A DNA stretch of 64,000 nt from Phormidium tenue FACHB-1052 (GTDB lineage: Bacteria; Cyanobacteriota; Cyanobacteriia; Phormidesmidales; Phormidesmidaceae): contig NZ_JACJQN010000005.1 in the NCBI RefSeq assembly GCF_014696675.1, positions 62,001 to 126,000 of the forward strand, read 5' to 3'. Each line of letters opens with the position of its first letter. Position 1 is the stretch's first letter. The notes beneath the pieces were generated by a model. It saw only the letters and a program-made list of their open reading frames with translations, made no database searches and was not told where the DNA came from. This document shows positions 1 to 64,000 of this stretch, in pieces. Position numbers and translations under genes: made by a program.

Positions 1-2
1 CG

Positions 3-428
3 TCGCTGCTGGCCACAACTCCAGAAGCTGTCGCCACCATGCGTATGGTCGAAATGGTGACGGTGAATGAGCTGGTGCCCGCCATCAATCCACTGATCAA
101 AAAAATGATGGGCTTTGGCCAAGAGTCTGACGATGCGATCGCCCAGGCCAAGCAAAAGGCCGAGGTGGTGCTCAAGTTCTACGCCGACAAGCTGGCTGAT
201 CAGTCCTTTTTCTGCGGCGAACAGCTCACCCTAGCCGATGTGGTGGCGGGCACCTTTGCCCCCTGGTTTGAGCAGTTGGGCCTACCCATGACCGACTACC
301 CCACCCTGCAAACCTGGACTAGCCGCCTGATGGAGCGCCCCGCCTGGCAAACGACTCAACCTACGGCACGGGAACTAGCAGCGTTTCGCGATCGCATGAA
401 AGAGCGCATGGCCGCCCAAGGGCAATAG
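3..428 (+). CDS. Glutathione S-transferase family protein, C-terminal part (5' cut by window edge)
   Basis: The reading frame is open from the first complete codon of the window, so the gene begins upstream; an internal ATG at 39 is probably not the start. About 140 residues remain and correspond to the all-helical C-terminal domain of the GST fold. The best marker is the segment FFCGEQLTLADVVAGTFAPW, the typical helix with the buried Asp N-capping box (LTLAD), followed by the TDYPTLQTWTSRLMERPAW segment usual near GST ends. The glutathione-binding thioredoxin-like half is not in the window, so substrate and catalytic residue (Ser, Cys or Tyr type) cannot be judged. The stop codon overlaps the GTG start of the next gene by one base (TAGTG), so the two are probably cotranscribed. 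Confidence 0.85.
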   Translation, partial: SLLATTPEAVATMRMVEMVTVNELVPAINPLIKKMMGFGQESDDAIAQAKQKAEVVLKFYADKLADQSFFCGEQLTLADVVAGTFAPWFEQLGLPMTDYPTLQTWTSRLMERPAWQTTQPTARELAAFRDRMKERMAAQGQ

Positions 429-1840
429 TGATTCGTCGGGTGCCTCTCTGGGGTTGGATGCTGGGGTTGGGGGCGATCGCCCTCAGCCTGCGTCTGACTG
501 GCCTGGGCCGCATCCACGGGCTGGTCTTCGATGAGGTCTACTACGTCCCCTTCGCGATCGACTATTTGCAGGGAACGCCCAGCTTCGATGCTCATCCCCC
601 CCTGGCCAAATACCTGATCGCCCTGGGCCTTTGGCTTGGTCAATGGCCCGCCTCCTGGCTAGGTTGGCCCACGGTGGAAGTAGAGGGTGCTCTGGTCAGT
701 CCGATTGCCTTTCGCTGGCTGAATGCGATCGTGGGTGCGACGGTTCCGGTACTGTTGGCAGCTCTGGCCTTTGCCCTCAGCTATGGATACCGGCCCCAGC
801 GCCGTCACACCTTCGCCCTCCTGACCGGATTGCTGATGACAGTGGAAGGGCTGACTCTAGTCGAGTCGCGCCTAGCATTGATCAATATTTATGGGCTGGC
901 CCTGGGGCTATTGGGGCAGTGGGCCTCGGTCAGGGCGGGGCAGGCTGAGCATCCCTCGCGCTGGCGCTGGGTAGCAGGCCTCGCCCTGGGGGCTGCCGTC
1001 AACGTGAAGTGGAACTGGGCTGGGCTGTGGCTGGGTCTGCTGCTGTGGGAAGTTTTTACAATCGGCGGGGAAGCCCCTCTCCCTAAATCCCGCTTCCCAG
1101 GGGAGATAAACGTTGAAGTTCCCTCTGGCTCCCCTTCTCCCTGGGGGATAAGGGGCTGGTGGCTGAGGGGCAACCCCTGGTGCAGAAGGGTGATCTACCT
1201 GGGCGTGATTCCCCTAGCGACCTACCTACTGCTGTGGCTGCCCCATCTGGCGCTGACAGGCGAATCGCTAGGGGGCATTCACCGTCGCCTTTGGGCCGCT
1301 CACCAATCGATCGCAGCGGGGGCGGGCCACGATTACTGCTCGCCGTGGCACAGCTGGCCGTTGATGGTGCGCCCGGTAGCCTACTTTTACGAACGGACTG
1401 GCCAAGGCGCAACGGCTATAGCCACGACCATTCACGCCATGGGCAACCCAGTGCTGTGGTGGCTGGGGACAGCGGCGATCCTAGCCCTGGGGCTGGGCTG
1501 GCTGAGTCGGCAACTGACGAGTAAAAATCGCTGGGTCGGGTCGCCAAGCAATGCCGTGGTGCCGTTTATTCTGCTGAACTACCTCACTAACTGGTTGCCC
1601 TGGGCGCTGGTGAGCCGCTGCACGTTTCTGTACCACGCCATGGGGATGGCGGCATTGAGCACCCTGGGGCTGGCCTGGCTGATGGCGCAGTGGTGGCAGA
1701 ATCCTCGCGATCGCCCCCTGACCCTGGTGCTGCTGGGGGCGATCGCCCTCAGCTTTTGGTTCTGGCTCCCCCTCTACCTGGGCCTGCCCCTCTCACTAGA
1801 AGCGCTCCACCGCCGCTGGCTGCTGCCGGGGTGGATCTAG
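428..1840 (+). CDS. PMT-family (GT39-like) dolichyl/polyprenyl-phosphate-mannose protein mannosyltransferase
   Basis: A 470-residue polytopic membrane protein. The N-terminal hydrophobic helix is followed by FDEVYY (residues 34-39), the acidic first-loop motif of the PMT family, and by DAHPPLAKY (54-62), the family's second loop motif. Such enzymes transfer mannose from a polyprenyl-phosphate carrier to protein hydroxyls on the outer face of the membrane; the acceptor here is unknown. Start is GTG, overlapping the previous stop by one base. Residues about 215-250 are a Pro/Gly-rich stretch unlike membrane protein, and the DNA below it (1069-1180) looks like an inserted cyanobacterial repeat kept in frame. 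The gene converges with riboflavin synthase with 9 bp between them. Family assignment is firm; protein versus other lipid-linked acceptor is not settled. Confidence 0.8.
   Translation: MIRRVPLWGWMLGLGAIALSLRLTGLGRIHGLVFDEVYYVPFAIDYLQGTPSFDAHPPLAKYLIALGLWLGQWPASWLGWPTVEVEGALVSPIAFRWLNAIVGATVPVLLAALAFALSYGYRPQRRHTFALLTGLLMTVEGLTLVESRLALINIYGLALGLLGQWASVRAGQAEHPSRWRWVAGLALGAAVNVKWNWAGLWLGLLLWEVFTIGGEAPLPKSRFPGEINVEVPSGSPSPWGIRGWWLRGNPWCRRVIYLGVIPLATYLLLWLPHLALTGESLGGIHRRLWAAHQSIAAGAGHDYCSPWHSWPLMVRPVAYFYERTGQGATAIATTIHAMGNPVLWWLGTAAILALGLGWLSRQLTSKNRWVGSPSNAVVPFILLNYLTNWLPWALVSRCTFLYHAMGMAALSTLGLAWLMAQWWQNPRDRPLTLVLLGAIALSFWFWLPLYLGLPLSLEALHRRWLLPGWI
1069..1180. repeat. Repeat-like insertion inside the mannosyltransferase gene
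   Basis: Two C-rich segments beginning CCCCTCTCCCTAAATCCCG and CTCCCCTTCTCCCTGGGGGA, with G-rich partners such as CCCAGGGGAG and GGGGGATAAGGGGCTGGTGG, form imperfect foldbacks. This style (CCCTTCTCCC...GGGGGATAAGGGG) is common in dispersed cyanobacterial intergenic repeats. Here it is read through in frame and encodes a soluble low-complexity loop between hydrophobic helices. The boundaries are approximate. Confidence 0.5.
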
Positions 1841-1849
1841 CCGGTTGTC

Positions 1850-2509
1850 TCAATATCCGTGTTCCGCCAAAAATTCTAGAGAGACACTGCCTCCGGTTGT
1901 GGCCTGCTCTTTGCCCCCCATAAACTTCTCTACATACTTGCCCAGCACGTCGCCCTCTAGGTTTACGGCCTGGCCGGGGCGCAGGTGTTGCAGCGTGGTC
2001 TCGCGGTAGGTCACGGGGATCACCGCCACGGCAAACCAGTTGCCGCTGGGGCTACAGTCAGCCACCGTCAGGCTAATGCCATTCACCGCAATGCTGCCCT
2101 TGGGAACGATGTAGCGAGCCACCCGGCGATCGCCCACCGTAAAACTGAGCTTCCAGGCGTTGTCGGTTTCGATCGCCGCTTCTAAATGCCCCTGTCCGTC
2201 GATGTGGCCGGTGACAAAGTGACCACCAATCTTGCTGCCCACCCGCAGCGACGACTCCAGGTTGACTCGGCTGCCATCGGGCAGGCTGCCTAGAGAGGTG
2301 CGATCGAGGGTTTCCGGCGAAACCGCCGCTACAAAGCCATCGGGCAAAATGGTCTCCACCGTCAGGCAAATGCCGTCTACGGCAACGCTGTCGCCCAGTT
2401 CAACGTCGGTGAGCGCGTGGGGCAGGGGCGCAGTCTCCCAGCGTATATAGGTTTGGGTATCGCCCTTGTGAAAGAGCGTCCCCGTCGCTTGAATTAATCC
2501 GGTGAACAT
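1850..2509 (-). CDS. ribE: Riboflavin synthase, alpha chain
   Basis: Converts two molecules of 6,7-dimethyl-8-ribityllumazine into riboflavin, the last step of vitamin B2 synthesis, in the cytosol. The 219-residue protein starts with MFTGLIQ, the nearly invariant N-terminus of the family, so I chose the ATG at 2507-2509 rather than the longer open frame to 2614. It has the two tandem lumazine-binding barrels: the first up to about residue 95 (with VAVDGICLTV), the second from about 96 (GGHFVTGHIDGQG, then IAVNGISLTV). The length matches the usual 200-220. No FMN riboswitch-like sequence is visible upstream. The gene stands alone, convergent with the mannosyltransferase. Confidence 0.95.
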   Translation of the reverse strand: MFTGLIQATGTLFHKGDTQTYIRWETAPLPHALTDVELGDSVAVDGICLTVETILPDGFVAAVSPETLDRTSLGSLPDGSRVNLESSLRVGSKIGGHFVTGHIDGQGHLEAAIETDNAWKLSFTVGDRRVARYIVPKGSIAVNGISLTVADCSPSGNWFAVAVIPVTYRETTLQHLRPGQAVNLEGDVLGKYVEKFMGGKEQATTGGSVSLEFLAEHGY

Positions 2510-2814
2510 GGCCGTAACCTTAGGGAAAATCTTAGGGAAATTGCAGACGACCTTGGCCGCGATCGGGGCATACTTAAAGCAATAATTTTTTTCTTTAGAG
2601 TATCCCAGATTCAATCAGCCAATAGCTAAGCTTTAGATAGACTAGACGAGCACTCTCAAACCGATAGCTGCTTTAAGATTGCTCCATTTAGCTCCTGTCG
2701 AACTGCCGCTAATAGCCCGGTATGCAATTGGCCCGGTACACTGGTAAGGGTATCGCTTCCAGGCTGACAAGAACGCTAGAGCACGCCAGTCAACGGATTT
2801 AAGAGGCCAAGCCA
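2510..2814. other. Divergent intergenic region, ribE / BFN gene
   Basis: About 305 bases between two divergent starts, so promoters for both must lie here. The ribE side is AT-rich (around 2575-2640). I see no convincing -35/-10 pair, riboswitch or large hairpin. A GAGG stretch (about 2800) just before the ATG at 2815 could serve as ribosome binding site for the right-hand gene. Confidence 0.5.
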
Positions 2815-3339
2815 ATGATTGAAATGAGAGTCGCCGGGATTGCCCTAGATGCGATGTCGCGAACTCCGGTAATTTTGCTCAGGGACACCACCGATCGCCG
2901 CCAGGTACCCATCTACATCAGCAAAGAGCAGGCCAACTCCATCATCGCGGTGCTCGAAAACCAGCCTGCCCCCCGTCCCCTCACCCACGACCTGTTTGTC
3001 AACCTGCTCGACGAGTGGGATATGACCCTAGAGCGCGTCGTCATCCACTCCCTGCAAGACAACACCTACTTTGCCCTGCTCACGCTCTCCAAGGGCGAAA
3101 TTCGCCGTGAGCTAGACTCTCGCCCCAGCGACGCGATCGCGATCGCCCTGCGCCTCGACGCCCCCATCTGGGTGATGGAAGAAGTCGTCGCCGAGGCCTC
3201 CATCCCCGTCGATACCGACGCCGATGAGGCCGAGAAGAAAGCGTTTCAGGCCTTTTTGGCCAATATCAACCCCTCCGACTTCACCCACCGGGGCAAGTCT
3301 TCCACTAGCAACGACACGCTGGAAAGTTCTGACTCCTAA
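2815..3339 (+). CDS. Bifunctional nuclease (BFN/DUF151) domain protein
   Basis: A 174-residue soluble protein. Residues 1-135 match the BFN (DUF151) fold: MIEMRVAGIALD at the N-terminus, then PVILLRD, VPIYISKEQANSI and the late RRELDSRPSDAIAIALR segment, which is the family's strongest signature. Characterised plant and archaeal/bacterial members have DNase and RNase activity or resemble such enzymes; activity of this one is inferred only. The last 35 residues are Ser/Thr/Asp-rich and probably disordered. It is a single gene, with an AT-rich inverted repeat just after its stop. The family is very widely conserved in cyanobacteria. Confidence 0.85.
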   Translation: MIEMRVAGIALDAMSRTPVILLRDTTDRRQVPIYISKEQANSIIAVLENQPAPRPLTHDLFVNLLDEWDMTLERVVIHSLQDNTYFALLTLSKGEIRRELDSRPSDAIAIALRLDAPIWVMEEVVAEASIPVDTDADEAEKKAFQAFLANINPSDFTHRGKSSTSNDTLESSDS

Positions 3340-3373
3340 GGCCCTGATCTCCTTGAGCAGGCGTGAGTTTTGA

Positions 3374-3432
3374 GGTCTTAGTTTTGAGTTTTGAATTGAC
3401 TCCAGAACTCAAAATTCAAAATTCAGAACTTA
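3374..3432. repeat. AT-rich inverted repeat (TTTTGAGTTTTGAATTGAC family)
   Basis: The left arm TTTTGAGTTTTGAATTGAC and the right arm GAACTCAAAATTCAAAATTC form an imperfect foldback between the BFN and aldo/keto reductase genes. A second copy of the same design lies at 11297-11369. It could act as a terminator for the BFN gene or may be a small dispersed element. Confidence 0.6.
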
Positions 3433-3454
3433 ATTGAGGGATCGTTTCTTTCCC

Positions 3455-4576
3455 ATGCACTACCGCCGCTTTGGCCGCACCAATTTATTCCTCTCAGTGC
3501 TGTCCCTCGGCACCATGCGCGCCCTCAGTTCTGAGGAGGTCTTCCGCGACACGCTGACCGCCGGGCTGGCCCTGGGCATCAACCATATCGAAACTGCCCA
3601 GGGCTACGGCACCAGCGAGCGCTGGCTGGGAACTTTTCTCAAAACGGCAGCGGTGCCAGACAACCTCGTCATCACCACCAAAATTACGCCTCAGCCCGAT
3701 GCCGCCACCATGGCCCAGCGCCTTGAGGAATCCCTAGAGCGGCTGGGCCACATTCACTGCCTCGCCATCCACGGCCTCAACACCCCCGAGCACCTGGCCT
3801 GGGTGAGCGATCCCCAGGGCTGCATGGCGGCGGTGCGGCAATTCCAGGCTGAGGGCAAGATTGGCCACGTGGGGTTTTCGACCCACGGCAGTCGGGAGGT
3901 GATCGCGGGGGCGATCGCCACCGACCAGTTCGATTTTGTCAACCTGCACTACTACTATTTCTTCCAGCGCCACGCCCCTATCCTCGACCTGGCGACCGAG
4001 CGAGACATGGGCATCTTTATCATTTCTCCCGGCGACAAGGGCGGCATGCTCTACACCCCGCCCACCCGGCTTGAAGAACTCTGCGCGCCGTTTACCCCGC
4101 TGGAGTTGACCTATCGCTGGCTGCTGGCCGACCCGCGCATCACCACCCTCAGCACTGGCCCCGCTATTCCCGCCGAACTCGCCGTGCTAGAAAGCGTGGG
4201 CGATCGCACCCAGCCCCTCACCGCCGCAGAACTTGCCGCCCTGGAACGGCTTTCGGCGCAGGAATTTACTGCTTTGGGGAGCGATCGCTGTGCCCAGTGC
4301 TACGACTGCCTGCCCTGCCCCGAAGCCATCAATATTCCAGAAGTGCTGCGGCTCAGAAATCTGGCGGTGGCCTACGACATGCAGCCCTTTAGCACCTACC
4401 GCTACCGCATGTTTGAGAACGCAGGCCACTGGTTCCCTGGCCGCAAAGCCAATCGCTGCACCGACTGCGGCGACTGCTTGCCCCGCTGCCCCGAAAACCT
4501 GGATATTCCCACCCTGCTGCGCGACGCTCACGATCGCCTGCAAGGCCCTACCCGCCGCCGCCTCTGGGGCGACTAG
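3455..4576 (+). CDS. Aldo/keto reductase with C-terminal [4Fe-4S] ferredoxin-like domain
   Basis: A 373-residue cytosolic oxidoreductase. The N-terminal 280 residues are an AKR TIM barrel: MHYRRFGRTNLFLSVLSLGT at the start, then INHIETAQGYGTSE with the catalytic Tyr, and VGFSTHG. The last 100 residues carry Cys clusters CAQCYDCLPCP and CTDCGDCLPRCP, the pattern of two Fe-S binding motifs seen in the AKR subfamily annotated as '4Fe-4S ferredoxin domain aldo/keto reductase'. The ATG at 3455 is preferred over the upstream TTG at 3434 because the fold begins at MHYRRFG. The substrate is unknown; the added clusters suggest electron exchange with ferredoxin-type partners (inference). A weak TATACT -10-like box lies well downstream (4678-4683), before the next gene. 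Confidence 0.85.
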   Translation: MHYRRFGRTNLFLSVLSLGTMRALSSEEVFRDTLTAGLALGINHIETAQGYGTSERWLGTFLKTAAVPDNLVITTKITPQPDAATMAQRLEESLERLGHIHCLAIHGLNTPEHLAWVSDPQGCMAAVRQFQAEGKIGHVGFSTHGSREVIAGAIATDQFDFVNLHYYYFFQRHAPILDLATERDMGIFIISPGDKGGMLYTPPTRLEELCAPFTPLELTYRWLLADPRITTLSTGPAIPAELAVLESVGDRTQPLTAAELAALERLSAQEFTALGSDRCAQCYDCLPCPEAINIPEVLRLRNLAVAYDMQPFSTYRYRMFENAGHWFPGRKANRCTDCGDCLPRCPENLDIPTLLRDAHDRLQGPTRRRLWGD

Positions 4577-4834
4577 ATATAGTGCAGCCATTGACCGCTA
4601 TAGCCTCTGGGCAAAAAATGGCCTGGATTAAGAGGCACAAGGCCTGAGCAAACCACAGGCAGTAGAGCGTCGGTTGCTATACTAACGGAGTGGCATTTTT
4701 GGCATCATCACCCAGGGAATTATTGCTGGGAGGGAGCGGTCAGTTTAGACCCTCAATGTTCCTACCGCCGAGAAAATGCCTACCCTATAGCCAGGGCATT
4801 CACCCCCAGCCATTCACCCAGAGCCAAAAATACC

Positions 4835-5641
4835 GTGGAAGAACAAAAGCAACCCTCCGAAGTCATCACTCTTCTGTCTAGCCGCGAGCTAGAGAAAATG
4901 CGCAAAGCCTGCCAGCTCGCGGCCAAGCTGCTCGACTACCTGACGCCCTACGTTAAGCCCGGCGTCAGCACCCAAGAGCTCAACGATCTGGCCGAAGCTT
5001 GGACCCAAAAGCACGGCGCTAAAAGCGCTCCTTTAGGTTACGCCGGTACGGTAATGCCCTTCCCCCGCTCGATCTGTACCAGCATCAACGAAGTCATTTG
5101 CCACGGCATTCCCAACGGCGAAGATGTGCTGCGCGACGGCGACATCATTAATATCGATGTCACCCCCATTCTTGACGGCTACCACGGCGACACCAGCCGC
5201 ACCTTCTTTGTAGGGGAGCCTGCCCCCCTGGTTCGTCGCCTAGTCGAAGTCACCGAAGAAGCTATGTGGCGCGGCATTCGTGCCGTCAAGCCCGGTGCGC
5301 GGGTAGGCGACATTGGCGCTGCCATTCAAGAATATGCCGAGGGCGAAGGTTTCTCGGTGGTACGCGACTTTGTGGGTCACGGTGTCCACCGCATTTTCCA
5401 CGCCGCACCGCAAATTCCCCACTACGGCGAACAGGGCAAGGGTAAAAAGCTGCGCCCCGGCATGGTCTTCACCATCGAGCCGATGATTAATATTGGCAGC
5501 TACGAGGCTGAAGTGCTCGTTGACGGCTGGACAGCCATTACCGTCGATCGCTCCCTCTCGGCCCAGTTTGAGCACACCGTTGTGGTGACCAAAGACGGGG
5601 TAGAGGTGCTGACGCTTTCCCCTGCTAAGGTGCTGGCCTAG
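4835..5641 (+). CDS. map: Methionine aminopeptidase, type I
   Basis: Removes the initiator methionine from new proteins; a cytosolic dimetal M24 peptidase. All five expected metal ligands can be seen in order: Asp in NIDVTP, Asp in GDTSRTF, His in GHGVHRIFHAAP, Glu in FTIEPM and Glu in FEHTVVV. The 268-residue length fits the family, with a short N-terminal extension of about 15 residues. The start is GTG at 4835; an overlapping short frame upstream (4690-4881) is in another phase and looks non-coding. The 258 bases before it hold a TATACT box at 4678-4683 that may be the -10 element. The gene ends at a strong bidirectional terminator shared with the tetR gene. Confidence 0.93.
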   Translation: MEEQKQPSEVITLLSSRELEKMRKACQLAAKLLDYLTPYVKPGVSTQELNDLAEAWTQKHGAKSAPLGYAGTVMPFPRSICTSINEVICHGIPNGEDVLRDGDIINIDVTPILDGYHGDTSRTFFVGEPAPLVRRLVEVTEEAMWRGIRAVKPGARVGDIGAAIQEYAEGEGFSVVRDFVGHGVHRIFHAAPQIPHYGEQGKGKKLRPGMVFTIEPMINIGSYEAEVLVDGWTAITVDRSLSAQFEHTVVVTKDGVEVLTLSPAKVLA

Positions 5642-5664
5642 CGATCGCAGCCCCTACAACTCTG

Positions 5665-5701
5665 AAAATAACCGATGACCCATCTAGCCATCGGTTATTT
5701 T
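5665..5701. terminator. Bidirectional intrinsic terminator between map and tetR
   Basis: A perfect 13-bp stem, AAAATAACCGATG (5665-5677) with its complement at 5689-5701, encloses an 11-base loop. The A-run on one arm and the T-run on the other give a terminator signature on both strands, suiting the two convergent genes. It overlaps the tetR stop codon (5695-5697). Confidence 0.85.
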
Positions 5702-6312
5702 GTATTGCCTTCAACCGTAAGTTGAACAATTGAGTCAAGGGCAGCTTGAATGCGCTGCCAACCGGCGGGTGAGCTAAAGTCGATACCCATAAACGTGCTG
5801 CTAGACTTGGTTCGCAACATCAAATAGACTACTCCCGCCACCAAAACAGCGCTAATTGCTGGAATATCTTTGTCTGGGGGAAACGAGCCTTTGACCTCAA
5901 GAAAATTTAGGCTGTCTAGGGCAAATTTGTCGCGTACATTGGCCAGTTCACGGGTTAATTCATTGCCTTCTAGCAATTCCCACCGCAGAATTTCTTGGGT
6001 CATGGGGCGCTCTTGCAAATTGTCTGAAAATCGTGACAGCAGATAGGCCATCCAGTCGGCTAGGGTTTCAGCATTGACCGCAGACGCATCGCCAACCAAT
6101 TCGTCCACCGTTGGCCAGTAGTCACGTTCCTGGGCAAAACACTGGAGCAAGCGCGGTAGCCCCTCGAAATAGCGGTAAATCAAGACTTTATCGACTCCGG
6201 CCTCGCGAGCGATCGCATTCACCCCCAAGCTCTTAAAGCCAGATTCAGCCAAGAGTCTGCCGACGGCGGCCAAAATGCGGGCCTTGGTTTCTTCTTTGTC
6301 GCGCACCATCAT
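5695..6312 (-). CDS. TetR/AcrR family transcriptional regulator
   Basis: A 205-residue DNA-binding repressor type. Residues 5-55 form the TetR helix-turn-helix: TKARILAAVGRLLAESGF, then VNAIAREAGVDKVLIYRYF, where the recognition helix ends in the usual YRYF. The C-terminal 140 residues are the ligand-binding helical domain and give no ligand clue. The gene is divergent from a 4HBT thioesterase, and a large inverted repeat (6342-6384) lies 29 bp before its start. By the usual logic of divergent TetR pairs it should repress the thioesterase and itself (inference). GC content in this pair is visibly lower than in the neighbours. Confidence 0.88.
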   Translation of the reverse strand: MMVRDKEETKARILAAVGRLLAESGFKSLGVNAIAREAGVDKVLIYRYFEGLPRLLQCFAQERDYWPTVDELVGDASAVNAETLADWMAYLLSRFSDNLQERPMTQEILRWELLEGNELTRELANVRDKFALDSLNFLEVKGSFPPDKDIPAISAVLVAGVVYLMLRTKSSSTFMGIDFSSPAGWQRIQAALDSIVQLTVEGNTK

Positions 6313-6341
6313 GTCCTCTCTCAGTGGCCTCTTGCTGGCTT

Positions 6342-6384
6342 GTCACCACCCAGTGACCATGATACCGTGTCACTGGGCGGTGAC
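6342..6384. promoter_or_regulatory. Probable TetR operator (large inverted repeat)
   Basis: Arms GTCACCACCCAGTGAC (6342-6357) and GTCACTGGGCGGTGAC (6369-6384) are inverted repeats matching at 15 of 16 positions, 11 bp apart. Each arm also contains its own GTCAC...GTGAC dyad, so there may be two binding sites for a dimer. The position between divergent tetR and thioesterase genes fits an operator covering both promoters. Confidence 0.75.
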
Positions 6385-6417
6385 TTAAATCGATCATCCT
6401 CTGACTGAGAGCAGACT

Positions 6418-6840
6418 ATGCAAAAACTTCTGTTTGATCTTGAGGTTTATACCTATCAAATTGACTTCGCTGGTCACGTGAATAACTCTGTCTATATTCA
6501 CTGGATGGAAATTGGTCGCCTCAAGCTGCTAGAGGCCATTGGCATGCCAATTCACGAAGTGCTCAAACAGGGGATTGCGCCAATTTTAGTTGAAACCAAT
6601 ATTGCTTATAAGTTGCCGCTGTATTTGGGCGATCGCGTCCAGGCCCAGATGTGGCTGTCTGAGCTACGCCATGTCTCAGCGGTCATGCAGTTTCGGTTTT
6701 ACAATAGCAACCAGGTGCTAGCTGCTGAGGGCGTACAAAAGGGTCTATTTGTCGATGCTAAAACCATGCGCCCCATGCGCCTCGCCGCTGACGTGAAAGC
6801 CTCTTTCTCGTCCTATCTAAACGTCGCCGCTGAAGCCTAA
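6418..6840 (+). CDS. Acyl-CoA thioesterase, 4HBT/YbgC type (hot-dog fold)
   Basis: A 140-residue hot-dog protein. The N-terminal segment YQIDFAGHVNNSVYIHWMEIGR carries the characteristic D...GHVNN(S)VY motif of the 4-hydroxybenzoyl-CoA thioesterase/YbgC/FadM group, where the Asp near the start of the motif is catalytic. The rest (PILVETNIAYKLPLYLGD) is the usual central helix-strand pattern. Such enzymes hydrolyse acyl-CoA or acyl-ACP thioesters; chain length cannot be read from the sequence. It is divergent from a TetR regulator and preceded by its likely operator, so expression is probably ligand-inducible. Confidence 0.85.
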   Translation: MQKLLFDLEVYTYQIDFAGHVNNSVYIHWMEIGRLKLLEAIGMPIHEVLKQGIAPILVETNIAYKLPLYLGDRVQAQMWLSELRHVSAVMQFRFYNSNQVLAAEGVQKGLFVDAKTMRPMRLAADVKASFSSYLNVAAEA

Positions 6841-7039
6841 TTTTTGTGGATTGAATTGCTCCATTTAGCCACGGAAAACTGCGCTTGCGCGGCCTGACAT
6901 ATCCACGATGTTTTTTTCAAGCAGCTTGTTGACGGTGCCAGCGATCGCGCCTACTCGACCGGGTGCATAAAGGTTGAGTAAGTCAGCAGGATTCCCAGGT
7001 CATAGAGCATCGTCTAGGAAAGGTCTACAGCCTGTGCCC

Positions 7040-8335
7040 CTACTCAGACTCCGAAGGCCAGGCAGCGTCGATGTCGCTGAGCACAGTATCTAAATCTTGG
7101 CCATCGACGTAGTCAACAATGCCTGACCAAAATGCGCCCGTGCCGATCGCCCCCGGCATCAGATCAGCACCGTCGAAGCGTAGCACATCGGCATTTTGCA
7201 AAATCTCGGCCTGCTTGCGGGTGAGGTCGTCGGGGTAGGCATCGAGGCTCACCTGCTGATGCGGTGAGATGTAGCTGCCCAACCCGGCCCAGATCGTGTG
7301 AGGTTCGGGGGTGGCTAGGTAGGCCATCAGGGCCCGCACCGCTGGTGTGTCATTAAATACGCCAAAAACAATGCCGCCCATAATCACCGCATCGCCCTGG
7401 GCGGGATCGATCGGCGGCAGCGGAAACACGCTGAGATTGACGCCGGGTTCGATGGTTTCGGGCAAAAATTCGACAATAAAGCTGGCCTGGTGGTGCAGGT
7501 AGCAGCCCGGCGGGTTAGCAAATAGGGGCAGCGGAGCTTCTCCAAAGGGGGTGCTGAGAATGCCGGTGGTGCCGCCCAGCACCGCGTCGGGGTTGAGGGC
7601 GATCGCCCCAAAGCCTTCAAACGCCGCCTTTACCTGAGGGTCGGCAAAGGGAATCTCGTGGCTCACCCACTGGTCGTAGACCTCTGGCCCCGCCTGGCGC
7701 AGCAGAATATCTTCGACCCAGTCGGTACCCACCCAGCCGGTGGCCTGGCCGCTTTCCATGCCCATGCACCAGGGTTTGCTGCCGTCAGCAATCATGCGAT
7801 CGCTCAGCGCTTCCAGCTCGGCCCAGGTGGTGGGCACGGTGTAGCCCTTGGCCTCAAAGGCCTCCGGGTTGTACCACACCAGACTTTTCACATCGGCCCG
7901 CATCCAGAGACCGTAGACATCGTCCGCTACACTGACCAGATTTAGCAGGTACTCGTCGTAGGCGTCGGTCAGGGTGGTGCGATCGATAAAGTCGGTGAGG
8001 GGCACCATCTGACCAGCCTCAGCAAAATCCATCATCAGCCCCGGCTGGGGGAACAGGGCTATATCCGGCGGGTTGCCCGAATCGACCCGCACTGGCACCA
8101 GGGTAGTAAAGGCGTCGCTGCCCTCATAGACGATTTCAATCCCGGTGGCGGCGGTAAAGGGGGCCATGGCGGCCCGCATCTTGTCTTCGCCCACGCCGGT
8201 CAGGGTGCCCAGAATGGTGATGGTATCGCCGGATTGAACTTCTGTAGTTTGGGGAGCGTTTGACTGCGGCCTACAGCCAACCACGACAACGCTGAAGATG
8301 AGCGTAAGCCCGACGAACTGGGGAAGTTTTTTCAT
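7040..8335 (-). CDS. Sugar ABC transporter substrate-binding lipoprotein (GgtB/AglE-like)
   Basis: A 431-residue extracytoplasmic binding protein. The first 21 residues are a lipoprotein signal ending in the lipobox VVGC (Cys21), so it is anchored to the outer face of the cytoplasmic membrane. The rest is a family 1 solute-binding fold (TITILGTLTGVGEDKMR..., GNPPDIALFPQPG, VSVADDVYGLWMRADVKSLVWYNP). The ILGTLTG and DIALFPQPG segments resemble the cyanobacterial glucosylglycerol/alpha-glucoside binding proteins GgtB and AglE. It is the last gene of a minus-strand run with two permeases and an ATPase. The cargo (glucosylglycerol, sucrose, trehalose or other alpha-glucoside) is inferred. A diguanylate cyclase gene separates it from the ATPase gene. 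Confidence 0.85.
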   Translation of the reverse strand: MKKLPQFVGLTLIFSVVVVGCRPQSNAPQTTEVQSGDTITILGTLTGVGEDKMRAAMAPFTAATGIEIVYEGSDAFTTLVPVRVDSGNPPDIALFPQPGLMMDFAEAGQMVPLTDFIDRTTLTDAYDEYLLNLVSVADDVYGLWMRADVKSLVWYNPEAFEAKGYTVPTTWAELEALSDRMIADGSKPWCMGMESGQATGWVGTDWVEDILLRQAGPEVYDQWVSHEIPFADPQVKAAFEGFGAIALNPDAVLGGTTGILSTPFGEAPLPLFANPPGCYLHHQASFIVEFLPETIEPGVNLSVFPLPPIDPAQGDAVIMGGIVFGVFNDTPAVRALMAYLATPEPHTIWAGLGSYISPHQQVSLDAYPDDLTRKQAEILQNADVLRFDGADLMPGAIGTGAFWSGIVDYVDGQDLDTVLSDIDAAWPSESE

Positions 8336-8418
8336 GGTGGTGGCCTGACTCAGTTGGCGTGTATGGCCTTAACCTTAGGTCAGGTTACGCTACTGTGCCA
8401 GCCCTGCGAAAAGAATCC

Positions 8419-10038
8419 TTATTCCCCACAGACTACGCGGTTGCGTCCGGTCTGCTTGGCTTGGTAAAGCGCCCGGTCGGCGATGTTGATCAGACGCTGG
8501 GGCGACAGGTTGGCGGTGGGAATCTGACAAGCTACCCCGACGCTGACGGTGACATAGACCGTCTCGGTTGCCGTTTCAAAATTCACGATGTTGAGGTTGC
8601 CGATGCTGCGGCGCAGGGTTTCGGCAATGGCGAGCGCCCCCGCCAGGTCGGTATGGGGCAAGACGACAGCAAACTCTTCACCCCCGTAGCGGGCGACTAG
8701 GTCGGTGGGGCGATTGACCACCTGCTGGCTGGTTTGGGCAACGGTGGTCAGGCAGACATCTCCAGCCGGGTGCCCGTGGCGATCGTTGAATTGTTTGAAA
8801 TGGTCTACGTCAAACATGATCAGTGAGAGGGGTGATTGGCTGCGGCTCAGGCGCTTCCATTCCTGCCGGAGAACGACATCAAAATGGCGGCGGTTGGCGA
8901 TTTTAGTGAGGGCGTCTTGGCGGTTCAGTTCGTTGAGGCGTTGATTAGCCCGCGCTAGGGCGTGGTTGGTGTCGGCCAGCCGTTCAGCTTGGCACTGCAA
9001 TGTCGCCAATAGGCTGGCCTGCTGCACGGCGATCGCCAACTGATCGGCCACCTGCCCCAGCAGCTCGACTTCTCCTGCACTCCACTGGCGATGGTCGCGG
9101 CACGTCTGAGCGATTAAAAACCCCCAGAGATGGCTTTCTTCTTCACCGCGCGACTGTAGCACCGGGGCAATGATGGCCGACTTAGCTGCGATCGCCCGCA
9201 TCCAGGGACTGAGGCAGAGATCGGCATCTTGGCAGTCTAGGTTGGTGACAGTGCTCACGGTGCCCTGACTGTAGTGTTGATAGCAGGTTGACCGTAGCCC
9301 TGGATCGTGCCACTGGTGGGTGGCGATGGCCATGGGGCAATCGGCTTGAGTCGTAACCTGAATCACCTCGCCGCCATGACCTGAGGTGAACTGAAAAATC
9401 AGGGTGCGATCGACGTGCAGATGCCGCTGCACCTCATCCGTGGCGGTGGCTAAAATGTCTTGCAGATCAAGGGTTTGGCGAACGCGCTGGGTAATTTGCC
9501 AGAGCGTGTGATCTTGCTCGGCCTTGCGCTGGAGGGCGAGTTCTGCCTCCTTGCGATCGCTCAGGTCTTGCACCAGCGCAAAATAGCCTTTCACTGCCCC
9601 CTCAGTGTCGTAGTCAGGCACCAGGGTGGCCTGCACGTAGCGCGTCCCCGCCAGGGCATAGTGGAGGGTTGCTTCGTAGACCACCTTTTCGCCCGACAAA
9701 ACTCGGTCGATATTGGGCTTAGCCTTTTCGTAAGCCGCCGTGCCAATCACTGTCTCTAGAGAGCGACCATAGAGATCCTCTGGCTTGATGCCAAACCACT
9801 CCTGATACGTGACATTGACGTATTGATAGCAGAGATTTTTGTCTACGTAGGAAACGCAAGCGGGCATCGAATCTACTATCTGCTGCAACAGATGCAGCTG
9901 AGCATAGACTTGAATCTGCCTATTCACGGTCTCCTCGTGCCGCCATGCCGTCGGGGAGAGGTGCAACTCCGATGACTCTGGAGTAATCTCGTTCCAAAAG
10001 CGGGGAGACTGCCGTTTACCTCTAGGCACCTTTGCCAT
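8419..10038 (-). CDS. PAS-GAF-GGDEF diguanylate cyclase
   Basis: Makes the second messenger c-di-GMP from two GTP. The protein is 539 residues from the ATG at 10036-10038 (chosen because upstream codons are not conserved-looking). Domains: PAS about 45-160 ([19 protein letters not shown]), GAF about 180-350, GGDEF about 370-535. The active site GGEEF is intact ([13 protein letters not shown]) and an inhibitory I-site RPTD sits exactly five residues before it, so feedback inhibition by product is expected. The GAF segment [24 protein letters not shown] resembles phytochrome/cyanobacteriochrome GAF domains, and Cys275 lies at the spacing of their bilin-binding Cys, although the usual following His is Leu. 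It is in the middle of a sugar ABC transporter run, same strand. Confidence 0.9.
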
Positions 10039-10159
10039 AGAGAAAACCCTCTGGTGGTGAAGTGAGCAGAACAAGTGCCAGAGTCGAATTATTCCCCGCT
10101 CAGCGTTGTTCTTAGCTAAGGTAACAAAAGCCACGCCTAAACGTGACCCACCCAAAGGG

Positions 10160-11263
10160 TTAACTTATTGCCTCCTCAGTGTGGGGATCGAACAGATGTA
10201 AAACAGCGGTGTTTACGGCGAGTTCAACCCTGTCACCTAGGGTCAGAGTCGATCGGCGATCGACCCTAGCGGTGCAGTTCTGCACGTTGCCTAACGTGAG
10301 GTAGACAATCACCTCATGGCCCATGCTTTCGGTGTGGGTAACGGTGCCCTTGAGGGGAGCGGTGACCATGCCGGGGGGCAGGTAGCGGCGATCGTGAATG
10401 TCTTCGGGGCGCAGGCCGCAGATCACCCGCTGACCGACGTAGCGCTGGTACTGAGCCGAGGTTGTCGGCGGTAGAGGCAAGCTTAGAGCATCGGATCTGA
10501 ACCAAAGCTGCTCCGCCATTTCGACCAGCACTCCATCAAAGAAATTCATTGCGGGGCTGCCAATAAACCCAGCCACGAACTTGTTTTTAGGCTGGCTGTA
10601 GACTGCCTGGGGGGTGTCGATCTGTTGCAAAACACCCTGGTTCAAGATGGCAATCCGGGTGCCCATGGTCATAGCCTCGACCTGGTCGTGGGTGACATAG
10701 ACGAACGTGCTCTCCAGCTCACGGTGCAGGCGGCTGATCTCGGTGCGGGCCTGCACACGCAGTTGGGCATCTAGATTGGAGAGGGGTTCATCCATCAAAA
10801 ACACCGCCGGGTTGCGAACGATCGCCCGACACACCGCCACCCGCTGCCGCTGCCCCCCCGAGAGTTCCCTGGGCTTGCGGTGGAGCAAAGATTCTAGCCC
10901 CATCTGCTGGGCCGCCCGCTGCACTCGCTGCTGAATGTCGCCCCTGCCCAAACCCTGAAGCTCTAGGCTAAAGGCCATGTTGTCGTACACCGTCATGTGA
11001 GGGTACAGCGCGTAGGACTGAAACACCATGGCAATGTTGCGATCGCGGCTCGCCAGCTCATTCACCCGGCGATCGCCGATGTAGATATCCCCCGTAGTCA
11101 CGTCGTCTAGCCCCGCCAGCAGCCGCAGAGTAGTCGTTTTGCCGCAGCCTGACGGGCCAACAAAGACCAGAAACTCGCGATCGCCAATCTCAATGTCTAA
11201 ATCGCGCAGGGCAACGAACTCGCCGTAGCGCTTGGTAACAGACTTGAAGGTGACCGAGGCCAT
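10160..11263 (-). CDS. Sugar ABC transporter ATP-binding protein (GgtA/MsmK/UgpC-like)
   Basis: The cytosolic ATPase of a carbohydrate importer, 367 residues from the ATG at 11261-11263 ([14 protein letters not shown] is the normal family N-terminus, preferred over the longer frame to 11284). Walker [11 protein letters not shown]-loop in [17 protein letters not shown], signature LSGGQRQR, Walker [15 protein letters not shown] and the H-loop His in [13 protein letters not shown] are all present. The last 130 residues are the TOBE/OB domain of the MalK-type subfamily ([12 protein letters not shown]), often a site for regulatory contacts. It lies downstream of both permease genes, before the diguanylate cyclase gene. 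Confidence 0.92.
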
Positions 11264-11296
11264 AGGGGTTGCCGTAGGTAACAAAACAGTTAGGGT

Positions 11297-11369
11297 GAGT
11301 TCTTAATTTTGAATTTTGAACTTTGAATTGACCGGAGAGCCCAAAACTAAGAACTCAAAACTTAAACAT
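11297..11369. repeat. AT-rich inverted repeat, second copy
   Basis: Contains TTTTGAATTTTGAACTTTG, ATTGACCGGAG and the reverse-oriented AACTCAAAACTTAA, matching the design of the element at 3374-3432 (both have TTTGAATTGAC next to a C/G-rich turn). It fills the gap between the GgtD-like permease and the ATPase genes and could fold in the transporter mRNA. Confidence 0.6.
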
Positions 11370-11373
11370 GCCT

Positions 11374-12222
11374 CTACCCCTTCACCGACCCCGCTAACAG
11401 CCCTCGCACAAAGTACCGCTGAAGGGCAAAAAACACCAGCAGCGGCACGGTCATGGTGACAAACGCCCCGGCGGTGAGCAGGTGCCAGTCTTGGCCCCGC
11501 GACCCGACCAGGTTTGTCAGAGTAATGGTCAGAGGCGCGACGGTGGGGGTACCGCCCAAAAACACCAGCGCCACCAGCAGATCATTCCACACCCAGAGAA
11601 ATTGGAAGACGGCAAAGGAGGCGATCGCAGGCATCGACAGCGGCACCACGACCCGCGTAAAAATTTTCAGGTGTGTCGCCCCATCCACCGCCGCCGCTTC
11701 GATCAAATCCCTCGGCAGTGCCCGAATGTAATTGCACAGCAGGTAAATGCCTAGGGGCAAACTGTAGCCCGTGTGGGCCAGCCACACTCCAGCAAAGGTG
11801 CCCGTCAGGCCCAAATCACCATAGGTTCGCAGCAGCGGAATAAACGTCATCTGCAAGGGCACCACCAGCAGCGCCACGATCGCCAAAAACAGCCACTGGC
11901 GACCGGAAAACTCCATCCAGGCCAGGGCGTAGGCGGCAAAGGCGGCGATCGCGATCGGCATCACCGTCGCCGGAATCGCAACGGTAAAGCTGTTCAGCAA
12001 CGCCTGCCCCATGCCCGCCGCGCCCAACACCGCGCGGTAGTTCTCCAGGCTGTACTGCGTAAACTCGAACGGGTGCTGAAATACCGTCCACCAGCCGGTG
12101 GCGAGTACGTCAGCTGGGGGGCGGATGGAGCTGATCAGCAGGCCCAGGCTGGGGAGGGTCCACAGGAAGGAGAGGGTGACGAGGGCGAGGTGGATGGGGG
12201 TGCGGGTGAGCCAGGGGGGCAT
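11374..12222 (-). CDS. Sugar ABC transporter permease (GgtD/AglG/MalG-like)
   Basis: A 282-residue membrane protein with about six transmembrane helices. The EAA loop that docks the ATPase is clear: EAAAVDGATHLKIFTRVVVPLSMPAI. Other family marks are the N-terminal hydrophobic helix (LALVTLSFLWTLPSLGLLISSIRP), the periplasmic ENYRAVLG stretch and GTFAGVWLAHTGYSLPLGIYLL. It should pair with the other permease (12291-13271) to form the channel. The start ATG at 12220-12222 sits at the edge of a G-rich tract. An AT-rich repeat separates it from the ATPase gene. Confidence 0.88.
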   Translation of the reverse strand: MPPWLTRTPIHLALVTLSFLWTLPSLGLLISSIRPPADVLATGWWTVFQHPFEFTQYSLENYRAVLGAAGMGQALLNSFTVAIPATVMPIAIAAFAAYALAWMEFSGRQWLFLAIVALLVVPLQMTFIPLLRTYGDLGLTGTFAGVWLAHTGYSLPLGIYLLCNYIRALPRDLIEAAAVDGATHLKIFTRVVVPLSMPAIASFAVFQFLWVWNDLLVALVFLGGTPTVAPLTITLTNLVGSRGQDWHLLTAGAFVTMTVPLLVFFALQRYFVRGLLAGSVKG

Positions 12223-12265
12223 GGGGTGGGGGGGTGGGGGAGTGAGGCTGCAAGTTTTGGATGGG
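12217..12265. repeat. G-rich tract between the two permease genes
   Basis: A run such as GGGGTGGGGGGGTGGGGGAG on the plus strand covers the start region of the second permease gene (C-rich on the coding strand). It resembles the C-rich tracts at 42060-42150 and 61556-61685. It may affect translation coupling or be a relic of a dispersed repeat. Confidence 0.55.
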
Positions 12266-12290
12266 CGATTTTGGGTTTTGGGAATGGGGA

Positions 12291-13271
12291 TTAACGGCTA
12301 GGTTCCTGGTGGCGGAATTCGCGGATGTTGACGACCATGATGGGGATGACGGCGAGCAGCAGCATGACGGCGATCGCACTGCCCCGACCGTAGTGGCGAA
12401 AGCTAAACATCTCCTTAAACATGCGGCTGGCGATCACCTCGGTGCCCAGGTTGCCCGCCGTCATCACGTAGACAATGTCGAACACTTTGAGCACCAGCAG
12501 CACGGTGGTGGTTGAGACTACCAGAATGGTGGAGCGAATCATGGGCACAACAATGCGCCAAAAAATCTGTACCTCATTGGCCCCATCGATGCGGGCGGCT
12601 TCGATCATCTCCTGGGGAATGCCTTTCACCGCCGCCGAGAGCAGCACCATACAAAAGCCCGTTTGCAGCCAAATCATAATGGCGATCAGGGCAAAGTTAT
12701 TGAGCGATCGCTCCACCAGCCAGCCCACTGGCTCAAAGCCCAGACTGGTGATCACTCCGTTGAGCAAGCCAATCTGGGCCGTCCCCGCCGGGCGAAAGGC
12801 GTAGATAAATTTCCAAATTACGCTGGCCCCAACGAAGGAGATCGCCATGGGCAGAAAGATCAGCGTTTTGGCCAGTGGCTCGTAGCGCACTCGGTCGGCC
12901 AGCACCGCGATCAGTAGCCCTAGGCTGACACTGACCCCCGTTACCCCCACCAGCCAGAAAATGTTGTTGCGAAAGGCCTCGCCCATACCTGGGTCAGCAA
13001 AGAGCGCGATGTAGTTACTGAAACCGACAAAGGACTGCGATCGCGCATCCAGCAAACTAACGTAAACCGTTAACGTGGTCGGGATCACCAGGTAGGCCGC
13101 CAGCAGCAACAGCGCCGGGGCCAGATAAATCCAGGGCAGAAGGCGACTTTTGAGCCGCCCCGATGCAAAACGCTCCACTAAGGCGTTTGCTCCATAAAAC
13201 AGAGCGATTACCCCACCGCTACCGACCACAATGGCCAGCACCGCCATCCCTATCTTTGAGAAAACGACCAT
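12291..13271 (-). CDS. Sugar ABC transporter permease (GgtC/AglF/MalF-like)
   Basis: A 326-residue polytopic membrane protein, first gene of the transporter run. Two hydrophobic helices at the N-terminus (residues 5-30 and 44-70) precede the transport core; the EAA loop EAARIDGANEVQIFWRIVVPMIRSTIL is well conserved and VLLSAAVKGIPQEMI leads into it. The longer N-terminus with an extra helix is usual for MalF-side partners. The likely promoter lies in the 224 bases shared with the divergent RidA gene. Function as half of an alpha-glucoside/glucosylglycerol channel is inferred from its neighbours. Confidence 0.88.
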   Translation of the reverse strand: MVVFSKIGMAVLAIVVGSGGVIALFYGANALVERFASGRLKSRLLPWIYLAPALLLLAAYLVIPTTLTVYVSLLDARSQSFVGFSNYIALFADPGMGEAFRNNIFWLVGVTGVSVSLGLLIAVLADRVRYEPLAKTLIFLPMAISFVGASVIWKFIYAFRPAGTAQIGLLNGVITSLGFEPVGWLVERSLNNFALIAIMIWLQTGFCMVLLSAAVKGIPQEMIEAARIDGANEVQIFWRIVVPMIRSTILVVSTTTVLLVLKVFDIVYVMTAGNLGTEVIASRMFKEMFSFRHYGRGSAIAVMLLLAVIPIMVVNIREFRHQEPSR

Positions 13272-13495
13272 AGATTTGCGGTTAGCTGTCAGCCAGTCTT
13301 AACGTTACCTTGCCCTAGGCTCAGCCGCTTCCAGTTCGTAGCCGCAGTACCAATGCCCCATTCTGCACTACCTTCAGCGCTCTTGATGTTTAGGGGCAGG
13401 AATCCTAGAAATGCTCCAGTGCGCCATTGGGTTGAAATGCCCGATACCACTCGGGAATAACGCTATGCTGGGGCTGATTTACCTTAGGCAGGGCA

Positions 13496-14002
13496 ATGGC
13501 GCGGCAGCGAGCATTTTCGGGCACCCCGTGGGAAGAGCAAGTCGGCTATTGCCGGGCGCTGCGGGTGGGCCAGCAGATTTTTGTCTCCGGCACCGCCCCC
13601 AGCGATGGCCAGGGGGGTACCTTTGCCCCCGGTGATGCCTATGCTCAAACCAAGCGCTGCTTTGAGATCATCCAGCAGGCCTTAGCAGAACTGGATGCCG
13701 ACCTCAGCGACGTGGTGCGCACCCGCATCTACATCACCGACATGGGCCGTTGGAAAGAGGTCGCCCAAGCCCACTACGAGCTGTTTGCCGACCATCCGCC
13801 GGCCAACACCACCGTCGAAATTCCGGCCCTGATGAACCCCGACATGCTGGTCGAAATCGAGGTCGAGGCCCTGTGCGAAGCAGCCCCATCCCAGCCACCA
13901 CCGGTCAGTCAACCCCAGAGGATGATTTTGGGCCGCCCGATTCAACGATCTGGCCTGCCGCCGACTACCGGATCAAATCTGGACGAAGGCTGTCTTGACT
14001 AG
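13496..14002 (+). CDS. RidA/YjgF-family deaminase with C-terminal extension
   Basis: RidA proteins hydrolyse reactive enamine/imine intermediates made by PLP enzymes. Residues 1-128 are the full family domain: GYCRALRVGQQIFVSGTAPS near the N-terminus, then the signature VVRTRIYITDMGRWKEV, with the Arg that binds the imine carboxylate (R in VRTRIYI), and PANTTVEIPALMNPDMLVEIEVEAL. The last 40 residues (Pro/Ser-rich) are an unusual tail, since RidA is normally 125-130 residues; no fold is evident. The ATG at 13496 has a weak AGGGCA before it. The gene is divergent from the transporter run and convergent with DUF2252, 4 bp apart. Confidence 0.85.
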   Translation: MARQRAFSGTPWEEQVGYCRALRVGQQIFVSGTAPSDGQGGTFAPGDAYAQTKRCFEIIQQALAELDADLSDVVRTRIYITDMGRWKEVAQAHYELFADHPPANTTVEIPALMNPDMLVEIEVEALCEAAPSQPPPVSQPQRMILGRPIQRSGLPPTTGSNLDEGCLD

Positions 14003-14006
14003 ACTT

Positions 14007-15428
14007 CTAATCGTCGTAGGCAACGGGAATGCGCTCCTGTTTGGCGGCGGTTACCAGGCGATCGTAGTCGCGCTCAGTTTGGTCGGCGTAGGCTTCAGCA
14101 AAGGAAACTAGGGCATCGGCTAACGCATCACCTTTGCCGATGTAGCCCGCTAGCATGGCGGCATCGCCCGACTTAGCGTGGGCCAGAGCCAACGCCCAGC
14201 CGCAGAGAGTGCAGTAGTCGGGCAGCCTCGACACCTGAAACTTGTCGGGTTCGAGCTTAAAGCCGCCTTTCATGTCGCGCAGTTGGCGAATGTAGTAGTG
14301 GGTGTCGTTGTGGCTACCCCAGCCCAAAAAAATATCGGGAGACCCCTGAATCAACTTCTGCCCAATCACCACCCGACGCCCCTGGTGGTCGTCGGGCAAT
14401 CGATGGGCACATCGCGCCGAAGAGTAGGAGGCCAGCGCTGAGGGCTGGGCTTCTTTGACCTGCAAGAACAGTGGATCGCTGGCGTCCTTGCCCTCTAAAT
14501 AAAGCACCCAGCAACGGGTGCCCACACTGCCCACTCCCACGACCTTACGGGCCACATCCAACAGCCGGTAGCGCGACAGCAAAAAGCGGCGATCGCCGCT
14601 CAGAGACTGCAAATAGTCTTGCAGCAGCGTCTCCACCGCAGATACTACCGTGGGGCCATCGCTTAACGTCTCGGCCCGCACCACCAGCGGCGGTGACTCA
14701 ATAATGTGGTGGCGATCGTCCACTAGGTTGGTCATTTCGTCGAGCACTTGCAGGTGGTTGCGATCGCGCGCCTTATCTAAAACTCGCTGGGCATACTTCT
14801 CAGCGCTGTCGGGCAGTTTGTCGAGCAGCTCGGCATCGGTAATGTTGTCGTACCACAGCTCAAGGTAAGGCAGGTCAGCGTAGATGGCCAAGTGCTGACG
14901 GTAGGATGCGATCGCCGCTCGCACCGAGTTTTGGCAAAGGGGGCGATCGCCCCCCAGATACCGCCCCGCCACCACAATGCTGGCCACCAAGCGCTTCAGA
15001 TCCCACTCCCAGGGGCCGGGGTAGGTTTCGTCAAAGTCGTTGATGGCAAAGACCAGGTTGCGCTCAGCCGAGGCAAACACGCCAAAGTTAGACACATGCA
15101 TGTCACCACAGGCCTGCACTTCAATGCCGGTGGTGGGCGCGGGGGCAATGTCGGCCATCATCACCGCCGCCGAGCCCCGCAAAAAGGCAAAGGGCGATGC
15201 CAGCATGCGCCCATAGCGCAGCGGCACCAGGGATTGCACGCGCGTTGTCGCCTCGGCCTGGAGCAAGTCTACCGGGTCAGGGCGATTGGCCAGGGGATGA
15301 TACTCGCCCAGGTCAGAGCGCTTTACCTGCTGCCGCAAAACCTTGCCCGCCGCGATGCGATCGGCCACCGACTGAGGCATGTCGATATCAGTGACTAGAC
15401 TAGAGGCCGGTTTGTCAGCAGCAACCAT
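14007..15428 (-). CDS. DUF2252 family protein
   Basis: A 473-residue cytosolic protein of the DUF2252 family, whose function is not established. Family marks: RYGRMLASPFAFLRGSA, then CGDMHVSNFGVFAS and INDFDETYPGPWEWDLKRL. The HVSNFG and NDFDE segments resemble the catalytic loop and metal-binding DFD of kinase-like phosphotransferases, so an aminoglycoside-kinase-like fold is often supposed (inference). The length agrees with the family. It is next to an SGNH hydrolase gene on the same strand, 29 bp apart, perhaps cotranscribed. Confidence 0.85.
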   Translation of the reverse strand: MVAADKPASSLVTDIDMPQSVADRIAAGKVLRQQVKRSDLGEYHPLANRPDPVDLLQAEATTRVQSLVPLRYGRMLASPFAFLRGSAAVMMADIAPAPTTGIEVQACGDMHVSNFGVFASAERNLVFAINDFDETYPGPWEWDLKRLVASIVVAGRYLGGDRPLCQNSVRAAIASYRQHLAIYADLPYLELWYDNITDAELLDKLPDSAEKYAQRVLDKARDRNHLQVLDEMTNLVDDRHHIIESPPLVVRAETLSDGPTVVSAVETLLQDYLQSLSGDRRFLLSRYRLLDVARKVVGVGSVGTRCWVLYLEGKDASDPLFLQVKEAQPSALASYSSARCAHRLPDDHQGRRVVIGQKLIQGSPDIFLGWGSHNDTHYYIRQLRDMKGGFKLEPDKFQVSRLPDYCTLCGWALALAHAKSGDAAMLAGYIGKGDALADALVSFAEAYADQTERDYDRLVTAAKQERIPVAYDD

Positions 15429-15457
15429 AGCAATCCAGACCAGAGACGGCAGCGTAG

Positions 15458-16201
15458 CTAAGCTTGACCAATAGGTACATCGACAGCGGTTTGAAAGGCA
15501 TCCCAGGTGAGAATATCTTGCAGCAGCGCCCGGTAGCCGCCCACATTAGGGTGCAGGCCATCCACAGAAATTAGCGGTTGCCACCAGGCTTCACCCCGGC
15601 CCATCCACAGGTTGAGCACATCCAAATAGGGAATATTGTGGCTGGTGCAGGCTAGACGGGTGACTTCGCGGTAGCGCCACTGGTCGCTGTGGGTGTAATA
15701 CAGCACCTCTGAGAAAGGCATGGCCTGCTCGTTGACCGGCGTCATGCCCACAAACAGCACCGGGCACAGCCGCCGCGCCTGGTTCAGGAGAGATTCGATG
15801 TGCTCCTGAAACTCGTCAAGGTCGGTGCGGTTGCGGCCTAGGATGTTGCCCACCCGCGCCGAGTCGTTGAGGCCCACCGACAGCACCAGCAGATCGGGCA
15901 CCCGGTTACGCAGCTCACCCCGGTTGCGAAACTCATGCTCAAGGCGCTGTTTCACCTGGCTGACCCCATCCCCCCGCACCCCGAGATTGTAAAAAACTGC
16001 CCCCTCACGGCCTGGGGCCATGGTCAAGCGGCGCAGGCGCTCAACCCAACCACCCCCCTCTGGGTCGCCAAAACCATACACCAGACTATCGCCCAGCACT
16101 AGCACCTTTTGGGGATGGGGCTGTTTGAGAATGATTCCTGGAGTAGGGGCGGGATGGGAGGCCAGCATAGAGTAATTAACGTAGGGAATGGGCCGAACCA
16201 A
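15458..16201 (-). CDS. SGNH/GDSL-family esterase or lipase
   Basis: A 247-residue hydrolase. Block I with the nucleophile is VLVLGDSLVYGFGDPEGGGW (the Ser of GDSL), block II Gly in LGVRGDGVSQ, block III Asn in VLSVGLNDSARVG, and block V DGLHPNVGG with the catalytic Asp and His. All four SGNH residues are therefore present. No clear signal peptide is seen, so it is probably cytosolic. The substrate cannot be read; members act on lipids, acyl groups on sugars, or thioesters. An internal Met at codon 12 is an alternative start. It lies immediately upstream of the DUF2252 gene on the same strand. Confidence 0.87.
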   Translation of the reverse strand: MVRPIPYVNYSMLASHPAPTPGIILKQPHPQKVLVLGDSLVYGFGDPEGGGWVERLRRLTMAPGREGAVFYNLGVRGDGVSQVKQRLEHEFRNRGELRNRVPDLLVLSVGLNDSARVGNILGRNRTDLDEFQEHIESLLNQARRLCPVLFVGMTPVNEQAMPFSEVLYYTHSDQWRYREVTRLACTSHNIPYLDVLNLWMGRGEAWWQPLISVDGLHPNVGGYRALLQDILTWDAFQTAVDVPIGQA

Positions 16202-16395
16202 TCAAACTGGACTATGGAGGGATTTGTTTTAAATTGTTTACATATTACCCTTTGAGGTGCCCAGTGCTAAAAGCAAAGCTTTACGGGACTGACAAAAAAG
16301 CGCAATTCGCGTAGCGTTCGGGGACCGACTCGAAACGAGTATCCGTTCCGGAATCGCCCAAGCTTGAAACTCACTGCTTTGCCTTAGGCTTGTAG

Positions 16396-17625
16396 ATGGC
16401 CACAATGGCCGCGCCCCAAAAGACCTTGGCCCCCATGAACAGACCTATGGAGTACGGTGCAGCACATGGTAACGAACCGATCGCCAAAAGCTGGCTCGCT
16501 CGCTGGTGGGAAGAGCTTAGCCCTATAGCGCAGTCAGCCCTAGTGCTGCTGGCCACGCCGCTGCTTGTTCTCAACGTCTGGGCGGTAGCAGTTATCTTTG
16601 GCTACTTCCGTTCAATTTTAGTCACCGTGCTGATCGCGGGTCTGCTGGCGTTTTTGCTCAGCTACCCCATGGGTCGCCTCGAAACCCTCGGCCTCAAGCG
16701 TGGCTTGGCCTCAACCCTGGTGCTGGTGCTGGCCCTGGTCGGGTTTTCGGGCCTGGCCATTGTGGTGTTGCCCTTTGTCATCGACCAGGGCCAGCAGCTA
16801 GTGATGCGACTGCCCGACTGGTTTGACTCCGGCAAAACCCAGCTCATGGTGCTCGACGGCAAGATGGCTGAATGGGGCTGGCCGATCAACCTTGATGGAC
16901 TGATTGCTCAGACCAGCGATCGCCTCAAGCGCGAGATCCAGTCCATCGCTGGGGAAGCCCTCAACCTCACCATCAACGTGGCGGTCTTTACCGCCAACAA
17001 GCTGCTCGATGTCGTGCTCACCGTGGTGCTCACCTTCTACCTGCTTCAGCATGGCGAAGAGGTGTGGGAAGGGGTGGTAGGACTACTGCCGACCCGCCTC
17101 CAGCAGCCGTTCTCAGAGACTCTGCGGCAGAGCTTTCGCAACTACTTTTTAGGCCAGTTCATCGTCGCTAGCTGCTTTGGCACCGCCCTGACGATTATTT
17201 TTGGTCTGCTAAATGTGCCCTTCGGGTCACTATTTGGCCTCACCGTGGGGCTGCTGGCGCTGGTGCCCTTTGGCGGCACCGTCGGTGTGATCATCGTTAC
17301 CCTACTGGTGGCCCTGCGGGATATCAAAATTGCCATCCCCATGCTGATTTCTGCCGTGATTGTGCAGCAGCTAGTCGAAAACGGCATTGCCCCTAGGGTA
17401 TTAGGCAGCGTCACCGGCTTGAACCCCTTCTGGGTCTTTATCGCCATTTTATCTGGGGCAAGGGTAGGAGGTCTGCTGGGGGTGATTGTGGCTGTCCCCG
17501 CCGCCGTGATTATCAAAGAGGCCTTGGTGGCGCTGCGTAATTCCCGTCAGATTGTTCCAGAGGCCGAAGCCACCGTTACCCCCGGCGCTAGCTCTCCCCC
17601 GGCCAAGGCGACCGTGCTACCCTAG
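16396..17625 (+). CDS. AI-2E family transporter (PerM/TqsA type)
   Basis: A 409-residue membrane protein. The first helices (ALVLLATPLLVLNVWAVAV and SILVTVLIAGLLAFLLSYP), a long soluble loop, then paired hydrophobic segments near the end with VPFGGTVGVI and NPFWVFIAILSGARVGGLLGVI, the family's signature. Members export small molecules (autoinducer-2 or Na+/H+ exchange has been reported), so the cargo is open. The N-terminus may start at an internal Met, since the first 40 residues are not conserved-looking. Upstream is a 194-base region with a small foldback (ACTCGAAACGAGT, about 16330). Its stop shares the palindrome CTAG with the stop of the convergent kinase gene. Confidence 0.88.
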   Translation: MATMAAPQKTLAPMNRPMEYGAAHGNEPIAKSWLARWWEELSPIAQSALVLLATPLLVLNVWAVAVIFGYFRSILVTVLIAGLLAFLLSYPMGRLETLGLKRGLASTLVLVLALVGFSGLAIVVLPFVIDQGQQLVMRLPDWFDSGKTQLMVLDGKMAEWGWPINLDGLIAQTSDRLKREIQSIAGEALNLTINVAVFTANKLLDVVLTVVLTFYLLQHGEEVWEGVVGLLPTRLQQPFSETLRQSFRNYFLGQFIVASCFGTALTIIFGLLNVPFGSLFGLTVGLLALVPFGGTVGVIIVTLLVALRDIKIAIPMLISAVIVQQLVENGIAPRVLGSVTGLNPFWVFIAILSGARVGGLLGVIVAVPAAVIIKEALVALRNSRQIVPEAEATVTPGASSPPAKATVLP

Positions 17626-19214
17626 AGCACACCTCGGCGGCCGTTGGGCATCACCGTAGACCAGTTGGTGCGAGCCGACGCCAGTTGGTCGGCAGAGATG
17701 AGCGCTCCCGTCAAGTCGGCTCCGCAGAGGTTGGCCCCCCGCAGGTTGGCGTTCGACAGACAGGCATGGGCGAGGTTGGCCCCCCGCAGATCGGCCCCCT
17801 CCAGATTGGCGTAGTGAAAGTAGGCCTTGACCAACTTGGCGTTGCGCAGGGTTGCTTTGCAGAGGTTGGCGCGGCCAAAGTTGGCGTTGCTCAGATCAGA
17901 GCCTTGAAAGTTGGCGTTGGGCAGCTTTGATTGATTGAAGTTAGCTTCGACAAGCAGGGTGCGCTGGAGGTCGAGATCCTTAAAGGTTTGCAGCGAAAAG
18001 TCGCGCCGACCTTTGGTGTACTTTTGCTTCACATCGTCCGAAGACAGTGCAGCAGCAGCGGGAGTAGCTTTTCGCGGGGTGGGCGAGCCGTTTTGAGTTG
18101 GCACCAGGGGAGCTATGCTCTTGGCCCCCGAATGCGATCGCTCCCGCCGAGCCCGAATCGCCGCCGCCATGCGAGACGACGGCGACCCCCCCCCTGAATT
18201 GCCGATCGCAGCATGGGGTGAAGAACCACTGACCGGCCCATAGCCGTTGCTATACCCGCTGGTGGCCGGCCCCAGGGAGGTTGGAAATGCCATGTTTTGC
18301 GCCAGGCTTTCCATATAGGGTTCGAGGTCTAGGTCGCGGTGGATGGCTTCCACACTTTGGTAGCGATGCTTGACCGAGATCTCTAACATCTTTTGCAGCA
18401 CACCAGCGAAGTGGTCGCTAATGTGCACGTGCTCACGCCACAGCAGTTCCCCGTTGTTGGGGTCGTAGTTGAGGTCTTTGGGAGCCTTGGCCGATAGCAA
18501 GTAAAGGCAGGTTACCCCCAGGGCGTAGATGTCGCTGGCGTAAACGGGACGCATGGCCATCTGCTCGGGGGGCGCGTAGCCGGGGGTGCCAATGGCGTAG
18601 GCGGTGAGGGCCGTCTGGTCAGAGTTGGCCGCCTGAGCCGGATTGACCTTGTCTTTTACCGCCCCAAAGTCGATCAACACCAGTTTTTTATCCTGGTCAC
18701 GCCGAATAATGTTCGCGGGTTTGATATCTCGGTGAATGACGTGGTTGTCGTGGACATACTGCACCATCGCCAGGATTTCGCTGAGGAACTGCTTCACCCC
18801 AGCCTCAGTGAAGGGGCCACCGCGCTTGACCTCCTGCTGTAGGGTGAGGCCATTGATATATTCCTGCACCAAAAAAAACTCTGTCCCGCTCTCAAAGTAG
18901 TCGAGTAGGCGGGGCAGTTGAGGATGGTTGCCGATCATCCCCAGGATCTTGGCTTCTCGCTTGAACAGATCACGCGCCATCTCCAGCACGTGGGGCGCTT
19001 CGGCGGAGGGGCGCAGCTGCTTGATGACGCAGGGGGGCTTGCCGGGCAGCAGCTCGTCGCGGGCCAGAAAGGTCGCCCCAAAGCCGCCGCGTCCCAGAGC
19101 CCGGATCATGCGGTAGCGGCCCCGCAGCAGGAGGTCGGCCCCGCACGTTTGACACTGGTTAACCGTGGGGGGATTCTTAGGCTTAGAACAATCAGGGTTG
19201 ATGCAGTAGCTCAT
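17622..19214 (-). CDS. Ser/Thr protein kinase with zinc-ribbon-like N-terminus and pentapeptide repeats (SpkB-like)
   Basis: A 530-residue cytosolic eukaryotic-type kinase. Cys4, Cys9, Cys21 and Cys24 form a zinc-ribbon-like cluster. The kinase domain is about residues 32-300: glycine loop LGRGGFGATF, catalytic loop HRDIKPANII, metal motif DFGAVKD and GTPGYAPPEQ are intact, so it should be active. A Ser/Pro-rich linker of about 100 residues follows, then 20 or so A(N/D)LXX pentapeptide repeats (about 420-515) predicted to form a right-handed beta-helix. Synechocystis SpkB has this same Cys-kinase-pentapeptide order, hence the name. It overlaps the AI-2E gene by 4 bp, tail to tail. Confidence 0.9.
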   Translation of the reverse strand: MSYCINPDCSKPKNPPTVNQCQTCGADLLLRGRYRMIRALGRGGFGATFLARDELLPGKPPCVIKQLRPSAEAPHVLEMARDLFKREAKILGMIGNHPQLPRLLDYFESGTEFFLVQEYINGLTLQQEVKRGGPFTEAGVKQFLSEILAMVQYVHDNHVIHRDIKPANIIRRDQDKKLVLIDFGAVKDKVNPAQAANSDQTALTAYAIGTPGYAPPEQMAMRPVYASDIYALGVTCLYLLSAKAPKDLNYDPNNGELLWREHVHISDHFAGVLQKMLEISVKHRYQSVEAIHRDLDLEPYMESLAQNMAFPTSLGPATSGYSNGYGPVSGSSPHAAIGNSGGGSPSSRMAAAIRARRERSHSGAKSIAPLVPTQNGSPTPRKATPAAAALSSDDVKQKYTKGRRDFSLQTFKDLDLQRTLLVEANFNQSKLPNANFQGSDLSNANFGRANLCKATLRNAKLVKAYFHYANLEGADLRGANLAHACLSNANLRGANLCGADLTGALISADQLASARTNWSTVMPNGRRGVL

Positions 19215-19598
19215 GCGGCCCAGAAGGGTGGGTATCTAGACGAGGCCCGAAGGTCACGGCAAGGGGTAGTTAACCAGCAGCGAGGCAATAACCGGGCAGC
19301 CCCAAGGCCGCGATCGCGGTGGTTGTGAGGGCCAACCCATTTCGGTAATGCCACATTACCCCAATTATTCCCTGTTTTAGAGAGGGGCTATAGCATTCAT
19401 CTACAGGGATATATACTTCTGCCCAAAATCGCAGGGAAATGTAAAAACTCGATAAACCCCTAATCTCCATTCTCAATAGCAAGCCAGGTGTGCAGTAGAG
19501 CTTGGCGGCCCTTGGGTAGATGCAATGCCCGCAGGGTAGAATATTTGGGCAATAAACCACAGCCTTCTAGATTTTCTAACGGTCAAGACAGCCCCACC
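19215..19598. other. Divergent intergenic region, kinase / pheT
   Basis: About 384 bases between the kinase start and the chosen pheT start. It holds AT-rich stretches (about 19375-19460, with CATTCATCTACAGGGATATA) that may be promoter sequence. Open frames here on both strands (for example minus strand 19270-19560) have no protein-like composition. I see no RNA gene. Confidence 0.5.
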
Positions 19599-22037
19599 AT
19601 GCGCATATCCCTCAACTGGCTCAATGAATACGTCAATGTCCAGCTTTCTGCCGAAGAGCTAGCCGAGGCCCTGACCATGGCTGGGTTTGAGGTCGAAGAT
19701 ATTGAAGATAGACGCACTTGGGCCGATGGCGTAGTGGTAGGTCGAGTGGTAGAGCGCACCCCGCACCCCGATGCCGATAAGCTCAGCGTCTGTCGGGTCG
19801 ATATTGGCCAGGCCGATAGTTCAACTATAGTGTGCGGGGCTGCCAACGTGCGAGCCGATATCTACGTGGCGGTGGCTACTGTTGACACCTACCTGCCAGT
19901 GGTCGATTTGACCATCAAGCCCCGCAAGCTGCGCGGCGTGCCCTCGGCGGGCATGATCTGCTCCCTGGCGGAACTGGGCCTGGCGAAGGAGTCTGAAGGC
20001 ATCCATATCTTTGCGGTTGACAGCCTGGAGCTGGGCCAAGACGTACGCCCCCTGCTTGGCCTAGACGACGTGATTCTCGATGTCACCTCGACCGCCAATC
20101 GGGCCGATGCCTTGAGCATGGTAGGCATCGCCCGCGAAGTGGCGGCGATTACGGGGGCTACGCTGCACTTGCCGGTCACCCAAGCGCCTGCGATACCGAA
20201 AAACGCTACGGCTCCGGGAATTGCCCTACCCGACGAGAAAGCCTGCCCGATCTACATCGGTACGGTTTTAGAGAACATTGCCCTCGGCCCTTCGCCCCAG
20301 TGGTTGCAGCAGCGGCTGGTGGCGGCGGGCACTCGCCCCATTAACAACGTGGTGGATGTCACGAACTACGTGCTGCTGGAGTGGGGGCAACCGCTGCACG
20401 CGTTTGATCGCGATCGCCTGCTGACCACCGGAGCCGCCCTCAACCTCGGCGTGCGCTACGCTCAGCCCGGCGAAACCCTGGTGACCTTGGATAGCCAGAA
20501 GCGCCAGCTTCAGCCCGAGACTCTATTAATTACCGCCAACGACCAGCCCGTGGCCCTGGCGGGGGTGATGGGCGGTGAGGATACTGAGGTTCACGACGGC
20601 ACCCGAGCGGTCATGCTAGAGGCCGCCTTTTTTGACGCGGCGGCGATTCGCAAGTCGGCCCGCAGTCAGGGGTTGCGCACCGAGGCTTCGGCCCGCTACG
20701 AGCGCGGTGTGAACCCGGCGGAGCTGGGGCTAGCCTGCGATCGCGCTCTGCAACTCCTACAAGAGCTAGCCGGAGCCACCGTCGTTGCCCAGACCACTGG
20801 CACCACTTCCCTCGGGGCGGCCATTCCCGAGCGGGTGATTACCCTGCGGCTGAGCCGGGTAGCCCAACTGCTGGGCCAAGTCATCAACCTGGGCGACCAG
20901 CCCCAAGACCTGCCACCTGAAACCATTCAAAAGCTGCTAGAAACCCTGGGCTGCCAGGTAGCCCCGACGGATGATGCAGGCGTGTGGGCCGTGACGGTGC
21001 CCCCCTATCGTTACCGCGACCTGGAGCGCGAGGTGGACTTGATTGAAGAAGTGGCCCGCCTCTATGGCTACAACCACTTTGCCGACACCCTGCCCCACAA
21101 GGCGATCGGCGGCTTTTTATCGGTCGAGGCGGCCCTGCGCCGCAAGCTGCGGGAGACGTTTCGCGCGGCGGGGCTGACGGAGCTGCTGCACTACTCACTG
21201 ACTAAGCCGATTAGCGATCGTCAGGTCACCCTGGCCAACCCCCTCTTCCCTGAATATTCGGCCCTGCGCCAAGATTTGGTGGACGGGCTGATCGACGCCT
21301 ACGAATTTAATCTCAACCAGGGCAACGGCCCCCTCAACGGCTTTGAGATCGGCCATATCTTTTGGCAAGATGACGCCGGCATTCATGAGGCTGAGGCCGT
21401 GGGCGGCATTGTCGGCGGCGACGGGCGATCGAGCCAGTGGGTCACCAGCGGTCAAGATCGGCCCCTCACCTGGTACGAAGCCAAAGGCATTCTCGACGGC
21501 GTGTTTAATCGCTTGGGCCTAGCGGTTGATTACCGCGCCGACAGCACCGACCCGCGCTTTCACCCCGGTCGCACCGCGTCGCTGTGGGTGCGGGGACGGT
21601 TAGAGTTAGGCCGCTTTGGCCAGCTCCATCCCCAGCTGCGCCAGCAGCGGCAGCTCCCCGCCGAGGTGTATGTGTTTCAGCTCAACTGGTCGGCCCTAGA
21701 GACCTGCCTGGTGCCAGTGCTGCAAAAGTCGGTGAAGTTTGGGGTGTACTCGACGTTTCCGGTGAGCGATCGCGACCTAGCCTTCTACGCCCCCCTAGAG
21801 ATCACCGTCGCCGACCTCACGACAACTATGACCAAAGCCGGGGGCAAATTGCTGGAGTCGGTCGCCCTGTTCGACGAATACCGAGGCGAAAGCGTTCCTC
21901 AAGGGCAGCGCAGCCTGGCCTTTCGTCTGGTCTACCGCTCCCCCGAGCAAACCCTCACCGATGAAACGGTAGACCCAGTTCACAAAAAGGTGCGCGCCGC
22001 TTTAGAAAAACAGTTTGGAGTGACCTTGCGGAGCTAG
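19599..22037 (+). CDS. pheT: Phenylalanyl-tRNA synthetase beta subunit
   Basis: Charges tRNA-Phe together with the alpha subunit PheS (not in this window, so the genes are split as in many cyanobacteria). The 812-residue length is normal for bacterial Phe[14 protein letters not shown] is the family N-terminus, so the ATG at 19599 was chosen over the longer frame from 19488. Domains in order: tRNA-binding OB fold B1 (about 40-150, [20 protein letters not shown]), B3/B4 editing domain (about 210-370, [22 protein letters not shown]), B5 (about 400-475), the catalytic-like core, and the FDX-ACB anticodon-binding domain at the end ([13 protein letters not shown]). Preceded by CAAGACAGCCCCACC with no clear Shine-Dalgarno. 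Confidence 0.95.
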
Positions 22038-22057
22038 CCTCAGCCTGGGTAGGGCCG

Positions 22058-23395
22058 TTACGGAGGTTGCGATCGCAGCACTCGCCACAAAATTTGAGGC
22101 TGAAACAAGCTGGTGGGGGGTGCCATCATATTCATCACCCTGAGAAAGGCCGCTCCGATCAAGGGGTCACGGTGAGAGGCCCGGTTGACGCAGGTGACAT
22201 AGGCATTGATCAACGTTGTGCCTGGAGATTTTTCACCCTGGGTTTCCGGATAGCGAAAGTCTTCGGCTACGGCGGTTTGCCACGGAATGTCGATCAGCTC
22301 AGCGGCACGCTTAAAAAATTTGCGCGCAATGTCTTGCAATGGGTCGCCCTGGTGATGCAGCAACCCATCTAGCGCCTCTGCCTGTAGCGCCGCCGTGGTC
22401 ATGCCCTGGCCATAGAGCGGGTTAAAGCAGCACACTGCATCGCCCAGCACCAAATACCCTGCGGGAAAGCGTTTGAGCTGCTCATAGAGGCGGCGCAAGC
22501 TGGCGGCAAAGTTGTAGTTATAAACCGCCGAAAGCGGCTCACTGCGGCTGACAATGGCAGCAATATCTGGGGCTGGCAAGTTTTGAGAAAAGGAAAGAAA
22601 GCCTGCTGTATCAGTGGGCGCGAGGGCACCCTGGCGACCGCTGAGGGTAACAATCCAACGCTCGTCTTCGATGGGGAGCGCAACGCCGCCGCGCTTTTCC
22701 TGAGGCCCAGTGGGGGTAATAAAAATCCAGTCGCTGGGCTGGTGGGTGGCCGCTCGGCGGTAAATCTGGGTGGCATAGCTGGTGTGGCAGACCACCTTGC
22801 TTTCGGGCGGGGGGCTATAGCCGAGTTCTGTTAGCCACTGGGGCGATCGCGACCCGCGCCCGGTCGCATCCACAGTCAGATTAGCGTACTGGGTTTCAGG
22901 CTGAGCATCGGTGCCTGAACGAGTAAACTGTACCCCGACAACTCGCTTCCCCTGCTCGCTCGTCAGTAGCTGATGGACGCGACAGCCATCGAGCACGGTG
23001 ACGTTGGGCAAAGCCACCACCTGCTGGCGAACCTGCCATTCTAAAAAGGGGCGGCTAGCGATGACGCAGTCTTGGCCAAATTCGAAGGGCAGGCGATAGC
23101 CGCCGTCGCAATACCAGCGCATGGTGCGCCCCATATCGGTAACCGTTGCCCCACCGCTGCGGAGAGCGTCTACCAAAGCCGGGAAATAGCTGGCCATGCT
23201 CTGCAAGCCACGGCCCAACAGCCCATGGAGATGATGGGCCTGGGGCTGCCCAGGGCGGGCTTCGGGCTGATCTCTCAGGCGATCGCGCTCAAAGAGGGTG
23301 ACCTGGGCAACGTGGTCACTGAGCACCCGAGCCGTCAGCAACCCCGCCATGCTGCCGCCAATGACAATTGCATTTCGACCTAAGCGGTGCTCCAT
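22058..23395 (-). CDS. FAD-dependent oxidoreductase (aromatic hydroxylase-like)
   Basis: A 445-residue flavoprotein. The N-terminal dinucleotide fold is AIVIGGSMAGLLTARVL (a GxGxxG variant, GGSMAG), followed at the end of the second strand by TLFERD, and the third FAD motif LVLGDAVCCFNPLYGQGM (GD...P..GqG) is clear. These belong to the class A monooxygenase/halogenase/geranylgeranyl reductase superfamily; no halogenase WxWxIP motif is visible. The substrate is unknown. The gene is alone on the minus strand, convergent with pheT (20 bp). Confidence 0.83.
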   Translation of the reverse strand: MEHRLGRNAIVIGGSMAGLLTARVLSDHVAQVTLFERDRLRDQPEARPGQPQAHHLHGLLGRGLQSMASYFPALVDALRSGGATVTDMGRTMRWYCDGGYRLPFEFGQDCVIASRPFLEWQVRQQVVALPNVTVLDGCRVHQLLTSEQGKRVVGVQFTRSGTDAQPETQYANLTVDATGRGSRSPQWLTELGYSPPPESKVVCHTSYATQIYRRAATHQPSDWIFITPTGPQEKRGGVALPIEDERWIVTLSGRQGALAPTDTAGFLSFSQNLPAPDIAAIVSRSEPLSAVYNYNFAASLRRLYEQLKRFPAGYLVLGDAVCCFNPLYGQGMTTAALQAEALDGLLHHQGDPLQDIARKFFKRAAELIDIPWQTAVAEDFRYPETQGEKSPGTTLINAYVTCVNRASHRDPLIGAAFLRVMNMMAPPTSLFQPQILWRVLRSQPP

Positions 23396-23481
23396 AGCAG
23401 TGCTCCAGAAGCGATCGCAGTTTTAGCAGACACATCCCAACGGCCCCAGACCTAGCAGCGGTTAGGACTCCTGCCCTTAGC

Positions 23482-24441
23482 TTAGCTATTCTCAGCTTCA
23501 GCGTCGGGTTGGGCGGTGCGATGGTGCCACAGCCGATAGCCGCCATAGCCTACCGCCGCCAATAACACCCAATAGGGGCTAAAGGCCAGCAGCCAGAGTC
23601 CTAGCTTTAGCCCGCTGACGGTGAATGCTTTTACCGATTGAGTCGCCGATTCCCAGGTGTTGCCGAGGGTTTCACCGACCGGGCGCAGCGGGGTGACTTG
23701 AGTCACTGGGCTTTGCAGGGTTAGGTAAATTTGTGAAAAGGCCACCTGTCGTTTGAGGTTTTGCTGCTGAGCCGCCATGCGCTCGATCGACTCGCGCACG
23801 GTGCTAAGTTCCCGCGCCACGTCTAGCACATGGGAGATTTCGCCCGAGCGCTCCATAATTTTCAGCAGAGCGGCTTCCGACTGGCGCAGATTCTTCAGCC
23901 GAGCGTCGAGATCCACCAGCTGGCTCGACACATCCTCCGCCGTCAGCGATTGCTGCTGCACAGTGCCTAGGGGCCGGAGGGCGTTCAGCACTCCATCTAA
24001 CTCAGCCTGGGGCACCCGTAGGGTCAAGGTCACCTGCTGAGCCGTGCCCTCAGGAGAGCGGTGATCTTGCAGACTCAGCAGATCGCCCTGGGCCTGCTGA
24101 AGGATGGCTTGCACCTGGTCTACAGCGGCGTCAATATCCGTCAGCACCAGCACCAGGCTGGCCTGCTTGACTAGCTGAGGCGCTGGCTGCCCAATATCGC
24201 TGGGAGCGGGCGCGATTTCACCAGCCTTGGCCATGTCGGCGGTCGCAGAATCTGTGGCTGGGGCGATTGCCTGGTTGGCAGTTGCCCCAGCATCGCCTAA
24301 CACTGCTCCCGATTCAGGGGCCACAGCTTCTTGCTGGCTTGCCATATTAGGTACGCCAGCACAGCCGCCTACTAGGGCAGCCCCCAGGGCGATCGCTAAA
24401 AACTGAGCACGATGGACACGAAGGAATGCAGAACGGGTCAT
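23482..24441 (-). CDS. DUF4349 lipoprotein
   Basis: A 319-residue envelope protein from the ATG at 24439-24441, which gives a lipoprotein signal ending in VGGC (Cys about 28). A disordered Ala/Pro-rich stretch follows, then the DUF4349 domain: TDIDAAVDQVQAILQQAQGD, RVPQAELDGVLNALRPLG, and a long coiled coil (DLDARLKNLRQSEAALLKIM...). A C-terminal transmembrane helix (LGLWLLAFSPYWVLLAAVGY) ends the protein. Function of the family is unknown. The longer frame up to 24642 would place the signal internally and is rejected. It is divergent from moaD. Confidence 0.85.
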   Translation of the reverse strand: MTRSAFLRVHRAQFLAIALGAALVGGCAGVPNMASQQEAVAPESGAVLGDAGATANQAIAPATDSATADMAKAGEIAPAPSDIGQPAPQLVKQASLVLVLTDIDAAVDQVQAILQQAQGDLLSLQDHRSPEGTAQQVTLTLRVPQAELDGVLNALRPLGTVQQQSLTAEDVSSQLVDLDARLKNLRQSEAALLKIMERSGEISHVLDVARELSTVRESIERMAAQQQNLKRQVAFSQIYLTLQSPVTQVTPLRPVGETLGNTWESATQSVKAFTVSGLKLGLWLLAFSPYWVLLAAVGYGGYRLWHHRTAQPDAEAENS

Positions 24442-24601
24442 CGGGTCGTCTAAGCCAAACTCGGATGGCTTTACTATGGCCTGAACGATCGCGGCAATTG
24501 CCCAAGTTACCAATAGTGAAACCGGTAGAGCGATCGAGGGCGATCGCACCCTAATTCTTGATAGGATCGCACGGTTGCCGCAGAGGAGCAATCGCACCCC
24601 A

Positions 24602-24859
24602 GTGCCAGAACCCATCAGCATCACCGTCAAGCTATTTGCCATTTACCAAGAAGCCTACGGCCAGCCTGAGGTGCAGTGGCAGTTTTCAGAGGGGGCCACA
24701 GTGGGGGCGGTGCGCGATCGCGCCCTGGCCGAGCATCCCAAGCTGGAGGCTTGGCGCGATCGCACTCGCCTGGGCCTCAACCTTCAGTTTGTAGCCGACG
24801 ATACCCCGCTAAAAGACGGTGACGAGGTGGTGTTGATCCCTCCCGTGAGCGGTGGCTGA
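24602..24859 (+). CDS. moaD: MoaD/ThiS-type sulfur carrier protein (molybdopterin synthase small subunit)
   Basis: A small ubiquitin-like protein ending in the required Gly-Gly (VSGG), the C-terminus that is thiocarboxylated to donate sulfur for molybdopterin. The start of the fold is ITVKLFAIYQEAYG and the end LKDGDEVVLIPPVSGG, as in MoaD. I take the GTG at 24602 (85 residues), with GAGGAG 13 bp upstream; a TTG at 24575 would add nine residues. No other molybdenum cofactor gene is in the window, so a ThiS-like role cannot be excluded. The start region overlaps the space before the divergent DUF4349 gene. Confidence 0.8.
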   Translation: MPEPISITVKLFAIYQEAYGQPEVQWQFSEGATVGAVRDRALAEHPKLEAWRDRTRLGLNLQFVADDTPLKDGDEVVLIPPVSGG

Positions 24860-25084
24860 AACCAGTACAAGCGACCCGGCGCAGCCGTCCTGTTTTACTC
24901 AGAAAACTTCAAAAAACGTTAAAGTTGCCGCATCCAAGGCAGGGTGAACGATCCCCATTCTTTGGTTTTGTACGAGCTCTCAAAAGTTCTAGAAATGCTC
25001 ATCGCACCCCAGATATTTCCATACCTATAGCGTAGAGTTGATCTTGTTAACTCCATATCTAGCGTTTACGCAGGAGCGCCCGCT

Positions 25085-25570
25085 ATGGATTGGTTTCCTC
25101 GCCGCCATGCTGTTGTCTTAGCCCGCAGCAGCCCCGGTCGACTCGCCTATCTCGAAAAAACAGGAATTATCATACCCCAACGATCTGGAGATTCTTCCCG
25201 ACTGGAGGTGTTCTATTCCTGGGAGCAAATTCTTGAAATTCGCGCTATTAGTCGGCTGCGCCAGCACCTGTCGTTTCAGACTATCCGCAAGATTCTACAA
25301 TACTTTGATGACCACGGCATAAGCCGCACCCTGCGTGACAAAAACCTGGTCATCAACCGCCACGGGGTCAGTTGGGTACAATCCGGTACAACTGTGTCCC
25401 CTCAGGTGATTCATCTGGTCAGCCACGGGTGCAGCTGCATAGGTCAGTTTGTGCTGGCCCTCGTCGAGGCGGATGCGTCAGATTTTGCTTTTTCCAGTGT
25501 GACGGCAAGATCCACCGCCCCTAAAGTGGTAGATCTTGATCGCTTTAGGCAAAAGGTGCGCCTTAGCTAG
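25085..25570 (+). CDS. MerR-like helix-turn-helix protein
   Basis: A 161-residue probable transcription factor. Residues 14-70 have the MerR winged-helix arrangement: the region SPGRLAYLEKTGIIIPQRSG (helix then wing) is followed by VFYSWEQILEIRAISRLRQH and the basic helix LSFQTIRKILQYF, as in MerR proteins, where the sequence Y(S/T)..(D/E)l..ir is typical. The middle has one Cys pair in HGCSCIGQF (about 117-122) that might bind metal (inference). No divergent partner or operator is obvious. GCAGGAGCGCCCGCT just upstream includes an AGGAG ribosome site. The target is unknown; an antitoxin-like role is possible too. Confidence 0.65.
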   Translation: MDWFPRRHAVVLARSSPGRLAYLEKTGIIIPQRSGDSSRLEVFYSWEQILEIRAISRLRQHLSFQTIRKILQYFDDHGISRTLRDKNLVINRHGVSWVQSGTTVSPQVIHLVSHGCSCIGQFVLALVEADASDFAFSSVTARSTAPKVVDLDRFRQKVRLS

Positions 25571-25649
25571 CACCAATTGAGGGCTAAGAGACCACTTCTT
25601 TGCGACCTCTGGGTACGTTAGAAATGCCATCCTGTTGACTGATCAAGCT

Positions 25650-25883
25650 ATGGAAAAGCCTGAACTGCCTAGGGGGATGCGATCGCGCTCCTACCGATGG
25701 GTCACCGCTACAGTGGGGCTGGTGTTTATCGCTCTAGCGATCGCCATTCTGTTCACCGCCGATCATCACAACCTACAAACCGCGTTAGCCGCAGTCATCG
25801 TCGGTGGCCTTGGTGCCGATGCCCTGGTGAGCGCCGCCCGCAACCGTCTATCGATCCTGGCGCGCATTGGTCCCCTACCCTGA
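25650..25883 (+). CDS. Small two-helix membrane protein, unknown function
   Basis: A 77-residue protein from the ATG at 25650; an upstream TTG at 25635 is in frame but less likely. Residues about 21-40 (VTATVGLVFIALAIAILFTA) and 45-66 (TALAAVIVGGLGADALVSAA) are hydrophobic helices, joined by a short His/Asn loop. The ends are charged. I do not recognise the family; proteins of this size and pattern are common in cyanobacteria. It is convergent with the ABC exporter gene and followed by a strong terminator. Confidence 0.6.
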   Translation: MEKPELPRGMRSRSYRWVTATVGLVFIALAIAILFTADHHNLQTALAAVIVGGLGADALVSAARNRLSILARIGPLP

Positions 25884-25913
25884 GTTTCCAGACCGATTTA
25901 GATCATGACTGAA

Positions 25914-25965
25914 AAAGCCGCTGGATCGGTTGATCCAGCGGCTTTAGGGTTGATCCAGCAGCTTT
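25914..25965. terminator. Terminator with a duplicated arm
   Basis: AAAGCCGCTGGATC (25914-25927) pairs perfectly with GATCCAGCGGCTTT (25932-25945) over a GGTT loop, a 14-bp hairpin with A/T-rich edges that should stop transcription both ways. The right arm is repeated once as GGTTGATCCAGCAGCTTTAG (one base different), giving two alternative partners for the left arm. Confidence 0.85.
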
Positions 25966-25968
25966 AGG

Positions 25969-27786
25969 TTAGCTCACCATTTCGCCGGTTTCTTGCAGCA
26001 CGTGCAGGCGGTGGTAAATGCCGCCGTGGGCCAGCAGCTGTTCGTGGTTGCCCACTTCGGCAATGCGGCCCTCCTCCAGCACCACGATCTTGTCGGCTTC
26101 GCGCACCGTACTCAGGCGGTGGGCAATGATGATTGTGGTGCGCGTGCCGAGAATCGATCGCATGGCTAGCTGAATCGATCGCTCCGATTCGTAGTCGAGG
26201 CTAGAGGTCGCCTCGTCAAACACCAGCACGTCGGGGTTGACCAGCAGAGCGCGGGCAATGCCCAGTCGCTGCCGTTGTCCGCCCGAGAGCCGCACCCCCC
26301 GCTCGCCCACCACGGTGTAGTATCCCTTGGGCAGGCGGTGAATAAACTCGTCAACCCGAGCGATGCGGCAGGCTTCGTTGACCTGCTCCATCGATGCCGT
26401 GGGGTTGCCGTACTTCAGGTTGTCGAGCAGAGTGCCGTTAAACACATCCACTTCCTGGTGCACGATCGCCAGCCGCTTCCGGTATCCCGTCACATCTAGC
26501 TGGCGAATGTCTTCGCCGTCGATCAAAATGCGCCCACTGTGGGGGTCAAAGTAGCGAAACAGCAGCTTCACCAGAGTCGACTTACCCGAGCCCGATCGCC
26601 CCACCAAGGCCACTGTCTGGTAAGGCTCAATCAGCAGATCGATGGCTTGCAGCACGGGCCTTTCGGTGTCGTAGCCAAAGCTCACTTGGTCAAAGTGCAC
26701 CTTGCCGGTGAACTGATAGGTGGGCAGGCTCTCGGGGGCATCGGTCAGATTCACCGCGTCGGTGCCCAGGGGCTCTTCCATAAACTCGTGGAAGTGCAGC
26801 ATCGAGGCATAGCGGCGGGCAAAGACTTCGCCCACTTCACTAATCGGCCCTAGCTCCGAGTAGGCCATGCTCGACACCGTCAGAGTAGTGATGAAGTGCC
26901 CCAACGAGATGTGACCCTGCAAAGTCGCCAGCAACGTCATCACCAGCAGACCAAACACACAGCTCTGAACGATCAAATCCTGCCAGGTGCCGAGAATGAC
27001 GTAACCCTTGTGAATGACGCGGATGACGACAGCGAACTCGCGCTGCAAACGCTGGCTTTGCCGCCGCAGCTCGTCCCGCTCGGTCGCAAACGCTTTCACG
27101 GTTTTGATGTTGGTGATGATTTCCGAGGTGCGGCTCTCGGTATTCTCCATGTAGGTGTCGAGGGTCTGCTCCTTTTTGTTTAAGCGAATTAGATCCTTCA
27201 GGCTAAAGCTGAGAATGCCGATGAAGGACACCAAAAAGACCAGGGCAATGCGCCAGTCAATCCACCAGATCAGAACGAAGATGCCGGTGATGCGCACCAG
27301 CTTGGGGATCAGTTGATTCGCAATTTCGGGGTAGGTCCAGGTGTGGTTTGACAAACCCCGCGCCACCCGACCTGAGATGCGTCCGGGGTTGTGCAGGTCG
27401 TAGAAGCCCAGGGGCAGGGTCAGCAGCTTGCGAATCACCGAGTGGGTGTGGTCGCGCCGGGTGCGCAGGGCAATATCCCAGTGAAACCAGTCGGCCACCC
27501 AGGGCTGAATCGGGGCGCGGACTACGGTGGCCAAAAAGATAATGGCCAGCAAGATGGCGATCGCCAATCCCGGCCCAGCCGGATATCTCACCACTGCCGC
27601 TACCCGATCGACCATCCCCTGGCTCAGGGGGTCAATGGGCTGGTCAGAGAGCACGTTGAGCAGTTGGCCGATGCTGTAGGGCACCACTAAATCCACCACC
27701 TGAAACAGGCTACTGGCGGTGATGCTCCAGATCGCGGCCCAGCGGTAGCGACTGTAATAGCGAATAACGTGATGAAAGGAAGCCAT
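25969..27786 (-). CDS. ABC transporter, exporter type (permease fused to ATPase, MsbA/MdlB-like)
   Basis: A 605-residue half-transporter that should work as a dimer. Residues 15-320 hold six transmembrane helices of the type I exporter fold (ATIWSITASSLFQ-like first helix, LAIAILLAIIFLATVV, ALVFLVSFIGIL). The C-terminal ATPase has Walker A VGRSGSGKST, signature [16 protein letters not shown], Walker B VLVFDEATSSLDYESE and the switch His in IIAHRLSTV. Substrate is unknown (lipid, peptide or drug). A palindrome of 10-bp arms lies 28 bp before the start, and a small foldback (GACGG/CCGTC) lies right at the start codon, so expression seems regulated. No classical Shine-Dalgarno is seen. Confidence 0.92.
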   Translation of the reverse strand: MASFHHVIRYYSRYRWAAIWSITASSLFQVVDLVVPYSIGQLLNVLSDQPIDPLSQGMVDRVAAVVRYPAGPGLAIAILLAIIFLATVVRAPIQPWVADWFHWDIALRTRRDHTHSVIRKLLTLPLGFYDLHNPGRISGRVARGLSNHTWTYPEIANQLIPKLVRITGIFVLIWWIDWRIALVFLVSFIGILSFSLKDLIRLNKKEQTLDTYMENTESRTSEIITNIKTVKAFATERDELRRQSQRLQREFAVVIRVIHKGYVILGTWQDLIVQSCVFGLLVMTLLATLQGHISLGHFITTLTVSSMAYSELGPISEVGEVFARRYASMLHFHEFMEEPLGTDAVNLTDAPESLPTYQFTGKVHFDQVSFGYDTERPVLQAIDLLIEPYQTVALVGRSGSGKSTLVKLLFRYFDPHSGRILIDGEDIRQLDVTGYRKRLAIVHQEVDVFNGTLLDNLKYGNPTASMEQVNEACRIARVDEFIHRLPKGYYTVVGERGVRLSGGQRQRLGIARALLVNPDVLVFDEATSSLDYESERSIQLAMRSILGTRTTIIIAHRLSTVREADKIVVLEEGRIAEVGNHEQLLAHGGIYHRLHVLQETGEMVS

Positions 27787-27813
27787 GACGGGAACCGTCC
27801 TGCGATCGAGTAC

Positions 27814-27835
27814 GTTGTAGTATACATACTACAAC
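27814..27835. promoter_or_regulatory. Operator-like palindrome before the ABC exporter gene
   Basis: Perfect inverted repeat with arms GTTGTAGTAT (27814-27823) and ATACTACAAC (27826-27835) around an AC centre. The short-spaced TAGTATACATACTA core is like operators of GntR/YtrA, PadR or BlaI-type repressors that control ABC exporters (established only as a general pattern). No such repressor is encoded beside it. Confidence 0.65.
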
Positions 27836-27947
27836 ACAGGATTCCGGATTCTGCAAGGTGTTTGGTCAGGGAGTTAGTAGGTTCAGCAGCGTTGCGATGT
27901 CGTTTTAATGTTTATTTACTAACGCTTACGTCACCAAGCCGAAGTAG

Positions 27948-28499
27948 TTATGCAGGGCTTGTATATCGGGCGATCGCCCAGATCCGACAATCGCCGCAGT
28001 GAAAATCGTCGGGAAACTGCTGACGTAGGTTACGGGCAATTTCTACAGCCCGAGCAAACTGATTGAGCAGGCCAAATCGATTAACATCCTCAGGCCCGAA
28101 AATCGATGGAAATGCCCCGCAGTTCAGCAGCAGACTGATCGAGTTGTTTACATCTAAAATGTCGTAGCCGCAAAAGCTAAAGGCCCTAGGCCAGGCATCG
28201 GATATAGATAACTGGCGATCGGGAGCTTCAATTAATGCCAACAGATTGTGCTGCGCAGCGTCATAGGCAATGCGACGTTTGAGGTATTCATAATCGCGAA
28301 AGTAGTGAACTCGGTTGTTGGCATGAATATTGAAATTCCAATCTTCATCAATCAGGGCATCGATCAGCGATGGGCAAAGTGTCGTGTCCATAGACACAAC
28401 TTCGCTCAGGTGAGCGTAGCCAGACCATGCAACGTAGTGAGCCCACGCCTCGCCCCGCTGGAAGTCAAACCTCTGGCAAGCTGCAAAGATAGGAACCAT
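27948..28499 (-). CDS. Conserved-looking hypothetical protein
   Basis: A 183-residue soluble protein from the ATG at 28497-28499 (MVPIFAACQRFDF). I do not recognise the family. It is rich in aromatic and charged residues (NRVHYFRDYEYLKRRIAYD) and has the CxxC-like pair HCGDCR near the end. The open frame continues upstream into a transposon-like element (to 28655), but that extra segment is translated repeat sequence and is not part of the real protein. GC is lower than in the neighbours. The 160 bases between it and the ABC gene include the palindrome 27814-27835. Confidence 0.6.
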   Translation of the reverse strand: MVPIFAACQRFDFQRGEAWAHYVAWSGYAHLSEVVSMDTTLCPSLIDALIDEDWNFNIHANNRVHYFRDYEYLKRRIAYDAAQHNLLALIEAPDRQLSISDAWPRAFSFCGYDILDVNNSISLLLNCGAFPSIFGPEDVNRFGLLNQFARAVEIARNLRQQFPDDFHCGDCRIWAIARYTSPA

Positions 28500-28518
28500 G
28501 ATGGTTAGGCTACCTAGA

Positions 28519-28681
28519 AATATATGGCGTTGCTGATCAACGGTATGATTTGCCCCCCTAGCCCCCCAATTCTGGGGGGAACCAGACGACTTCAAAGCCC
28601 CCCAAATTTGGGGGGTTGGGGGGCGATGCAGCAACTGTTGCTTTTGCAGATTCATTCCTCAATTCAGCAACGCCAAATATA
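28519..28681. mobile_element. MITE-like element with terminal inverted repeats and target duplication
   Basis: Terminal inverted repeats TGGCGTTGCTGA (28525-28536) and TCAGCAACGCCA (28664-28675) bound a 151-bp element with no transposase gene. The direct repeat AATATA flanks both ends (28519-28524 and 28676-28681), as a target-site duplication would. Inside are C/G-rich foldbacks of the type GCCCCCCTAGCCCCCC with GGGGGG partners. It sits just upstream of the hypothetical gene at 27948-28499 and may carry part of its promoter region. A transposase acting in trans is needed. Confidence 0.75.
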
Positions 28682-28742
28682 TTTGCGAAGCCAGTTTAAA
28701 GGGCAGTGCGGCACCGCTTAGGCAACTGCTGTAACTATCGCA

Positions 28743-29189
28743 TTAGCTGCGATCGCGGCTTTGCTCTGCCTGCCGCTTCAGATCAGTTAGCCAAGCCACC
28801 AGCGAGGTGTCGAGGGTGCTCTGCATCATGTCCTTGGTCAGCTGCACCAGCCAGCCCTCAAAGGATTCTGCGGTAGTCACCACCACGGTGTCGCCCAGGG
28901 GTTCTAATGCCCAGGTGTGGATCGCTCGGGTGCCTATCACCTTCCCCGTCCAGCTCAGGTAGCGATGGGGTTCAACAGCTTGCAGGGTCGAAAAAATTCC
29001 CGTACCGTTCGCCTTCCAGCGAAAGGTTGAGCCAGGCTGCATAGGCCCTGCCAAGGTGGCCGCAGAAATATTGGAGTTCCAGGTCGGCCACTGGTCAATG
29101 TCGGTCAAGAGTTGCCAAACGGTCTCAATGGGAGCGTTGATCGTGATTTGGTGGCGGGCGCTGACGGGGGCGTTGGGGTTGATATCCAT
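28743..29189 (-). CDS. SRPBCC (START-like/polyketide cyclase) family protein
   Basis: A 148-residue protein with the helix-grip fold. ITINAPIETVWQLLTDIDQWPTWN is the typical first helix and turn with the conserved W..W pattern; the middle PGSTFRWKANGTGIFSTLQAV and the end LTKDMMQSTLDTSLVAWLTDLKRQAE (final long helix) fit. These proteins bind hydrophobic ligands; the ligand here is unknown. Start taken at MDINPNAP; two in-frame Mets upstream (to 29216) are alternatives. It follows a Crp/Fnr gene and a hybrid kinase on the same strand and may be the output gene of that small operon (inference). Confidence 0.8.
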   Translation of the reverse strand: MDINPNAPVSARHQITINAPIETVWQLLTDIDQWPTWNSNISAATLAGPMQPGSTFRWKANGTGIFSTLQAVEPHRYLSWTGKVIGTRAIHTWALEPLGDTVVVTTAESFEGWLVQLTKDMMQSTLDTSLVAWLTDLKRQAEQSRDRS

Positions 29190-29252
29190 GGGGTGTCTCA
29201 CTTGCGACATCCCCATCCTAGAAACCCCTCCCTCGGCGCGCCTTGACGTGGG

Positions 29253-29864
29253 TTAAGGCTTCGACTGTTTAGATAATTGTCCCTGATACAGCCGACGCTT
29301 AAGGCGGCTGAGCGACTCTGGCTCTAACCCCAGATACGAGGCAATGTAGTGCTGCGGCACTCGCTGCAACAGGTGGGGCTCCGCCTCCATCAGGGCCAGG
29401 TAGCGCTGCTCAGGAGTGTCTCGGTAAAGTGACAGCAGGCGATCGCGCAGCCGAAAGGCCAAAAATTCCACTACCTGCCGCATCAGCTGTGGCCCTTCAG
29501 AGGCCGACTCCAAAACGGTCAGCACCTGTCGATTCAGGATTAGCACGTCAGAGTCTTCGATCGCCTGACAGGAAAAAATCGCGGGCCGCTGTAGCCGCAG
29601 GTTTTGATAATCCCCCAGCGGGTAACCTTCAGGGCAAAAAAACAGCGTCAGTTCTTTGCCGTCTTTGAGAAAGAACATTCGTAGACAGCCGTGCAGGGTT
29701 AAGCCGACCAAGTTGCAGGGGTCACCCTCATGGATTAAAAAATCGCCTTTTTTGAGCGATCGCGTCTCCAAATGGGGTTCCACCAGCGACCAATCCATAG
29801 TGAACTGGGGAAAGATGTGGTGAATAAACAGACCGAGTGGCTCATGCATAGGAACGTGTTTCAA
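29253..29864 (-). CDS. Crp/Fnr family transcriptional regulator
   Basis: A 203-residue DNA-binding protein. The N-terminal cyclic-nucleotide-binding fold is seen in LKKGDFLIHEGDPCNLVGLTLHGCLRMFF; the phosphate-binding pattern is weak, so cAMP binding is uncertain. The C-terminal helix-turn-helix is VPQHYIASYLGLEPESLSRLKRRL, close to the YLG(I/L)..ESLSR pattern of the CRP-type regulators common in Bacteroidetes and some cyanobacteria. It lies 12 bp downstream of the hybrid kinase gene (stop to start) and 63 bp upstream of the SRPBCC gene. Confidence 0.85.
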   Translation of the reverse strand: MKHVPMHEPLGLFIHHIFPQFTMDWSLVEPHLETRSLKKGDFLIHEGDPCNLVGLTLHGCLRMFFLKDGKELTLFFCPEGYPLGDYQNLRLQRPAIFSCQAIEDSDVLILNRQVLTVLESASEGPQLMRQVVEFLAFRLRDRLLSLYRDTPEQRYLALMEAEPHLLQRVPQHYIASYLGLEPESLSRLKRRLYQGQLSKQSKP

Positions 29865-29876
29865 AGCTGCTATCGG

Positions 29877-32800
29877 CTACGCAGAGCGATGCTGCACCAG
29901 GGCTGCGATCGCCTCGACTAGCTGGGCCGACTCCATCGGTTTTGGCAGATGCTTTTGAAAACCAGCGGCCAACACTTTCTGCTGATCGACGGCGCTCGTG
30001 TAGGAGGTCAGGGCGATGGCAGGAATGGGCTGGTCGCAGGTCACCGCTCGAATTTGCTCCATGAGCATGTAGCCATCCATACCAGGCATGCCAATATCGC
30101 TAACTACGATGTCGGGTTTGGTCTCGGAGAGGGCCGCAATCGCAGCGGCAGCCGAGGAGAGGGCCGTTACTCTGGCTCCAACCTGCTGCAGCGTTGTGGT
30201 GATTAAATCACGGCTGTCGGCGTCATCTTCAACAATTAAGACGTGAATATTTTGCAAGTCGCCCTGGGCTGGGGAGGGGGTCAGAGCCGCTGGAGTGTCT
30301 ACCGCATCAAACATGATCGGAAACCGCACAGTAAAGGTGGAGCCCTGGTTTTCGCCAAGGCTTTCGGCTTGAATGGTGCCCTGATGCAACTCGACGATCT
30401 GGTGGGCGATCGCCAACCCCAGCCCCAGGCCACCAAAATCTCGGGTGGTGGTGCTGTCAGCCTGCCTGAAGCGATCGAACACATGGGGCAGAAACTCTGG
30501 GGCAATGCCCTTGCCGGTGTCGCTCACCTGAATCTCTGCCCAGCTATTGTCGTAGGCCAGGCGCACGGTGACGTGCCCACCCTGGGGCGCAAACTTGACA
30601 GCATTGGACAGCAAATTCCAAACGACCTGCTTGAGTCGGTTGGGGTCTCCCAAAACTTTAAACGGCGCATCATCCAGCTCGGTATCAAACTGCACGCCCT
30701 TAGCCTCGCCCAGGGAGTGCACGGTCTCTAAGGCCTCCTGCACAACGGTAGCCAGGGACACGGGCAGGCTGTTGAGCATCAGCTTGCCGCGCAAAATCCG
30801 CGACACATCGAGCAGGTCGTCGATCAGCTGCGCCTGAAGTTTGGCGTTGCGCTCGATGGTTTCCAGGGCGTGCTCAACCTTAGTCTCGCTGAGTTGACCC
30901 ATACGCAGCAGCCTGGCCCAGCCCAAAATCGGGTTGAGGGGCGACCTCAGCTCATGGGAGAGCACCGCCAAAAATTCGTCTTTGATGCGGTTGGCGGTTT
31001 CGGCGGCTTCTCGGGCCACGCGCTCCTGCTCTAGCAGGCGGGCGCGCTGGGTTTCGAGCTGCTTTTGGTCATCCACATCGGTGATGGTGCCGACCCAGCG
31101 GGTGACTGCGCCGCTGCTGTCGGGCACCGGCAGGCCGCGATTGATAAACCAGCGATAGACGCCGTCGTAGCGACGAATGCGCTGCTCAATGTCAAAACCA
31201 ATGCCCTGGTCTAGGGCCTGCTGCCACAGCTCCATGGTGCGCGCCTGCTCGTCGGGGTGAACGATGTTGGTACCGCCAATACCGGCAGCGGCCTCCCTTG
31301 AAATGCCCGTATAGTCGTACCAGCGCTGGTTCCAGTACAAAACGCCGCTGCGATCGGCCATCCAGACCATTTGGGGCATGGCCTCAGCCAAAACGCGGTA
31401 CCGCTCTTCGCTCTCTCGCAGGGCAATTTCAGTCTGCTTTAGGGCAGAAATATCTAGCGCTACGCCCGCCATGCGGTAGGGCTGCCCTTGTTCGTCGTCA
31501 TACACCCGCCCAATCGATCGCACCCAGTGCACGGTGCCGTCGGGCCACAGGGCGCGCATTTCTACATCGTAGTTTTGGCGATGGGCGATCGCCTCTGCCA
31601 CCGCCTGCTGCACGCGATCGTGATCCTCGGGGTGAATGGCCTGGGCAAACACCTCAAAACTCATCTCGCTGTCAGGGGCGAGGCCAAAAATCGCCTTGCA
31701 GCGATCGGACCAGACCAGGGCTTGGCTGATCAGGTCATAGTCCCAGGTGCCGCAGTTGGCACCCTGCAGAGCCAGCTGTAGCCGCGATTGGCTGTCCTGC
31801 AAGACCATCTCGATTTGCTTGCGATCGGTAATGTCTAAACAGGTGCCCATGAGTTTGACCACCTGGTTTTGAGCATCAAGCACCGGCTCGCAGCGAGAGT
31901 GCAGGTAGCGGACTGAGCCATCGGGTAAGACCACCCGGAGATCAAAGGCGTAGGCGTGGTGATCGGCGATCGCCCGTTCGATAAACTGCTGCACCATGGC
32001 GCGATCGTCGGGGTGAATGCGCTGCATGAGCTCGCCGTAGTTGGGCTCCGTTTGGGCTGGGTCGTAGCCAAACTGGTCAAACATCGCTTCTGACCACACG
32101 CTCTGCTGGCTCTCGGGGTAAAACTCCCAGCTGCCAAACTGGGCGAGCCGCTGGGCCATGGCCAGGTGGGCCTCGCTGTAGCGCAGGGCGTCTTCAGCCT
32201 GCTTGCGGGCGGTGATATCGACCCCCACCAGGGTCACAATCCAGCAGTCTTGGGCCTCGTCGCGGCGCGAGGTCAGGCTATCGGCAATCCACCGAATTGA
32301 GCCATCTTTGTGGCGAAAGCGATACTCAACTGTGATTGGCCGTTGCTCAAACACCGCATCAAACATGGGGCCAGCGATCGCCGCCTGATCCTCCGCGAAG
32401 GTGCGCGCCATCCAGAGGTCGGGGGTAATCTCGGCCAGGGTGTAGCCGGTCAGCGCTTCACAGCCCACGGAACGGTAGTCAAGGATGTAGGTGCGATCGG
32501 CAAAAAAGCGGCAGCGGGCGATCGAGGCCGGGGCAGTGTTGAGCAGACTATTAAGCTCGTCTTGGGAGGTTTGCAGAGCCTGCTCTAGATTTTTGCGCTC
32601 CGTGATGTCAACCCGCAGCAGTGAGACACCATCGCACAGGGGATACACCCGGTTTTCAAGCCAGCGCCCCTCAGCGGCAGAAAACAGCTCAAAACTGGTG
32701 ACAGTTTGGGCCTCAACCGCCCGGTGTAGCTGCTCATAAAAGGGCGTTGCAGCGGCCTCCGCAAACACCGCCCAAATCGACTGCCCCAGCAGCTCTTGGC

Positions 32801-33440
32801 GAGGTCTTTGCAGAGCGGCTACGGCGCGATCGTTCACGTAGGTAAAGCACCAGTTTGAGTCCAACATCATGAACTCATCGCTGATGCCCGCTAAGACATT
32901 TTCCAAGTTTTCGGCAGCCGCTTGGGCCGAAGCCCGCAAAGCCCGTTCACGCCGCTCCCCCAAAATTTTTTGAGTGGTCTCATTGACGGCAATAAAAATG
33001 CCCCCCACCTGGCCCGGCTCATCCCAAATCGGCGTATAAGAAAACGTGAAATAGCCCTCTTCAGCTTGGCCGTTGCGGTTGAGCACCATGGGCTGATCCT
33101 CAGACCAGGTGGCCTCTCCCGTCGCCCTTACCTGCGCCAGCAGCGCCCCGGAGAAATCCCAGACTTCCTGCCAACAGTCCTCCGCCCGCTGGCCAATACC
33201 CGCAGGATGCTTATTCCCCGCGATGGGAATGTAGGCATCGTTATAAAATTGAATATAGTCTGGCCCCCACAAAATCTGCATAGGGAACCGAGACGAAAGC
33301 AAAATTTGCAGCGTAATACGCAAGCTTTGGGGCCAAGCCTCCATCGGCCCTAAAGACGTCTCTGACCAATTAAAGGCTCGAATTAGAGATCCTGTCTCTC
33401 CTCCGTTGCTTAAAAAGGCCAGCCCGCTAGATAATGTCAT
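29877..33440 (-). CDS. Multi-PAS hybrid sensor histidine kinase with C-terminal receiver
   Basis: An 1187-residue cytosolic sensor kinase. No transmembrane helix is visible. The N-terminal 150 residues (GPMEAWPQSLRITLQILLSS, ILWGPDYIQFYNDAYIP) are a PAS-like domain of the kind linked to methyltransferase or phytochrome-type kinases, followed by at least five PAS/PAC units (for example ADRTYILDYRSVG, RFRHKDGSIRWI, HPDDRAMVQQFIERA, HPDEQARTMELWQQA). HisKA has LSHELRSPLNPILGWA (phospho-His), ATPase has NLLSNAVKFAPQGG, DTGKGI and GLGLGLAI. The receiver at the end has VLIVEDDADSR and VVSDIGMPGMDG. It is the head of a run with Crp/Fnr and SRPBCC genes. Confidence 0.93.
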   Translation of the reverse strand: MTLSSGLAFLSNGGETGSLIRAFNWSETSLGPMEAWPQSLRITLQILLSSRFPMQILWGPDYIQFYNDAYIPIAGNKHPAGIGQRAEDCWQEVWDFSGALLAQVRATGEATWSEDQPMVLNRNGQAEEGYFTFSYTPIWDEPGQVGGIFIAVNETTQKILGERRERALRASAQAAAENLENVLAGISDEFMMLDSNWCFTYVNDRAVAALQRPRQELLGQSIWAVFAEAAATPFYEQLHRAVEAQTVTSFELFSAAEGRWLENRVYPLCDGVSLLRVDITERKNLEQALQTSQDELNSLLNTAPASIARCRFFADRTYILDYRSVGCEALTGYTLAEITPDLWMARTFAEDQAAIAGPMFDAVFEQRPITVEYRFRHKDGSIRWIADSLTSRRDEAQDCWIVTLVGVDITARKQAEDALRYSEAHLAMAQRLAQFGSWEFYPESQQSVWSEAMFDQFGYDPAQTEPNYGELMQRIHPDDRAMVQQFIERAIADHHAYAFDLRVVLPDGSVRYLHSRCEPVLDAQNQVVKLMGTCLDITDRKQIEMVLQDSQSRLQLALQGANCGTWDYDLISQALVWSDRCKAIFGLAPDSEMSFEVFAQAIHPEDHDRVQQAVAEAIAHRQNYDVEMRALWPDGTVHWVRSIGRVYDDEQGQPYRMAGVALDISALKQTEIALRESEERYRVLAEAMPQMVWMADRSGVLYWNQRWYDYTGISREAAAGIGGTNIVHPDEQARTMELWQQALDQGIGFDIEQRIRRYDGVYRWFINRGLPVPDSSGAVTRWVGTITDVDDQKQLETQRARLLEQERVAREAAETANRIKDEFLAVLSHELRSPLNPILGWARLLRMGQLSETKVEHALETIERNAKLQAQLIDDLLDVSRILRGKLMLNSLPVSLATVVQEALETVHSLGEAKGVQFDTELDDAPFKVLGDPNRLKQVVWNLLSNAVKFAPQGGHVTVRLAYDNSWAEIQVSDTGKGIAPEFLPHVFDRFRQADSTTTRDFGGLGLGLAIAHQIVELHQGTIQAESLGENQGSTFTVRFPIMFDAVDTPAALTPSPAQGDLQNIHVLIVEDDADSRDLITTTLQQVGARVTALSSAAAAIAALSETKPDIVVSDIGMPGMDGYMLMEQIRAVTCDQPIPAIALTSYTSAVDQQKVLAAGFQKHLPKPMESAQLVEAIAALVQHRSA

Positions 33441-34199
33441 TCTTTACTGCACACGCCTAATCAGCAATTAACCACGTTAAACATCAGATCTTGGGCCCCG
33501 TTGTGCCGTGGCCAACTACTAAATCCGTCAACAAAATGCCTTCCTGCCAAACTTTAGATAAAGCTCGTCACCTTAGTCTCACTAGGTTTACAGACTCCTA
33601 AAAGGCTCAATCGAACCGCCTAATTTTTAAGACTTGCTTTTTAGAGCCCCGGCAGGGGAAAAACAACCCAAAGATAGGGTGTGCCAGGGTTAAATTTCCC
33701 AGCTCCATCTTAGAGCGTTACCCTAGGGAATGACACCTCTCACGAATTGTTAAGCCTAGCTTTAGCCGCCATTCTGAGTATTTATTCATACAACACCTTC
33801 TTAAGTAGCCAGCCTTTCTCTAAGGCCCATGGCCATTGCGTAGTTGTGTGACTAGGCGATAGCCATTGCCCCTAGGCGGGAAAATTTAAGTATCAGGAAT
33901 CTCGCAGCACTGTAGGTTCAATCCCTCAGCTTGCCTAAGCACAAGGTCTCCCTGCTTTGATAGCCAAGGCTGTACCACCTCAGCCCAGGGGCACCCATGG
34001 AAAATAGAACGTGCCAGCCCAGAGCATTCCCCCTCGTGGAAAGCGCTGCTTAACCCGCTAACATTCCCATACCGATCGTCTACCCCTCCGTTCTTGCTCA
34101 GTCCTATGCTGTTAAGCCCTCTGTCTTTGAGCAACAGCGTCCTGGCAGTGCCGCCATAGATTACGCTAAACCCAGCCCACGACTCCGAGAGAGACCTAG
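33441..34199. other. Large divergent intergenic region, hybrid kinase / cheB
   Basis: About 760 bases, the longest non-coding gap of the window, which should carry promoters for the kinase operon to the left and the chemosensory operon to the right. AT-rich stretches occur at about 33470-33640 and 33740-33800 (TATTTATTCATACAACACC). A minus-strand open frame (33886-34356) overlaps cheB and does not look like protein. I see no RNA gene or perfect hairpin. Confidence 0.5.
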
Positions 34200-35264
34200 A
34201 TGCCCTCTGGCCCCATTCGCATCTTGCTGGTAGAAGATTCACCCGTTGCTCTAGTTCTGTTGCAGCGCATTTTGCGGGAGGCACCCGACATGGAAGTCGT
34301 GGGGGTGGCCCGCAACGGCCAGGAGGCCCTAGACCTGATGGCAACGGTGAAGCCAACTTTAATCTGCACCGATCTGCACATGCCCAAGATGAACGGGCTA
34401 GAGCTGACTGAAGAGGTCATGGCCCACTGCCCCTGCCCTATTTTGGTGATCAGTGCCTCGGTGCAGAAAGAAGATACCCAGACTGTCTTTCGCATTCTAG
34501 AAGCAGGGGCGCTAGATATCTTTCCTAAGCCCCGCACTGGCTTAGCTTCTGAGTATGAAAAGACTAAGACTGAGCTGCTGACCAAAATCCGAGTGCTGGC
34601 AGGGGTGTCGGTGTTCACTCACCGGCGGCGCAGCCCAGTTCCCATGGCTCCGCCGGAGCTACCCCTATCTACCACTGGGTTGGATAGACGCCCTCGGCTG
34701 CTCGCCTTGGGAGCATCTACGGGCGGCCCCCAGGCTCTGCTAGCGATTTTGCAGCAGCTGCCCAAAACCTTTCCGGTACCGATTGTGTGCGTACAGCACA
34801 TCAGCAATGGGTTTTTGCAGGGGTTGGTTGACTGGCTAGACAACAGCTGCGCCCTGCGAGTCACTATCGCCACAGCGGGCGCTGTGCCCCAGCCTGGTGT
34901 GGCCTACTTTCCCCCGGAGCGCCACCACTTAGAAATCGATGCGGGCGGGCGCATTCAGCTTTCTCAAGGTGAGCCAGTGGCCGGGCACTGCCCTTCGGTA
35001 ACGGTGATGTTTCAATCGGTGGCCACCTACTACCGCCGGTCAGCTGTGGGCGTGCTGCTCACGGGCATGGGCCGCGACGGGGCCGATGGTCTCCAGACCC
35101 TGTCCCAGGCAGGGGCGCTCACTATTGCCCAAGACGAGGCGAGTTGTGTGGTGTTTGGCATGCCCAAGGAGGCGATCGCCCTGGGGGCGGCCCAGCAGGT
35201 GCTGCCTTTGAGCGCGATTGCCCCTTTTTTGCTCAGCCAAGTTTTTGTCAGCGGCCTTAATTAG
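34200..35264 (+). CDS. cheB: Chemosensory methylesterase CheB (REC + catalytic domain)
   Basis: Removes methyl groups (and deamidates) from receptor signalling helices when phosphorylated by CheA. The 354-residue protein has a receiver domain (1-125; acidic pair in VEDSP and phospho-acceptor Asp58 in CTDLHMPKMNG) and the esterase domain (165-350). The catalytic triad is present: Ser173 in GASTGG, His200 in VQHIS, and Asp293 in TGMGRDGADG. It opens the chemosensory cluster and is followed by a small ORF, then the pentapeptide-repeat gene. CheB is absent from the well-studied Synechocystis taxis systems, so methylation control here is a notable difference. Confidence 0.93.
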   Translation: MPSGPIRILLVEDSPVALVLLQRILREAPDMEVVGVARNGQEALDLMATVKPTLICTDLHMPKMNGLELTEEVMAHCPCPILVISASVQKEDTQTVFRILEAGALDIFPKPRTGLASEYEKTKTELLTKIRVLAGVSVFTHRRRSPVPMAPPELPLSTTGLDRRPRLLALGASTGGPQALLAILQQLPKTFPVPIVCVQHISNGFLQGLVDWLDNSCALRVTIATAGAVPQPGVAYFPPERHHLEIDAGGRIQLSQGEPVAGHCPSVTVMFQSVATYYRRSAVGVLLTGMGRDGADGLQTLSQAGALTIAQDEASCVVFGMPKEAIALGAAQQVLPLSAIAPFLLSQVFVSGLN

Positions 35265-35301
35265 CTCCTAAAAGTATTCTTGGATACTTTATTGCTGTTT
35301 T

Positions 35302-35535
35302 TTGAGTTTTATTAATGCGATCGCGGCAACAGTGACTGAGGAAATTACCCAACTATGTGAACAAGCGTTAACCAGCACTCTCTCTGGGGAAAATTGGGAC
35401 TGGGGTAGCCTGCTTTGGCACCGTTATCGGCTAGCTACAGACCTCGTCAACGATCTGCTGCTCAGCTCTAGGGCCAAGGCATTTTTTGGTCTGGCGCAAA
35501 TTCATTTAGCAGCCCTTAGGCCGTACTGGGTTTAG
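35302..35535 (+). CDS. Small ORF between cheB and pentapeptide gene, unknown
   Basis: A possible 77-residue protein with a TTG start (35302) preceded by no clear ribosome site; there is a weak hairpin AAAGTAT/ATACTTT (35271-35290) and a T-run just before it. The translated sequence is amphipathic-helical in character (EEITQLCEQALTSTL, YRLATDLVNDLLLSS) and has no known motif. It lies in the cheB to pentapeptide gap on the coding strand, so it may be a real small gene, but composition alone cannot confirm it. Confidence 0.3.
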   Translation: MSFINAIAATVTEEITQLCEQALTSTLSGENWDWGSLLWHRYRLATDLVNDLLLSSRAKAFFGLAQIHLAALRPYWV

Positions 35536-35641
35536 CCACCAACGCATTACCCCTTTAGTTAACGCCTCTTTCAGCATCGTCACCTGGCGCAGGAGCCCCT
35601 AGTCAAACGGCCTCCATGCGCAACTTTGGGAGCACCTATCT

Positions 35642-36481
35642 ATGGCAAATGCGGAACATTTAGACATTCTCAACAAAGGGGTTGAGAGCTGGAATGCTTG
35701 GCGACTCCACAATCCCGGTGTGAGGCCAGACTTTCAGGGAGCAGATCTAGGCAAACTGCATCTGCCTGGCATCGACTTCCGCCACGCCAATTTTTATGAA
35801 GCCAACCTGAGAGAAAGCACATTCACTCGGGCTAATTTTGAGTCGTCAACCCTCTACCGTTGTGATCTCTGCATGGCTGATTTAAGGCGGGCGAACCTCA
35901 GCATGGTCGATTTTTATAAAACCAACCTCTACACCGCCAATCTGAGTAACGCCAATCTGCGCCACTCCCACTTTTACAAGGCAGATATGCAAGAGACGCT
36001 GCTCAACGATGCCGACCTGGGCGAGTCTAACTTCTACGAAGTCGATATGCGAGAGGCCATTCTGCAATCAGCCAACTTGGTCAGAACCACCTTTTATTAC
36101 TCCAATCTGTGCAACGCCAACCTGTGTCAAGCCAATCTGAACTGCGCCAGCATGATGGGAGCCAATATGGCCAAAGCCAATCTCAGGCGGGCTAGCTGTG
36201 TAGGCACTAACCTGTTTAGAGCGGTACTTAGCGGTGCCGACCTCACTGAAGCCGATCTGCGCGAAGCGGTGCTGCGGCTAGCCGATCTGAGCAACGCCTC
36301 GTTAGAAAATGCCAACCTGTTTCGGGCCAACCTCTCTGAGGCTTGCCTCGACTATGCCCAGCTAGCGGGGGCCAACTTCAAAAAAACCAACCTGTGGCGC
36401 GTCAACCTGGGTCAGCTGATTTTGACCCATCCCGGCCATGACCGAGATGCCATCACCATTGACTCGAGCGCCCTCAACTAG
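35642..36481 (+). CDS. Pentapeptide-repeat protein inside the chemosensory cluster
   Basis: A 279-residue protein made of about 40 A(N/D)LXX repeats from residue 30 to 262 (for example NLYTANLSNANLRHSHFY, ADLTEADLREAVLRLADL), predicted to form a right-handed quadrilateral beta-helix. The N-terminal 25 residues (EHLDILNKGVESWNAWRLHN) are the usual capping segment (LxxLxxGvxxWNxWR) of a large cyanobacterial pentapeptide subfamily. Many repeats carry Phe or Tyr next to the Ala (FYKAD, FYEVD) in a pattern that changes along the rod. It ends 2 bp before cheR, so coupled translation is very likely and a role as scaffold or adaptor of the receptor system is inferred. No catalytic motif. Confidence 0.9.
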   Translation: MANAEHLDILNKGVESWNAWRLHNPGVRPDFQGADLGKLHLPGIDFRHANFYEANLRESTFTRANFESSTLYRCDLCMADLRRANLSMVDFYKTNLYTANLSNANLRHSHFYKADMQETLLNDADLGESNFYEVDMREAILQSANLVRTTFYYSNLCNANLCQANLNCASMMGANMAKANLRRASCVGTNLFRAVLSGADLTEADLREAVLRLADLSNASLENANLFRANLSEACLDYAQLAGANFKKTNLWRVNLGQLILTHPGHDRDAITIDSSALN

Positions 36482-36483
36482 CT

Positions 36484-38001
36484 ATGGACGATCTGATCCT
36501 AAAGCGCATCAGCGAACTCATCGCCGACCATTCTGGCCTGTGTATCCGCCCCCAAGATTTTCAGATCCTGGCAGATAAAGTTTGGCTGCGGGCCAAAGCG
36601 TTGGGGCTGAGAACCTTAGCCGACTACCACGACTACCTCAAGGCATTAGACCACGGTTCTCTTGCCCTGGATCGTTTCAAGGCTCAACCTAGCCTGCCCC
36701 AGCAGCGGTCTGAATGGCAAGAGCTGTACTCGATTTTGACGATCAATGAAAGCTACTTCTTTCGAGACAGCAACCAGCTCAGGCTACTGAGCGATCGCCT
36801 CCTGCCCGAAATCATCCAGCGCAAGCAGGACGCGGCTCCCCTAGGTGCCAAACCCAGTCTGCGCATTTGGAGCGCCGGTTGCTCCACTGGGGAAGAGCTA
36901 TACTCAATTGCGATCGCCCTCGACCAGCTCAACTTTGCGTGGCCCCAGTGGGATGTGCAGCTAATTGGCACCGACATCAGCGCCGCCGCCATCCACAGCG
37001 CTCGCCAGGGGCTTTATAGCAGCTGGTCTTTTCGGCAAACCCCTCCGGCTCTACAACAGAAATATTTTCAGGCCGATCGCCAGGCCTATAAAATCTGCGA
37101 TCGCCTTCAGCAGCACGTGGTCTTTCAGGTTGGCAATCTGCTCAAAGACCCCTGCCCTAGCCTGGGGCCGGGGCCAGGCGACTTAGACCTAATTTTGTGC
37201 CGTAACGTATTTATTTATCTCGATCGCCAAGCAATTGGTCAAATTATTCAAAGGTTTCACAGCGCCCTGGTTCCCCAAGGGTATTTGCTCACCGGCCATA
37301 CCGAACTCTACGGCCAAAACACCAGCCCGTTTCTGGTCACGAGTTTCCCCGAAACCGTGGTCTATCAAAAACCACCCCAGGTCGCTCTACCCCTACCCGC
37401 CGCACCAGCCGCTCAACGGCATTTAGCCAGACCCCAGCCCCCTCGTCTGGCCCCCAAAACCGCACTTTTCAGTCTGGATGATAGCTTGACCGCAGCCCTA
37501 CAGGAAGCAGCTGCGTTCCTCCGGCAAGACGATTACACCAGCGCCATTCGAGCCGCTAAACAACTTTACCGTACCCATCCAAACTGCACCGCTGCGCGCC
37601 AGATTGCCGCTCGGGCCTACGCCAACACTGGTTGCTATAGCCAGGCCAAACAACTCTGCCAGCAGGTGATCCAGGAGCAGCCCCTCAGCCTCGAGATGCA
37701 CTATCTGCTGGCCCAAATCGCCGAAGATGAGAATGATCTAGAAACCGCAAAAGAGCATCTGCGTAAAATTATTTATCTAGACCCTGACTTCGTTAAAGCC
37801 TATCTTGATTTAGCCAGCATTTACGATCGCACCCGGCAGCCTGAGAAAGCTAAAACAACCCGCGAGCATGCTCTCACTCTATTGGCAAAACTGCCTCCCA
37901 GCACCGTATTAGATGACCACAGCGATGCCACCGTTGCCCAATGGCAAGCGCACCTCAAGCAGCAGGTCGCAGGCGGCGATCGCCCATCATCTCAAGATTG
38001 A
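36484..38001 (+). CDS. cheR: Chemosensory methyltransferase CheR with TPR domain (WspC-like)
   Basis: Methylates receptor glutamates using S-adenosylmethionine. The 505-residue protein has the CheR N-terminal helical part (1-75), the SAM-binding fold with IWSAGCSTGEELYSIAIAL (about 123-141), then LIGTDISAAAI and DLILCRNVFIYLD, all strongly conserved. A basic/Pro linker (about 300-325) leads to three or so TPR units (about 340-480: AAAFLRQDDYTSAIRAAKQL, QIAARAYANTGCYSQAKQL, LEMHYLLAQIAEDENDLETA). CheR-TPR fusions are typical of Wsp- and Frz-type alternative systems, where the TPR docks receptors. Starts 2 bp after the pentapeptide gene. Confidence 0.93.
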   Translation: MDDLILKRISELIADHSGLCIRPQDFQILADKVWLRAKALGLRTLADYHDYLKALDHGSLALDRFKAQPSLPQQRSEWQELYSILTINESYFFRDSNQLRLLSDRLLPEIIQRKQDAAPLGAKPSLRIWSAGCSTGEELYSIAIALDQLNFAWPQWDVQLIGTDISAAAIHSARQGLYSSWSFRQTPPALQQKYFQADRQAYKICDRLQQHVVFQVGNLLKDPCPSLGPGPGDLDLILCRNVFIYLDRQAIGQIIQRFHSALVPQGYLLTGHTELYGQNTSPFLVTSFPETVVYQKPPQVALPLPAAPAAQRHLARPQPPRLAPKTALFSLDDSLTAALQEAAAFLRQDDYTSAIRAAKQLYRTHPNCTAARQIAARAYANTGCYSQAKQLCQQVIQEQPLSLEMHYLLAQIAEDENDLETAKEHLRKIIYLDPDFVKAYLDLASIYDRTRQPEKAKTTREHALTLLAKLPPSTVLDDHSDATVAQWQAHLKQQVAGGDRPSSQD

Positions 38002-38356
38002 TCTCGTCTCCACCCAAAGCAAAATCACGGTTTTTGTAGGATGGCTCAATGGTCGCGCCATGGGCGGCGCGCTGAAAATATGGCGATCGCCATTGCGCTA
38101 GGATACCGACTGTCACCCACTCAAACTGGTGCAAGACAACGGTGCGTCGCGATCGCTGCAAGCGTATGGAGAATGTTCTAATTATTCTGGCAATGGCTAG
38201 AACCCAGACATTTTCTCTAAATTGCGGATAACTCATTCCACGGGGGAATGCTAAGCCCGAAGCATTGATTTCTCTCTAACCCAAACTCAAGCGGGTCGGC
38301 TAGAGGGATCTGCGTTCTACCCTGCCGTGCTTTATTCCCCTTGGGGGCAATCCGCG
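38002..38356. other. Gap between cheR and cheW genes
   Basis: About 355 bases inside the otherwise tight cluster. It contains a small foldback CATTCC/GGAATG (about 38234-38250) and an AT-rich piece (about 38168-38225) that could be an internal promoter. A minus-strand open frame (37955-38236) overlaps the end of cheR and has no recognisable motif. The region suggests that the second half of the cluster can be transcribed separately. Confidence 0.45.
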
Positions 38357-39367
38357 ATGACCCCGACATCCTACCTTTTGTTCATGCTAGACGGTGCCCA
38401 CTATGGGCTAGCCGCTGAGGCCGTACAAGAAATGTTCTTGCTGCCGGCCCTGATCTCGGTACCTGAATCGGGGCCAGAAGTCGCTGGCATGCTAAACCTA
38501 CGCGGTCAGCTGCTGCCGGTCATCAACCTCAGGGTGTGCCTGGGCTATCCCCAGCGGCCCAACGACCTGAGCCAGGCCATCATTGTGGTGCAGTGCGGCA
38601 GCCGACAGATCGGCCTCGTCGTCGATCAAATTCAAAACGTAGAGGCGATCGCCCCGAGTAGCATCACTGCGGCCCTAGAGACTCCCTATTTTGGCTATGG
38701 GGCAAACCCGCTGACTGTCGGGTTTGCCCGCCAGGGAGACACCGTCATCGTTTTGATCGACCCAGTGGCCCTGGAACAGGGCTCCCACAGTGCATCCTCA
38801 GCCCCGGTTGCGGAGGTGAAGACCAACCGGTTCATAGCGCAGTTTAGCCCTGGCGAGCAACAGGTGCTACAGGCTCGAGCCGCCGGATTAACCCAGTTGA
38901 TGGCCGACGAAAGCACGTCAGATCAGGCGGCCCTGGCGGTTATCGGCTTAGAGGGCGAGCGCTTTGCCCTGGGGTTAGAAACCGTGCACGAATTTGCTGA
39001 AGTGCCTCAGATCACGCCTATTCCCTGCTGCCCACCGCACATTGTGGGAAACATAAATCTGCGCGGTGAAATTTTAACCCTAGTGGATGTGCGTCACTTT
39101 CTAAATTTGGCTCCAGCCGCTCCTCTCCAGCCTAAAACAGCGGTGGTTATGCGGCTGGGATCCCTAGTAGCAGGGGTTGTCATTGACGATGTTTTTGATG
39201 TGATTTATCTGCATGCTGCGGAGATAGCAGCGACGCCCACCGCCGTCCACTCCAGCAGCAACCCCTATCTCAAAGGATTTGTTCAGCACGGCGACTCTAC
39301 GGTAACCCTTCTAGATCTGCCAAAATTGCTGACTACGGGCGCTCTTGTTGTCGATCATTCAGACTAG
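38357..39367 (+). CDS. cheW: Double CheW-domain scaffold protein
   Basis: A 336-residue protein of two tandem CheW domains, the scaffold that links receptors to CheA. Domain 1 spans about 3-145 (YLLFMLDGAHYGLAAEAVQEMFLLP, GMLNLRGQLLPVINL) and domain 2 about 190-330 (AVIGLEGERFALGLETVHEF, GNINLRGEILTLVDVRHFL). In Wsp systems two separate CheW proteins (WspB and WspD) do this; here they are one chain. I use the ATG at 38357 since domain 1 starts there; a GTG at 38327 is in frame. The linker is about 45 residues, basic and Glu/Gln rich. Six bp before the receptor gene. Confidence 0.9.
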   Translation: MTPTSYLLFMLDGAHYGLAAEAVQEMFLLPALISVPESGPEVAGMLNLRGQLLPVINLRVCLGYPQRPNDLSQAIIVVQCGSRQIGLVVDQIQNVEAIAPSSITAALETPYFGYGANPLTVGFARQGDTVIVLIDPVALEQGSHSASSAPVAEVKTNRFIAQFSPGEQQVLQARAAGLTQLMADESTSDQAALAVIGLEGERFALGLETVHEFAEVPQITPIPCCPPHIVGNINLRGEILTLVDVRHFLNLAPAAPLQPKTAVVMRLGSLVAGVVIDDVFDVIYLHAAEIAATPTAVHSSSNPYLKGFVQHGDSTVTLLDLPKLLTTGALVVDHSD

Positions 39368-39373
39368 TTAACC

Positions 39374-40909
39374 ATGAAAAATTCCCTAAACTTAAACGCT
39401 AAAGTTAGTCCTTTTGGTCTTTTTGCTCCATTCTCATCCCCGCAAGATGCCGTGAACAAACGCAAGTTTTGGAAGCTACGCCACTGGATTATATTGGGCT
39501 ACTCTGTGCCAGTACTGGCAATCATAGTCTCTGCGGGCATGACGGTTCTCAATGTGCGCCAGCTTGTCATGATCTCTGCGGAACTCAAACGCGCCTGGGA
39601 AGTGCATGAAAACGTTGACCATGTCAACCTCAACGTTCAGATTATGGCCCGTGCTACTCGCGGCTATTTACTCCAGAGAAATCCGACCTCTTTGTTAGAT
39701 TTCAACAAAGCCAAAACGGACTATCTGACCGTGATCGATGAGTTAGATGCCCAGGTTAATAATGAAGAGCAGCGGCAAAATTTGGCCCAGGTTAGAACTC
39801 TGATTGATGAGTCTATTACTGTGCACCAAGGCATGATTGATCTGGTCAATCAAAATCAGACTAATGCCGGTGTGCAGGTCTGGCGAGAGAGCAACGGGCG
39901 GGCCTTGAACAGCGAGCTGACCAACCTGTTGACCGCCATGGGAGACCTGGAAAGTGAGATTGTGGCCAAAGATGAAGCCGTCCAGGCGGCGGCCTTACAA
40001 CGGCTGCAAGTTACCCTGCTGACAGCGGCGACCCTGTCATTATTGCTATCGGCTCTGATTGGTACGTTGGTAGTGCTCAAGGCCTCGCGCATCATGAACC
40101 GAGCGGCGGGCGATATTGTTAGCTCAGCCAGCGAAATTGCCACTAGCGTTGAGCAGCAGGAGCGCAGCAGCAGCCAGCAGGCCGCTTCGGTGAGCGAAAC
40201 CAGCACCACTATGGATGAGCTAGGGGCCTCGTCGCGGCAGTCGGCAGAGCAGGCTGAAGCCGCCGCTGCCGGTGCCCAACAGGCCCTAGCCTTGGCCGAA
40301 GGTGGCACCCGCGCCGTTGAACGTAGCCTCGACGGGATGGGCGACCTGAGAGAGAAGGTGGATGCGATCGCCGATCAAATCCTCCGTTTGAGCGCGCAGA
40401 CCAATCAAATTGGCGGCATTTCTAGCTTGGTCAGCGATTTGGCCAACCAAACCAACATGCTGGCTCTCAATGCCGCCGTCGAGGCGGTGCGCGCCGGCGA
40501 GCACGGCAAGGGCTTTGCGGTCGTCTCGGGCGAGATTCGCAAGCTGGCCGATCAAAGCAAAAAATCGGCTGAGAAGATTAATGCTTTGGTAGCCGACATT
40601 CAAACCGCCATCAACTCAACAGTAATGGTTACCGACGAGGGTACCAAAACCGTCGAAGAGGGGGTCAGAATTGCTGAGGAAACCGCTGATGCGTTTGCCG
40701 GGGTGGCCGAGGCGGTCAACAACGTGGTGCTCAACAGCCAGCAGATCTCCCTCAACGTGAAGCAACAGGCGGTTGCCATTCAGCAGGTGGTGAGCGCCAT
40801 GAACAGCCTCAACACCGGCGCCCAGGAAACCGCCCACGGCATTACCCAGATCAAGATCGGCACCCATCAACTCAACGAGAGCGCCCTACAGCTCAAGGTG
40901 GCTATTTAA
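39374..40909 (+). CDS. Methyl-accepting chemotaxis protein, HAMP-less
   Basis: A 511-residue transmembrane receptor. TM1 about 38-60 and TM2 about 212-236 enclose a helical periplasmic sensor of about 150 residues ([29 protein letters not shown]) resembling CHASE3 or a four-helix bundle. TM2 runs directly into the signalling helices (residue 245 on); no HAMP domain can be seen. The hairpin tip is [33 protein letters not shown], where VRAGE and GKGF replace the more usual ARAGE and GRGF. The coiled coil is 36 heptads or fewer, with Gln/Glu-rich segments ([21 protein letters not shown]) as candidate methylation sites. The gene is in the cheW-mcp-cheA run. Confidence 0.92.
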
Positions 40910-41026
40910 GCGGCTTTCCCCTCTCTGACGGCCCCACGCCGAAGGCTGGGGAGAAAAATCCATCCCAGGTTATGCCGACTTACCTGCCCCTGCAACCCAT
41001 GCTCCACCGAAGGGAAGCGCTCTGCC

Positions 41027-43966
41027 ATGATGATTGACGACACCGAACTGCGTGACATCTTTAAGACCGCCAGTGAGGAGCGCTTGCAGGCCCTCGACGA
41101 CGGGCTGCTCCACCTCGAAAACCACCCCGACGATGCGGCCACCCTCGAAGCTCTGATGCGCGAGGCCCATTCCCTCAAGGGTGACGGCAACATGCTGGGG
41201 GTGACTGACCTGGGTAAAGTAGCCCACCAAATTGAGCACATCTTCGGGGCCATTGGTCGTGGCGAGCAAGTTCTCTGCGCCGATCTGTTTGACCGCCTTG
41301 CCCACGGGGTAGCGGCTATGCGCCAGATCGTTCACGCTGCGGTGACGGGGGAAGCGGCCCAGGTGAAGGTGTTCTATGTGCTAGCTAAGCTGATGGGGGC
41401 CGAAGCCGCCCTGCCTGCTCCAGTAATGGCCCTAGAGGTGGACGATGCTATTTTCGATCGCGCGATCGCCCCCATCAGCACCAACGGTGTTATCCTCGAC
41501 CAGGCCGTCTTGGCTCAGTCGTTGGCGGTAGGGGAGGCAACTCATCAAAACGGTAGGACACCGACTGATGAGCCTGTAGCCGCGCCTAGTCTCAGCGATC
41601 GCTACATTGCCGACAGCGAACTGCGCGACATTTTCAAGACCGCCAGCCAAGAGCGCCTGCAAGCCCTCGACGACGGGCTGCTCCACCTCGAAAAGCACCC
41701 CGACGACGCGGCCACCCTCGAAGCACTCATGCGCGAGGCTCATTCCCTCAAGGGCGATGGCAACATGCTCGGGGTCACCGATCTCGGCAAGGTCGCCCAC
41801 CACATCGAGCAGATTCTCGGCGATCTGCTGCGCGGCGACGCAGAACTCTCGGCGGATCTATGCGATCGCCTCTCCCATGGCCTAACCGCCATGAATCAGC
41901 TAGTGCACGAAGCCACCACTGGCGAACCCACCGACGTCAACCTGTTCTACGTTCTCGCCGATCTCATGGGTGCCTCCCCCAGCCCCCAACCCGCTAGCCC
42001 CACCGCTGACACCATCAGTGCCCCTCCCCCAATCCCAGATCTACTCAATCACTCCCTAGCATTACTAGATCCCCCTGCCCCCATTCCCTCACCCCCTACT
42101 CCCTCACCCCTTCACTCAACCACCCCCTTACCCACCCATAACTCCCCCGACCCCGACCCCATCACCGCCACCGACTACCGCATCGAAACCATCCGCGTCC
42201 CCACCCAGAGCCTCGACGCGCTGATGACCCAGAGCGGTGAGCTGACAGTTACCAAAGTTCGCGTTGCCCACCGGCTAGCCGAGATCGACGCCATCAACAA
42301 CCTATGGGAAGAGTGGAGTCGCGATTTTTTGATGAGTCGCTTTTTGCTTCACGATGCCCAGCAGGGCAAGCCCGTCTGGCAACAGCTCGACAGTTTTCAA
42401 AATCGTACCGAGCAGCATCTAGAGCGGTTTGGGACACTGGTGCGTCAGCTCGGCAGTGCCCTCCACGCCGACACCACTCGCCTTGAGACCATCACCGACA
42501 GCCTAGAGGAGGGCATTCGCACCCTTCGCCTGCTGCCGCTATCTACGCTCTTTAACCAATTTCCCCGCCTGGTGCGCGACCTGGCCCGTCAGCAGGGCAA
42601 AGCGGTGAAACTGCTGATTGAAGGGGGCGACACTCGCGCCGACAAGCGCATTCTTGAAGAGATGAAAGACCCACTGCTGCACATGATTCACAATGCCATT
42701 GACCATGGCGTTGAGTCGCCCGCCGAGCGCCTGCGGCAGGGCAAACCTGAGGTGGCTACCATCACCCTGCGCGGCTACCGCACCTCGGCGGGCATCAGCA
42801 TTGAAGTCAGCGACGATGGCCGGGGGCTAGACGTGGAGTCGATCAAACAAGCGGCTGTCCGTCGGGGGCTATATCGGGCAGAAGAACTAGAGCTGCTAAC
42901 CGCCGCTCAAATTCAAGGGCTGATTCTTAGTCCTGGGTTTTCGAGCCGCACGCTGGTCACCGAGATCTCCGGGCGCGGCGTCGGCCTTGATGTACTCCGC
43001 ACCAACGTCGATCGCCTCAGGGGCAACATTGATGTCGAGTCCAAACCGGGCGAGGGCTGCACCCTCCGCATTCAGTTGGGCACTACTCTGGCCACAGCCC
43101 ACATTCTGCTAGTGGCGGCAGGCGGTCAAACCTTTGCCCTGCCTGCCGAGTTTGTGGAGACAGCCTGCCTGGTGCAAACCAGCGAGATCTTTACGTTGGA
43201 GGGCCACAGCGCGATCAGGCACGGCGATCGCCCACTCTCGGTAGTGTGGCTGGCCGATCTGCTGGGGCTGCCGAGGGTTGACCCTAAACCGCGCGGGCGT
43301 TGGCAATCCGACCAGGGAGAACGCCCCCAGCAGCGGCATGCCTGCATTATTTTGCAGTCTGGCCCAGATCGCCTGGGCCTCTTTGTCGAGGCCTTGCTAG
43401 ACGAGCAGGAGGTGGTGCTCAAACCCCAAAGCCAGTTGCTCAAGCGGGTGCGGTATATCTCTGGAGCCACTATTTTAGGCACTGGTGATGTCTGCATGGT
43501 GCTCAACCCCCAAGATTTGATTGCGGCGGTACGCCATCGGGGCAGTTCCCTAGCGCTACCGGAGGCGAGCCAGGCTGAGACCGCGACCCCGCCCGAGGCC
43601 CGTCGCCGATGTATTCTGCTGGTGGAAGACTCGATCGCCACCCGCACCCAGGAAAAACGCATTCTAGAATCGGCGGGCTACGAAGTGGTGACCGCAGTGG
43701 ATGGCCTAGACGGCTTTAACAAGCTACAGACCAGGTCTTTTGACGCCGTCGTCTCTGATGTGCAAATGCCAAATTTGGACGGCCTAGGCCTCACCCAGCG
43801 CATTCGGCAGCAGCGCGAATATAGCGAACTCCCCGTGGTGCTAGTGACCACCTTAGCCAGTGAGGACGATCGCCGCCGAGGAGCCGAGGCCGGAGCCAAC
43901 GCCTATATCACCAAGGGCAGTTTTACCCAAGATGTGCTGTTTGAAACCCTCAACCGACTGATTTAG
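41027..43966 (+). CDS. cheA: CheA-type hybrid histidine kinase with two Hpt domains and a receiver
   Basis: The 979-residue kinase of the cluster. Hpt1 (about 5-122) and Hpt2 (196-313) each have the phospho-His motif AHSLKGDGN (His48 and His239), so there are two phosphorylation sites. A Pro-rich linker (about 320-385) with C-rich DNA precedes the dimerisation and ATPase domains: NAIDHGVESPAERL (N box), SDDGRGLD (G1) and GRGVGLDVL (G2). Then the CheW-like regulatory domain (about 695-840) and a C-terminal receiver (862-979: VEDSIATRTQEKRIL, AVVSDVQMPNLDG, final YITKGSF). The CheA-REC layout is that of WspE/FrzE. A 117-base gap separates it from the receptor gene. Confidence 0.94.
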   Translation: MMIDDTELRDIFKTASEERLQALDDGLLHLENHPDDAATLEALMREAHSLKGDGNMLGVTDLGKVAHQIEHIFGAIGRGEQVLCADLFDRLAHGVAAMRQIVHAAVTGEAAQVKVFYVLAKLMGAEAALPAPVMALEVDDAIFDRAIAPISTNGVILDQAVLAQSLAVGEATHQNGRTPTDEPVAAPSLSDRYIADSELRDIFKTASQERLQALDDGLLHLEKHPDDAATLEALMREAHSLKGDGNMLGVTDLGKVAHHIEQILGDLLRGDAELSADLCDRLSHGLTAMNQLVHEATTGEPTDVNLFYVLADLMGASPSPQPASPTADTISAPPPIPDLLNHSLALLDPPAPIPSPPTPSPLHSTTPLPTHNSPDPDPITATDYRIETIRVPTQSLDALMTQSGELTVTKVRVAHRLAEIDAINNLWEEWSRDFLMSRFLLHDAQQGKPVWQQLDSFQNRTEQHLERFGTLVRQLGSALHADTTRLETITDSLEEGIRTLRLLPLSTLFNQFPRLVRDLARQQGKAVKLLIEGGDTRADKRILEEMKDPLLHMIHNAIDHGVESPAERLRQGKPEVATITLRGYRTSAGISIEVSDDGRGLDVESIKQAAVRRGLYRAEELELLTAAQIQGLILSPGFSSRTLVTEISGRGVGLDVLRTNVDRLRGNIDVESKPGEGCTLRIQLGTTLATAHILLVAAGGQTFALPAEFVETACLVQTSEIFTLEGHSAIRHGDRPLSVVWLADLLGLPRVDPKPRGRWQSDQGERPQQRHACIILQSGPDRLGLFVEALLDEQEVVLKPQSQLLKRVRYISGATILGTGDVCMVLNPQDLIAAVRHRGSSLALPEASQAETATPPEARRRCILLVEDSIATRTQEKRILESAGYEVVTAVDGLDGFNKLQTRSFDAVVSDVQMPNLDGLGLTQRIRQQREYSELPVVLVTTLASEDDRRRGAEAGANAYITKGSFTQDVLFETLNRLI
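41039..41804 (+). repeat. Tandem duplication of the Hpt coding region in cheA
   Basis: The DNA for residues 5-67 and 196-258 encodes near-identical protein (only about four residue changes over 62) at a spacing of 573 bp, while the second halves of the two Hpt domains are much less alike. The sharp change in similarity suggests recent duplication with gene conversion of the first halves. Confidence 0.85.
42060..42150 (+). repeat. C-rich repeat tract in the cheA linker
   Basis: Tandem imperfect copies of CCCTCACCCCCTACTCCCTC-like sequence code for the Pro/Ser/Thr linker. The same kind of tract, in reverse orientation, is at 12217-12265 and 61556-61685; here it has been read in frame. Confidence 0.65.
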
Positions 43967-44149
43967 CCACCTTCGAGTCACCTCGACAGAGCTGTTCAGC
44001 CGTCTTAAGTAGTAAACAAATCTAAAACAAAAGCACAGAAAACCTAGTTTTTTCAGGCTCTATTTGAACCGGAAAGGCGCTCAAAATTTGAGTTGGCGGA
44101 AAAGGCCCAAAGCAGCTTCGCAGCAGTGCAGCGACTTGGGATACTAAAG

Positions 44150-44548
44150 CTAATTTGTGGCTAAGCCGTTGGGCAGCAGCCTACCCATGACAGCCTTGAG
44201 CCGCTCAGGTTCGCAGGGTTTGGTCAAATAGCCAGAAGCTCCCGCCATGCGGGCTTCTTGCCGATCGGCCTCGGTATCGCGAGACGTGACCATCACAATT
44301 GGCAGGTTTTTGAACCGGGGCAGACTTCGCACCGTACGGCAAAGCTCAAACCCATCGATGCCGGGCATTGAGATATCGAGCAGCAGGGCTTCGATCATCT
44401 CTTGAGAAATTACAGTCAGCGCATCCACCGCATTGTCGGCCAGCAGCACCCGATAACTGTTATCTAAGGCGCGTTTAATCATCTGCTGACTAATTAAGCT
44501 GTCATCCACCGATAGGACGGTTTGTTTGGTGACGGCGCAGGTGGACAT
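44150..44548 (-). CDS. Single-domain response regulator (CheY-like)
   Basis: A 132-residue receiver with no output domain, from the ATG at 44546-44548. Acidic pair SVDDSLIS, phospho-acceptor Asp in LLLDISMPGIDGFEL, Thr/Ser in MVTSRDT and Lys in YLTKPCEPE are all present. It is opposite in direction to the cheA gene, which ends 183 bases away. It could be the phosphate sink or diffusible output of the CheA system, in place of WspR (inference). The region 43967-44149 between the two genes holds a stretch of CTGTTCAGCCGTCTTAAGT but no clear terminator. Confidence 0.9.
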   Translation of the reverse strand: MSTCAVTKQTVLSVDDSLISQQMIKRALDNSYRVLLADNAVDALTVISQEMIEALLLDISMPGIDGFELCRTVRSLPRFKNLPIVMVTSRDTEADRQEARMAGASGYLTKPCEPERLKAVMGRLLPNGLATN

Positions 44549-44851
44549 AGGGGAACAACCTCTTGAAATCATGTGGGCGCTTGCTATAGTTATGCCCAAA
44601 AATTAATCCTATTTATAACGTACTTATACGCAACGGCCTGATAACTACTCAAGTTTCCTATGGTTGAGGCCTAAATACCGACACAATTCCCGTTGTCAGT
44701 CCTAGGCCGCACCCGATCAAGCTGCTTGAAGCGATCGCTGTACTGATCCCGCTGTCCAGCTCTCCACCTAGCTGTGGCAAACGACATCAATAACAGGGTC
44801 AATGGTGTTAGAGTAGTGAGCCACAATTATCGGTAAGGGCTGGCTTGGGGG
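44549..44851. other. Divergent intergenic region, receiver / mtnB
   Basis: About 303 bases with likely promoters for both sides. The receiver side is AT-rich (ATTAATCCTATTTATAACG, about 44600). The mtnB side has ATGGTGTTAGAGTAGTGAG (about 44801), with TAGAGT a weak -10 candidate. No SAM riboswitch or other RNA element is recognisable. Confidence 0.45.
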
Positions 44852-45481
44852 ATGGAGTTTGAGGCGATCGCGCAGTCGTTAGCAGAGGCAGGCGGCTTCT
44901 TGGCCAGCCAAGGCTGGGCACCGGCCACCAGCGGCAACTACTCGGCTCGACTGGCCGAGGAGCAGGTAGCCATTACCGTATCGGGCCGCGACAAGGGACA
45001 GCTCACCCCCGCCGACATTATGGTGGTCGATAGCCAGGGGCAACCCTTCAGCCCAGGCAAGCGGGCATCGGCTGAAACGCTGCTACACACTAGCCTCTAC
45101 CTGGCTTACCCAGAAGTGGGTGCTGTGCTGCACACCCACTCCATAGACTGCGTCAGTCTCTCTCGCTGGCTGCTGAGCCGGGGACAAGACAGCCTAGTGC
45201 TAACAAACTATGAACTGCTCAAGGCATTGCCGGGTATCACCACCCATGATGGAGAGGTTGCCATCCCAATCGTGGCCAACAGCCAAGATATGGTAGCTCT
45301 GAGCAAGACCGTGTTAACCCGGCTACAGGCAGTGCAGGCACCAGTGGGCTACATCATCGCGGGCCACGGATTGTATAGCTGGGGGGCGACGGTGCCCCAG
45401 GCGCGCATGGCCACTGAGGCCTTGGAGGTGCTGGTGAGCTGCGCCCTACAGGCCATACTGCTCGATCAAAGATTTGCTTAG
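44852..45481 (+). CDS. mtnB: Methylthioribulose-1-phosphate dehydratase
   Basis: Dehydrates 5-methylthioribulose-1-phosphate in the methionine salvage pathway. The 209-residue protein is a class II aldolase-like enzyme: N-terminal GWAPATSGNYSARL, zinc His pair in VLHTHSIDCV, and C-terminal AGHGLYSWGATV with the third His; the expected acidic residue is Glu in ASAETLLHTSLY. The length is typical (about 205). First gene of mtnB-mtnD-mtnC. mtnA and mtnN are not in the window. Start ATG at 44852 after GGCTTGGGGGATGG. Confidence 0.92.
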   Translation: MEFEAIAQSLAEAGGFLASQGWAPATSGNYSARLAEEQVAITVSGRDKGQLTPADIMVVDSQGQPFSPGKRASAETLLHTSLYLAYPEVGAVLHTHSIDCVSLSRWLLSRGQDSLVLTNYELLKALPGITTHDGEVAIPIVANSQDMVALSKTVLTRLQAVQAPVGYIIAGHGLYSWGATVPQARMATEALEVLVSCALQAILLDQRFA

Positions 45482-45530
45482 CCCCTTTTACTTATCCCCT
45501 CAGGACACCCTCGATTCAAGGACTACTCCC

Positions 45531-46082
45531 ATGACCCTACTTCGTGTTTTTAGCGATCAAGATGGCGCGACCCTGCTAGATGAGTACCGGGATGCGGAGG
45601 CGATCGCCGCTGCTCTCGCCAGCGCTGGCGTCCGCTTTGAGCAGTGGCAGACTCAGGCACCTCTGCCCCCAGCCGCCGACCCCGAAGCCATTTTGACCGC
45701 CTACGCCAAAGACATCGATCGCCTCAAAGCCGAGGGTGGCTACGTCACCGCCGACGTGATTCGCATGTACCCAGGGCATCCCCAAAAGACCGAGCTGCGG
45801 CAGAAGTTTTTGGATGAGCACATTCATAAAGAAGACGAGGTGCGCTTCTTCGTGGAGGGGCAGGCGGTATTTTACCTACACCTGGGCGATAAAATCTACG
45901 CCACCCTCTGCACCGCTGGCGACCTCATCGGCGTGCCCGCCAACACCCCCCACTGGTTCGACATGGGTGAGGAACCTCAGTTTGCCGCCATTCGCCTATT
46001 TTGCAACCCCGAGGGCTGGGTGGCCCATTTCACCGACAGCCCCATCGCTAAGAGATATCCTGATTACCATGCTTTTGCTTGA
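45531..46082 (+). CDS. mtnD: Acireductone dioxygenase
   Basis: Oxidises acireductone to the methionine precursor 2-keto-4-methylthiobutyrate (iron form) or to a side product (nickel form). The 183-residue cupin has the metal ligands in DEHIHKEDEVRFFVEG (two His and Glu) and a further His in TPHWFDMGEE. Start at the ATG at 45531 (MTLLRVFSDQDG); the frame is open back to 45474 but that part is not conserved-looking and overlaps mtnB. The gene is 49 bp after mtnB and overlaps mtnC by 14 bp, so the three are one operon. Confidence 0.93.
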   Translation: MTLLRVFSDQDGATLLDEYRDAEAIAAALASAGVRFEQWQTQAPLPPAADPEAILTAYAKDIDRLKAEGGYVTADVIRMYPGHPQKTELRQKFLDEHIHKEDEVRFFVEGQAVFYLHLGDKIYATLCTAGDLIGVPANTPHWFDMGEEPQFAAIRLFCNPEGWVAHFTDSPIAKRYPDYHAFA

Positions 46083-46782
46083 AGAGCAGCCGTTAGGGGC
46101 GATCGTGCTTGATATTGAGGGCACCACCACCGATATCGCCTTTGTCAAAAACACCCTGTTTCCCTACGCTACGGAGCGGCTAGAGGCCTTTATGGCTGAG
46201 CTGGCCCCCACCGCCGAGGGGCAGGCCATTTTGGCCCAGGTGCGGGCTGAGGTTGGCGATGCCGACCTGTCTGTAGAAGACTGCATCGCCCAACTGCTGG
46301 CCTGGGCCAAGGCCGACCAAAAGGTTACCCCCCTCAAAGCCGTGCAGGGCATGATTTGGGACGAGGGCTACCGCACCAAGGCCTACTACAGCCACGTCTA
46401 TGACGATGCCGCCGCCCATATTCAGGAGTGGCATCGACGGGGGGTGCCGCTATACATCTATTCATCAGGCTCGATCGCAGCTCAAAAGTTGCTGTTTGCC
46501 CACACCATTGTGGGCGATCTCACCCCTTGTTTCCAGGGATATTTCGACACCACCACCGGAGCGAAGGTGGATGCAACTTCCTACGAAAACATCGCCAATA
46601 CGCTAGAAATTGCCTCTAAGGAATTGCTGTTTCTGTCTGACCATCTAGGCGAGCTGAAAGCGGCTCAACAGGCGGGCTGGCAGGTGCGTGCAGTACAGCG
46701 CCCCGGCACCGCCGATTTTCCACCAGATCTGCCATCAATTAAGCACTTTGGGGAATTGCCCATCGCGTTTAGCGATGCTTAG
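46069..46782 (+). CDS. mtnC: Enolase-phosphatase E1 (acireductone synthase)
   Basis: Makes acireductone from diketo-5-methylthiopentyl-1-phosphate by enolisation and dephosphorylation. The 237-residue HAD-type enzyme has motif I VLDIEGTTTDIAFVK (DxE(G)TT is the E1 variant), motif II YIYSSGS and the later LFLSDHLGELKAA with acidic residues. Start at ATG 46069, which overlaps the end of mtnD by 14 bp; the much longer frame to 45814 is the mtnD sequence in another phase and is rejected. Followed at once by a bidirectional terminator. Confidence 0.93.
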   Translation: MLLLEEQPLGAIVLDIEGTTTDIAFVKNTLFPYATERLEAFMAELAPTAEGQAILAQVRAEVGDADLSVEDCIAQLLAWAKADQKVTPLKAVQGMIWDEGYRTKAYYSHVYDDAAAHIQEWHRRGVPLYIYSSGSIAAQKLLFAHTIVGDLTPCFQGYFDTTTGAKVDATSYENIANTLEIASKELLFLSDHLGELKAAQQAGWQVRAVQRPGTADFPPDLPSIKHFGELPIAFSDA

Positions 46783-46823
46783 CAAACATTGCAGCGCTCT
46801 TGAGACGAACGCTGCAATGTTTG
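46783..46823. terminator. Bidirectional terminator between mtnC and ndk
   Basis: A perfect 14-bp stem, CAAACATTGCAGCG (46783-46796) with its complement at 46810-46823, and a 13-base loop. It starts right after the mtnC stop and lies before the end of the convergent ndk gene (46855). T-rich flank on the plus strand (TTGTTGCTATT). Confidence 0.85.
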
Positions 46824-46854
46824 TTGCTATTAGTCTAAGAGATTCTAAGGTTTC

Positions 46855-47304
46855 TTACTCGTAGAGCCAGCCCTTAGCAGCAGGTTCCCAGCTCACGAGT
46901 TCGGCTTCGGTGAACCACAGGGCGATTTCGGTTTGAGCGGTTTCGGGAGCATCGGAGCCGTGGATGATGTTGCGACCCACGGTCACACCCAGGTCGCCGC
47001 GAATGGTGCCGGGTTCAGCTTCGAGGGGCTTGGTCGCACCGATGATTTTGCGGGCCGAGGCGATTACGCCTTCGCCTTCCCACACCATAGCGACTACGGG
47101 GCCAGAGGTGATGAAATCGACCAGACCGGCGAAGAAGGGGCGCTCGCGGTGCACGTCGTAGTGCTTTTCGGCCAGTTCGCGGGAGACGGCCATGAACTTC
47201 AGGCCCACCAGGGTGAAGCCTTTGGTTTCAAATCGGCCAATGATGTTGCTGATCAGACCGCGCTGGACGCCGTCGGGTTTGATCATCAAAAAAGTGCGTT
47301 CCAT
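46855..47304 (-). CDS. ndk: Nucleoside diphosphate kinase
   Basis: Transfers the terminal phosphate among nucleoside triphosphates; a cytosolic hexamer or tetramer. The 149-residue protein is full length: [16 protein letters not shown] at the start, [15 protein letters not shown] in the middle and the active-site His115 in [17 protein letters not shown]. Family identity is certain. The downstream terminator is shared with mtnC. Confidence 0.97.
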
Positions 47305-47400
47305 AGATACTTGTTCCTAGTGCGTGGTGCAGAGATATGGTGAAAGACCTTTACCATGCTCAGAAACGGTGGCCATTTTGTAAAGGATTTGGTCAAAGAT

Positions 47401-47982
47401 TCATGGTTTGGGGACGGGCCAGTAGCGATCGCCCCCGGCATCATATCGCCAGCCGCAGCCGTCGGGGTCGCGATCGCGGCTCCACGCCAGCAGATTCAAC
47501 GCCACCACTGGTTGGCTCAGCTCAGCTTCGGTGCAGCCCAGGCGCTGGGCCAGATCGGCAGCGGTGAGCGAGAGCACTTGGAGCGTTACAACCTCAGCGT
47601 CCAAAGTGGTGGGACGAAAGGTGTAGAGCACATCCCCAGACGGGGTGGCTTCAAAGTCGCCCCAAAAGTCTTGGGCGCGCTGGTCGAGAAATTGGCGGGC
47701 CTCGCGGCCCGTGATCTGGGCGGCGATCGCAAAGTCGAGCACGCTAATGCGCCCCTGATGGGCTGCAACCTGGGCATAAAAAATCTGATGCAAGGCCCGC
47801 TCTCGGGCTCTTTGCCGTCGCCAAAACCATAGGGCACCCGCAAGTAGCCCACCCACTACTAGCCAGGGCAGCAATAGCTGAATCAACAGCACCGTCACCA
47901 GGGCAGCACTGGCCATGATCAGGGCCATCAGCAGGCGATATTCAAGCCCGGCACCGGGGGTATGGAAAGGCCGCTGGGGCAT
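47401..47982 (-). CDS. Hypothetical membrane protein
   Basis: A 193-residue protein with the ATG at 47980-47982 (MPQRPFHTPG); the frame is open to 48045 with an earlier Met. Two adjacent hydrophobic helices (LLMALIMASAALVTVLLIQLLL and VVGGLLAGALWFW, about residues 18-52) are followed by a 140-residue soluble part with a helix-turn-helix-like feature (LTAADLAQRLGCTEAELSQPV) and a DYVL-like strand region. I do not recognise the family; function is unknown. Its start faces the gene at 48156. Confidence 0.6.
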   Translation of the reverse strand: MPQRPFHTPGAGLEYRLLMALIMASAALVTVLLIQLLLPWLVVGGLLAGALWFWRRQRARERALHQIFYAQVAAHQGRISVLDFAIAAQITGREARQFLDQRAQDFWGDFEATPSGDVLYTFRPTTLDAEVVTLQVLSLTAADLAQRLGCTEAELSQPVVALNLLAWSRDRDPDGCGWRYDAGGDRYWPVPKP

Positions 47983-48155
47983 AGGTTCTCGGGAATGGCG
48001 GGGCGGGGCTGCTCTCTTGCCTTCTATTGAAGCAGGGGCAGACAAATCTGGGGGGTGCAGGGGTCAGCTAAAATGCTGTCACGCGGTTGCGCTGGCGGAA
48101 TTGACTTCCCTTGGCCAACCCAGATCGACGCACCGATGCTGCCTGAGGTTTCGCC

Positions 48156-48665
48156 ATGCTGACCTTTGCCTCCCCCACCGATGAAGCCCAAGCGGCTGAG
48201 CTGATGCAGCCTTGCCTGATTCGCGTAGTCGACAATATTCGCAAACACACTGAAAGCCTTGACTGGCGTACCGACTACCTAGAGCAACTGCGCTGGCCCG
48301 GCAGTGCCACCCCGGAGCAGCGCCAGCAGGTGCGGGACTTAGCCGCCCAGCTCCCTGAGGCTTCCCCAGAGGAAGAAAAAATCATTCGTCAGCAGCTCAG
48401 TCAGCTGCCTACCCCCGCCCCCGGCTATGAGCTGAAGCTGACCCAGAGCGCTGGCGAAGCCCCAGCCGAGGAACCTCGCACGGCCACCTTAGATGTTTGG
48501 GAGCTGTGCTTTGAGGTGTGCTTCGACCACTACCAGCCGCAGCAGCCCGTTTCGGTGGATCCAGCCTTGCTCGACGAGGATGGTGAAATCGACTGGTTAG
48601 CCCTCGATGAAAAGGCCAAAGCCCTGGTAGAAAAGGCCATTGACCAAGCCACCGCAGCGGCGTAG
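48156..48665 (+). CDS. Conserved hypothetical protein
   Basis: A 169-residue soluble acidic protein with no motif I can name. It is rich in Glu, Gln and Ala, probably helical, and has one conserved-looking aromatic stretch (VWELCFEVCFDHYQPQQPVS). A central linker of Pro/Ala/Glu (residues about 88-112) may be disordered. No signal or membrane segment. It precedes the PHP gene by 42 bp, same strand, and could be cotranscribed. Proteins of this kind occur in cyanobacteria; function is not known. Confidence 0.65.
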   Translation: MLTFASPTDEAQAAELMQPCLIRVVDNIRKHTESLDWRTDYLEQLRWPGSATPEQRQQVRDLAAQLPEASPEEEKIIRQQLSQLPTPAPGYELKLTQSAGEAPAEEPRTATLDVWELCFEVCFDHYQPQQPVSVDPALLDEDGEIDWLALDEKAKALVEKAIDQATAAA

Positions 48666-48707
48666 CAGGCAGATACGGCACAATAGGAATAAAATAGCCT
48701 CTTTGCA

Positions 48708-49613
48708 ATGCTCGATCTGCACAGCCACACGACCTTTTCTGACGGCACTCTATCCCCCGCTGACTTGGTAGCGGCGGCGATCGCGGCGGGGGTAAAGGCC
48801 TTGGCGATTACCGACCACGACACCCTGGCCGGGTGGGATGAGGCGATCGCCGCCGCTGGAGACGATCTAGAGGTGGTGCCGGGGGTCGAGCTGAGCACGG
48901 TAGAAAACGGGCGATCGCTGCACATCCTGGGCTTTTATCCCGATCGAGAATCCCTAGAACCACCCCTGCGATCGCGCATTGAGGGCCGCCGTCGCCGCGC
49001 CCAGCAGATGGTCGAAAAGCTGGCGGAGCTGGGCTATCCCATTGAGCTGCCTGCCATGGCAGGCAACATGGCCCCCGGTCGGCCTCACCTAGCGGCGGCC
49101 CTGGTCAAAGCGGGCTACGTCGAGTCGAAGCGGGAGGCCTTCGATCGCTGGCTGGGGGACAGTGGCCCCGTCTTTGTGCAATACGACAAATTTTCTGCCG
49201 CTGAGGGCATTCAGCTGCTGCGGGACTGCGGCGCTGTGCCGGTGTGGGCGCATCCATACCTATTCAAAGGCTCCACTGTTGACGCGCTCCTACCCCAGCT
49301 AGTAGAAGCCGGGCTGATGGGGGTTGAGGTCTACCACCCCCATCACAGCCCCAGCGATATCCGGCGTCTAGAAACCTACTGCCGTGAGCACGACCTAGTG
49401 ATGACCGGCGGCAGTGACTTCCACGGCCCCTCAGAGGCAAAGGCTAGCACTCCTAACCCCAGAGCCAAGCATCAACCCAAGGCAGCCGCTGGGCTGAATC
49501 AGCTCCACTTGCCCTTAGAATTGCTGTCCCCGCTCAAGCGAGCTGCGGCGACTCTGGACGCTGGCGCAGCCTCTTCAGCGAAGAATCGCCTGTCGAGCCC
49601 CAACCATGGCTGA
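48708..49613 (+). CDS. PHP-domain phosphoesterase (YciV/RNase AM type)
   Basis: A 301-residue metal-dependent phosphoesterase. Metal-binding His/Asp residues can be seen in order: LHSHTTFSDG, ITDHDTLAG, VPGVELST, VYHPHHSP and GGSDFHGP, as expected for the trinuclear PHP centre. Members of this subfamily remove 5'-nucleotides from RNA (RNase AM) or hydrolyse 3',5'-bisnucleotides. The last 50 residues are a low-complexity tail that includes LNQLHLPLELL. It overlaps the following gene by 8 bp (ATGGCTGA), a sign of translational coupling. Confidence 0.88.
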   Translation: MLDLHSHTTFSDGTLSPADLVAAAIAAGVKALAITDHDTLAGWDEAIAAAGDDLEVVPGVELSTVENGRSLHILGFYPDRESLEPPLRSRIEGRRRRAQQMVEKLAELGYPIELPAMAGNMAPGRPHLAAALVKAGYVESKREAFDRWLGDSGPVFVQYDKFSAAEGIQLLRDCGAVPVWAHPYLFKGSTVDALLPQLVEAGLMGVEVYHPHHSPSDIRRLETYCREHDLVMTGGSDFHGPSEAKASTPNPRAKHQPKAAAGLNQLHLPLELLSPLKRAAATLDAGAASSAKNRLSSPNHG

Positions 49614-52600
49614 CCCTGCCTTTAACACCCTCTGGCAGCTAGTGGGAGGGGTACTGAAACTTAACCCAGAGGCCTTTCAAGTCTTTAACCAGATGCCCGA
49701 CAGTGTTGTTTTAGGGCTGGTGTTTGTCGCGGGCTTTTCCCAGGCGGTGGGTCAGGGCATTGTGCTCTTCGTCAACCGGGTCAAGCCGCTACGGTTTGTG
49801 CTCAGCATGGTGCTGTCAGCCCTGCTGTTTGTGGCGGGCTACCTGTTTTGGGTGCTCAGCATTTGGGTGGTGAGTCGCTGGCTGCTCGATCAACCGATTT
49901 CCTGGCGGGTGGTGCAGGGTAGTTTGGCCCTGAGCTATCTACCTTTGATGTTTAGCTTTTTAGGAGCTATGCCCTATTTGGGCATGCCGCTGCTGCGGCT
50001 GCTGGCGCTGCTTAGCCTGCTGGCGGTGGTGTTTGCCCTGGCGGCGTTGGGCCAGATCTCGGTGGGGCAGGCGGCAGAGCATGTGGCGCTTGGCTGGCTG
50101 GGGCTAGTGGTGGTACAGCAAACCACCGTGGGGCAGCCGATTGTCAACCTGGGGCGCTGGCTGGCCAACTGGGCGGCAGGGGTACAGCTAGTGGTTGATC
50201 GCGGTCAGCTCAAACTGCTCATTGCGGCCAATCCTCTGGGGCCGGAACTACCGGAGGCGACGCCCGCGCATATTGGCGCTAACCCCCTACCAGGGGCCTT
50301 GCTCAAGCCGCGATCGCGACGGTTGACCCTGCTGTGGATCTACGGCAGTCTGGGCCTGCTGGCCCTGGTGGTCGCCCTCAGCCTAGAACCCCTGAGGGGG
50401 TTGATGACCCAGTGGTATGGCCAGAGCCGTCCGGCCCGCTGGTTTGCTGACCTGATCTGGATTGGCGCGATCGCCCTCGTGGTAGGTGCCATGCTCGCTC
50501 CCCTAGAGGCGCTAGGCTGGTGGGCTGGTTGGTACAGCGACGACGGTGCTTCGGCCCAGCCGTCCCAGACACCCCAGACAGACAGAACTCCTGCCAAGCT
50601 GCCGCGCCGATATATCGTCTACCTTGACGGCATCAACCAGTCCACCGCCGATTATCAGCCCACCGTGGCTCGCTACCTCGACGAGCTGGATCACAGTCTC
50701 CCTGCCGACATCACCCTGGTCAAGGGACTGATTTCCTACTCGGTACTCAACCGTTCGCTGACCGAAAACCGTCCCTTGGCTTTCTTTTGGCGCGGGGTCG
50801 AAACCCTGACTCGGCGGCTCGGCCCCTGGGTGGGAATGATCATCAACATCCGCAATATCTTGATTGTGGCGGTGTCAGCCGACCAGCGCTTTGGCCCGAT
50901 CTACAACCAGGGGGTGGCCCAGCAGGTCTACGAAAGTTTGCTAGAAAATGGCTACCCGGCCCAGGGGGGCATTCCCCTCACGCTGATTGGCTACAGCGGC
51001 GGTGGACAGATTGCCGTAGGCATTGTGCCCTTTCTTAAGCGGGCCTTAGGTGCCCCGATTGAGGTGATTTCCCTCGCTGGGGTGATCGGCGGCAACGGGC
51101 GGGTGATGGAGGCAGAGCAGCTCTATCACTTGGTGGGCAGCCGAGACCCAGTCGAGCGGCTGGGGCCAATTATGTTTCCGCGTCGCTGGGCGATCGCCCC
51201 CCTGAGCTACTGGAATCGGGCCAAACGCAAGGGCAAAATCAGCTTTATCAGCCTAGGGCCAGTGGGCCACCAGGTGCCCGGTGGCGTGCTCGACGACCAA
51301 GCCTTTTTGCCCGATGGCCGCAGCCACCTCCAGCAAACCCTCGACCTCACCCTCGACATTGTGGCGGGCGACCTGCGCCAGTACCTGGATATTCAAAAGA
51401 TTCAGGTGGTCAATCCCGGCGACTATTACCGGTTTCAGAGCGCGCCTTTCAACCACCCCAGCTACTACCCGGTGCAGCAAGCTTTGCCCATCCCCCAGTA
51501 CCGTCCGGTGGGCGACTGGCTGGGGCGGCTGATTTTGCCCAACGCCAGCGATCGCCTTCAGCTAGAGGGCATCTGGTTCGAGTTGCTGCACACGCCCCCG
51601 GCCTACCAGCACTACCTGGGGCAGCGGGTACACCTGCGCTGGCGGTGCAACCCGGGGCTAAAAAAACGCTTCCAGGCCGTGACCCGCGACATTCACTTCA
51701 GCGCCGAGGCCGAGGCCTCGCACCGGGAGGGCATGATTTTGCCCACCCGTCTCAACCACTGGCGGTTGGTCACCCCATTAGAATCTCTAGCCGGGGCTCA
51801 CCCCGTTGACGACATAATCGTCAAGCTACCTGAGCCGGTCATTGCGGAGGCGATCACCATTGGCAAATGGAATACCCTACCCCCTACTCCCCACGCCCTC
51901 ACCCTCACCATCGCCCACGAACCCATTCAAATCGCAGGCCTCTACTACGCCCTGGTGCAGTTTCTGAGCCCGGTGGCAGGAACAAGCGATCGCTACCATG
52001 TCGTCCACTACAACCCTGACACGCGGAGATTTAACGGGCTGAAAGAAACCGTGCGACTGCCGCAGGTTGTACCCGACGGGAATGGCATAGAGCCATCAAC
52101 CAGTCGAGATCTCGAGCGATCGCCCCTCAACGCCACCGGCTGGTACATCCACGGTGCCCAGGCCCACGACGGTGAGTTTGGGGAGTTTGTAGTGCAGGCG
52201 CTGCGGCCCCGCCAGCTCTTTCAGCTAAAACCCGATCGCACCATCGCCAGCACCCGCCGAGGACGGCAGCACCTGCACCGCGAATCCTGGGAAAACCTAG
52301 AGCAGAAAAAAGGCACCACCGAGTCAGTGCTGATCGATCCTAAAACGCCCTCTGAACAGGCGGCGATTGCCGAGTGGCAAGAGGGTGACCAGGCCCTGCT
52401 GGTGCATGTCTACGGCGGCATCGGCGGCCAAAATCGCGAGCCCGCCGCCCGAGGCCCGGTTTATTTTGGTCACTTTGCCTATGGCATCGCCACCGTGGCC
52501 CGCGAGCCGCTCACCCAAGAACTCCAGTTTGATATCCACTATCACCAGGTCTATACCCACAACCGACGCGGGCTGGTAGCGGGCACCCTCGATTGGTCAA

Positions 52601-53223
52601 AGTACATAGGCGATCGCCAGTGGGGATTTCTGGGCACCCGCCCCGTCTCCGATATTTTGATCAAACTGCCCGCCTACACCGAGCCCTTTGACTTCAACGG
52701 CACCGCCTGGGCCGCCCTCGACGACCTGCGCATCGAGCTAGAGCTGATGACGGCCCGCTACCGCACCGGCGACGGCACCGGCGTCACCTACGTCGGCCCC
52801 GCCAACAACTGCGCCCAAGATTCCAACCAGGCCATGTATGCCAGCGCCGCCCACCTAGAAGCTGCCGTCATCGCCCATCGGGCGACCCTCAAAGCCTGGG
52901 AAGCCGACAACCCCGACCAGGCCCAGCAATTTCAAGAGTTGCTTGATCTGCGCCGCCACCTTCAGCAAAAACTCCTGCCCTTTGGTAGCGCCCGAGCCGA
53001 CTGGGCCGACGAGCGAGAATCTTTGGGCAGCAACCTGTCAGATTTTCCGCTTCAGACCGTGGGTCGTGGGCTGTTGAGCTGGCGCACCATGCTGCCGCGC
53101 AAAGCCAGCGACACCATCACCCAGCTCTGCCTGAGCCACGGAGCCAGCCTGTGGATCTTGCGCACTAACCAGGTGGGAGGCTATGACCCGACCATAGAAC
53201 CCCTAGCACCTATCACCTTGTAA
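49606..53223 (+). CDS. Very large membrane protein with alpha/beta-hydrolase core, unknown function
   Basis: A 1205-residue protein. Residues 1-310 are membrane: a Yip1-like group of helices (about 35-200), a short soluble insertion, and two more helices (about 245-265, 285-305). Residues 340-605 form an alpha/beta-hydrolase domain with the nucleophile elbow GYSGGG (Ser464), a preceding YIVYLDGINQST strand and a late GHQVPG. The remaining 600 residues are beta-rich and unassigned; one motif NNCAQDSNQ (Cys1069) looks like a possible second active site (speculation). A catalytic Asp/Glu and His for Ser464 are plausible but unproven. It overlaps the PHP gene by 8 bp. I recognise no named family. 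Confidence 0.75.
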   Translation: MADPAFNTLWQLVGGVLKLNPEAFQVFNQMPDSVVLGLVFVAGFSQAVGQGIVLFVNRVKPLRFVLSMVLSALLFVAGYLFWVLSIWVVSRWLLDQPISWRVVQGSLALSYLPLMFSFLGAMPYLGMPLLRLLALLSLLAVVFALAALGQISVGQAAEHVALGWLGLVVVQQTTVGQPIVNLGRWLANWAAGVQLVVDRGQLKLLIAANPLGPELPEATPAHIGANPLPGALLKPRSRRLTLLWIYGSLGLLALVVALSLEPLRGLMTQWYGQSRPARWFADLIWIGAIALVVGAMLAPLEALGWWAGWYSDDGASAQPSQTPQTDRTPAKLPRRYIVYLDGINQSTADYQPTVARYLDELDHSLPADITLVKGLISYSVLNRSLTENRPLAFFWRGVETLTRRLGPWVGMIINIRNILIVAVSADQRFGPIYNQGVAQQVYESLLENGYPAQGGIPLTLIGYSGGGQIAVGIVPFLKRALGAPIEVISLAGVIGGNGRVMEAEQLYHLVGSRDPVERLGPIMFPRRWAIAPLSYWNRAKRKGKISFISLGPVGHQVPGGVLDDQAFLPDGRSHLQQTLDLTLDIVAGDLRQYLDIQKIQVVNPGDYYRFQSAPFNHPSYYPVQQALPIPQYRPVGDWLGRLILPNASDRLQLEGIWFELLHTPPAYQHYLGQRVHLRWRCNPGLKKRFQAVTRDIHFSAEAEASHREGMILPTRLNHWRLVTPLESLAGAHPVDDIIVKLPEPVIAEAITIGKWNTLPPTPHALTLTIAHEPIQIAGLYYALVQFLSPVAGTSDRYHVVHYNPDTRRFNGLKETVRLPQVVPDGNGIEPSTSRDLERSPLNATGWYIHGAQAHDGEFGEFVVQALRPRQLFQLKPDRTIASTRRGRQHLHRESWENLEQKKGTTESVLIDPKTPSEQAAIAEWQEGDQALLVHVYGGIGGQNREPAARGPVYFGHFAYGIATVAREPLTQELQFDIHYHQVYTHNRRGLVAGTLDWSKYIGDRQWGFLGTRPVSDILIKLPAYTEPFDFNGTAWAALDDLRIELELMTARYRTGDGTGVTYVGPANNCAQDSNQAMYASAAHLEAAVIAHRATLKAWEADNPDQAQQFQELLDLRRHLQQKLLPFGSARADWADERESLGSNLSDFPLQTVGRGLLSWRTMLPRKASDTITQLCLSHGASLWILRTNQVGGYDPTIEPLAPITL

Positions 53224-53478
53224 AGCACTTTGTACAGTTGCCAAGTAATGTGTATGTGAAGATGAAGTAAACTATCAGTCAGGCACTTTATAGCTTTCTT
53301 ACGGATCTGTTATCACAGGACTAGTAGAAATACGTAGGGTTAGTGAAAATACGTAGAGTCCGGTTTATCGTTAGCTGAATTGGTCGTATTCCTAGCGTCA
53401 TCGATAGTGCTCCCCACCAGTGCGTGGTGCCTGGCTCAGAGCATTCAGACCTGAAGAAGCTGTTACTGCGGTTATGCC

Positions 53479-54786
53479 ATGCTGAACGTCGGCAAATTTT
53501 ATCGTCGGAGCCACCGACATCTGGCCCCTCAAATCACTGGGCTAGTCTCCTTGATGGCGATCGTGCTGGCGGGTTTGCCAGCCCAGGCCAGTGTGACCCT
53601 CACCCGAGCCGAAGTCGAAGCCCTGCGCAATCGAGTTGAATTTATTCCTCGGGGGCGGCAGGCTCGGGCGGCGAGAATGTCAGACTTTTTGACCCTTGGG
53701 GATGCCCTGCGTACCGCCGCATCTTCCCAGGCTGACCTGCGCTTCAACGATGGCTCGCTGGCTCGGGTCGGTGAGCGGGCTACCTTTCGGTTTGTGCCCA
53801 ATACCCGCAACTTTCGGCTCACCAACGGCACTGTGCTGCTGCTGATTCCGCCGGGGCAGGGCCGCACCAACATTCAAACCCCCAGTGCCGTTACGGGCAT
53901 TCAGGGCTCAGCGGTGGTCGTGCGCTACGTGCCAGAAAGTGACCTGACCTTGGTGATGGCTCTCACCAACAACCCTGCTGGGCCTATGACTATCACCGCC
54001 AATAGCTGCGGCGAAGGCGTTGCCGACTGTGGCTCCACCGAATATTCCCTCTACGGCGGCCAAATGGCCCTGATTCAAAACAATCAGGTGCAGGTGGTTG
54101 AGTTCGACCTGCCCACGTTTTATCAGACCAGCCCCTTAGTTGAGGGCCTAGAGCTCGACAATCCCAATGCTGAATCTCCCCTGGGGCCTGCCCTAGAGGC
54201 CGTGCGGCAAGAAACCCTAGAAGCCCTGAGTGAGCAGGAGCCTTTCTCGGAAAGCATCACTCTGAATCCAGCCTTTATCGGTTTAGGCAGCACTGGCCAA
54301 ATCGCCAGTGACCAAAATTGGCTACTGTCCCCATCTGAGGGTGGGGTCTCTCCGCTTTCAACCCTCAGCAATACTCTCACCCCCGGAAATTCGATCATCA
54401 CCGCCACCCCTTCTCCATTCCCTGGGTTAGGTAGTGGCAGCATCTCCAGCCCTAGCGGCGGAAACAGTATCAATATTCCAGGGTCAACACCAATTTCACC
54501 TGCTCCAACTCAATCACCGATCGTTGGGGGTACTGATCCTAACATTGGGACAGGTGGCGGTGGCAGCGTCGGCGGTGGAACTGGCGGCGGTGGAATTATC
54601 GACGGCGGTGGCAGCGTCGGTGGTGGAACTGGCGGCGGTGGAGTTATCGATGGCGGTGGCAGCGTCGGTGGTGGAACTGGCGGCGGTGGCACTGGCCCCG
54701 GTAATGCCAATCCACCGCCGTTTAATGATGGGGTACCCGCTAATCCACCCGCTCAACCTGGCCCCTTTTTCCCACCGGTTAAGTAG
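53479..54786 (+). CDS. FecR-domain exported protein with Gly-rich C-terminus
   Basis: A 435-residue exported protein. Residues 1-36 look like a signal peptide (LVSLMAIVLAGLPAQA, cut before SVTL). The FecR-type domain spans about 60-170: LTLGDALRTAASSQADLRFNDGSLARVGERATFRF, LTNGTVLLLIPPGQGRTNIQTPSA and VTGIQGSAVVVRY. The rest is Ser/Pro/Gly-rich, ending in a 16-residue Gly repeat. FecR domains occur in cyanobacterial surface and CHASE2-linked proteins, and may sense cell-envelope or metal signals; function here is unknown. Upstream, GAAATACGTAGGGT and GAAAATACGTAGAGT (53327-53358) are a direct repeat in the promoter region. Confidence 0.82.
   Translation: MLNVGKFYRRSHRHLAPQITGLVSLMAIVLAGLPAQASVTLTRAEVEALRNRVEFIPRGRQARAARMSDFLTLGDALRTAASSQADLRFNDGSLARVGERATFRFVPNTRNFRLTNGTVLLLIPPGQGRTNIQTPSAVTGIQGSAVVVRYVPESDLTLVMALTNNPAGPMTITANSCGEGVADCGSTEYSLYGGQMALIQNNQVQVVEFDLPTFYQTSPLVEGLELDNPNAESPLGPALEAVRQETLEALSEQEPFSESITLNPAFIGLGSTGQIASDQNWLLSPSEGGVSPLSTLSNTLTPGNSIITATPSPFPGLGSGSISSPSGGNSINIPGSTPISPAPTQSPIVGGTDPNIGTGGGGSVGGGTGGGGIIDGGGSVGGGTGGGGVIDGGGSVGGGTGGGGTGPGNANPPPFNDGVPANPPAQPGPFFPPVK
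54556..54690 (+). repeat. Gly-rich minisatellite in the FecR gene
   Basis: A 48-bp unit (GGGSVGGGTGGGGIID) repeated about 2.8 times: 54556-54603, 54604-54651 and a partial third. Units differ at only a few bases, so the copy number is likely to vary between strains. Confidence 0.9.
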
Positions 54787-54905
54787 GTTAGAGCCTAACC
54801 GATGGGCAGAGTGGGAGAGCGCTGTTTGAGCAGGTTGGTGTGGTGTTATACATCAATGCCAGCCTGCTTTAGGCTAAACGTGGCCATTACCGACAGTGCT
54901 AACCC

Positions 54906-56102
54906 ATGCTGAGCCAGATTAAATCGATTGTTGAGGCGATTTCACCTCGCCTGATTGAGATTCGCCGTCACCTGCACAGCCACCCAGAGCTCAGCGGACA
55001 GGAGTACAAAACCGCAGCCTATGTGGCGGGGGTGCTTTCATCCTGCGGGCTGCGGGTACAGGAGCTGGTGGGCAAAACCGGGGTCGTGGCCGAGCTGCCG
55101 GGCAATGATGACGCTAGAATTTTGGCGATTCGGGCTGATATGGATGCCCTGCCCATTGCCGAACGGGTTGACCTGCCCTTTGCTTCAAATCAGTCGGGCA
55201 TTATGCATGCCTGTGGCCACGATGTTCACACAACAGTAGGCCTAGGGACAGCTATGGTGCTGGCTCAGCTAGGCCTAACGCTGCCAGGCACCACGCGATT
55301 TTTGTTTCAGCCCGCAGAAGAGACGGCCCAGGGTGCCCGCTGGATGATTGAGGACGGGGTGATGGCGGGGGTATCAGCTATTTTGGGGCTGCACGCCTAC
55401 CCTACAGTGCCGGCGCGGGCGATTGGCATTCGCTACGGGGCGCTCACCGCCGCCGCCGATGACCTAGAAATTATTATTGTGGGGGAGTCGGGCCACGGGG
55501 CGCGGCCCCACGAGGCGATCGACGCCATCTGGATTGCGTCGCAGGTGATTACGACCCTACAGCAGGCCATCAGCCGAACTCAGAACCCGCTGCACCCGAT
55601 TGTGCTGACGATTGGGCAGATTCAGGGCGGACGCGCCCCCAACGTGATTGCCGATACGGTAAAGCTGCTGGGCACGGTGCGATCGCTCCATCCCGACACC
55701 CGCAACCACCTGCCCCAGTGGATTGAGGGAATCGTCGCCGGGGTGTGCCAACCCTACGGGGCCAAGTACGAGATCAACTATCGCCGGGGGGTGCCCTCGG
55801 TGCTCAATGATCCCACCCTGACCGAACTTACGGCCCGCTGCGTCAGCGAAGCCCTAGGCAACGAGTATCTGCAAATTATCCACGAGCCATCTCTGGGGGC
55901 CGAAGACTTTTCGCTGTATTTAGAGCATGCTCCAGGCACGATGTTTCGCCTGGGGGTGGGCTTTACCGATCGCGCCATCAACTACCCCCTCCACCATCCC
56001 AAGTTTGAGGTAGACGAGTCGGCGATCGCCGCTGGAGTGCTCACCATGGCCTATGCCAGCTACCGCTACTGGCAGCGATCGCCCCAGGCTTCAGGTAGTT
56101 AA
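54906..56102 (+). CDS. M20 family amidohydrolase (hippurate/IAA-amino acid hydrolase type)
   Basis: A 398-residue zinc/manganese-type amidohydrolase. Metal-ligand segments are conserved: RADMDALPI, ACGHDVHTTVGLG, FQPAEETAQGARWMIEDG (the catalytic Glu of the family), LGLHAYPTVP and, near the end, SLGAEDFSLYLEHAPG. The dimerisation insert holds GHGARPHEAIDAIW. It cleaves N-acyl amino acids or similar amides; the substrate is not predictable. The N-terminus PRLIEIRRHLHSHPELSG is the standard start, so the ATG at 54906 is good. It is followed by an M17 peptidase on the same strand. Confidence 0.92.
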   Translation: MLSQIKSIVEAISPRLIEIRRHLHSHPELSGQEYKTAAYVAGVLSSCGLRVQELVGKTGVVAELPGNDDARILAIRADMDALPIAERVDLPFASNQSGIMHACGHDVHTTVGLGTAMVLAQLGLTLPGTTRFLFQPAEETAQGARWMIEDGVMAGVSAILGLHAYPTVPARAIGIRYGALTAAADDLEIIIVGESGHGARPHEAIDAIWIASQVITTLQQAISRTQNPLHPIVLTIGQIQGGRAPNVIADTVKLLGTVRSLHPDTRNHLPQWIEGIVAGVCQPYGAKYEINYRRGVPSVLNDPTLTELTARCVSEALGNEYLQIIHEPSLGAEDFSLYLEHAPGTMFRLGVGFTDRAINYPLHHPKFEVDESAIAAGVLTMAYASYRYWQRSPQASGS

Positions 56103-56227
56103 ACAACTAGTTTAAGCTCACTCATCACGCACGACGGCGCAAAGCTAAACCTGCGCAAGCTGGCCTTACCCCAAGGTCAAAACTTCGATAGACTGATTGG
56201 TTTGGGTGCCCCCTGGAGGATGTAACG

Positions 56228-57604
56228 TTGTCAACGCCGATTCCCATCTACCTGGTAAATCAGACCGACCTTGCCAAAGACCACGCCGACAGCCAAGCCT
56301 GGGCCCAGGCCACCGGGTTTAAGGCTGACACCAACACCGTCTGCCTGGTGCCCGGGCCTGAGGGGAACCTGGCTAAAGTTTTGGTGGGCAAACCCGATCC
56401 GATCGACACCTGGACTCTGGGAAATCTACCCAAAACCCTGCCGCCCCACACCTACACCCTGGCCGACGAGTGGCCCGCTGCCACCGCCACTAAGCTCTGG
56501 CTGGGCTGGTGCCTGGGCCGCTATAGCTTTGCGCCCTATAAGCGCCAGTCCCCGCCCCCGATGGCTGAGCTGGTGCCTCCGGCTGGGGCCGATACCGCCT
56601 ACGTCACCACCACCGTGGCGGCCACTACCCTCGTGCGCGATCTGATCACGACCCCCGCAGGCGACATGGGGCCAGAGCAGCTTCAGGCAGCAGCGCAGAA
56701 ATTGTGCGATCGCCACCTCGCCAATCTCACCACCCTGGTCGGCGATGAGCTGATTGACCAAAACTATCCGATGATTCACGCCGTGGGGCGCGCCTACACC
56801 CAGGCTCCCCGGCTGCTCGACATCACCTGGGGCGACCCCGATGCCCCCAAAGTCACCCTGGTGGGCAAAGGCGTCTGCTTTGACACGGGCGGCCTCGACA
56901 TCAAGCCCGCCGCTGGCATGAAGCTGATGAAAAAAGACATGGGCGGTGCCGCCAACGCCCTCGGCCTCGCCGAGATGATCATGGGTCTTCATCTGCCCGT
57001 GCGCCTGCGGGTGCTGATTCCGGCGGTCGAAAACAGCATCGCTGGCAATGCCCTGCACCCGCTCGATGTGGTGTCTTCCCGGCGAGGGCTGACGGTGGAA
57101 GTTGGCAACACCGACGCCGAGGGTCGCCTGGTGCTAGCCGATGCCCTCTGGGAAGCCGTCTGCGAAGAACCCGCCCCCCAGCTCGTCGTCGATTTTGCCA
57201 CCCTCACCGGGGCGGCCCGCGTTGCTTTGGGCACCGAACTCCCCGCCTGCTTTAGCAACCGATCCGAGCTGGCTAACACCCTGCTGAACTGTGGTCTAGC
57301 CGTCGATGACCCCCTCTGGCATCTGCCCCTGCACCAGCCCTACCGCAGCATGATCGACAGCTCCGTGGCCGACCTCTCCAATATCTCGAACAGCTCCTTT
57401 GGCGGGTCGATCACGGCTGCTCTGTTTTTGCAGGAGTTCACCCGGCCTGAGATTCCCTGGGTACACCTCGATCTGATGGCCTGGAACGTACGCAGCCTGC
57501 CCGGGCGACCCGAAGGTGGCGAAGCGATGGGCATGCGGGCGGTGTTTGAGCTGATTCAGCAGACGGTGGCCAAAGACCAGCCTACAAACTCTGCCTCCCA
57601 TTGA
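56228..57604 (+). CDS. M17 family leucyl aminopeptidase (peptidase A-like)
   Basis: A 458-residue dizinc aminopeptidase. The catalytic domain has GKGVCFDTGGLDIKPAAGMK, KKDMGGAA and the NTDAEGRLVLADAL signature, with all expected metal ligands and the Lys/Arg pair. Length is slightly short for the family (about 490-500) because the N-terminal domain is smaller. The start is TTG at 56228, supported by GGAGGA 7 bp upstream; no ATG fits. Likely a cytosolic enzyme. A hairpin GGTTCGCC/GGCGAACC (57640-57668) after the stop may end its transcript. Confidence 0.9.
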   Translation: MSTPIPIYLVNQTDLAKDHADSQAWAQATGFKADTNTVCLVPGPEGNLAKVLVGKPDPIDTWTLGNLPKTLPPHTYTLADEWPAATATKLWLGWCLGRYSFAPYKRQSPPPMAELVPPAGADTAYVTTTVAATTLVRDLITTPAGDMGPEQLQAAAQKLCDRHLANLTTLVGDELIDQNYPMIHAVGRAYTQAPRLLDITWGDPDAPKVTLVGKGVCFDTGGLDIKPAAGMKLMKKDMGGAANALGLAEMIMGLHLPVRLRVLIPAVENSIAGNALHPLDVVSSRRGLTVEVGNTDAEGRLVLADALWEAVCEEPAPQLVVDFATLTGAARVALGTELPACFSNRSELANTLLNCGLAVDDPLWHLPLHQPYRSMIDSSVADLSNISNSSFGGSITAALFLQEFTRPEIPWVHLDLMAWNVRSLPGRPEGGEAMGMRAVFELIQQTVAKDQPTNSASH

Positions 57605-58158
57605 GCACAGCAGACTACAAATAAATAGATTAACCGAACGGTTCGCCTAGTTCACCTCTTGGCGAACCCACAGTTTGACCTATTTGGCATCGATCCTCCC
57701 AATCAATTCGGATTGGGAACTAACTCCAGCTGCCCGTAAACGACTGCAAGCCTTAGAGATATTTAAAGGGCCGCTGACAGCATCAAAAACTGAAGTGCTC
57801 TAGCTCGCGATCGCCCACCTAAAACCAACATCTTTAGCTCGACCTAACACAAGTGAGCACGACTACATCAAAACTAAACGTTCAAGCCGGTTAAAGCCTA
57901 TCTAAAGGCATAGGGTTCGATTAGGGGCTTTATATATGATTGAGTTTGACTGACAGCAATCTCAGGCCAAATACAATTTGGATTCATTCTATTTGACGGG
58001 AACTAGAATTGCATTTAGGTCATCTCTATACAAGATCAGCATACTAATGCTGCTAATTTGCAAGCTGTTAGTAGTCCTCAATGTTGTTTAGACGACATGC
58101 AAAATACTATGCAGCAATTAGCATAAAGACCTCTGACAAACTGCGCTCCATTGCCCCC
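57605..58158. other. AT-rich intergenic region before the glycosyltransferase
   Basis: About 550 bases (475 to the earliest possible start) that are distinctly AT-rich. It holds two foldbacks: GGTTCGCC/GGCGAACC (57640-57647 and 57661-57668) and TCCCAATC/GATTGGGA (57697-57704 and 57711-57718) with a 6-base loop. No T-run follows either. The change in base composition starts here and continues through the next gene. Confidence 0.55.
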
Positions 58159-59457
58159 ATGAACTCCGCCAAACAGTTAAAAATAGTCTACTCCTCAGCT
58201 CCCGTAGATGCTACGAGCGTTTATATGCATTGGGTTTTGGGTCAAGACGACCCTTCTCACTTTGCGATCACCTACGCTCAGCATTTTTATGAATTAGCCA
58301 GAAAATTCAACGCAAAATCCTGGCTAATTTCATCAAGAGACAAAAAAGGTTTCATTCAGGACAATGACTTTAGGGTTGAATTTAGATCCCTCAAACATCA
58401 CTCCAGAAGTAGCTTGGCCTATTTTGTCGGTCAATTTTGGTCGGGCTTAAGACTGATTATTTCGACAATCCTTTTCAGAGCTGACATTTTAATCGTTACC
58501 GAAGACAGAACCTTTTGGTTCCTGCTGAGCATTCTGCCTTGGCTTGGCGTCAAAGTTATTCCGACAATTCACTGCACTCTGTGGCCTAAATATAAACAGC
58601 CTAGTGCTGTGCAGCGAATTATTCAAAAGCTGAATAGCTGGTTCTTTCAGCATAGCTGTGTGGAAATCTGCGTTGTTTCTGAAGATATTAAAGACCAGAT
58701 CGTTAAAATTACTAATGGTCGGAGTCGTCCCATTCGAACATTTGTCCCGGCCTATCGACAAGATTTCCTTAATGACGTTCAAATTCAGCATCGCAATCCT
58801 GACCCAGAAACGTTTCACGTTCTATTTGCTGGCAGGGTAGAAACCAGCAAAGGGATTTATCTACTTTTAGAAGTTGCGAAGAGATTTATAGCTGTCCGGC
58901 CCGACTGTGTATTTCACATTTGCGGCACGGGCAGTCAGGTAGAAAATCTCAAAGCTGCGGCCCTAGAGGTCGGTATTGAGAAACAGTTTGTTCTCCATGG
59001 GCACTGCGATCGCAACCAGCTCCGCAAGATGTATGAACTGTCCCATGTGATTGCGGTGCCAACCACCAAGGATTTTGTTGAAGGATTTAACAAGGTGGTG
59101 GCTGAGGGTGTAATTATGGGCAAACCAATCGTCACGTCTCCTGTTTGCCCAGCACTATCTGTAGTCAGAGAGGCAGCCGTAGAAGTGAGGCCCGATAACG
59201 TAGATGATTATCTAAACGCTATTTTGAAACTAGCGACGGACAAAGATTTTTATCGACAAAAGCAAAAAAACGCTGTGGCCCTGAGAGAACAGTTTTTTGC
59301 CTACTCAAACAGTTGGGAGGCTCAGGTAGAAGATGTTGTCCAAAAAATATGTAGAAACAACCCCAATCTCGATAAATATGGGCAAAAAGCCGCTCATCGC
59401 CCCCGGTTGACCACTGACTCAAAACCCAACTTTGTGACGCAAGAGAGCAACGGCTAG
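58159..59457 (+). CDS. Glycosyltransferase family 4 type, low-GC
   Basis: A 432-residue protein taken from the ATG at 58159 (MNSAKQLKIVYSSAP); an upstream in-frame ATG at 58081 adds 26 residues. The C-terminal Rossmann half has HVLFAGRVETSKGIYLLLEVA and GKPIVTSPVCPALSVVREAA with an E(X7)E-like spacing, as in retaining GT4 enzymes. The N-terminal half has one hydrophobic segment (ADILIVTEDRTFWFLLSILPWL), perhaps for membrane association. It would add a sugar to a polysaccharide or lipid; donor unknown. Base use is much more AT-rich than neighbours, a sign of horizontal transfer. No other polysaccharide gene is next to it. Confidence 0.82.
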   Translation: MNSAKQLKIVYSSAPVDATSVYMHWVLGQDDPSHFAITYAQHFYELARKFNAKSWLISSRDKKGFIQDNDFRVEFRSLKHHSRSSLAYFVGQFWSGLRLIISTILFRADILIVTEDRTFWFLLSILPWLGVKVIPTIHCTLWPKYKQPSAVQRIIQKLNSWFFQHSCVEICVVSEDIKDQIVKITNGRSRPIRTFVPAYRQDFLNDVQIQHRNPDPETFHVLFAGRVETSKGIYLLLEVAKRFIAVRPDCVFHICGTGSQVENLKAAALEVGIEKQFVLHGHCDRNQLRKMYELSHVIAVPTTKDFVEGFNKVVAEGVIMGKPIVTSPVCPALSVVREAAVEVRPDNVDDYLNAILKLATDKDFYRQKQKNAVALREQFFAYSNSWEAQVEDVVQKICRNNPNLDKYGQKAAHRPRLTTDSKPNFVTQESNG

Positions 59458-59675
59458 AACTCTAGCTGGTCTCGATACAGGCCCTTGACCAAGTTGTCGA
59501 GCTGCTCGTCAGGGCAGCAGTCGATCAGAATGTGGAAAGCCTCCAGCAGCTTGGCGGCACTATCGCCCATCAGCGGGCTGAGCCCCCAGACATCTTGTAC
59601 CCAGTCCTTGGGGTCGGTGGCGTCAAAAATCATGCGCTCTAGCAGCTGCTTGGCCTCGTCTTTGGAAATAGACAT
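59454..59675 (-). CDS. Small conserved-looking protein, unknown function
   Basis: A 73-residue acidic soluble protein (MSISKDEAKQLLERMIFDAT...). Helical with no named motif; a single CCPDEQ may hold two Cys. It overlaps the tail of the glycosyltransferase by 4 bp, both genes sharing the palindromic stop CTAG. High GC compared with its neighbour suggests it belongs to the original chromosome. Function is unknown. Confidence 0.65.
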   Translation of the reverse strand: MSISKDEAKQLLERMIFDATDPKDWVQDVWGLSPLMGDSAAKLLEAFHILIDCCPDEQLDNLVKGLYRDQLEF

Positions 59676-59756
59676 GACGTTAAAGAGAATTAGATGATCT
59701 GGCCCATCTTAGCGACAATTGTGGGCTTGCTATAGTCTGGTTGTGGCTCACCCCCC

Positions 59757-61421
59757 TTAGGGGACAAGTTCGCCCATAATCCTAAATCGCATGTGGTTAA
59801 CGGCAATGTCGCCTAGGCGCGTGTCTGGGCTACCCGCTGGCAACACCAGCTTTTCAAAGGAAACCTCTTTGCCCATTTCCACATGCCACCAGGGCAGACC
59901 CATAAAAAAGCGGGTGGGGTAGGGGCCGCCTTCCTGCACATCGTCGGGGTTTGACTCCATGGGCACCCAGCCAAAACCGGGCACGTAGAATTCTATCCAC
60001 ACGTGGTTGAAGTCGGGCTCTAGGTAAATGCCGGGCTGATCGGCGTGGGCAGGGCATTTGTAACGGCCTACGGTGCGGCAGGCGATGCCGTTGAGGCGCA
60101 TCAGGGCCAGCAGCAGACCAACGTATTCGCCGCAGGAGCCACGCCCCCGCTGGAGCACGACATCGGGGGTCTCGATCGCAGGCGTAACGGCGTAGGAGAG
60201 CTTGTCATAGACGTAGTTGCGAATGCTGAGCACCTGGCGCAGCAGGTTGGTTTCGGTACCGACGCTCTCGCGGGCCGCCGCCTGAATCGCGGGCTTATCC
60301 ATGGACAGTTCGTCGTCGTCGATCAGGTAGCGGGGGCCGTACTCCTGGGGTAGGGGTGGGGCTGACTCGATCTGGCGGGGGGTGAGCTGATACTTGATGC
60401 CGTAGACCTCGACTAGGGCCTTCCAGCCGAAGAGGTGGCGCTGGTTGGGGTCGATGCGGTCAAACCGGAAGCAGGCAATGCGATCGCCCGCCTGCTGCAC
60501 TTCCGTAAAGGGCAACCCGACCGGCTCTACTGACCTAACCCGCTGGCGATCGGTAGTGGTAGGGAAAGCGATGCGCCACTCAACGTTTTCGAGAGGCAGG
60601 GCATCTTCGAGGGTGTCGATCTCTTCGACGTAGGTCATTTCGACCAGGTAGCCGGTGGTGCGGCAATAGTTGGCCTCTTTATACCAGCGGTAGCTGAGGG
60701 GATGAATTAGGGTGCGATCGCGAAAGGTCAGCACGTAGGGCTCTTCGCCGTTGGGGTCATCGCGCACGTAGGGTTCTTCGTCGGCGTAGGCCACCCAAAC
60801 GGTGCCGCTGTCGGGGGTGGTGTGGGGCGGCACCGCAATCCCGGTGGGGTTATCGAAGGGGGTGAGCATTTTGACGATCAGCTCACCCGTGGCGCGATCG
60901 AGGCAGTAGACGGTTTGCTCGGTCTGGTCGCAGGCCCACAGATAGTCGCCCCACACCGAGAGATTTTCTACCCCAATGCCCGGGGCCGAAAACTGGGTGA
61001 TGCGCTGACCCGAGGTGCGATCGCAGACAAAGATACAGCCCCCCTTTTTGCAGCTAATGTAGAGGGTGTTTTCCCACACGGCGATGCCATCGGCGGGGTA
61101 GGGCAGCGTCAGCAGAGGCTCGGGCTGCATGGCGCTGAGGGTGGTGGTGTAGACAGTGTGATCGCAGCTAAACCACAGATGGTCTTGCCAGCAGGCAATT
61201 CCCGTCGCTCCATAAAGGGCCTCAGCCTGAGAGGTATTGAGAACTTCTACCTGTTCAGTTTTGGGGTCGAGGCGCAGCAGATAGCCGCGAAAAGGGTCTA
61301 CCGCCAACAAGTGGTCACCCTGCAAGGTCAGGCCGTAAAGCGCCTTAACACCAATCGGCTGTAGCAGCGAAGCACCCACCAGGGGCAGGGCTGGAGATAT
61401 AGAAGGATCAGGCATAACCAA
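59757..61421 (-). CDS. Beta-propeller-like plus transglutaminase-like fusion protein
   Basis: A 554-residue protein. Residues 15-210 contain blade-like repeats (LAVDPFRGYLLRLDPKTEQ, SCKKGGCIFVCDRTSGQ, ACDQTEQTVYCLDRATGE), similar to YVTN/NHL propellers but short. Residues about 370-500 are a transglutaminase-like thiol hydrolase: Cys430 in RGSCGEYVGLLLALM, His473 in FNHVWIEFYVPGFGW and Asp in ESNPDD. The triad order Cys-His-Asp is that of microbial transglutaminase-like proteases. No signal peptide is seen, so it is probably cytosolic. The fusion is unusual; function unknown. Start at M1 or M3. Confidence 0.8.
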   Translation of the reverse strand: MVMPDPSISPALPLVGASLLQPIGVKALYGLTLQGDHLLAVDPFRGYLLRLDPKTEQVEVLNTSQAEALYGATGIACWQDHLWFSCDHTVYTTTLSAMQPEPLLTLPYPADGIAVWENTLYISCKKGGCIFVCDRTSGQRITQFSAPGIGVENLSVWGDYLWACDQTEQTVYCLDRATGELIVKMLTPFDNPTGIAVPPHTTPDSGTVWVAYADEEPYVRDDPNGEEPYVLTFRDRTLIHPLSYRWYKEANYCRTTGYLVEMTYVEEIDTLEDALPLENVEWRIAFPTTTDRQRVRSVEPVGLPFTEVQQAGDRIACFRFDRIDPNQRHLFGWKALVEVYGIKYQLTPRQIESAPPLPQEYGPRYLIDDDELSMDKPAIQAAARESVGTETNLLRQVLSIRNYVYDKLSYAVTPAIETPDVVLQRGRGSCGEYVGLLLALMRLNGIACRTVGRYKCPAHADQPGIYLEPDFNHVWIEFYVPGFGWVPMESNPDDVQEGGPYPTRFFMGLPWWHVEMGKEVSFEKLVLPAGSPDTRLGDIAVNHMRFRIMGELVP

Positions 61422-61555
61422 CAGGGCAACCCAAAACGAAGATAGCTAGCGGAGCCGCGACCGTATCCGCCCAGGTCATATCCTAGGGGACTGGGACAGC
61501 AAAAAGTGTAGTTTCCCTAGCCCAGCGTGAGAAAACTGTGGTTAATCCCTCTTAT

Positions 61556-61685
61556 TGGGGAGATGGAGGAGGTGGGGAGTAAGGGGAATAGGGAAGGTGG
61601 GGGATAGGGAAGACAAGAGAAGCTCCGCCATCCCTCCCTCATCTCCCTTACTTTCCTCATCTCCCTCATCCCCTGACCTCACCCT
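61556..61685. repeat. Purine-rich/pyrimidine-rich foldback repeat
   Basis: About 65 bases of G/A-rich sequence (for example GGAGGTGGGGAGTAAGGGG) are followed by about 60 of C/T-rich sequence (for example TCCCTCCCTCATCTCCC), giving an imperfect hairpin that abuts the stop of the next minus-strand gene. Relatives of this tract occur at 12217-12265 and 42060-42150. Confidence 0.7.
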
Positions 61686-61851
61686 ATTCGCCTTCTTGGC
61701 TAATCTGCTGCTCCACAGTGCTAATGGCGGCGTTGAGGGCAGCTAGGCGAGCTTCTAAAGAATCACGCCAGGATTTCATCATCTCTAGCTTATAGCGCTG
61801 GTATTGGCGACGCGATTCGGCGGAAGGGGGGGCGCAAAAGGGAAAAAACAT
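61684..61851 (-). CDS. Small coiled-coil protein, unknown
   Basis: A 55-residue protein from the ATG at 61849-61851 (MFFPFCAPPSAES). The rest, RQYQRYKLEMMKSWRDSLEARLAALNAAISTVEQQI, is a heptad-like helix. Upstream, the frame is open to 61971 but that part is not protein-like. It stands alone between the propeller-transglutaminase gene and the amylase. The start is only tentative; small proteins of this pattern are known from cyanobacteria. Confidence 0.5.
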   Translation of the reverse strand: MFFPFCAPPSAESRRQYQRYKLEMMKSWRDSLEARLAALNAAISTVEQQISQEGE

Positions 61852-62540
61852 AGAAAATTTGGGGGTTAGATGGACAGTGAAAGACGCAACCTGTTTTCTG
61901 AAAAGAGGCCAAACGACAAATCTGCTCAGGGCCGTTCTGTAGGTTCTGCGGTAGGGTCGCTGACTGCCCAAACGTGCTCACGACAGCCATTCTCAAGGGA
62001 AAGCCAGACCCAGACAGAACAATTGCATTGGGCTTACTCTGAATCTAGCTCAGGTAGAAAAAGATTGCTTCTTCCAGGTGGAAGACCATCAGCTCTAGGG
62101 GTCTGGAGATCCGTGCTTATCGGCACCAGCACAGCGCGAATTAGTGTTGAGGTGGAAAAAGACGGCGATCGCCCTAGTACCGCTGCCCAGAGTTCAAAAC
62201 GCAAAATTCAAAGTGAAAAATCCTTAGGTACAGGTATTTCAAGCATTCTGGACAGTAGGGTCATTTCTGCCGCAGCGTACTGGTGCGGCGGCGACCCAAT
62301 CGCGGCGCTGTATCGAGCCTCTTGGCAGTTTCGCCGCCGCTGGCGCACTAGCCACTACAACCACCGATGTGTACTCCCCTGATTTGGATCGCCGCCCTGG
62401 CCAAACTTTTTCTAGCCAGGGGAAGCCTTGGCCGAGAAGGGTTATTTTTACGGGCTGAAGGTGCATGATAGCGGTGACAACAGCCAACGCTATTGCTCAA
62501 AAATGTAGATTTTTATACGGTTTTAGACCAAATACGTTCT
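61852..62540. other. Large intergenic region before the amylase gene
   Basis: About 690 bases. A partial copy of the AT-rich element (GTTCAAAACGCAAAATTCAAA, about 62193) can be seen; I cannot define the rest. Open frames here on either strand have no protein-like composition. The 3' part near 62500-62530 is AT-rich (TTTTTATACGGTTTTAGACC) and could contain the amylase promoter; TATACG is the likeliest -10. Confidence 0.5.
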
Positions 62541-64000
62541 ATGTGGAAAATCGTCTTGGGCGCAGTCTCAACCAGCAGTCTGTTGGGCCTGGTGATGCTG
62601 GCTTCACCCAGTGCTTTAGTTCCGGCACTGTCTTCAGAAATCTCGGCGACCCAGGCTCCGATGGTTGCGGCCCCACCGACCACCCTGGTGCACCTGTTTG
62701 AATGGACCTGGAACGACATTGCCACCGAGTGCGAAACCTACCTCAGCCCCAACGGCTACCGGGCTGTTCAAATTTCGCCGCCCCAGGAGCATATTGTGCT
62801 GCCCGACTACGGCTATCCCTGGTGGCAGCGGTATCAGCCCGTTAGCTACAAGCTCGAAAGCCGCAGCGGCAGCCGTGCTGAGCTTCAGGATATGATCGAC
62901 CGCTGCCATGCCGCGGGGGTTGCCATCTACGCCGATGCGGTGATCAACCACATGGCCGGGTTCGAAAACGGTGTGGGCAGCGCGGGCACCGGATTTACCA
63001 AGTACGACTATCCCGACCTCTACGGCCCCGCAGATTTTAACGACTGTCACCAATCTGTCACCGACTATGGCAATGCCGAAAATGTCACCCAGTGCGAACT
63101 GGTCGGTCTGGCCGATCTCAATACTGGCTCGGCTAAGGTACAGGCCACCATCGTCAACTACATGAGCGAACTGGTGGATATGGGGGTAGCAGGCTTTCGC
63201 ATTGATGCCGCCAAGCACATCCGCAACGAAGAGCTGGGGCAAATTTTAGAACAACTGCGCGATCGCCACCCCGACACCGATCTCTACATCTATCAAGAAG
63301 TGATCGACCCCGGCACCGAGGCTATTCGCAAGCAAGACTACTACGACAGCGGCAATGTGCTCGACTTTAAGTATGGCCGTTTTCTCGGCGAGGCCTTTTT
63401 GGGGCTAGAGGGCCAAACCCTGGCCAACCTGCAAACCCTGGGCGAGGGCTGGGGCCTAGCCCCCTCTAACCAGGCGGTAATTTTTACCGACAACCACGAC
63501 AAACAGCGGGGCCACGGAGGCGGCGGCGACTACTTGACCTACAAAAACGGCGACCTCTATGCCCTGGCCAACGTGTTTATGCTGGCCTTTCCCTACGGCA
63601 AACCCCAGGTGATGTCGAGCTTTGCCTTTGACGACCCCGATCAGGGGCCACCCGCTGACGCCGACGGCACCACTCGCCCTATCTACCAAGATGGCCAAGT
63701 TAACTGCTTTAGCGAATGGGTCTGCGAGCACCGCTGGCCTGCTATTTCGGGCATGGTCGGTTTTCGCAATGCCACCCAGCCTGTGGCCGAAGTCACCGAC
63801 TGGTGGAGCAACCAGGCCAACCAAATCGCTTTTGGTCGAGGCGATCGCGGCTTTGTCGCCATCAACCGCGAGGCCGCCCCCCTCACTCACACTTTTCAAA
63901 CCCAGCTGCCCCAGGGCCGCTACTGCAACGTGGTGCAGGGCGGGCTAAGCGCTGATGGCACCACCTGCGCCAACGAGGCCAAAGTCGTGCTGGTCAACCG
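62541..64000 (+). CDS. Secreted GH13 alpha-amylase, animal/bacterial chloride-type relative (3' cut by window edge)
   Basis: Hydrolyses alpha-1,4-glucans outside the cell. The gene is open to the window edge, with 486 codons. Residues 1-30 look like a signal peptide (IVLGAVSTSSLLGLVMLASPSA). The GH13 barrel starts at TTLVHLFEWTWNDIATEC with GYRAVQISPPQEH. Catalytic residues: nucleophile Asp222 in GFRIDAAKH, acid/base Glu253 in YQEVID, and Asp320 in FTDNHDKQRGHG. Of the chloride ligands in animal amylases, the Arg and Asn positions are conserved, but the position of the second Arg is Gln356 (GKPQVMSS), as in chloride-independent relatives. The start ATG follows AATACGTTCT. It could feed glucans to the importer at 7-13 kb. 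Confidence 0.92.
   Translation, partial: MWKIVLGAVSTSSLLGLVMLASPSALVPALSSEISATQAPMVAAPPTTLVHLFEWTWNDIATECETYLSPNGYRAVQISPPQEHIVLPDYGYPWWQRYQPVSYKLESRSGSRAELQDMIDRCHAAGVAIYADAVINHMAGFENGVGSAGTGFTKYDYPDLYGPADFNDCHQSVTDYGNAENVTQCELVGLADLNTGSAKVQATIVNYMSELVDMGVAGFRIDAAKHIRNEELGQILEQLRDRHPDTDLYIYQEVIDPGTEAIRKQDYYDSGNVLDFKYGRFLGEAFLGLEGQTLANLQTLGEGWGLAPSNQAVIFTDNHDKQRGHGGGGDYLTYKNGDLYALANVFMLAFPYGKPQVMSSFAFDDPDQGPPADADGTTRPIYQDGQVNCFSEWVCEHRWPAISGMVGFRNATQPVAEVTDWWSNQANQIAFGRGDRGFVAINREAAPLTHTFQTQLPQGRYCNVVQGGLSADGTTCANEAKVVLVN

Follow-up and report, generated by a model that had tools for sequence, protein, structure and literature searches.

The locus described here raises two questions: which kind of chemosensory system it encodes, and what a pentapeptide-repeat protein (PRP) does inside it. 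It lies in a window of 64,000 nucleotides, the whole stretch of DNA that was analysed, and all positions are those of the window unless stated otherwise. The host genome (5.82 Mb) is that of a filamentous cyanobacterium, which is assigned to the Nodosilinea group through named relatives of the PRP locus. Our answer, to which we give about even chances when all its parts are taken jointly, is that the locus may encode a chemosensory system that is complete, methylation-competent and of a class specific to cyanobacteria, with a type IV pilus output and with the PRP as a scaffold of adaptation.

Organization of the cluster

The cluster is composed of the following features.

34200..35264, + strand: CheB, receiver and methylesterase (Pfam PF00072 and PF01339)
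35265..35641, no strand: intergenic, non-coding region with conserved blocks (alignment of 10 loci, then of more loci)
35642..36481, + strand: pentapeptide-repeat protein (PRP), 279 aa (Pfam PF00805)
36484..38001, + strand: CheR methyltransferase with C-terminal TPR (Pfam PF01739, TPR_19, TPR_8)
38327..39367, + strand: tandem CheW, two CheW domains in one ORF (Pfam PF01584, two stretches)
39374..40909, + strand: chemoreceptor, CHASE3 sensor and MCPsignal, HAMP not detected (Pfam)
41027..43966, + strand: CheA hybrid kinase, with Hpt, Hpt, kinase core, CheW-like domain and C-terminal REC (Pfam)
44150..44599, − strand: lone CheY-like receiver (Pfam PF00072)

An earlier, sequence-only reading of this DNA had given the same order of parts (cheB, PRP, cheR-TPR, double cheW, receptor, cheA-REC and an opposing receiver), and Pfam agrees on each of these parts and its coordinates. 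The active-site motifs of CheB (GASTGG and LTGMGRDG), CheR and the lone receiver are intact, and the receiver gene faces the cluster from the opposite strand. Both Hpt domains of CheA carry the phospho-accepting H motif, and the pair is 73% identical over 137 residues. The CheA of one relative (L135) has a single Hpt motif only, so the Hpt copy number varies in the genus. On its ordinary side, the locus is an alternative chemosensory system with a CheR-TPR protein. Its PRP was said to be closely coupled to cheR, and the gap between the PRP stop codon and cheR is indeed 2 bp, a pairing that recurs in relatives.

The small ORF at 35302-35535, previously counted as a gene between cheB and the PRP, is rejected. 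Most close relatives do not keep its reading frame open, whereas blocks of the intergenic DNA are maintained. In the alignment of 10 loci, the conserved blocks are 35341-35372 (GAAATTACCCAACTATGTGAACAAGCGTTAAC, 32 bp), 35557-35583 and the ribosome-binding region. The 32-bp element was also considered as a regulon-wide motif and rejected, since each of the four genomes searched has a single site, always at the PRP locus (reversed control, 0). No Rfam family matched the conserved intergenic element, and promoter and terminator scans of the region performed no better than shuffles. The region is probably the promoter or 5′ leader of the PRP-cheR operon.

Methionine-salvage-type genes adjoin the SAM-using CheR cluster at 44852-46782, namely a class II aldolase and genes that are acireductone dioxygenase-like and enolase-phosphatase-like, the latter two named by sequence reading only. 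The class II aldolase and acireductone dioxygenase-like genes stay neighbours in several relatives. Elsewhere in the genome (G000:C36:169522-169853; L004, L005), a CheR gene is seemingly split across two frames, with a TGA present, and is possibly a pseudogene or an assembly error. According to the ORF list, a serine/threonine-kinase-like ORF at 17622-19214 ends in C-terminal pentapeptide repeats.

Chemosensory class and output

The CheR search found a match in 64 of the 386 genomes of the phylum. Among the stronger CheR matches, whose loci were fetched, the order cheR, tandem cheW, receptor(s), cheA and cheB is common across many families; cheB lies 5′ of the PRP in window-type loci and downstream of cheA in others. 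The CheA kinase cores form one clade of cyanobacteria only, apart from F5, F6 and F7 and from both Tax CheAs of the host genome. We labelled the reference loci by F class from their gene neighbourhoods, and the class placement comes from our own trees rather than from the models of Wuichet and Zhulin. Receptors of this cluster type have a CHASE3 match in 19 of 25 cases and HAMP in none of the 25. We found no paper in the open-access literature that treats this cluster class, and the review passages that we consulted do not treat it either. The class is widespread in cyanobacteria, yet apparently without experimental study.

The sequence-only reading had taken the cluster for a Wsp-like system that controls c-di-GMP. 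Wsp systems of Pseudomonas, Burkholderiales and rhizobia share with the window a CheR fused to TPR (Pfam), a CheA with C-terminal REC, CheB and two CheW domains in total, and CheR-TPR proteins are reported to mark alternative-function pathways (PMC3447774). The window differs in gene order, in the presence of the PRP and in several of the parts. The Wsp operons of Mesorhizobium and Azoarcus have separate cheW genes on either side of cheR and an output gene of the PleD or diguanylate-cyclase type, whereas the window has one fused CheW ORF and no REC-GGDEF protein (WspR) in or beside the cluster. The earlier remark that the cluster contains no GGDEF gene is borne out by the ORF list and Pfam, and such a gene occurs in just three mapped cluster loci (L051, L064 and L139). 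Mesorhizobium WspA has 4HB and HAMP and its WspE a single Hpt; the window receptor has CHASE3 with no HAMP detected, and its CheA has two Hpt domains. In a second CheA tree, five Wsp CheAs form their own clade with 100% support and the window CheA falls outside, although a tree constrained to make the cyanobacterial CheA clade sister to the Wsp clade is not rejected by the AU test (p = 0.098). The lone receiver groups with those of PATAN regulators, as described below. A Wsp-type system that would steer c-di-GMP by way of a remote cyclase, such as the GGDEF protein at 8.4 kb, is thus very improbable.

A second rival is a phototaxis system of the PixJ/Tax type. Like the Tax, Pix and Hmp type IV pilus systems, the window system is cyanobacterial, has a multi-Hpt CheA with REC and has a receiver related to those of PATAN regulators; a tree with Tax as the sister group of the CheA clade is not rejected either (AU p = 0.121). 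However, Pfam finds no photoreceptor (GAF) domain in the window receptor, which has CHASE3, whereas Pix receptors bear photosensors (PMC7690835). A Tax receptor of this genome carries HAMP, which was not detected in the window receptor. In the trees, the window CheA lies outside the Tax clade and groups neither with the two Tax CheAs encoded elsewhere in this genome nor with that of Allocoleopsis Tax. The CheA tree that the sequence-only reading had proposed as a check places the kinase in the cyanobacteria-only clade, outside the Wsp and Tax clades. The window also has both CheB and CheR. The sequence-only reading was right that the best-known taxis systems of cyanobacteria lack the two, as Synechocystis does (PMC4758948). 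We consider a PixJ/Tax-like phototaxis system improbable, and return to the cyanobacteria-specific class.

Two outputs had been proposed, the lone receiver and a distant cyclase. The receiver stands as the probable output protein, and the cyclase is very improbable, since the gene content gives no support for control of c-di-GMP and the receiver points to PATAN and the type IV pilus. Close relatives of the receiver adjoin the cluster in many genomes. The receiver tree unites cluster CheYs with PATAN regulators in a single group (ultrafast bootstrap 95), with weak inner branches (46-55) for the placement of the fused proteins of L044, L046 and L049. These three proteins join a receiver of this type to a PATAN-like domain at the N terminus, called by DUF4388 above the cut-off in L044 and by a local profile seeded with these proteins in L046 and L049. 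A PATAN-REC gene lies close by in 15 cluster loci. In the host genome, DUF4388 genes number just three and are confined to contig C6; pilus-type ATPases are present. PATAN regulators are known to bind PilB1/PilC (PMC12288463; PMC7690835). Because the receiver is in the PATAN-regulator family and is fused to PATAN in three relatives, a type IV pilus output appears likelier than c-di-GMP. The window receiver itself lacks a PATAN domain (Pfam), so its putative pilus target is an extrapolation.

The pentapeptide-repeat rod and its linkage to cheR

The PRP consists of a helical N-cap and about 11-12 four-sided coils, which AlphaFold2 models as a confident rod (mean pLDDT 94). PF00805, AlphaFold2 and Foldseek agree that it has eight or more A(D/N)LXX repeats in tandem and the right-handed four-sided beta helix of the family. 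Tyrosines at positions 52, 72, 92, 112, 132 and 152, every 20 residues on six successive coils, form a ladder on one face. Each comes right after the inward residue of its coil, and from known fold geometry, not from coordinates, it follows that the ladder tyrosines are exposed. Of the outward faces of the PRP, the one with the ladder is the most conserved. All linked PRPs have a ladder of six tyrosines, or of five in two distant families, while 17 other PRPs have tyrosine runs of at most two.

Within the genus, 18 of the 28 genomes have a PRP match, 17 of them intact. A cognate CheR (at least 58% identity) lies directly 3′ of the PRP in all 17, which are the Nodosilinea-group genomes with this cluster. 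The kinase was checked in six of the other eleven genus genomes. Four (G386, G405, G409 and G410) have no CheA of this class, and one (G402) has a divergent cluster from which the PRP is absent. The sixth (G408) has lost the kinase, and its PRP is a frameshifted relic in which homology to a relative stops at the PRP stop codon. This relic supports the PRP belonging to the system, as a single case examined in a low-coverage MAG (L171) taken as the same genome. Our search of cyanobacterial genomes for the PRP-cheR order, which the sequence-only reading had suggested, also found the pair in four genomes beyond the genus: G170 and G450/Halomicronema (same family), G508 (family f5) and G424 (family f47). 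Such recurrence exceeds what chance would give. That reading was to fall if the PRP were absent from this place in all relatives; the PRP is conserved.

Several candidates and copies lie outside this pattern. Four PRPs that precede cheR in genus g4 (L048, L059, L063 and L065) were rejected as counterparts, the first being a PRP-GST fusion which the other three appear to resemble, and so was the PRP before cheR in L083, a PRP-TPR fusion. Nodosilinea nodulosa PCC 7104 has a second intact PRP copy (L170 10001-10837) with no che genes alongside. The neighbours of this copy are the PAS histidine kinase, crp and ABC genes also found around the window cluster, and the copy is probably a leftover at the ancestral site. 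G524 has a full cluster, cheR included, with its PRP elsewhere, and G571 (95% complete) has a ladder PRP and no CheA of this class. The majority of genomes with this chemosensory class have no PRP, which is thus dispensable for the class.

Where the PRP is present, it is the slowest-changing part of the cluster. Its identity is 92-99% where that of CheR is 60-90%, three genus loci excepted, in which the PRP is at 83-85%. Its dN/dS of 0.017-0.025 is the lowest of the cluster, against 0.06-0.21 for the other genes, as estimated by a simple counting method with some dS values saturated. This suggests that the PRP is a working component rather than a passenger.

The PRP may instead regulate something else, in the manner of HetL or of the gyrase-binding Qnr/MfpA type, and merely share an operon with cheR. 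HetL is its best named relative: the NCBIfam HetL model gives 199.3 bits against a cut-off of 260, which leaves the PRP outside that family, and the top Foldseek match, the nearest natural solved structure, is HetL (3du1). HetL of Nostoc is likewise cytoplasmic, single-domain and of similar length, whereas the PRP is set apart by its tyrosine ladder and by linkage to chemosensory rather than heterocyst genes. The unlinked PRP copies, including that of a genome that lacks this CheA class, also fit such a role. However, the linkage is held in three families and stayed with cheR upon an operon split, and the ladder tracks the linkage. The PRP is also near balanced in charge (26 K+R, 31 D+E), whereas DNA-mimic PRPs of the Qnr/MfpA gyrase-binding type are strongly acidic. 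We therefore regard regulation of another target as rather unlikely and keep to a role of the PRP within the chemosensory system.

Operon order alone does not distinguish CheR, the receptor and CheA as the partner of the PRP. The best hint for CheR comes from G424, in which the operon is split: the PRP and cheR are on one contig, and cheW, the receptor, cheA and cheB are on another. HetL binds HetR mainly via one face of its helix, in what was termed only the second PRP complex (PMC7476756). A face-on docking surface thus has a precedent, and the one-face tyrosine ladder of the PRP may be compared with it. A HEAT-repeat gene lies between cheB and cheR in Methylobacterium, Azospirillum and Eleftheria (L150 4629-6041, L153 2876-4384 and L157 4872-6370), in the same position as the PRP. 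Both proteins are repeat solenoids, although the folds are unrelated and the CheA of those clusters belongs to a different clade. By this analogy, a solenoid is perhaps a recurrent partner of CheR.

Proposed working and significance

We propose that the CHASE3 membrane receptor senses an outside signal and alters the activity of CheA, which would phosphorylate the lone receiver as output. By analogy with PATAN-family regulators, the phosphorylated receiver would most likely act on the type IV pilus motor or a polarity hub, and CheR and CheB would adapt the receptor. The soluble PRP rod would be an addition to the system, made in the Nodosilinea group as well as in a small number of other lineages. 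It may dock by its conserved tyrosine-ladder face to an adaptation partner, the likeliest candidates being CheR-TPR and the receptor helices on which CheR acts, and thereby scaffold or localise adaptation. More specifically, and only tentatively, the PRP could be integral to the array or adaptation complex of this uncharacterised class, as a rigid tyrosine-ladder rod by which CheR-TPR or the receptor bundle is kept in position.

What is new is the PRP as a conserved member of a chemosensory system, with a sequence signature; we found no paper in the open-access literature that connects a PRP with a CheR system. The model cyanobacterial pilus-based taxis runs without CheR and CheB. A widespread cyanobacterial system with both proteins intact makes adaptation directly testable. 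The partners of PRPs are seldom known, and this rod offers a short list of candidates and a defined surface to mutate.
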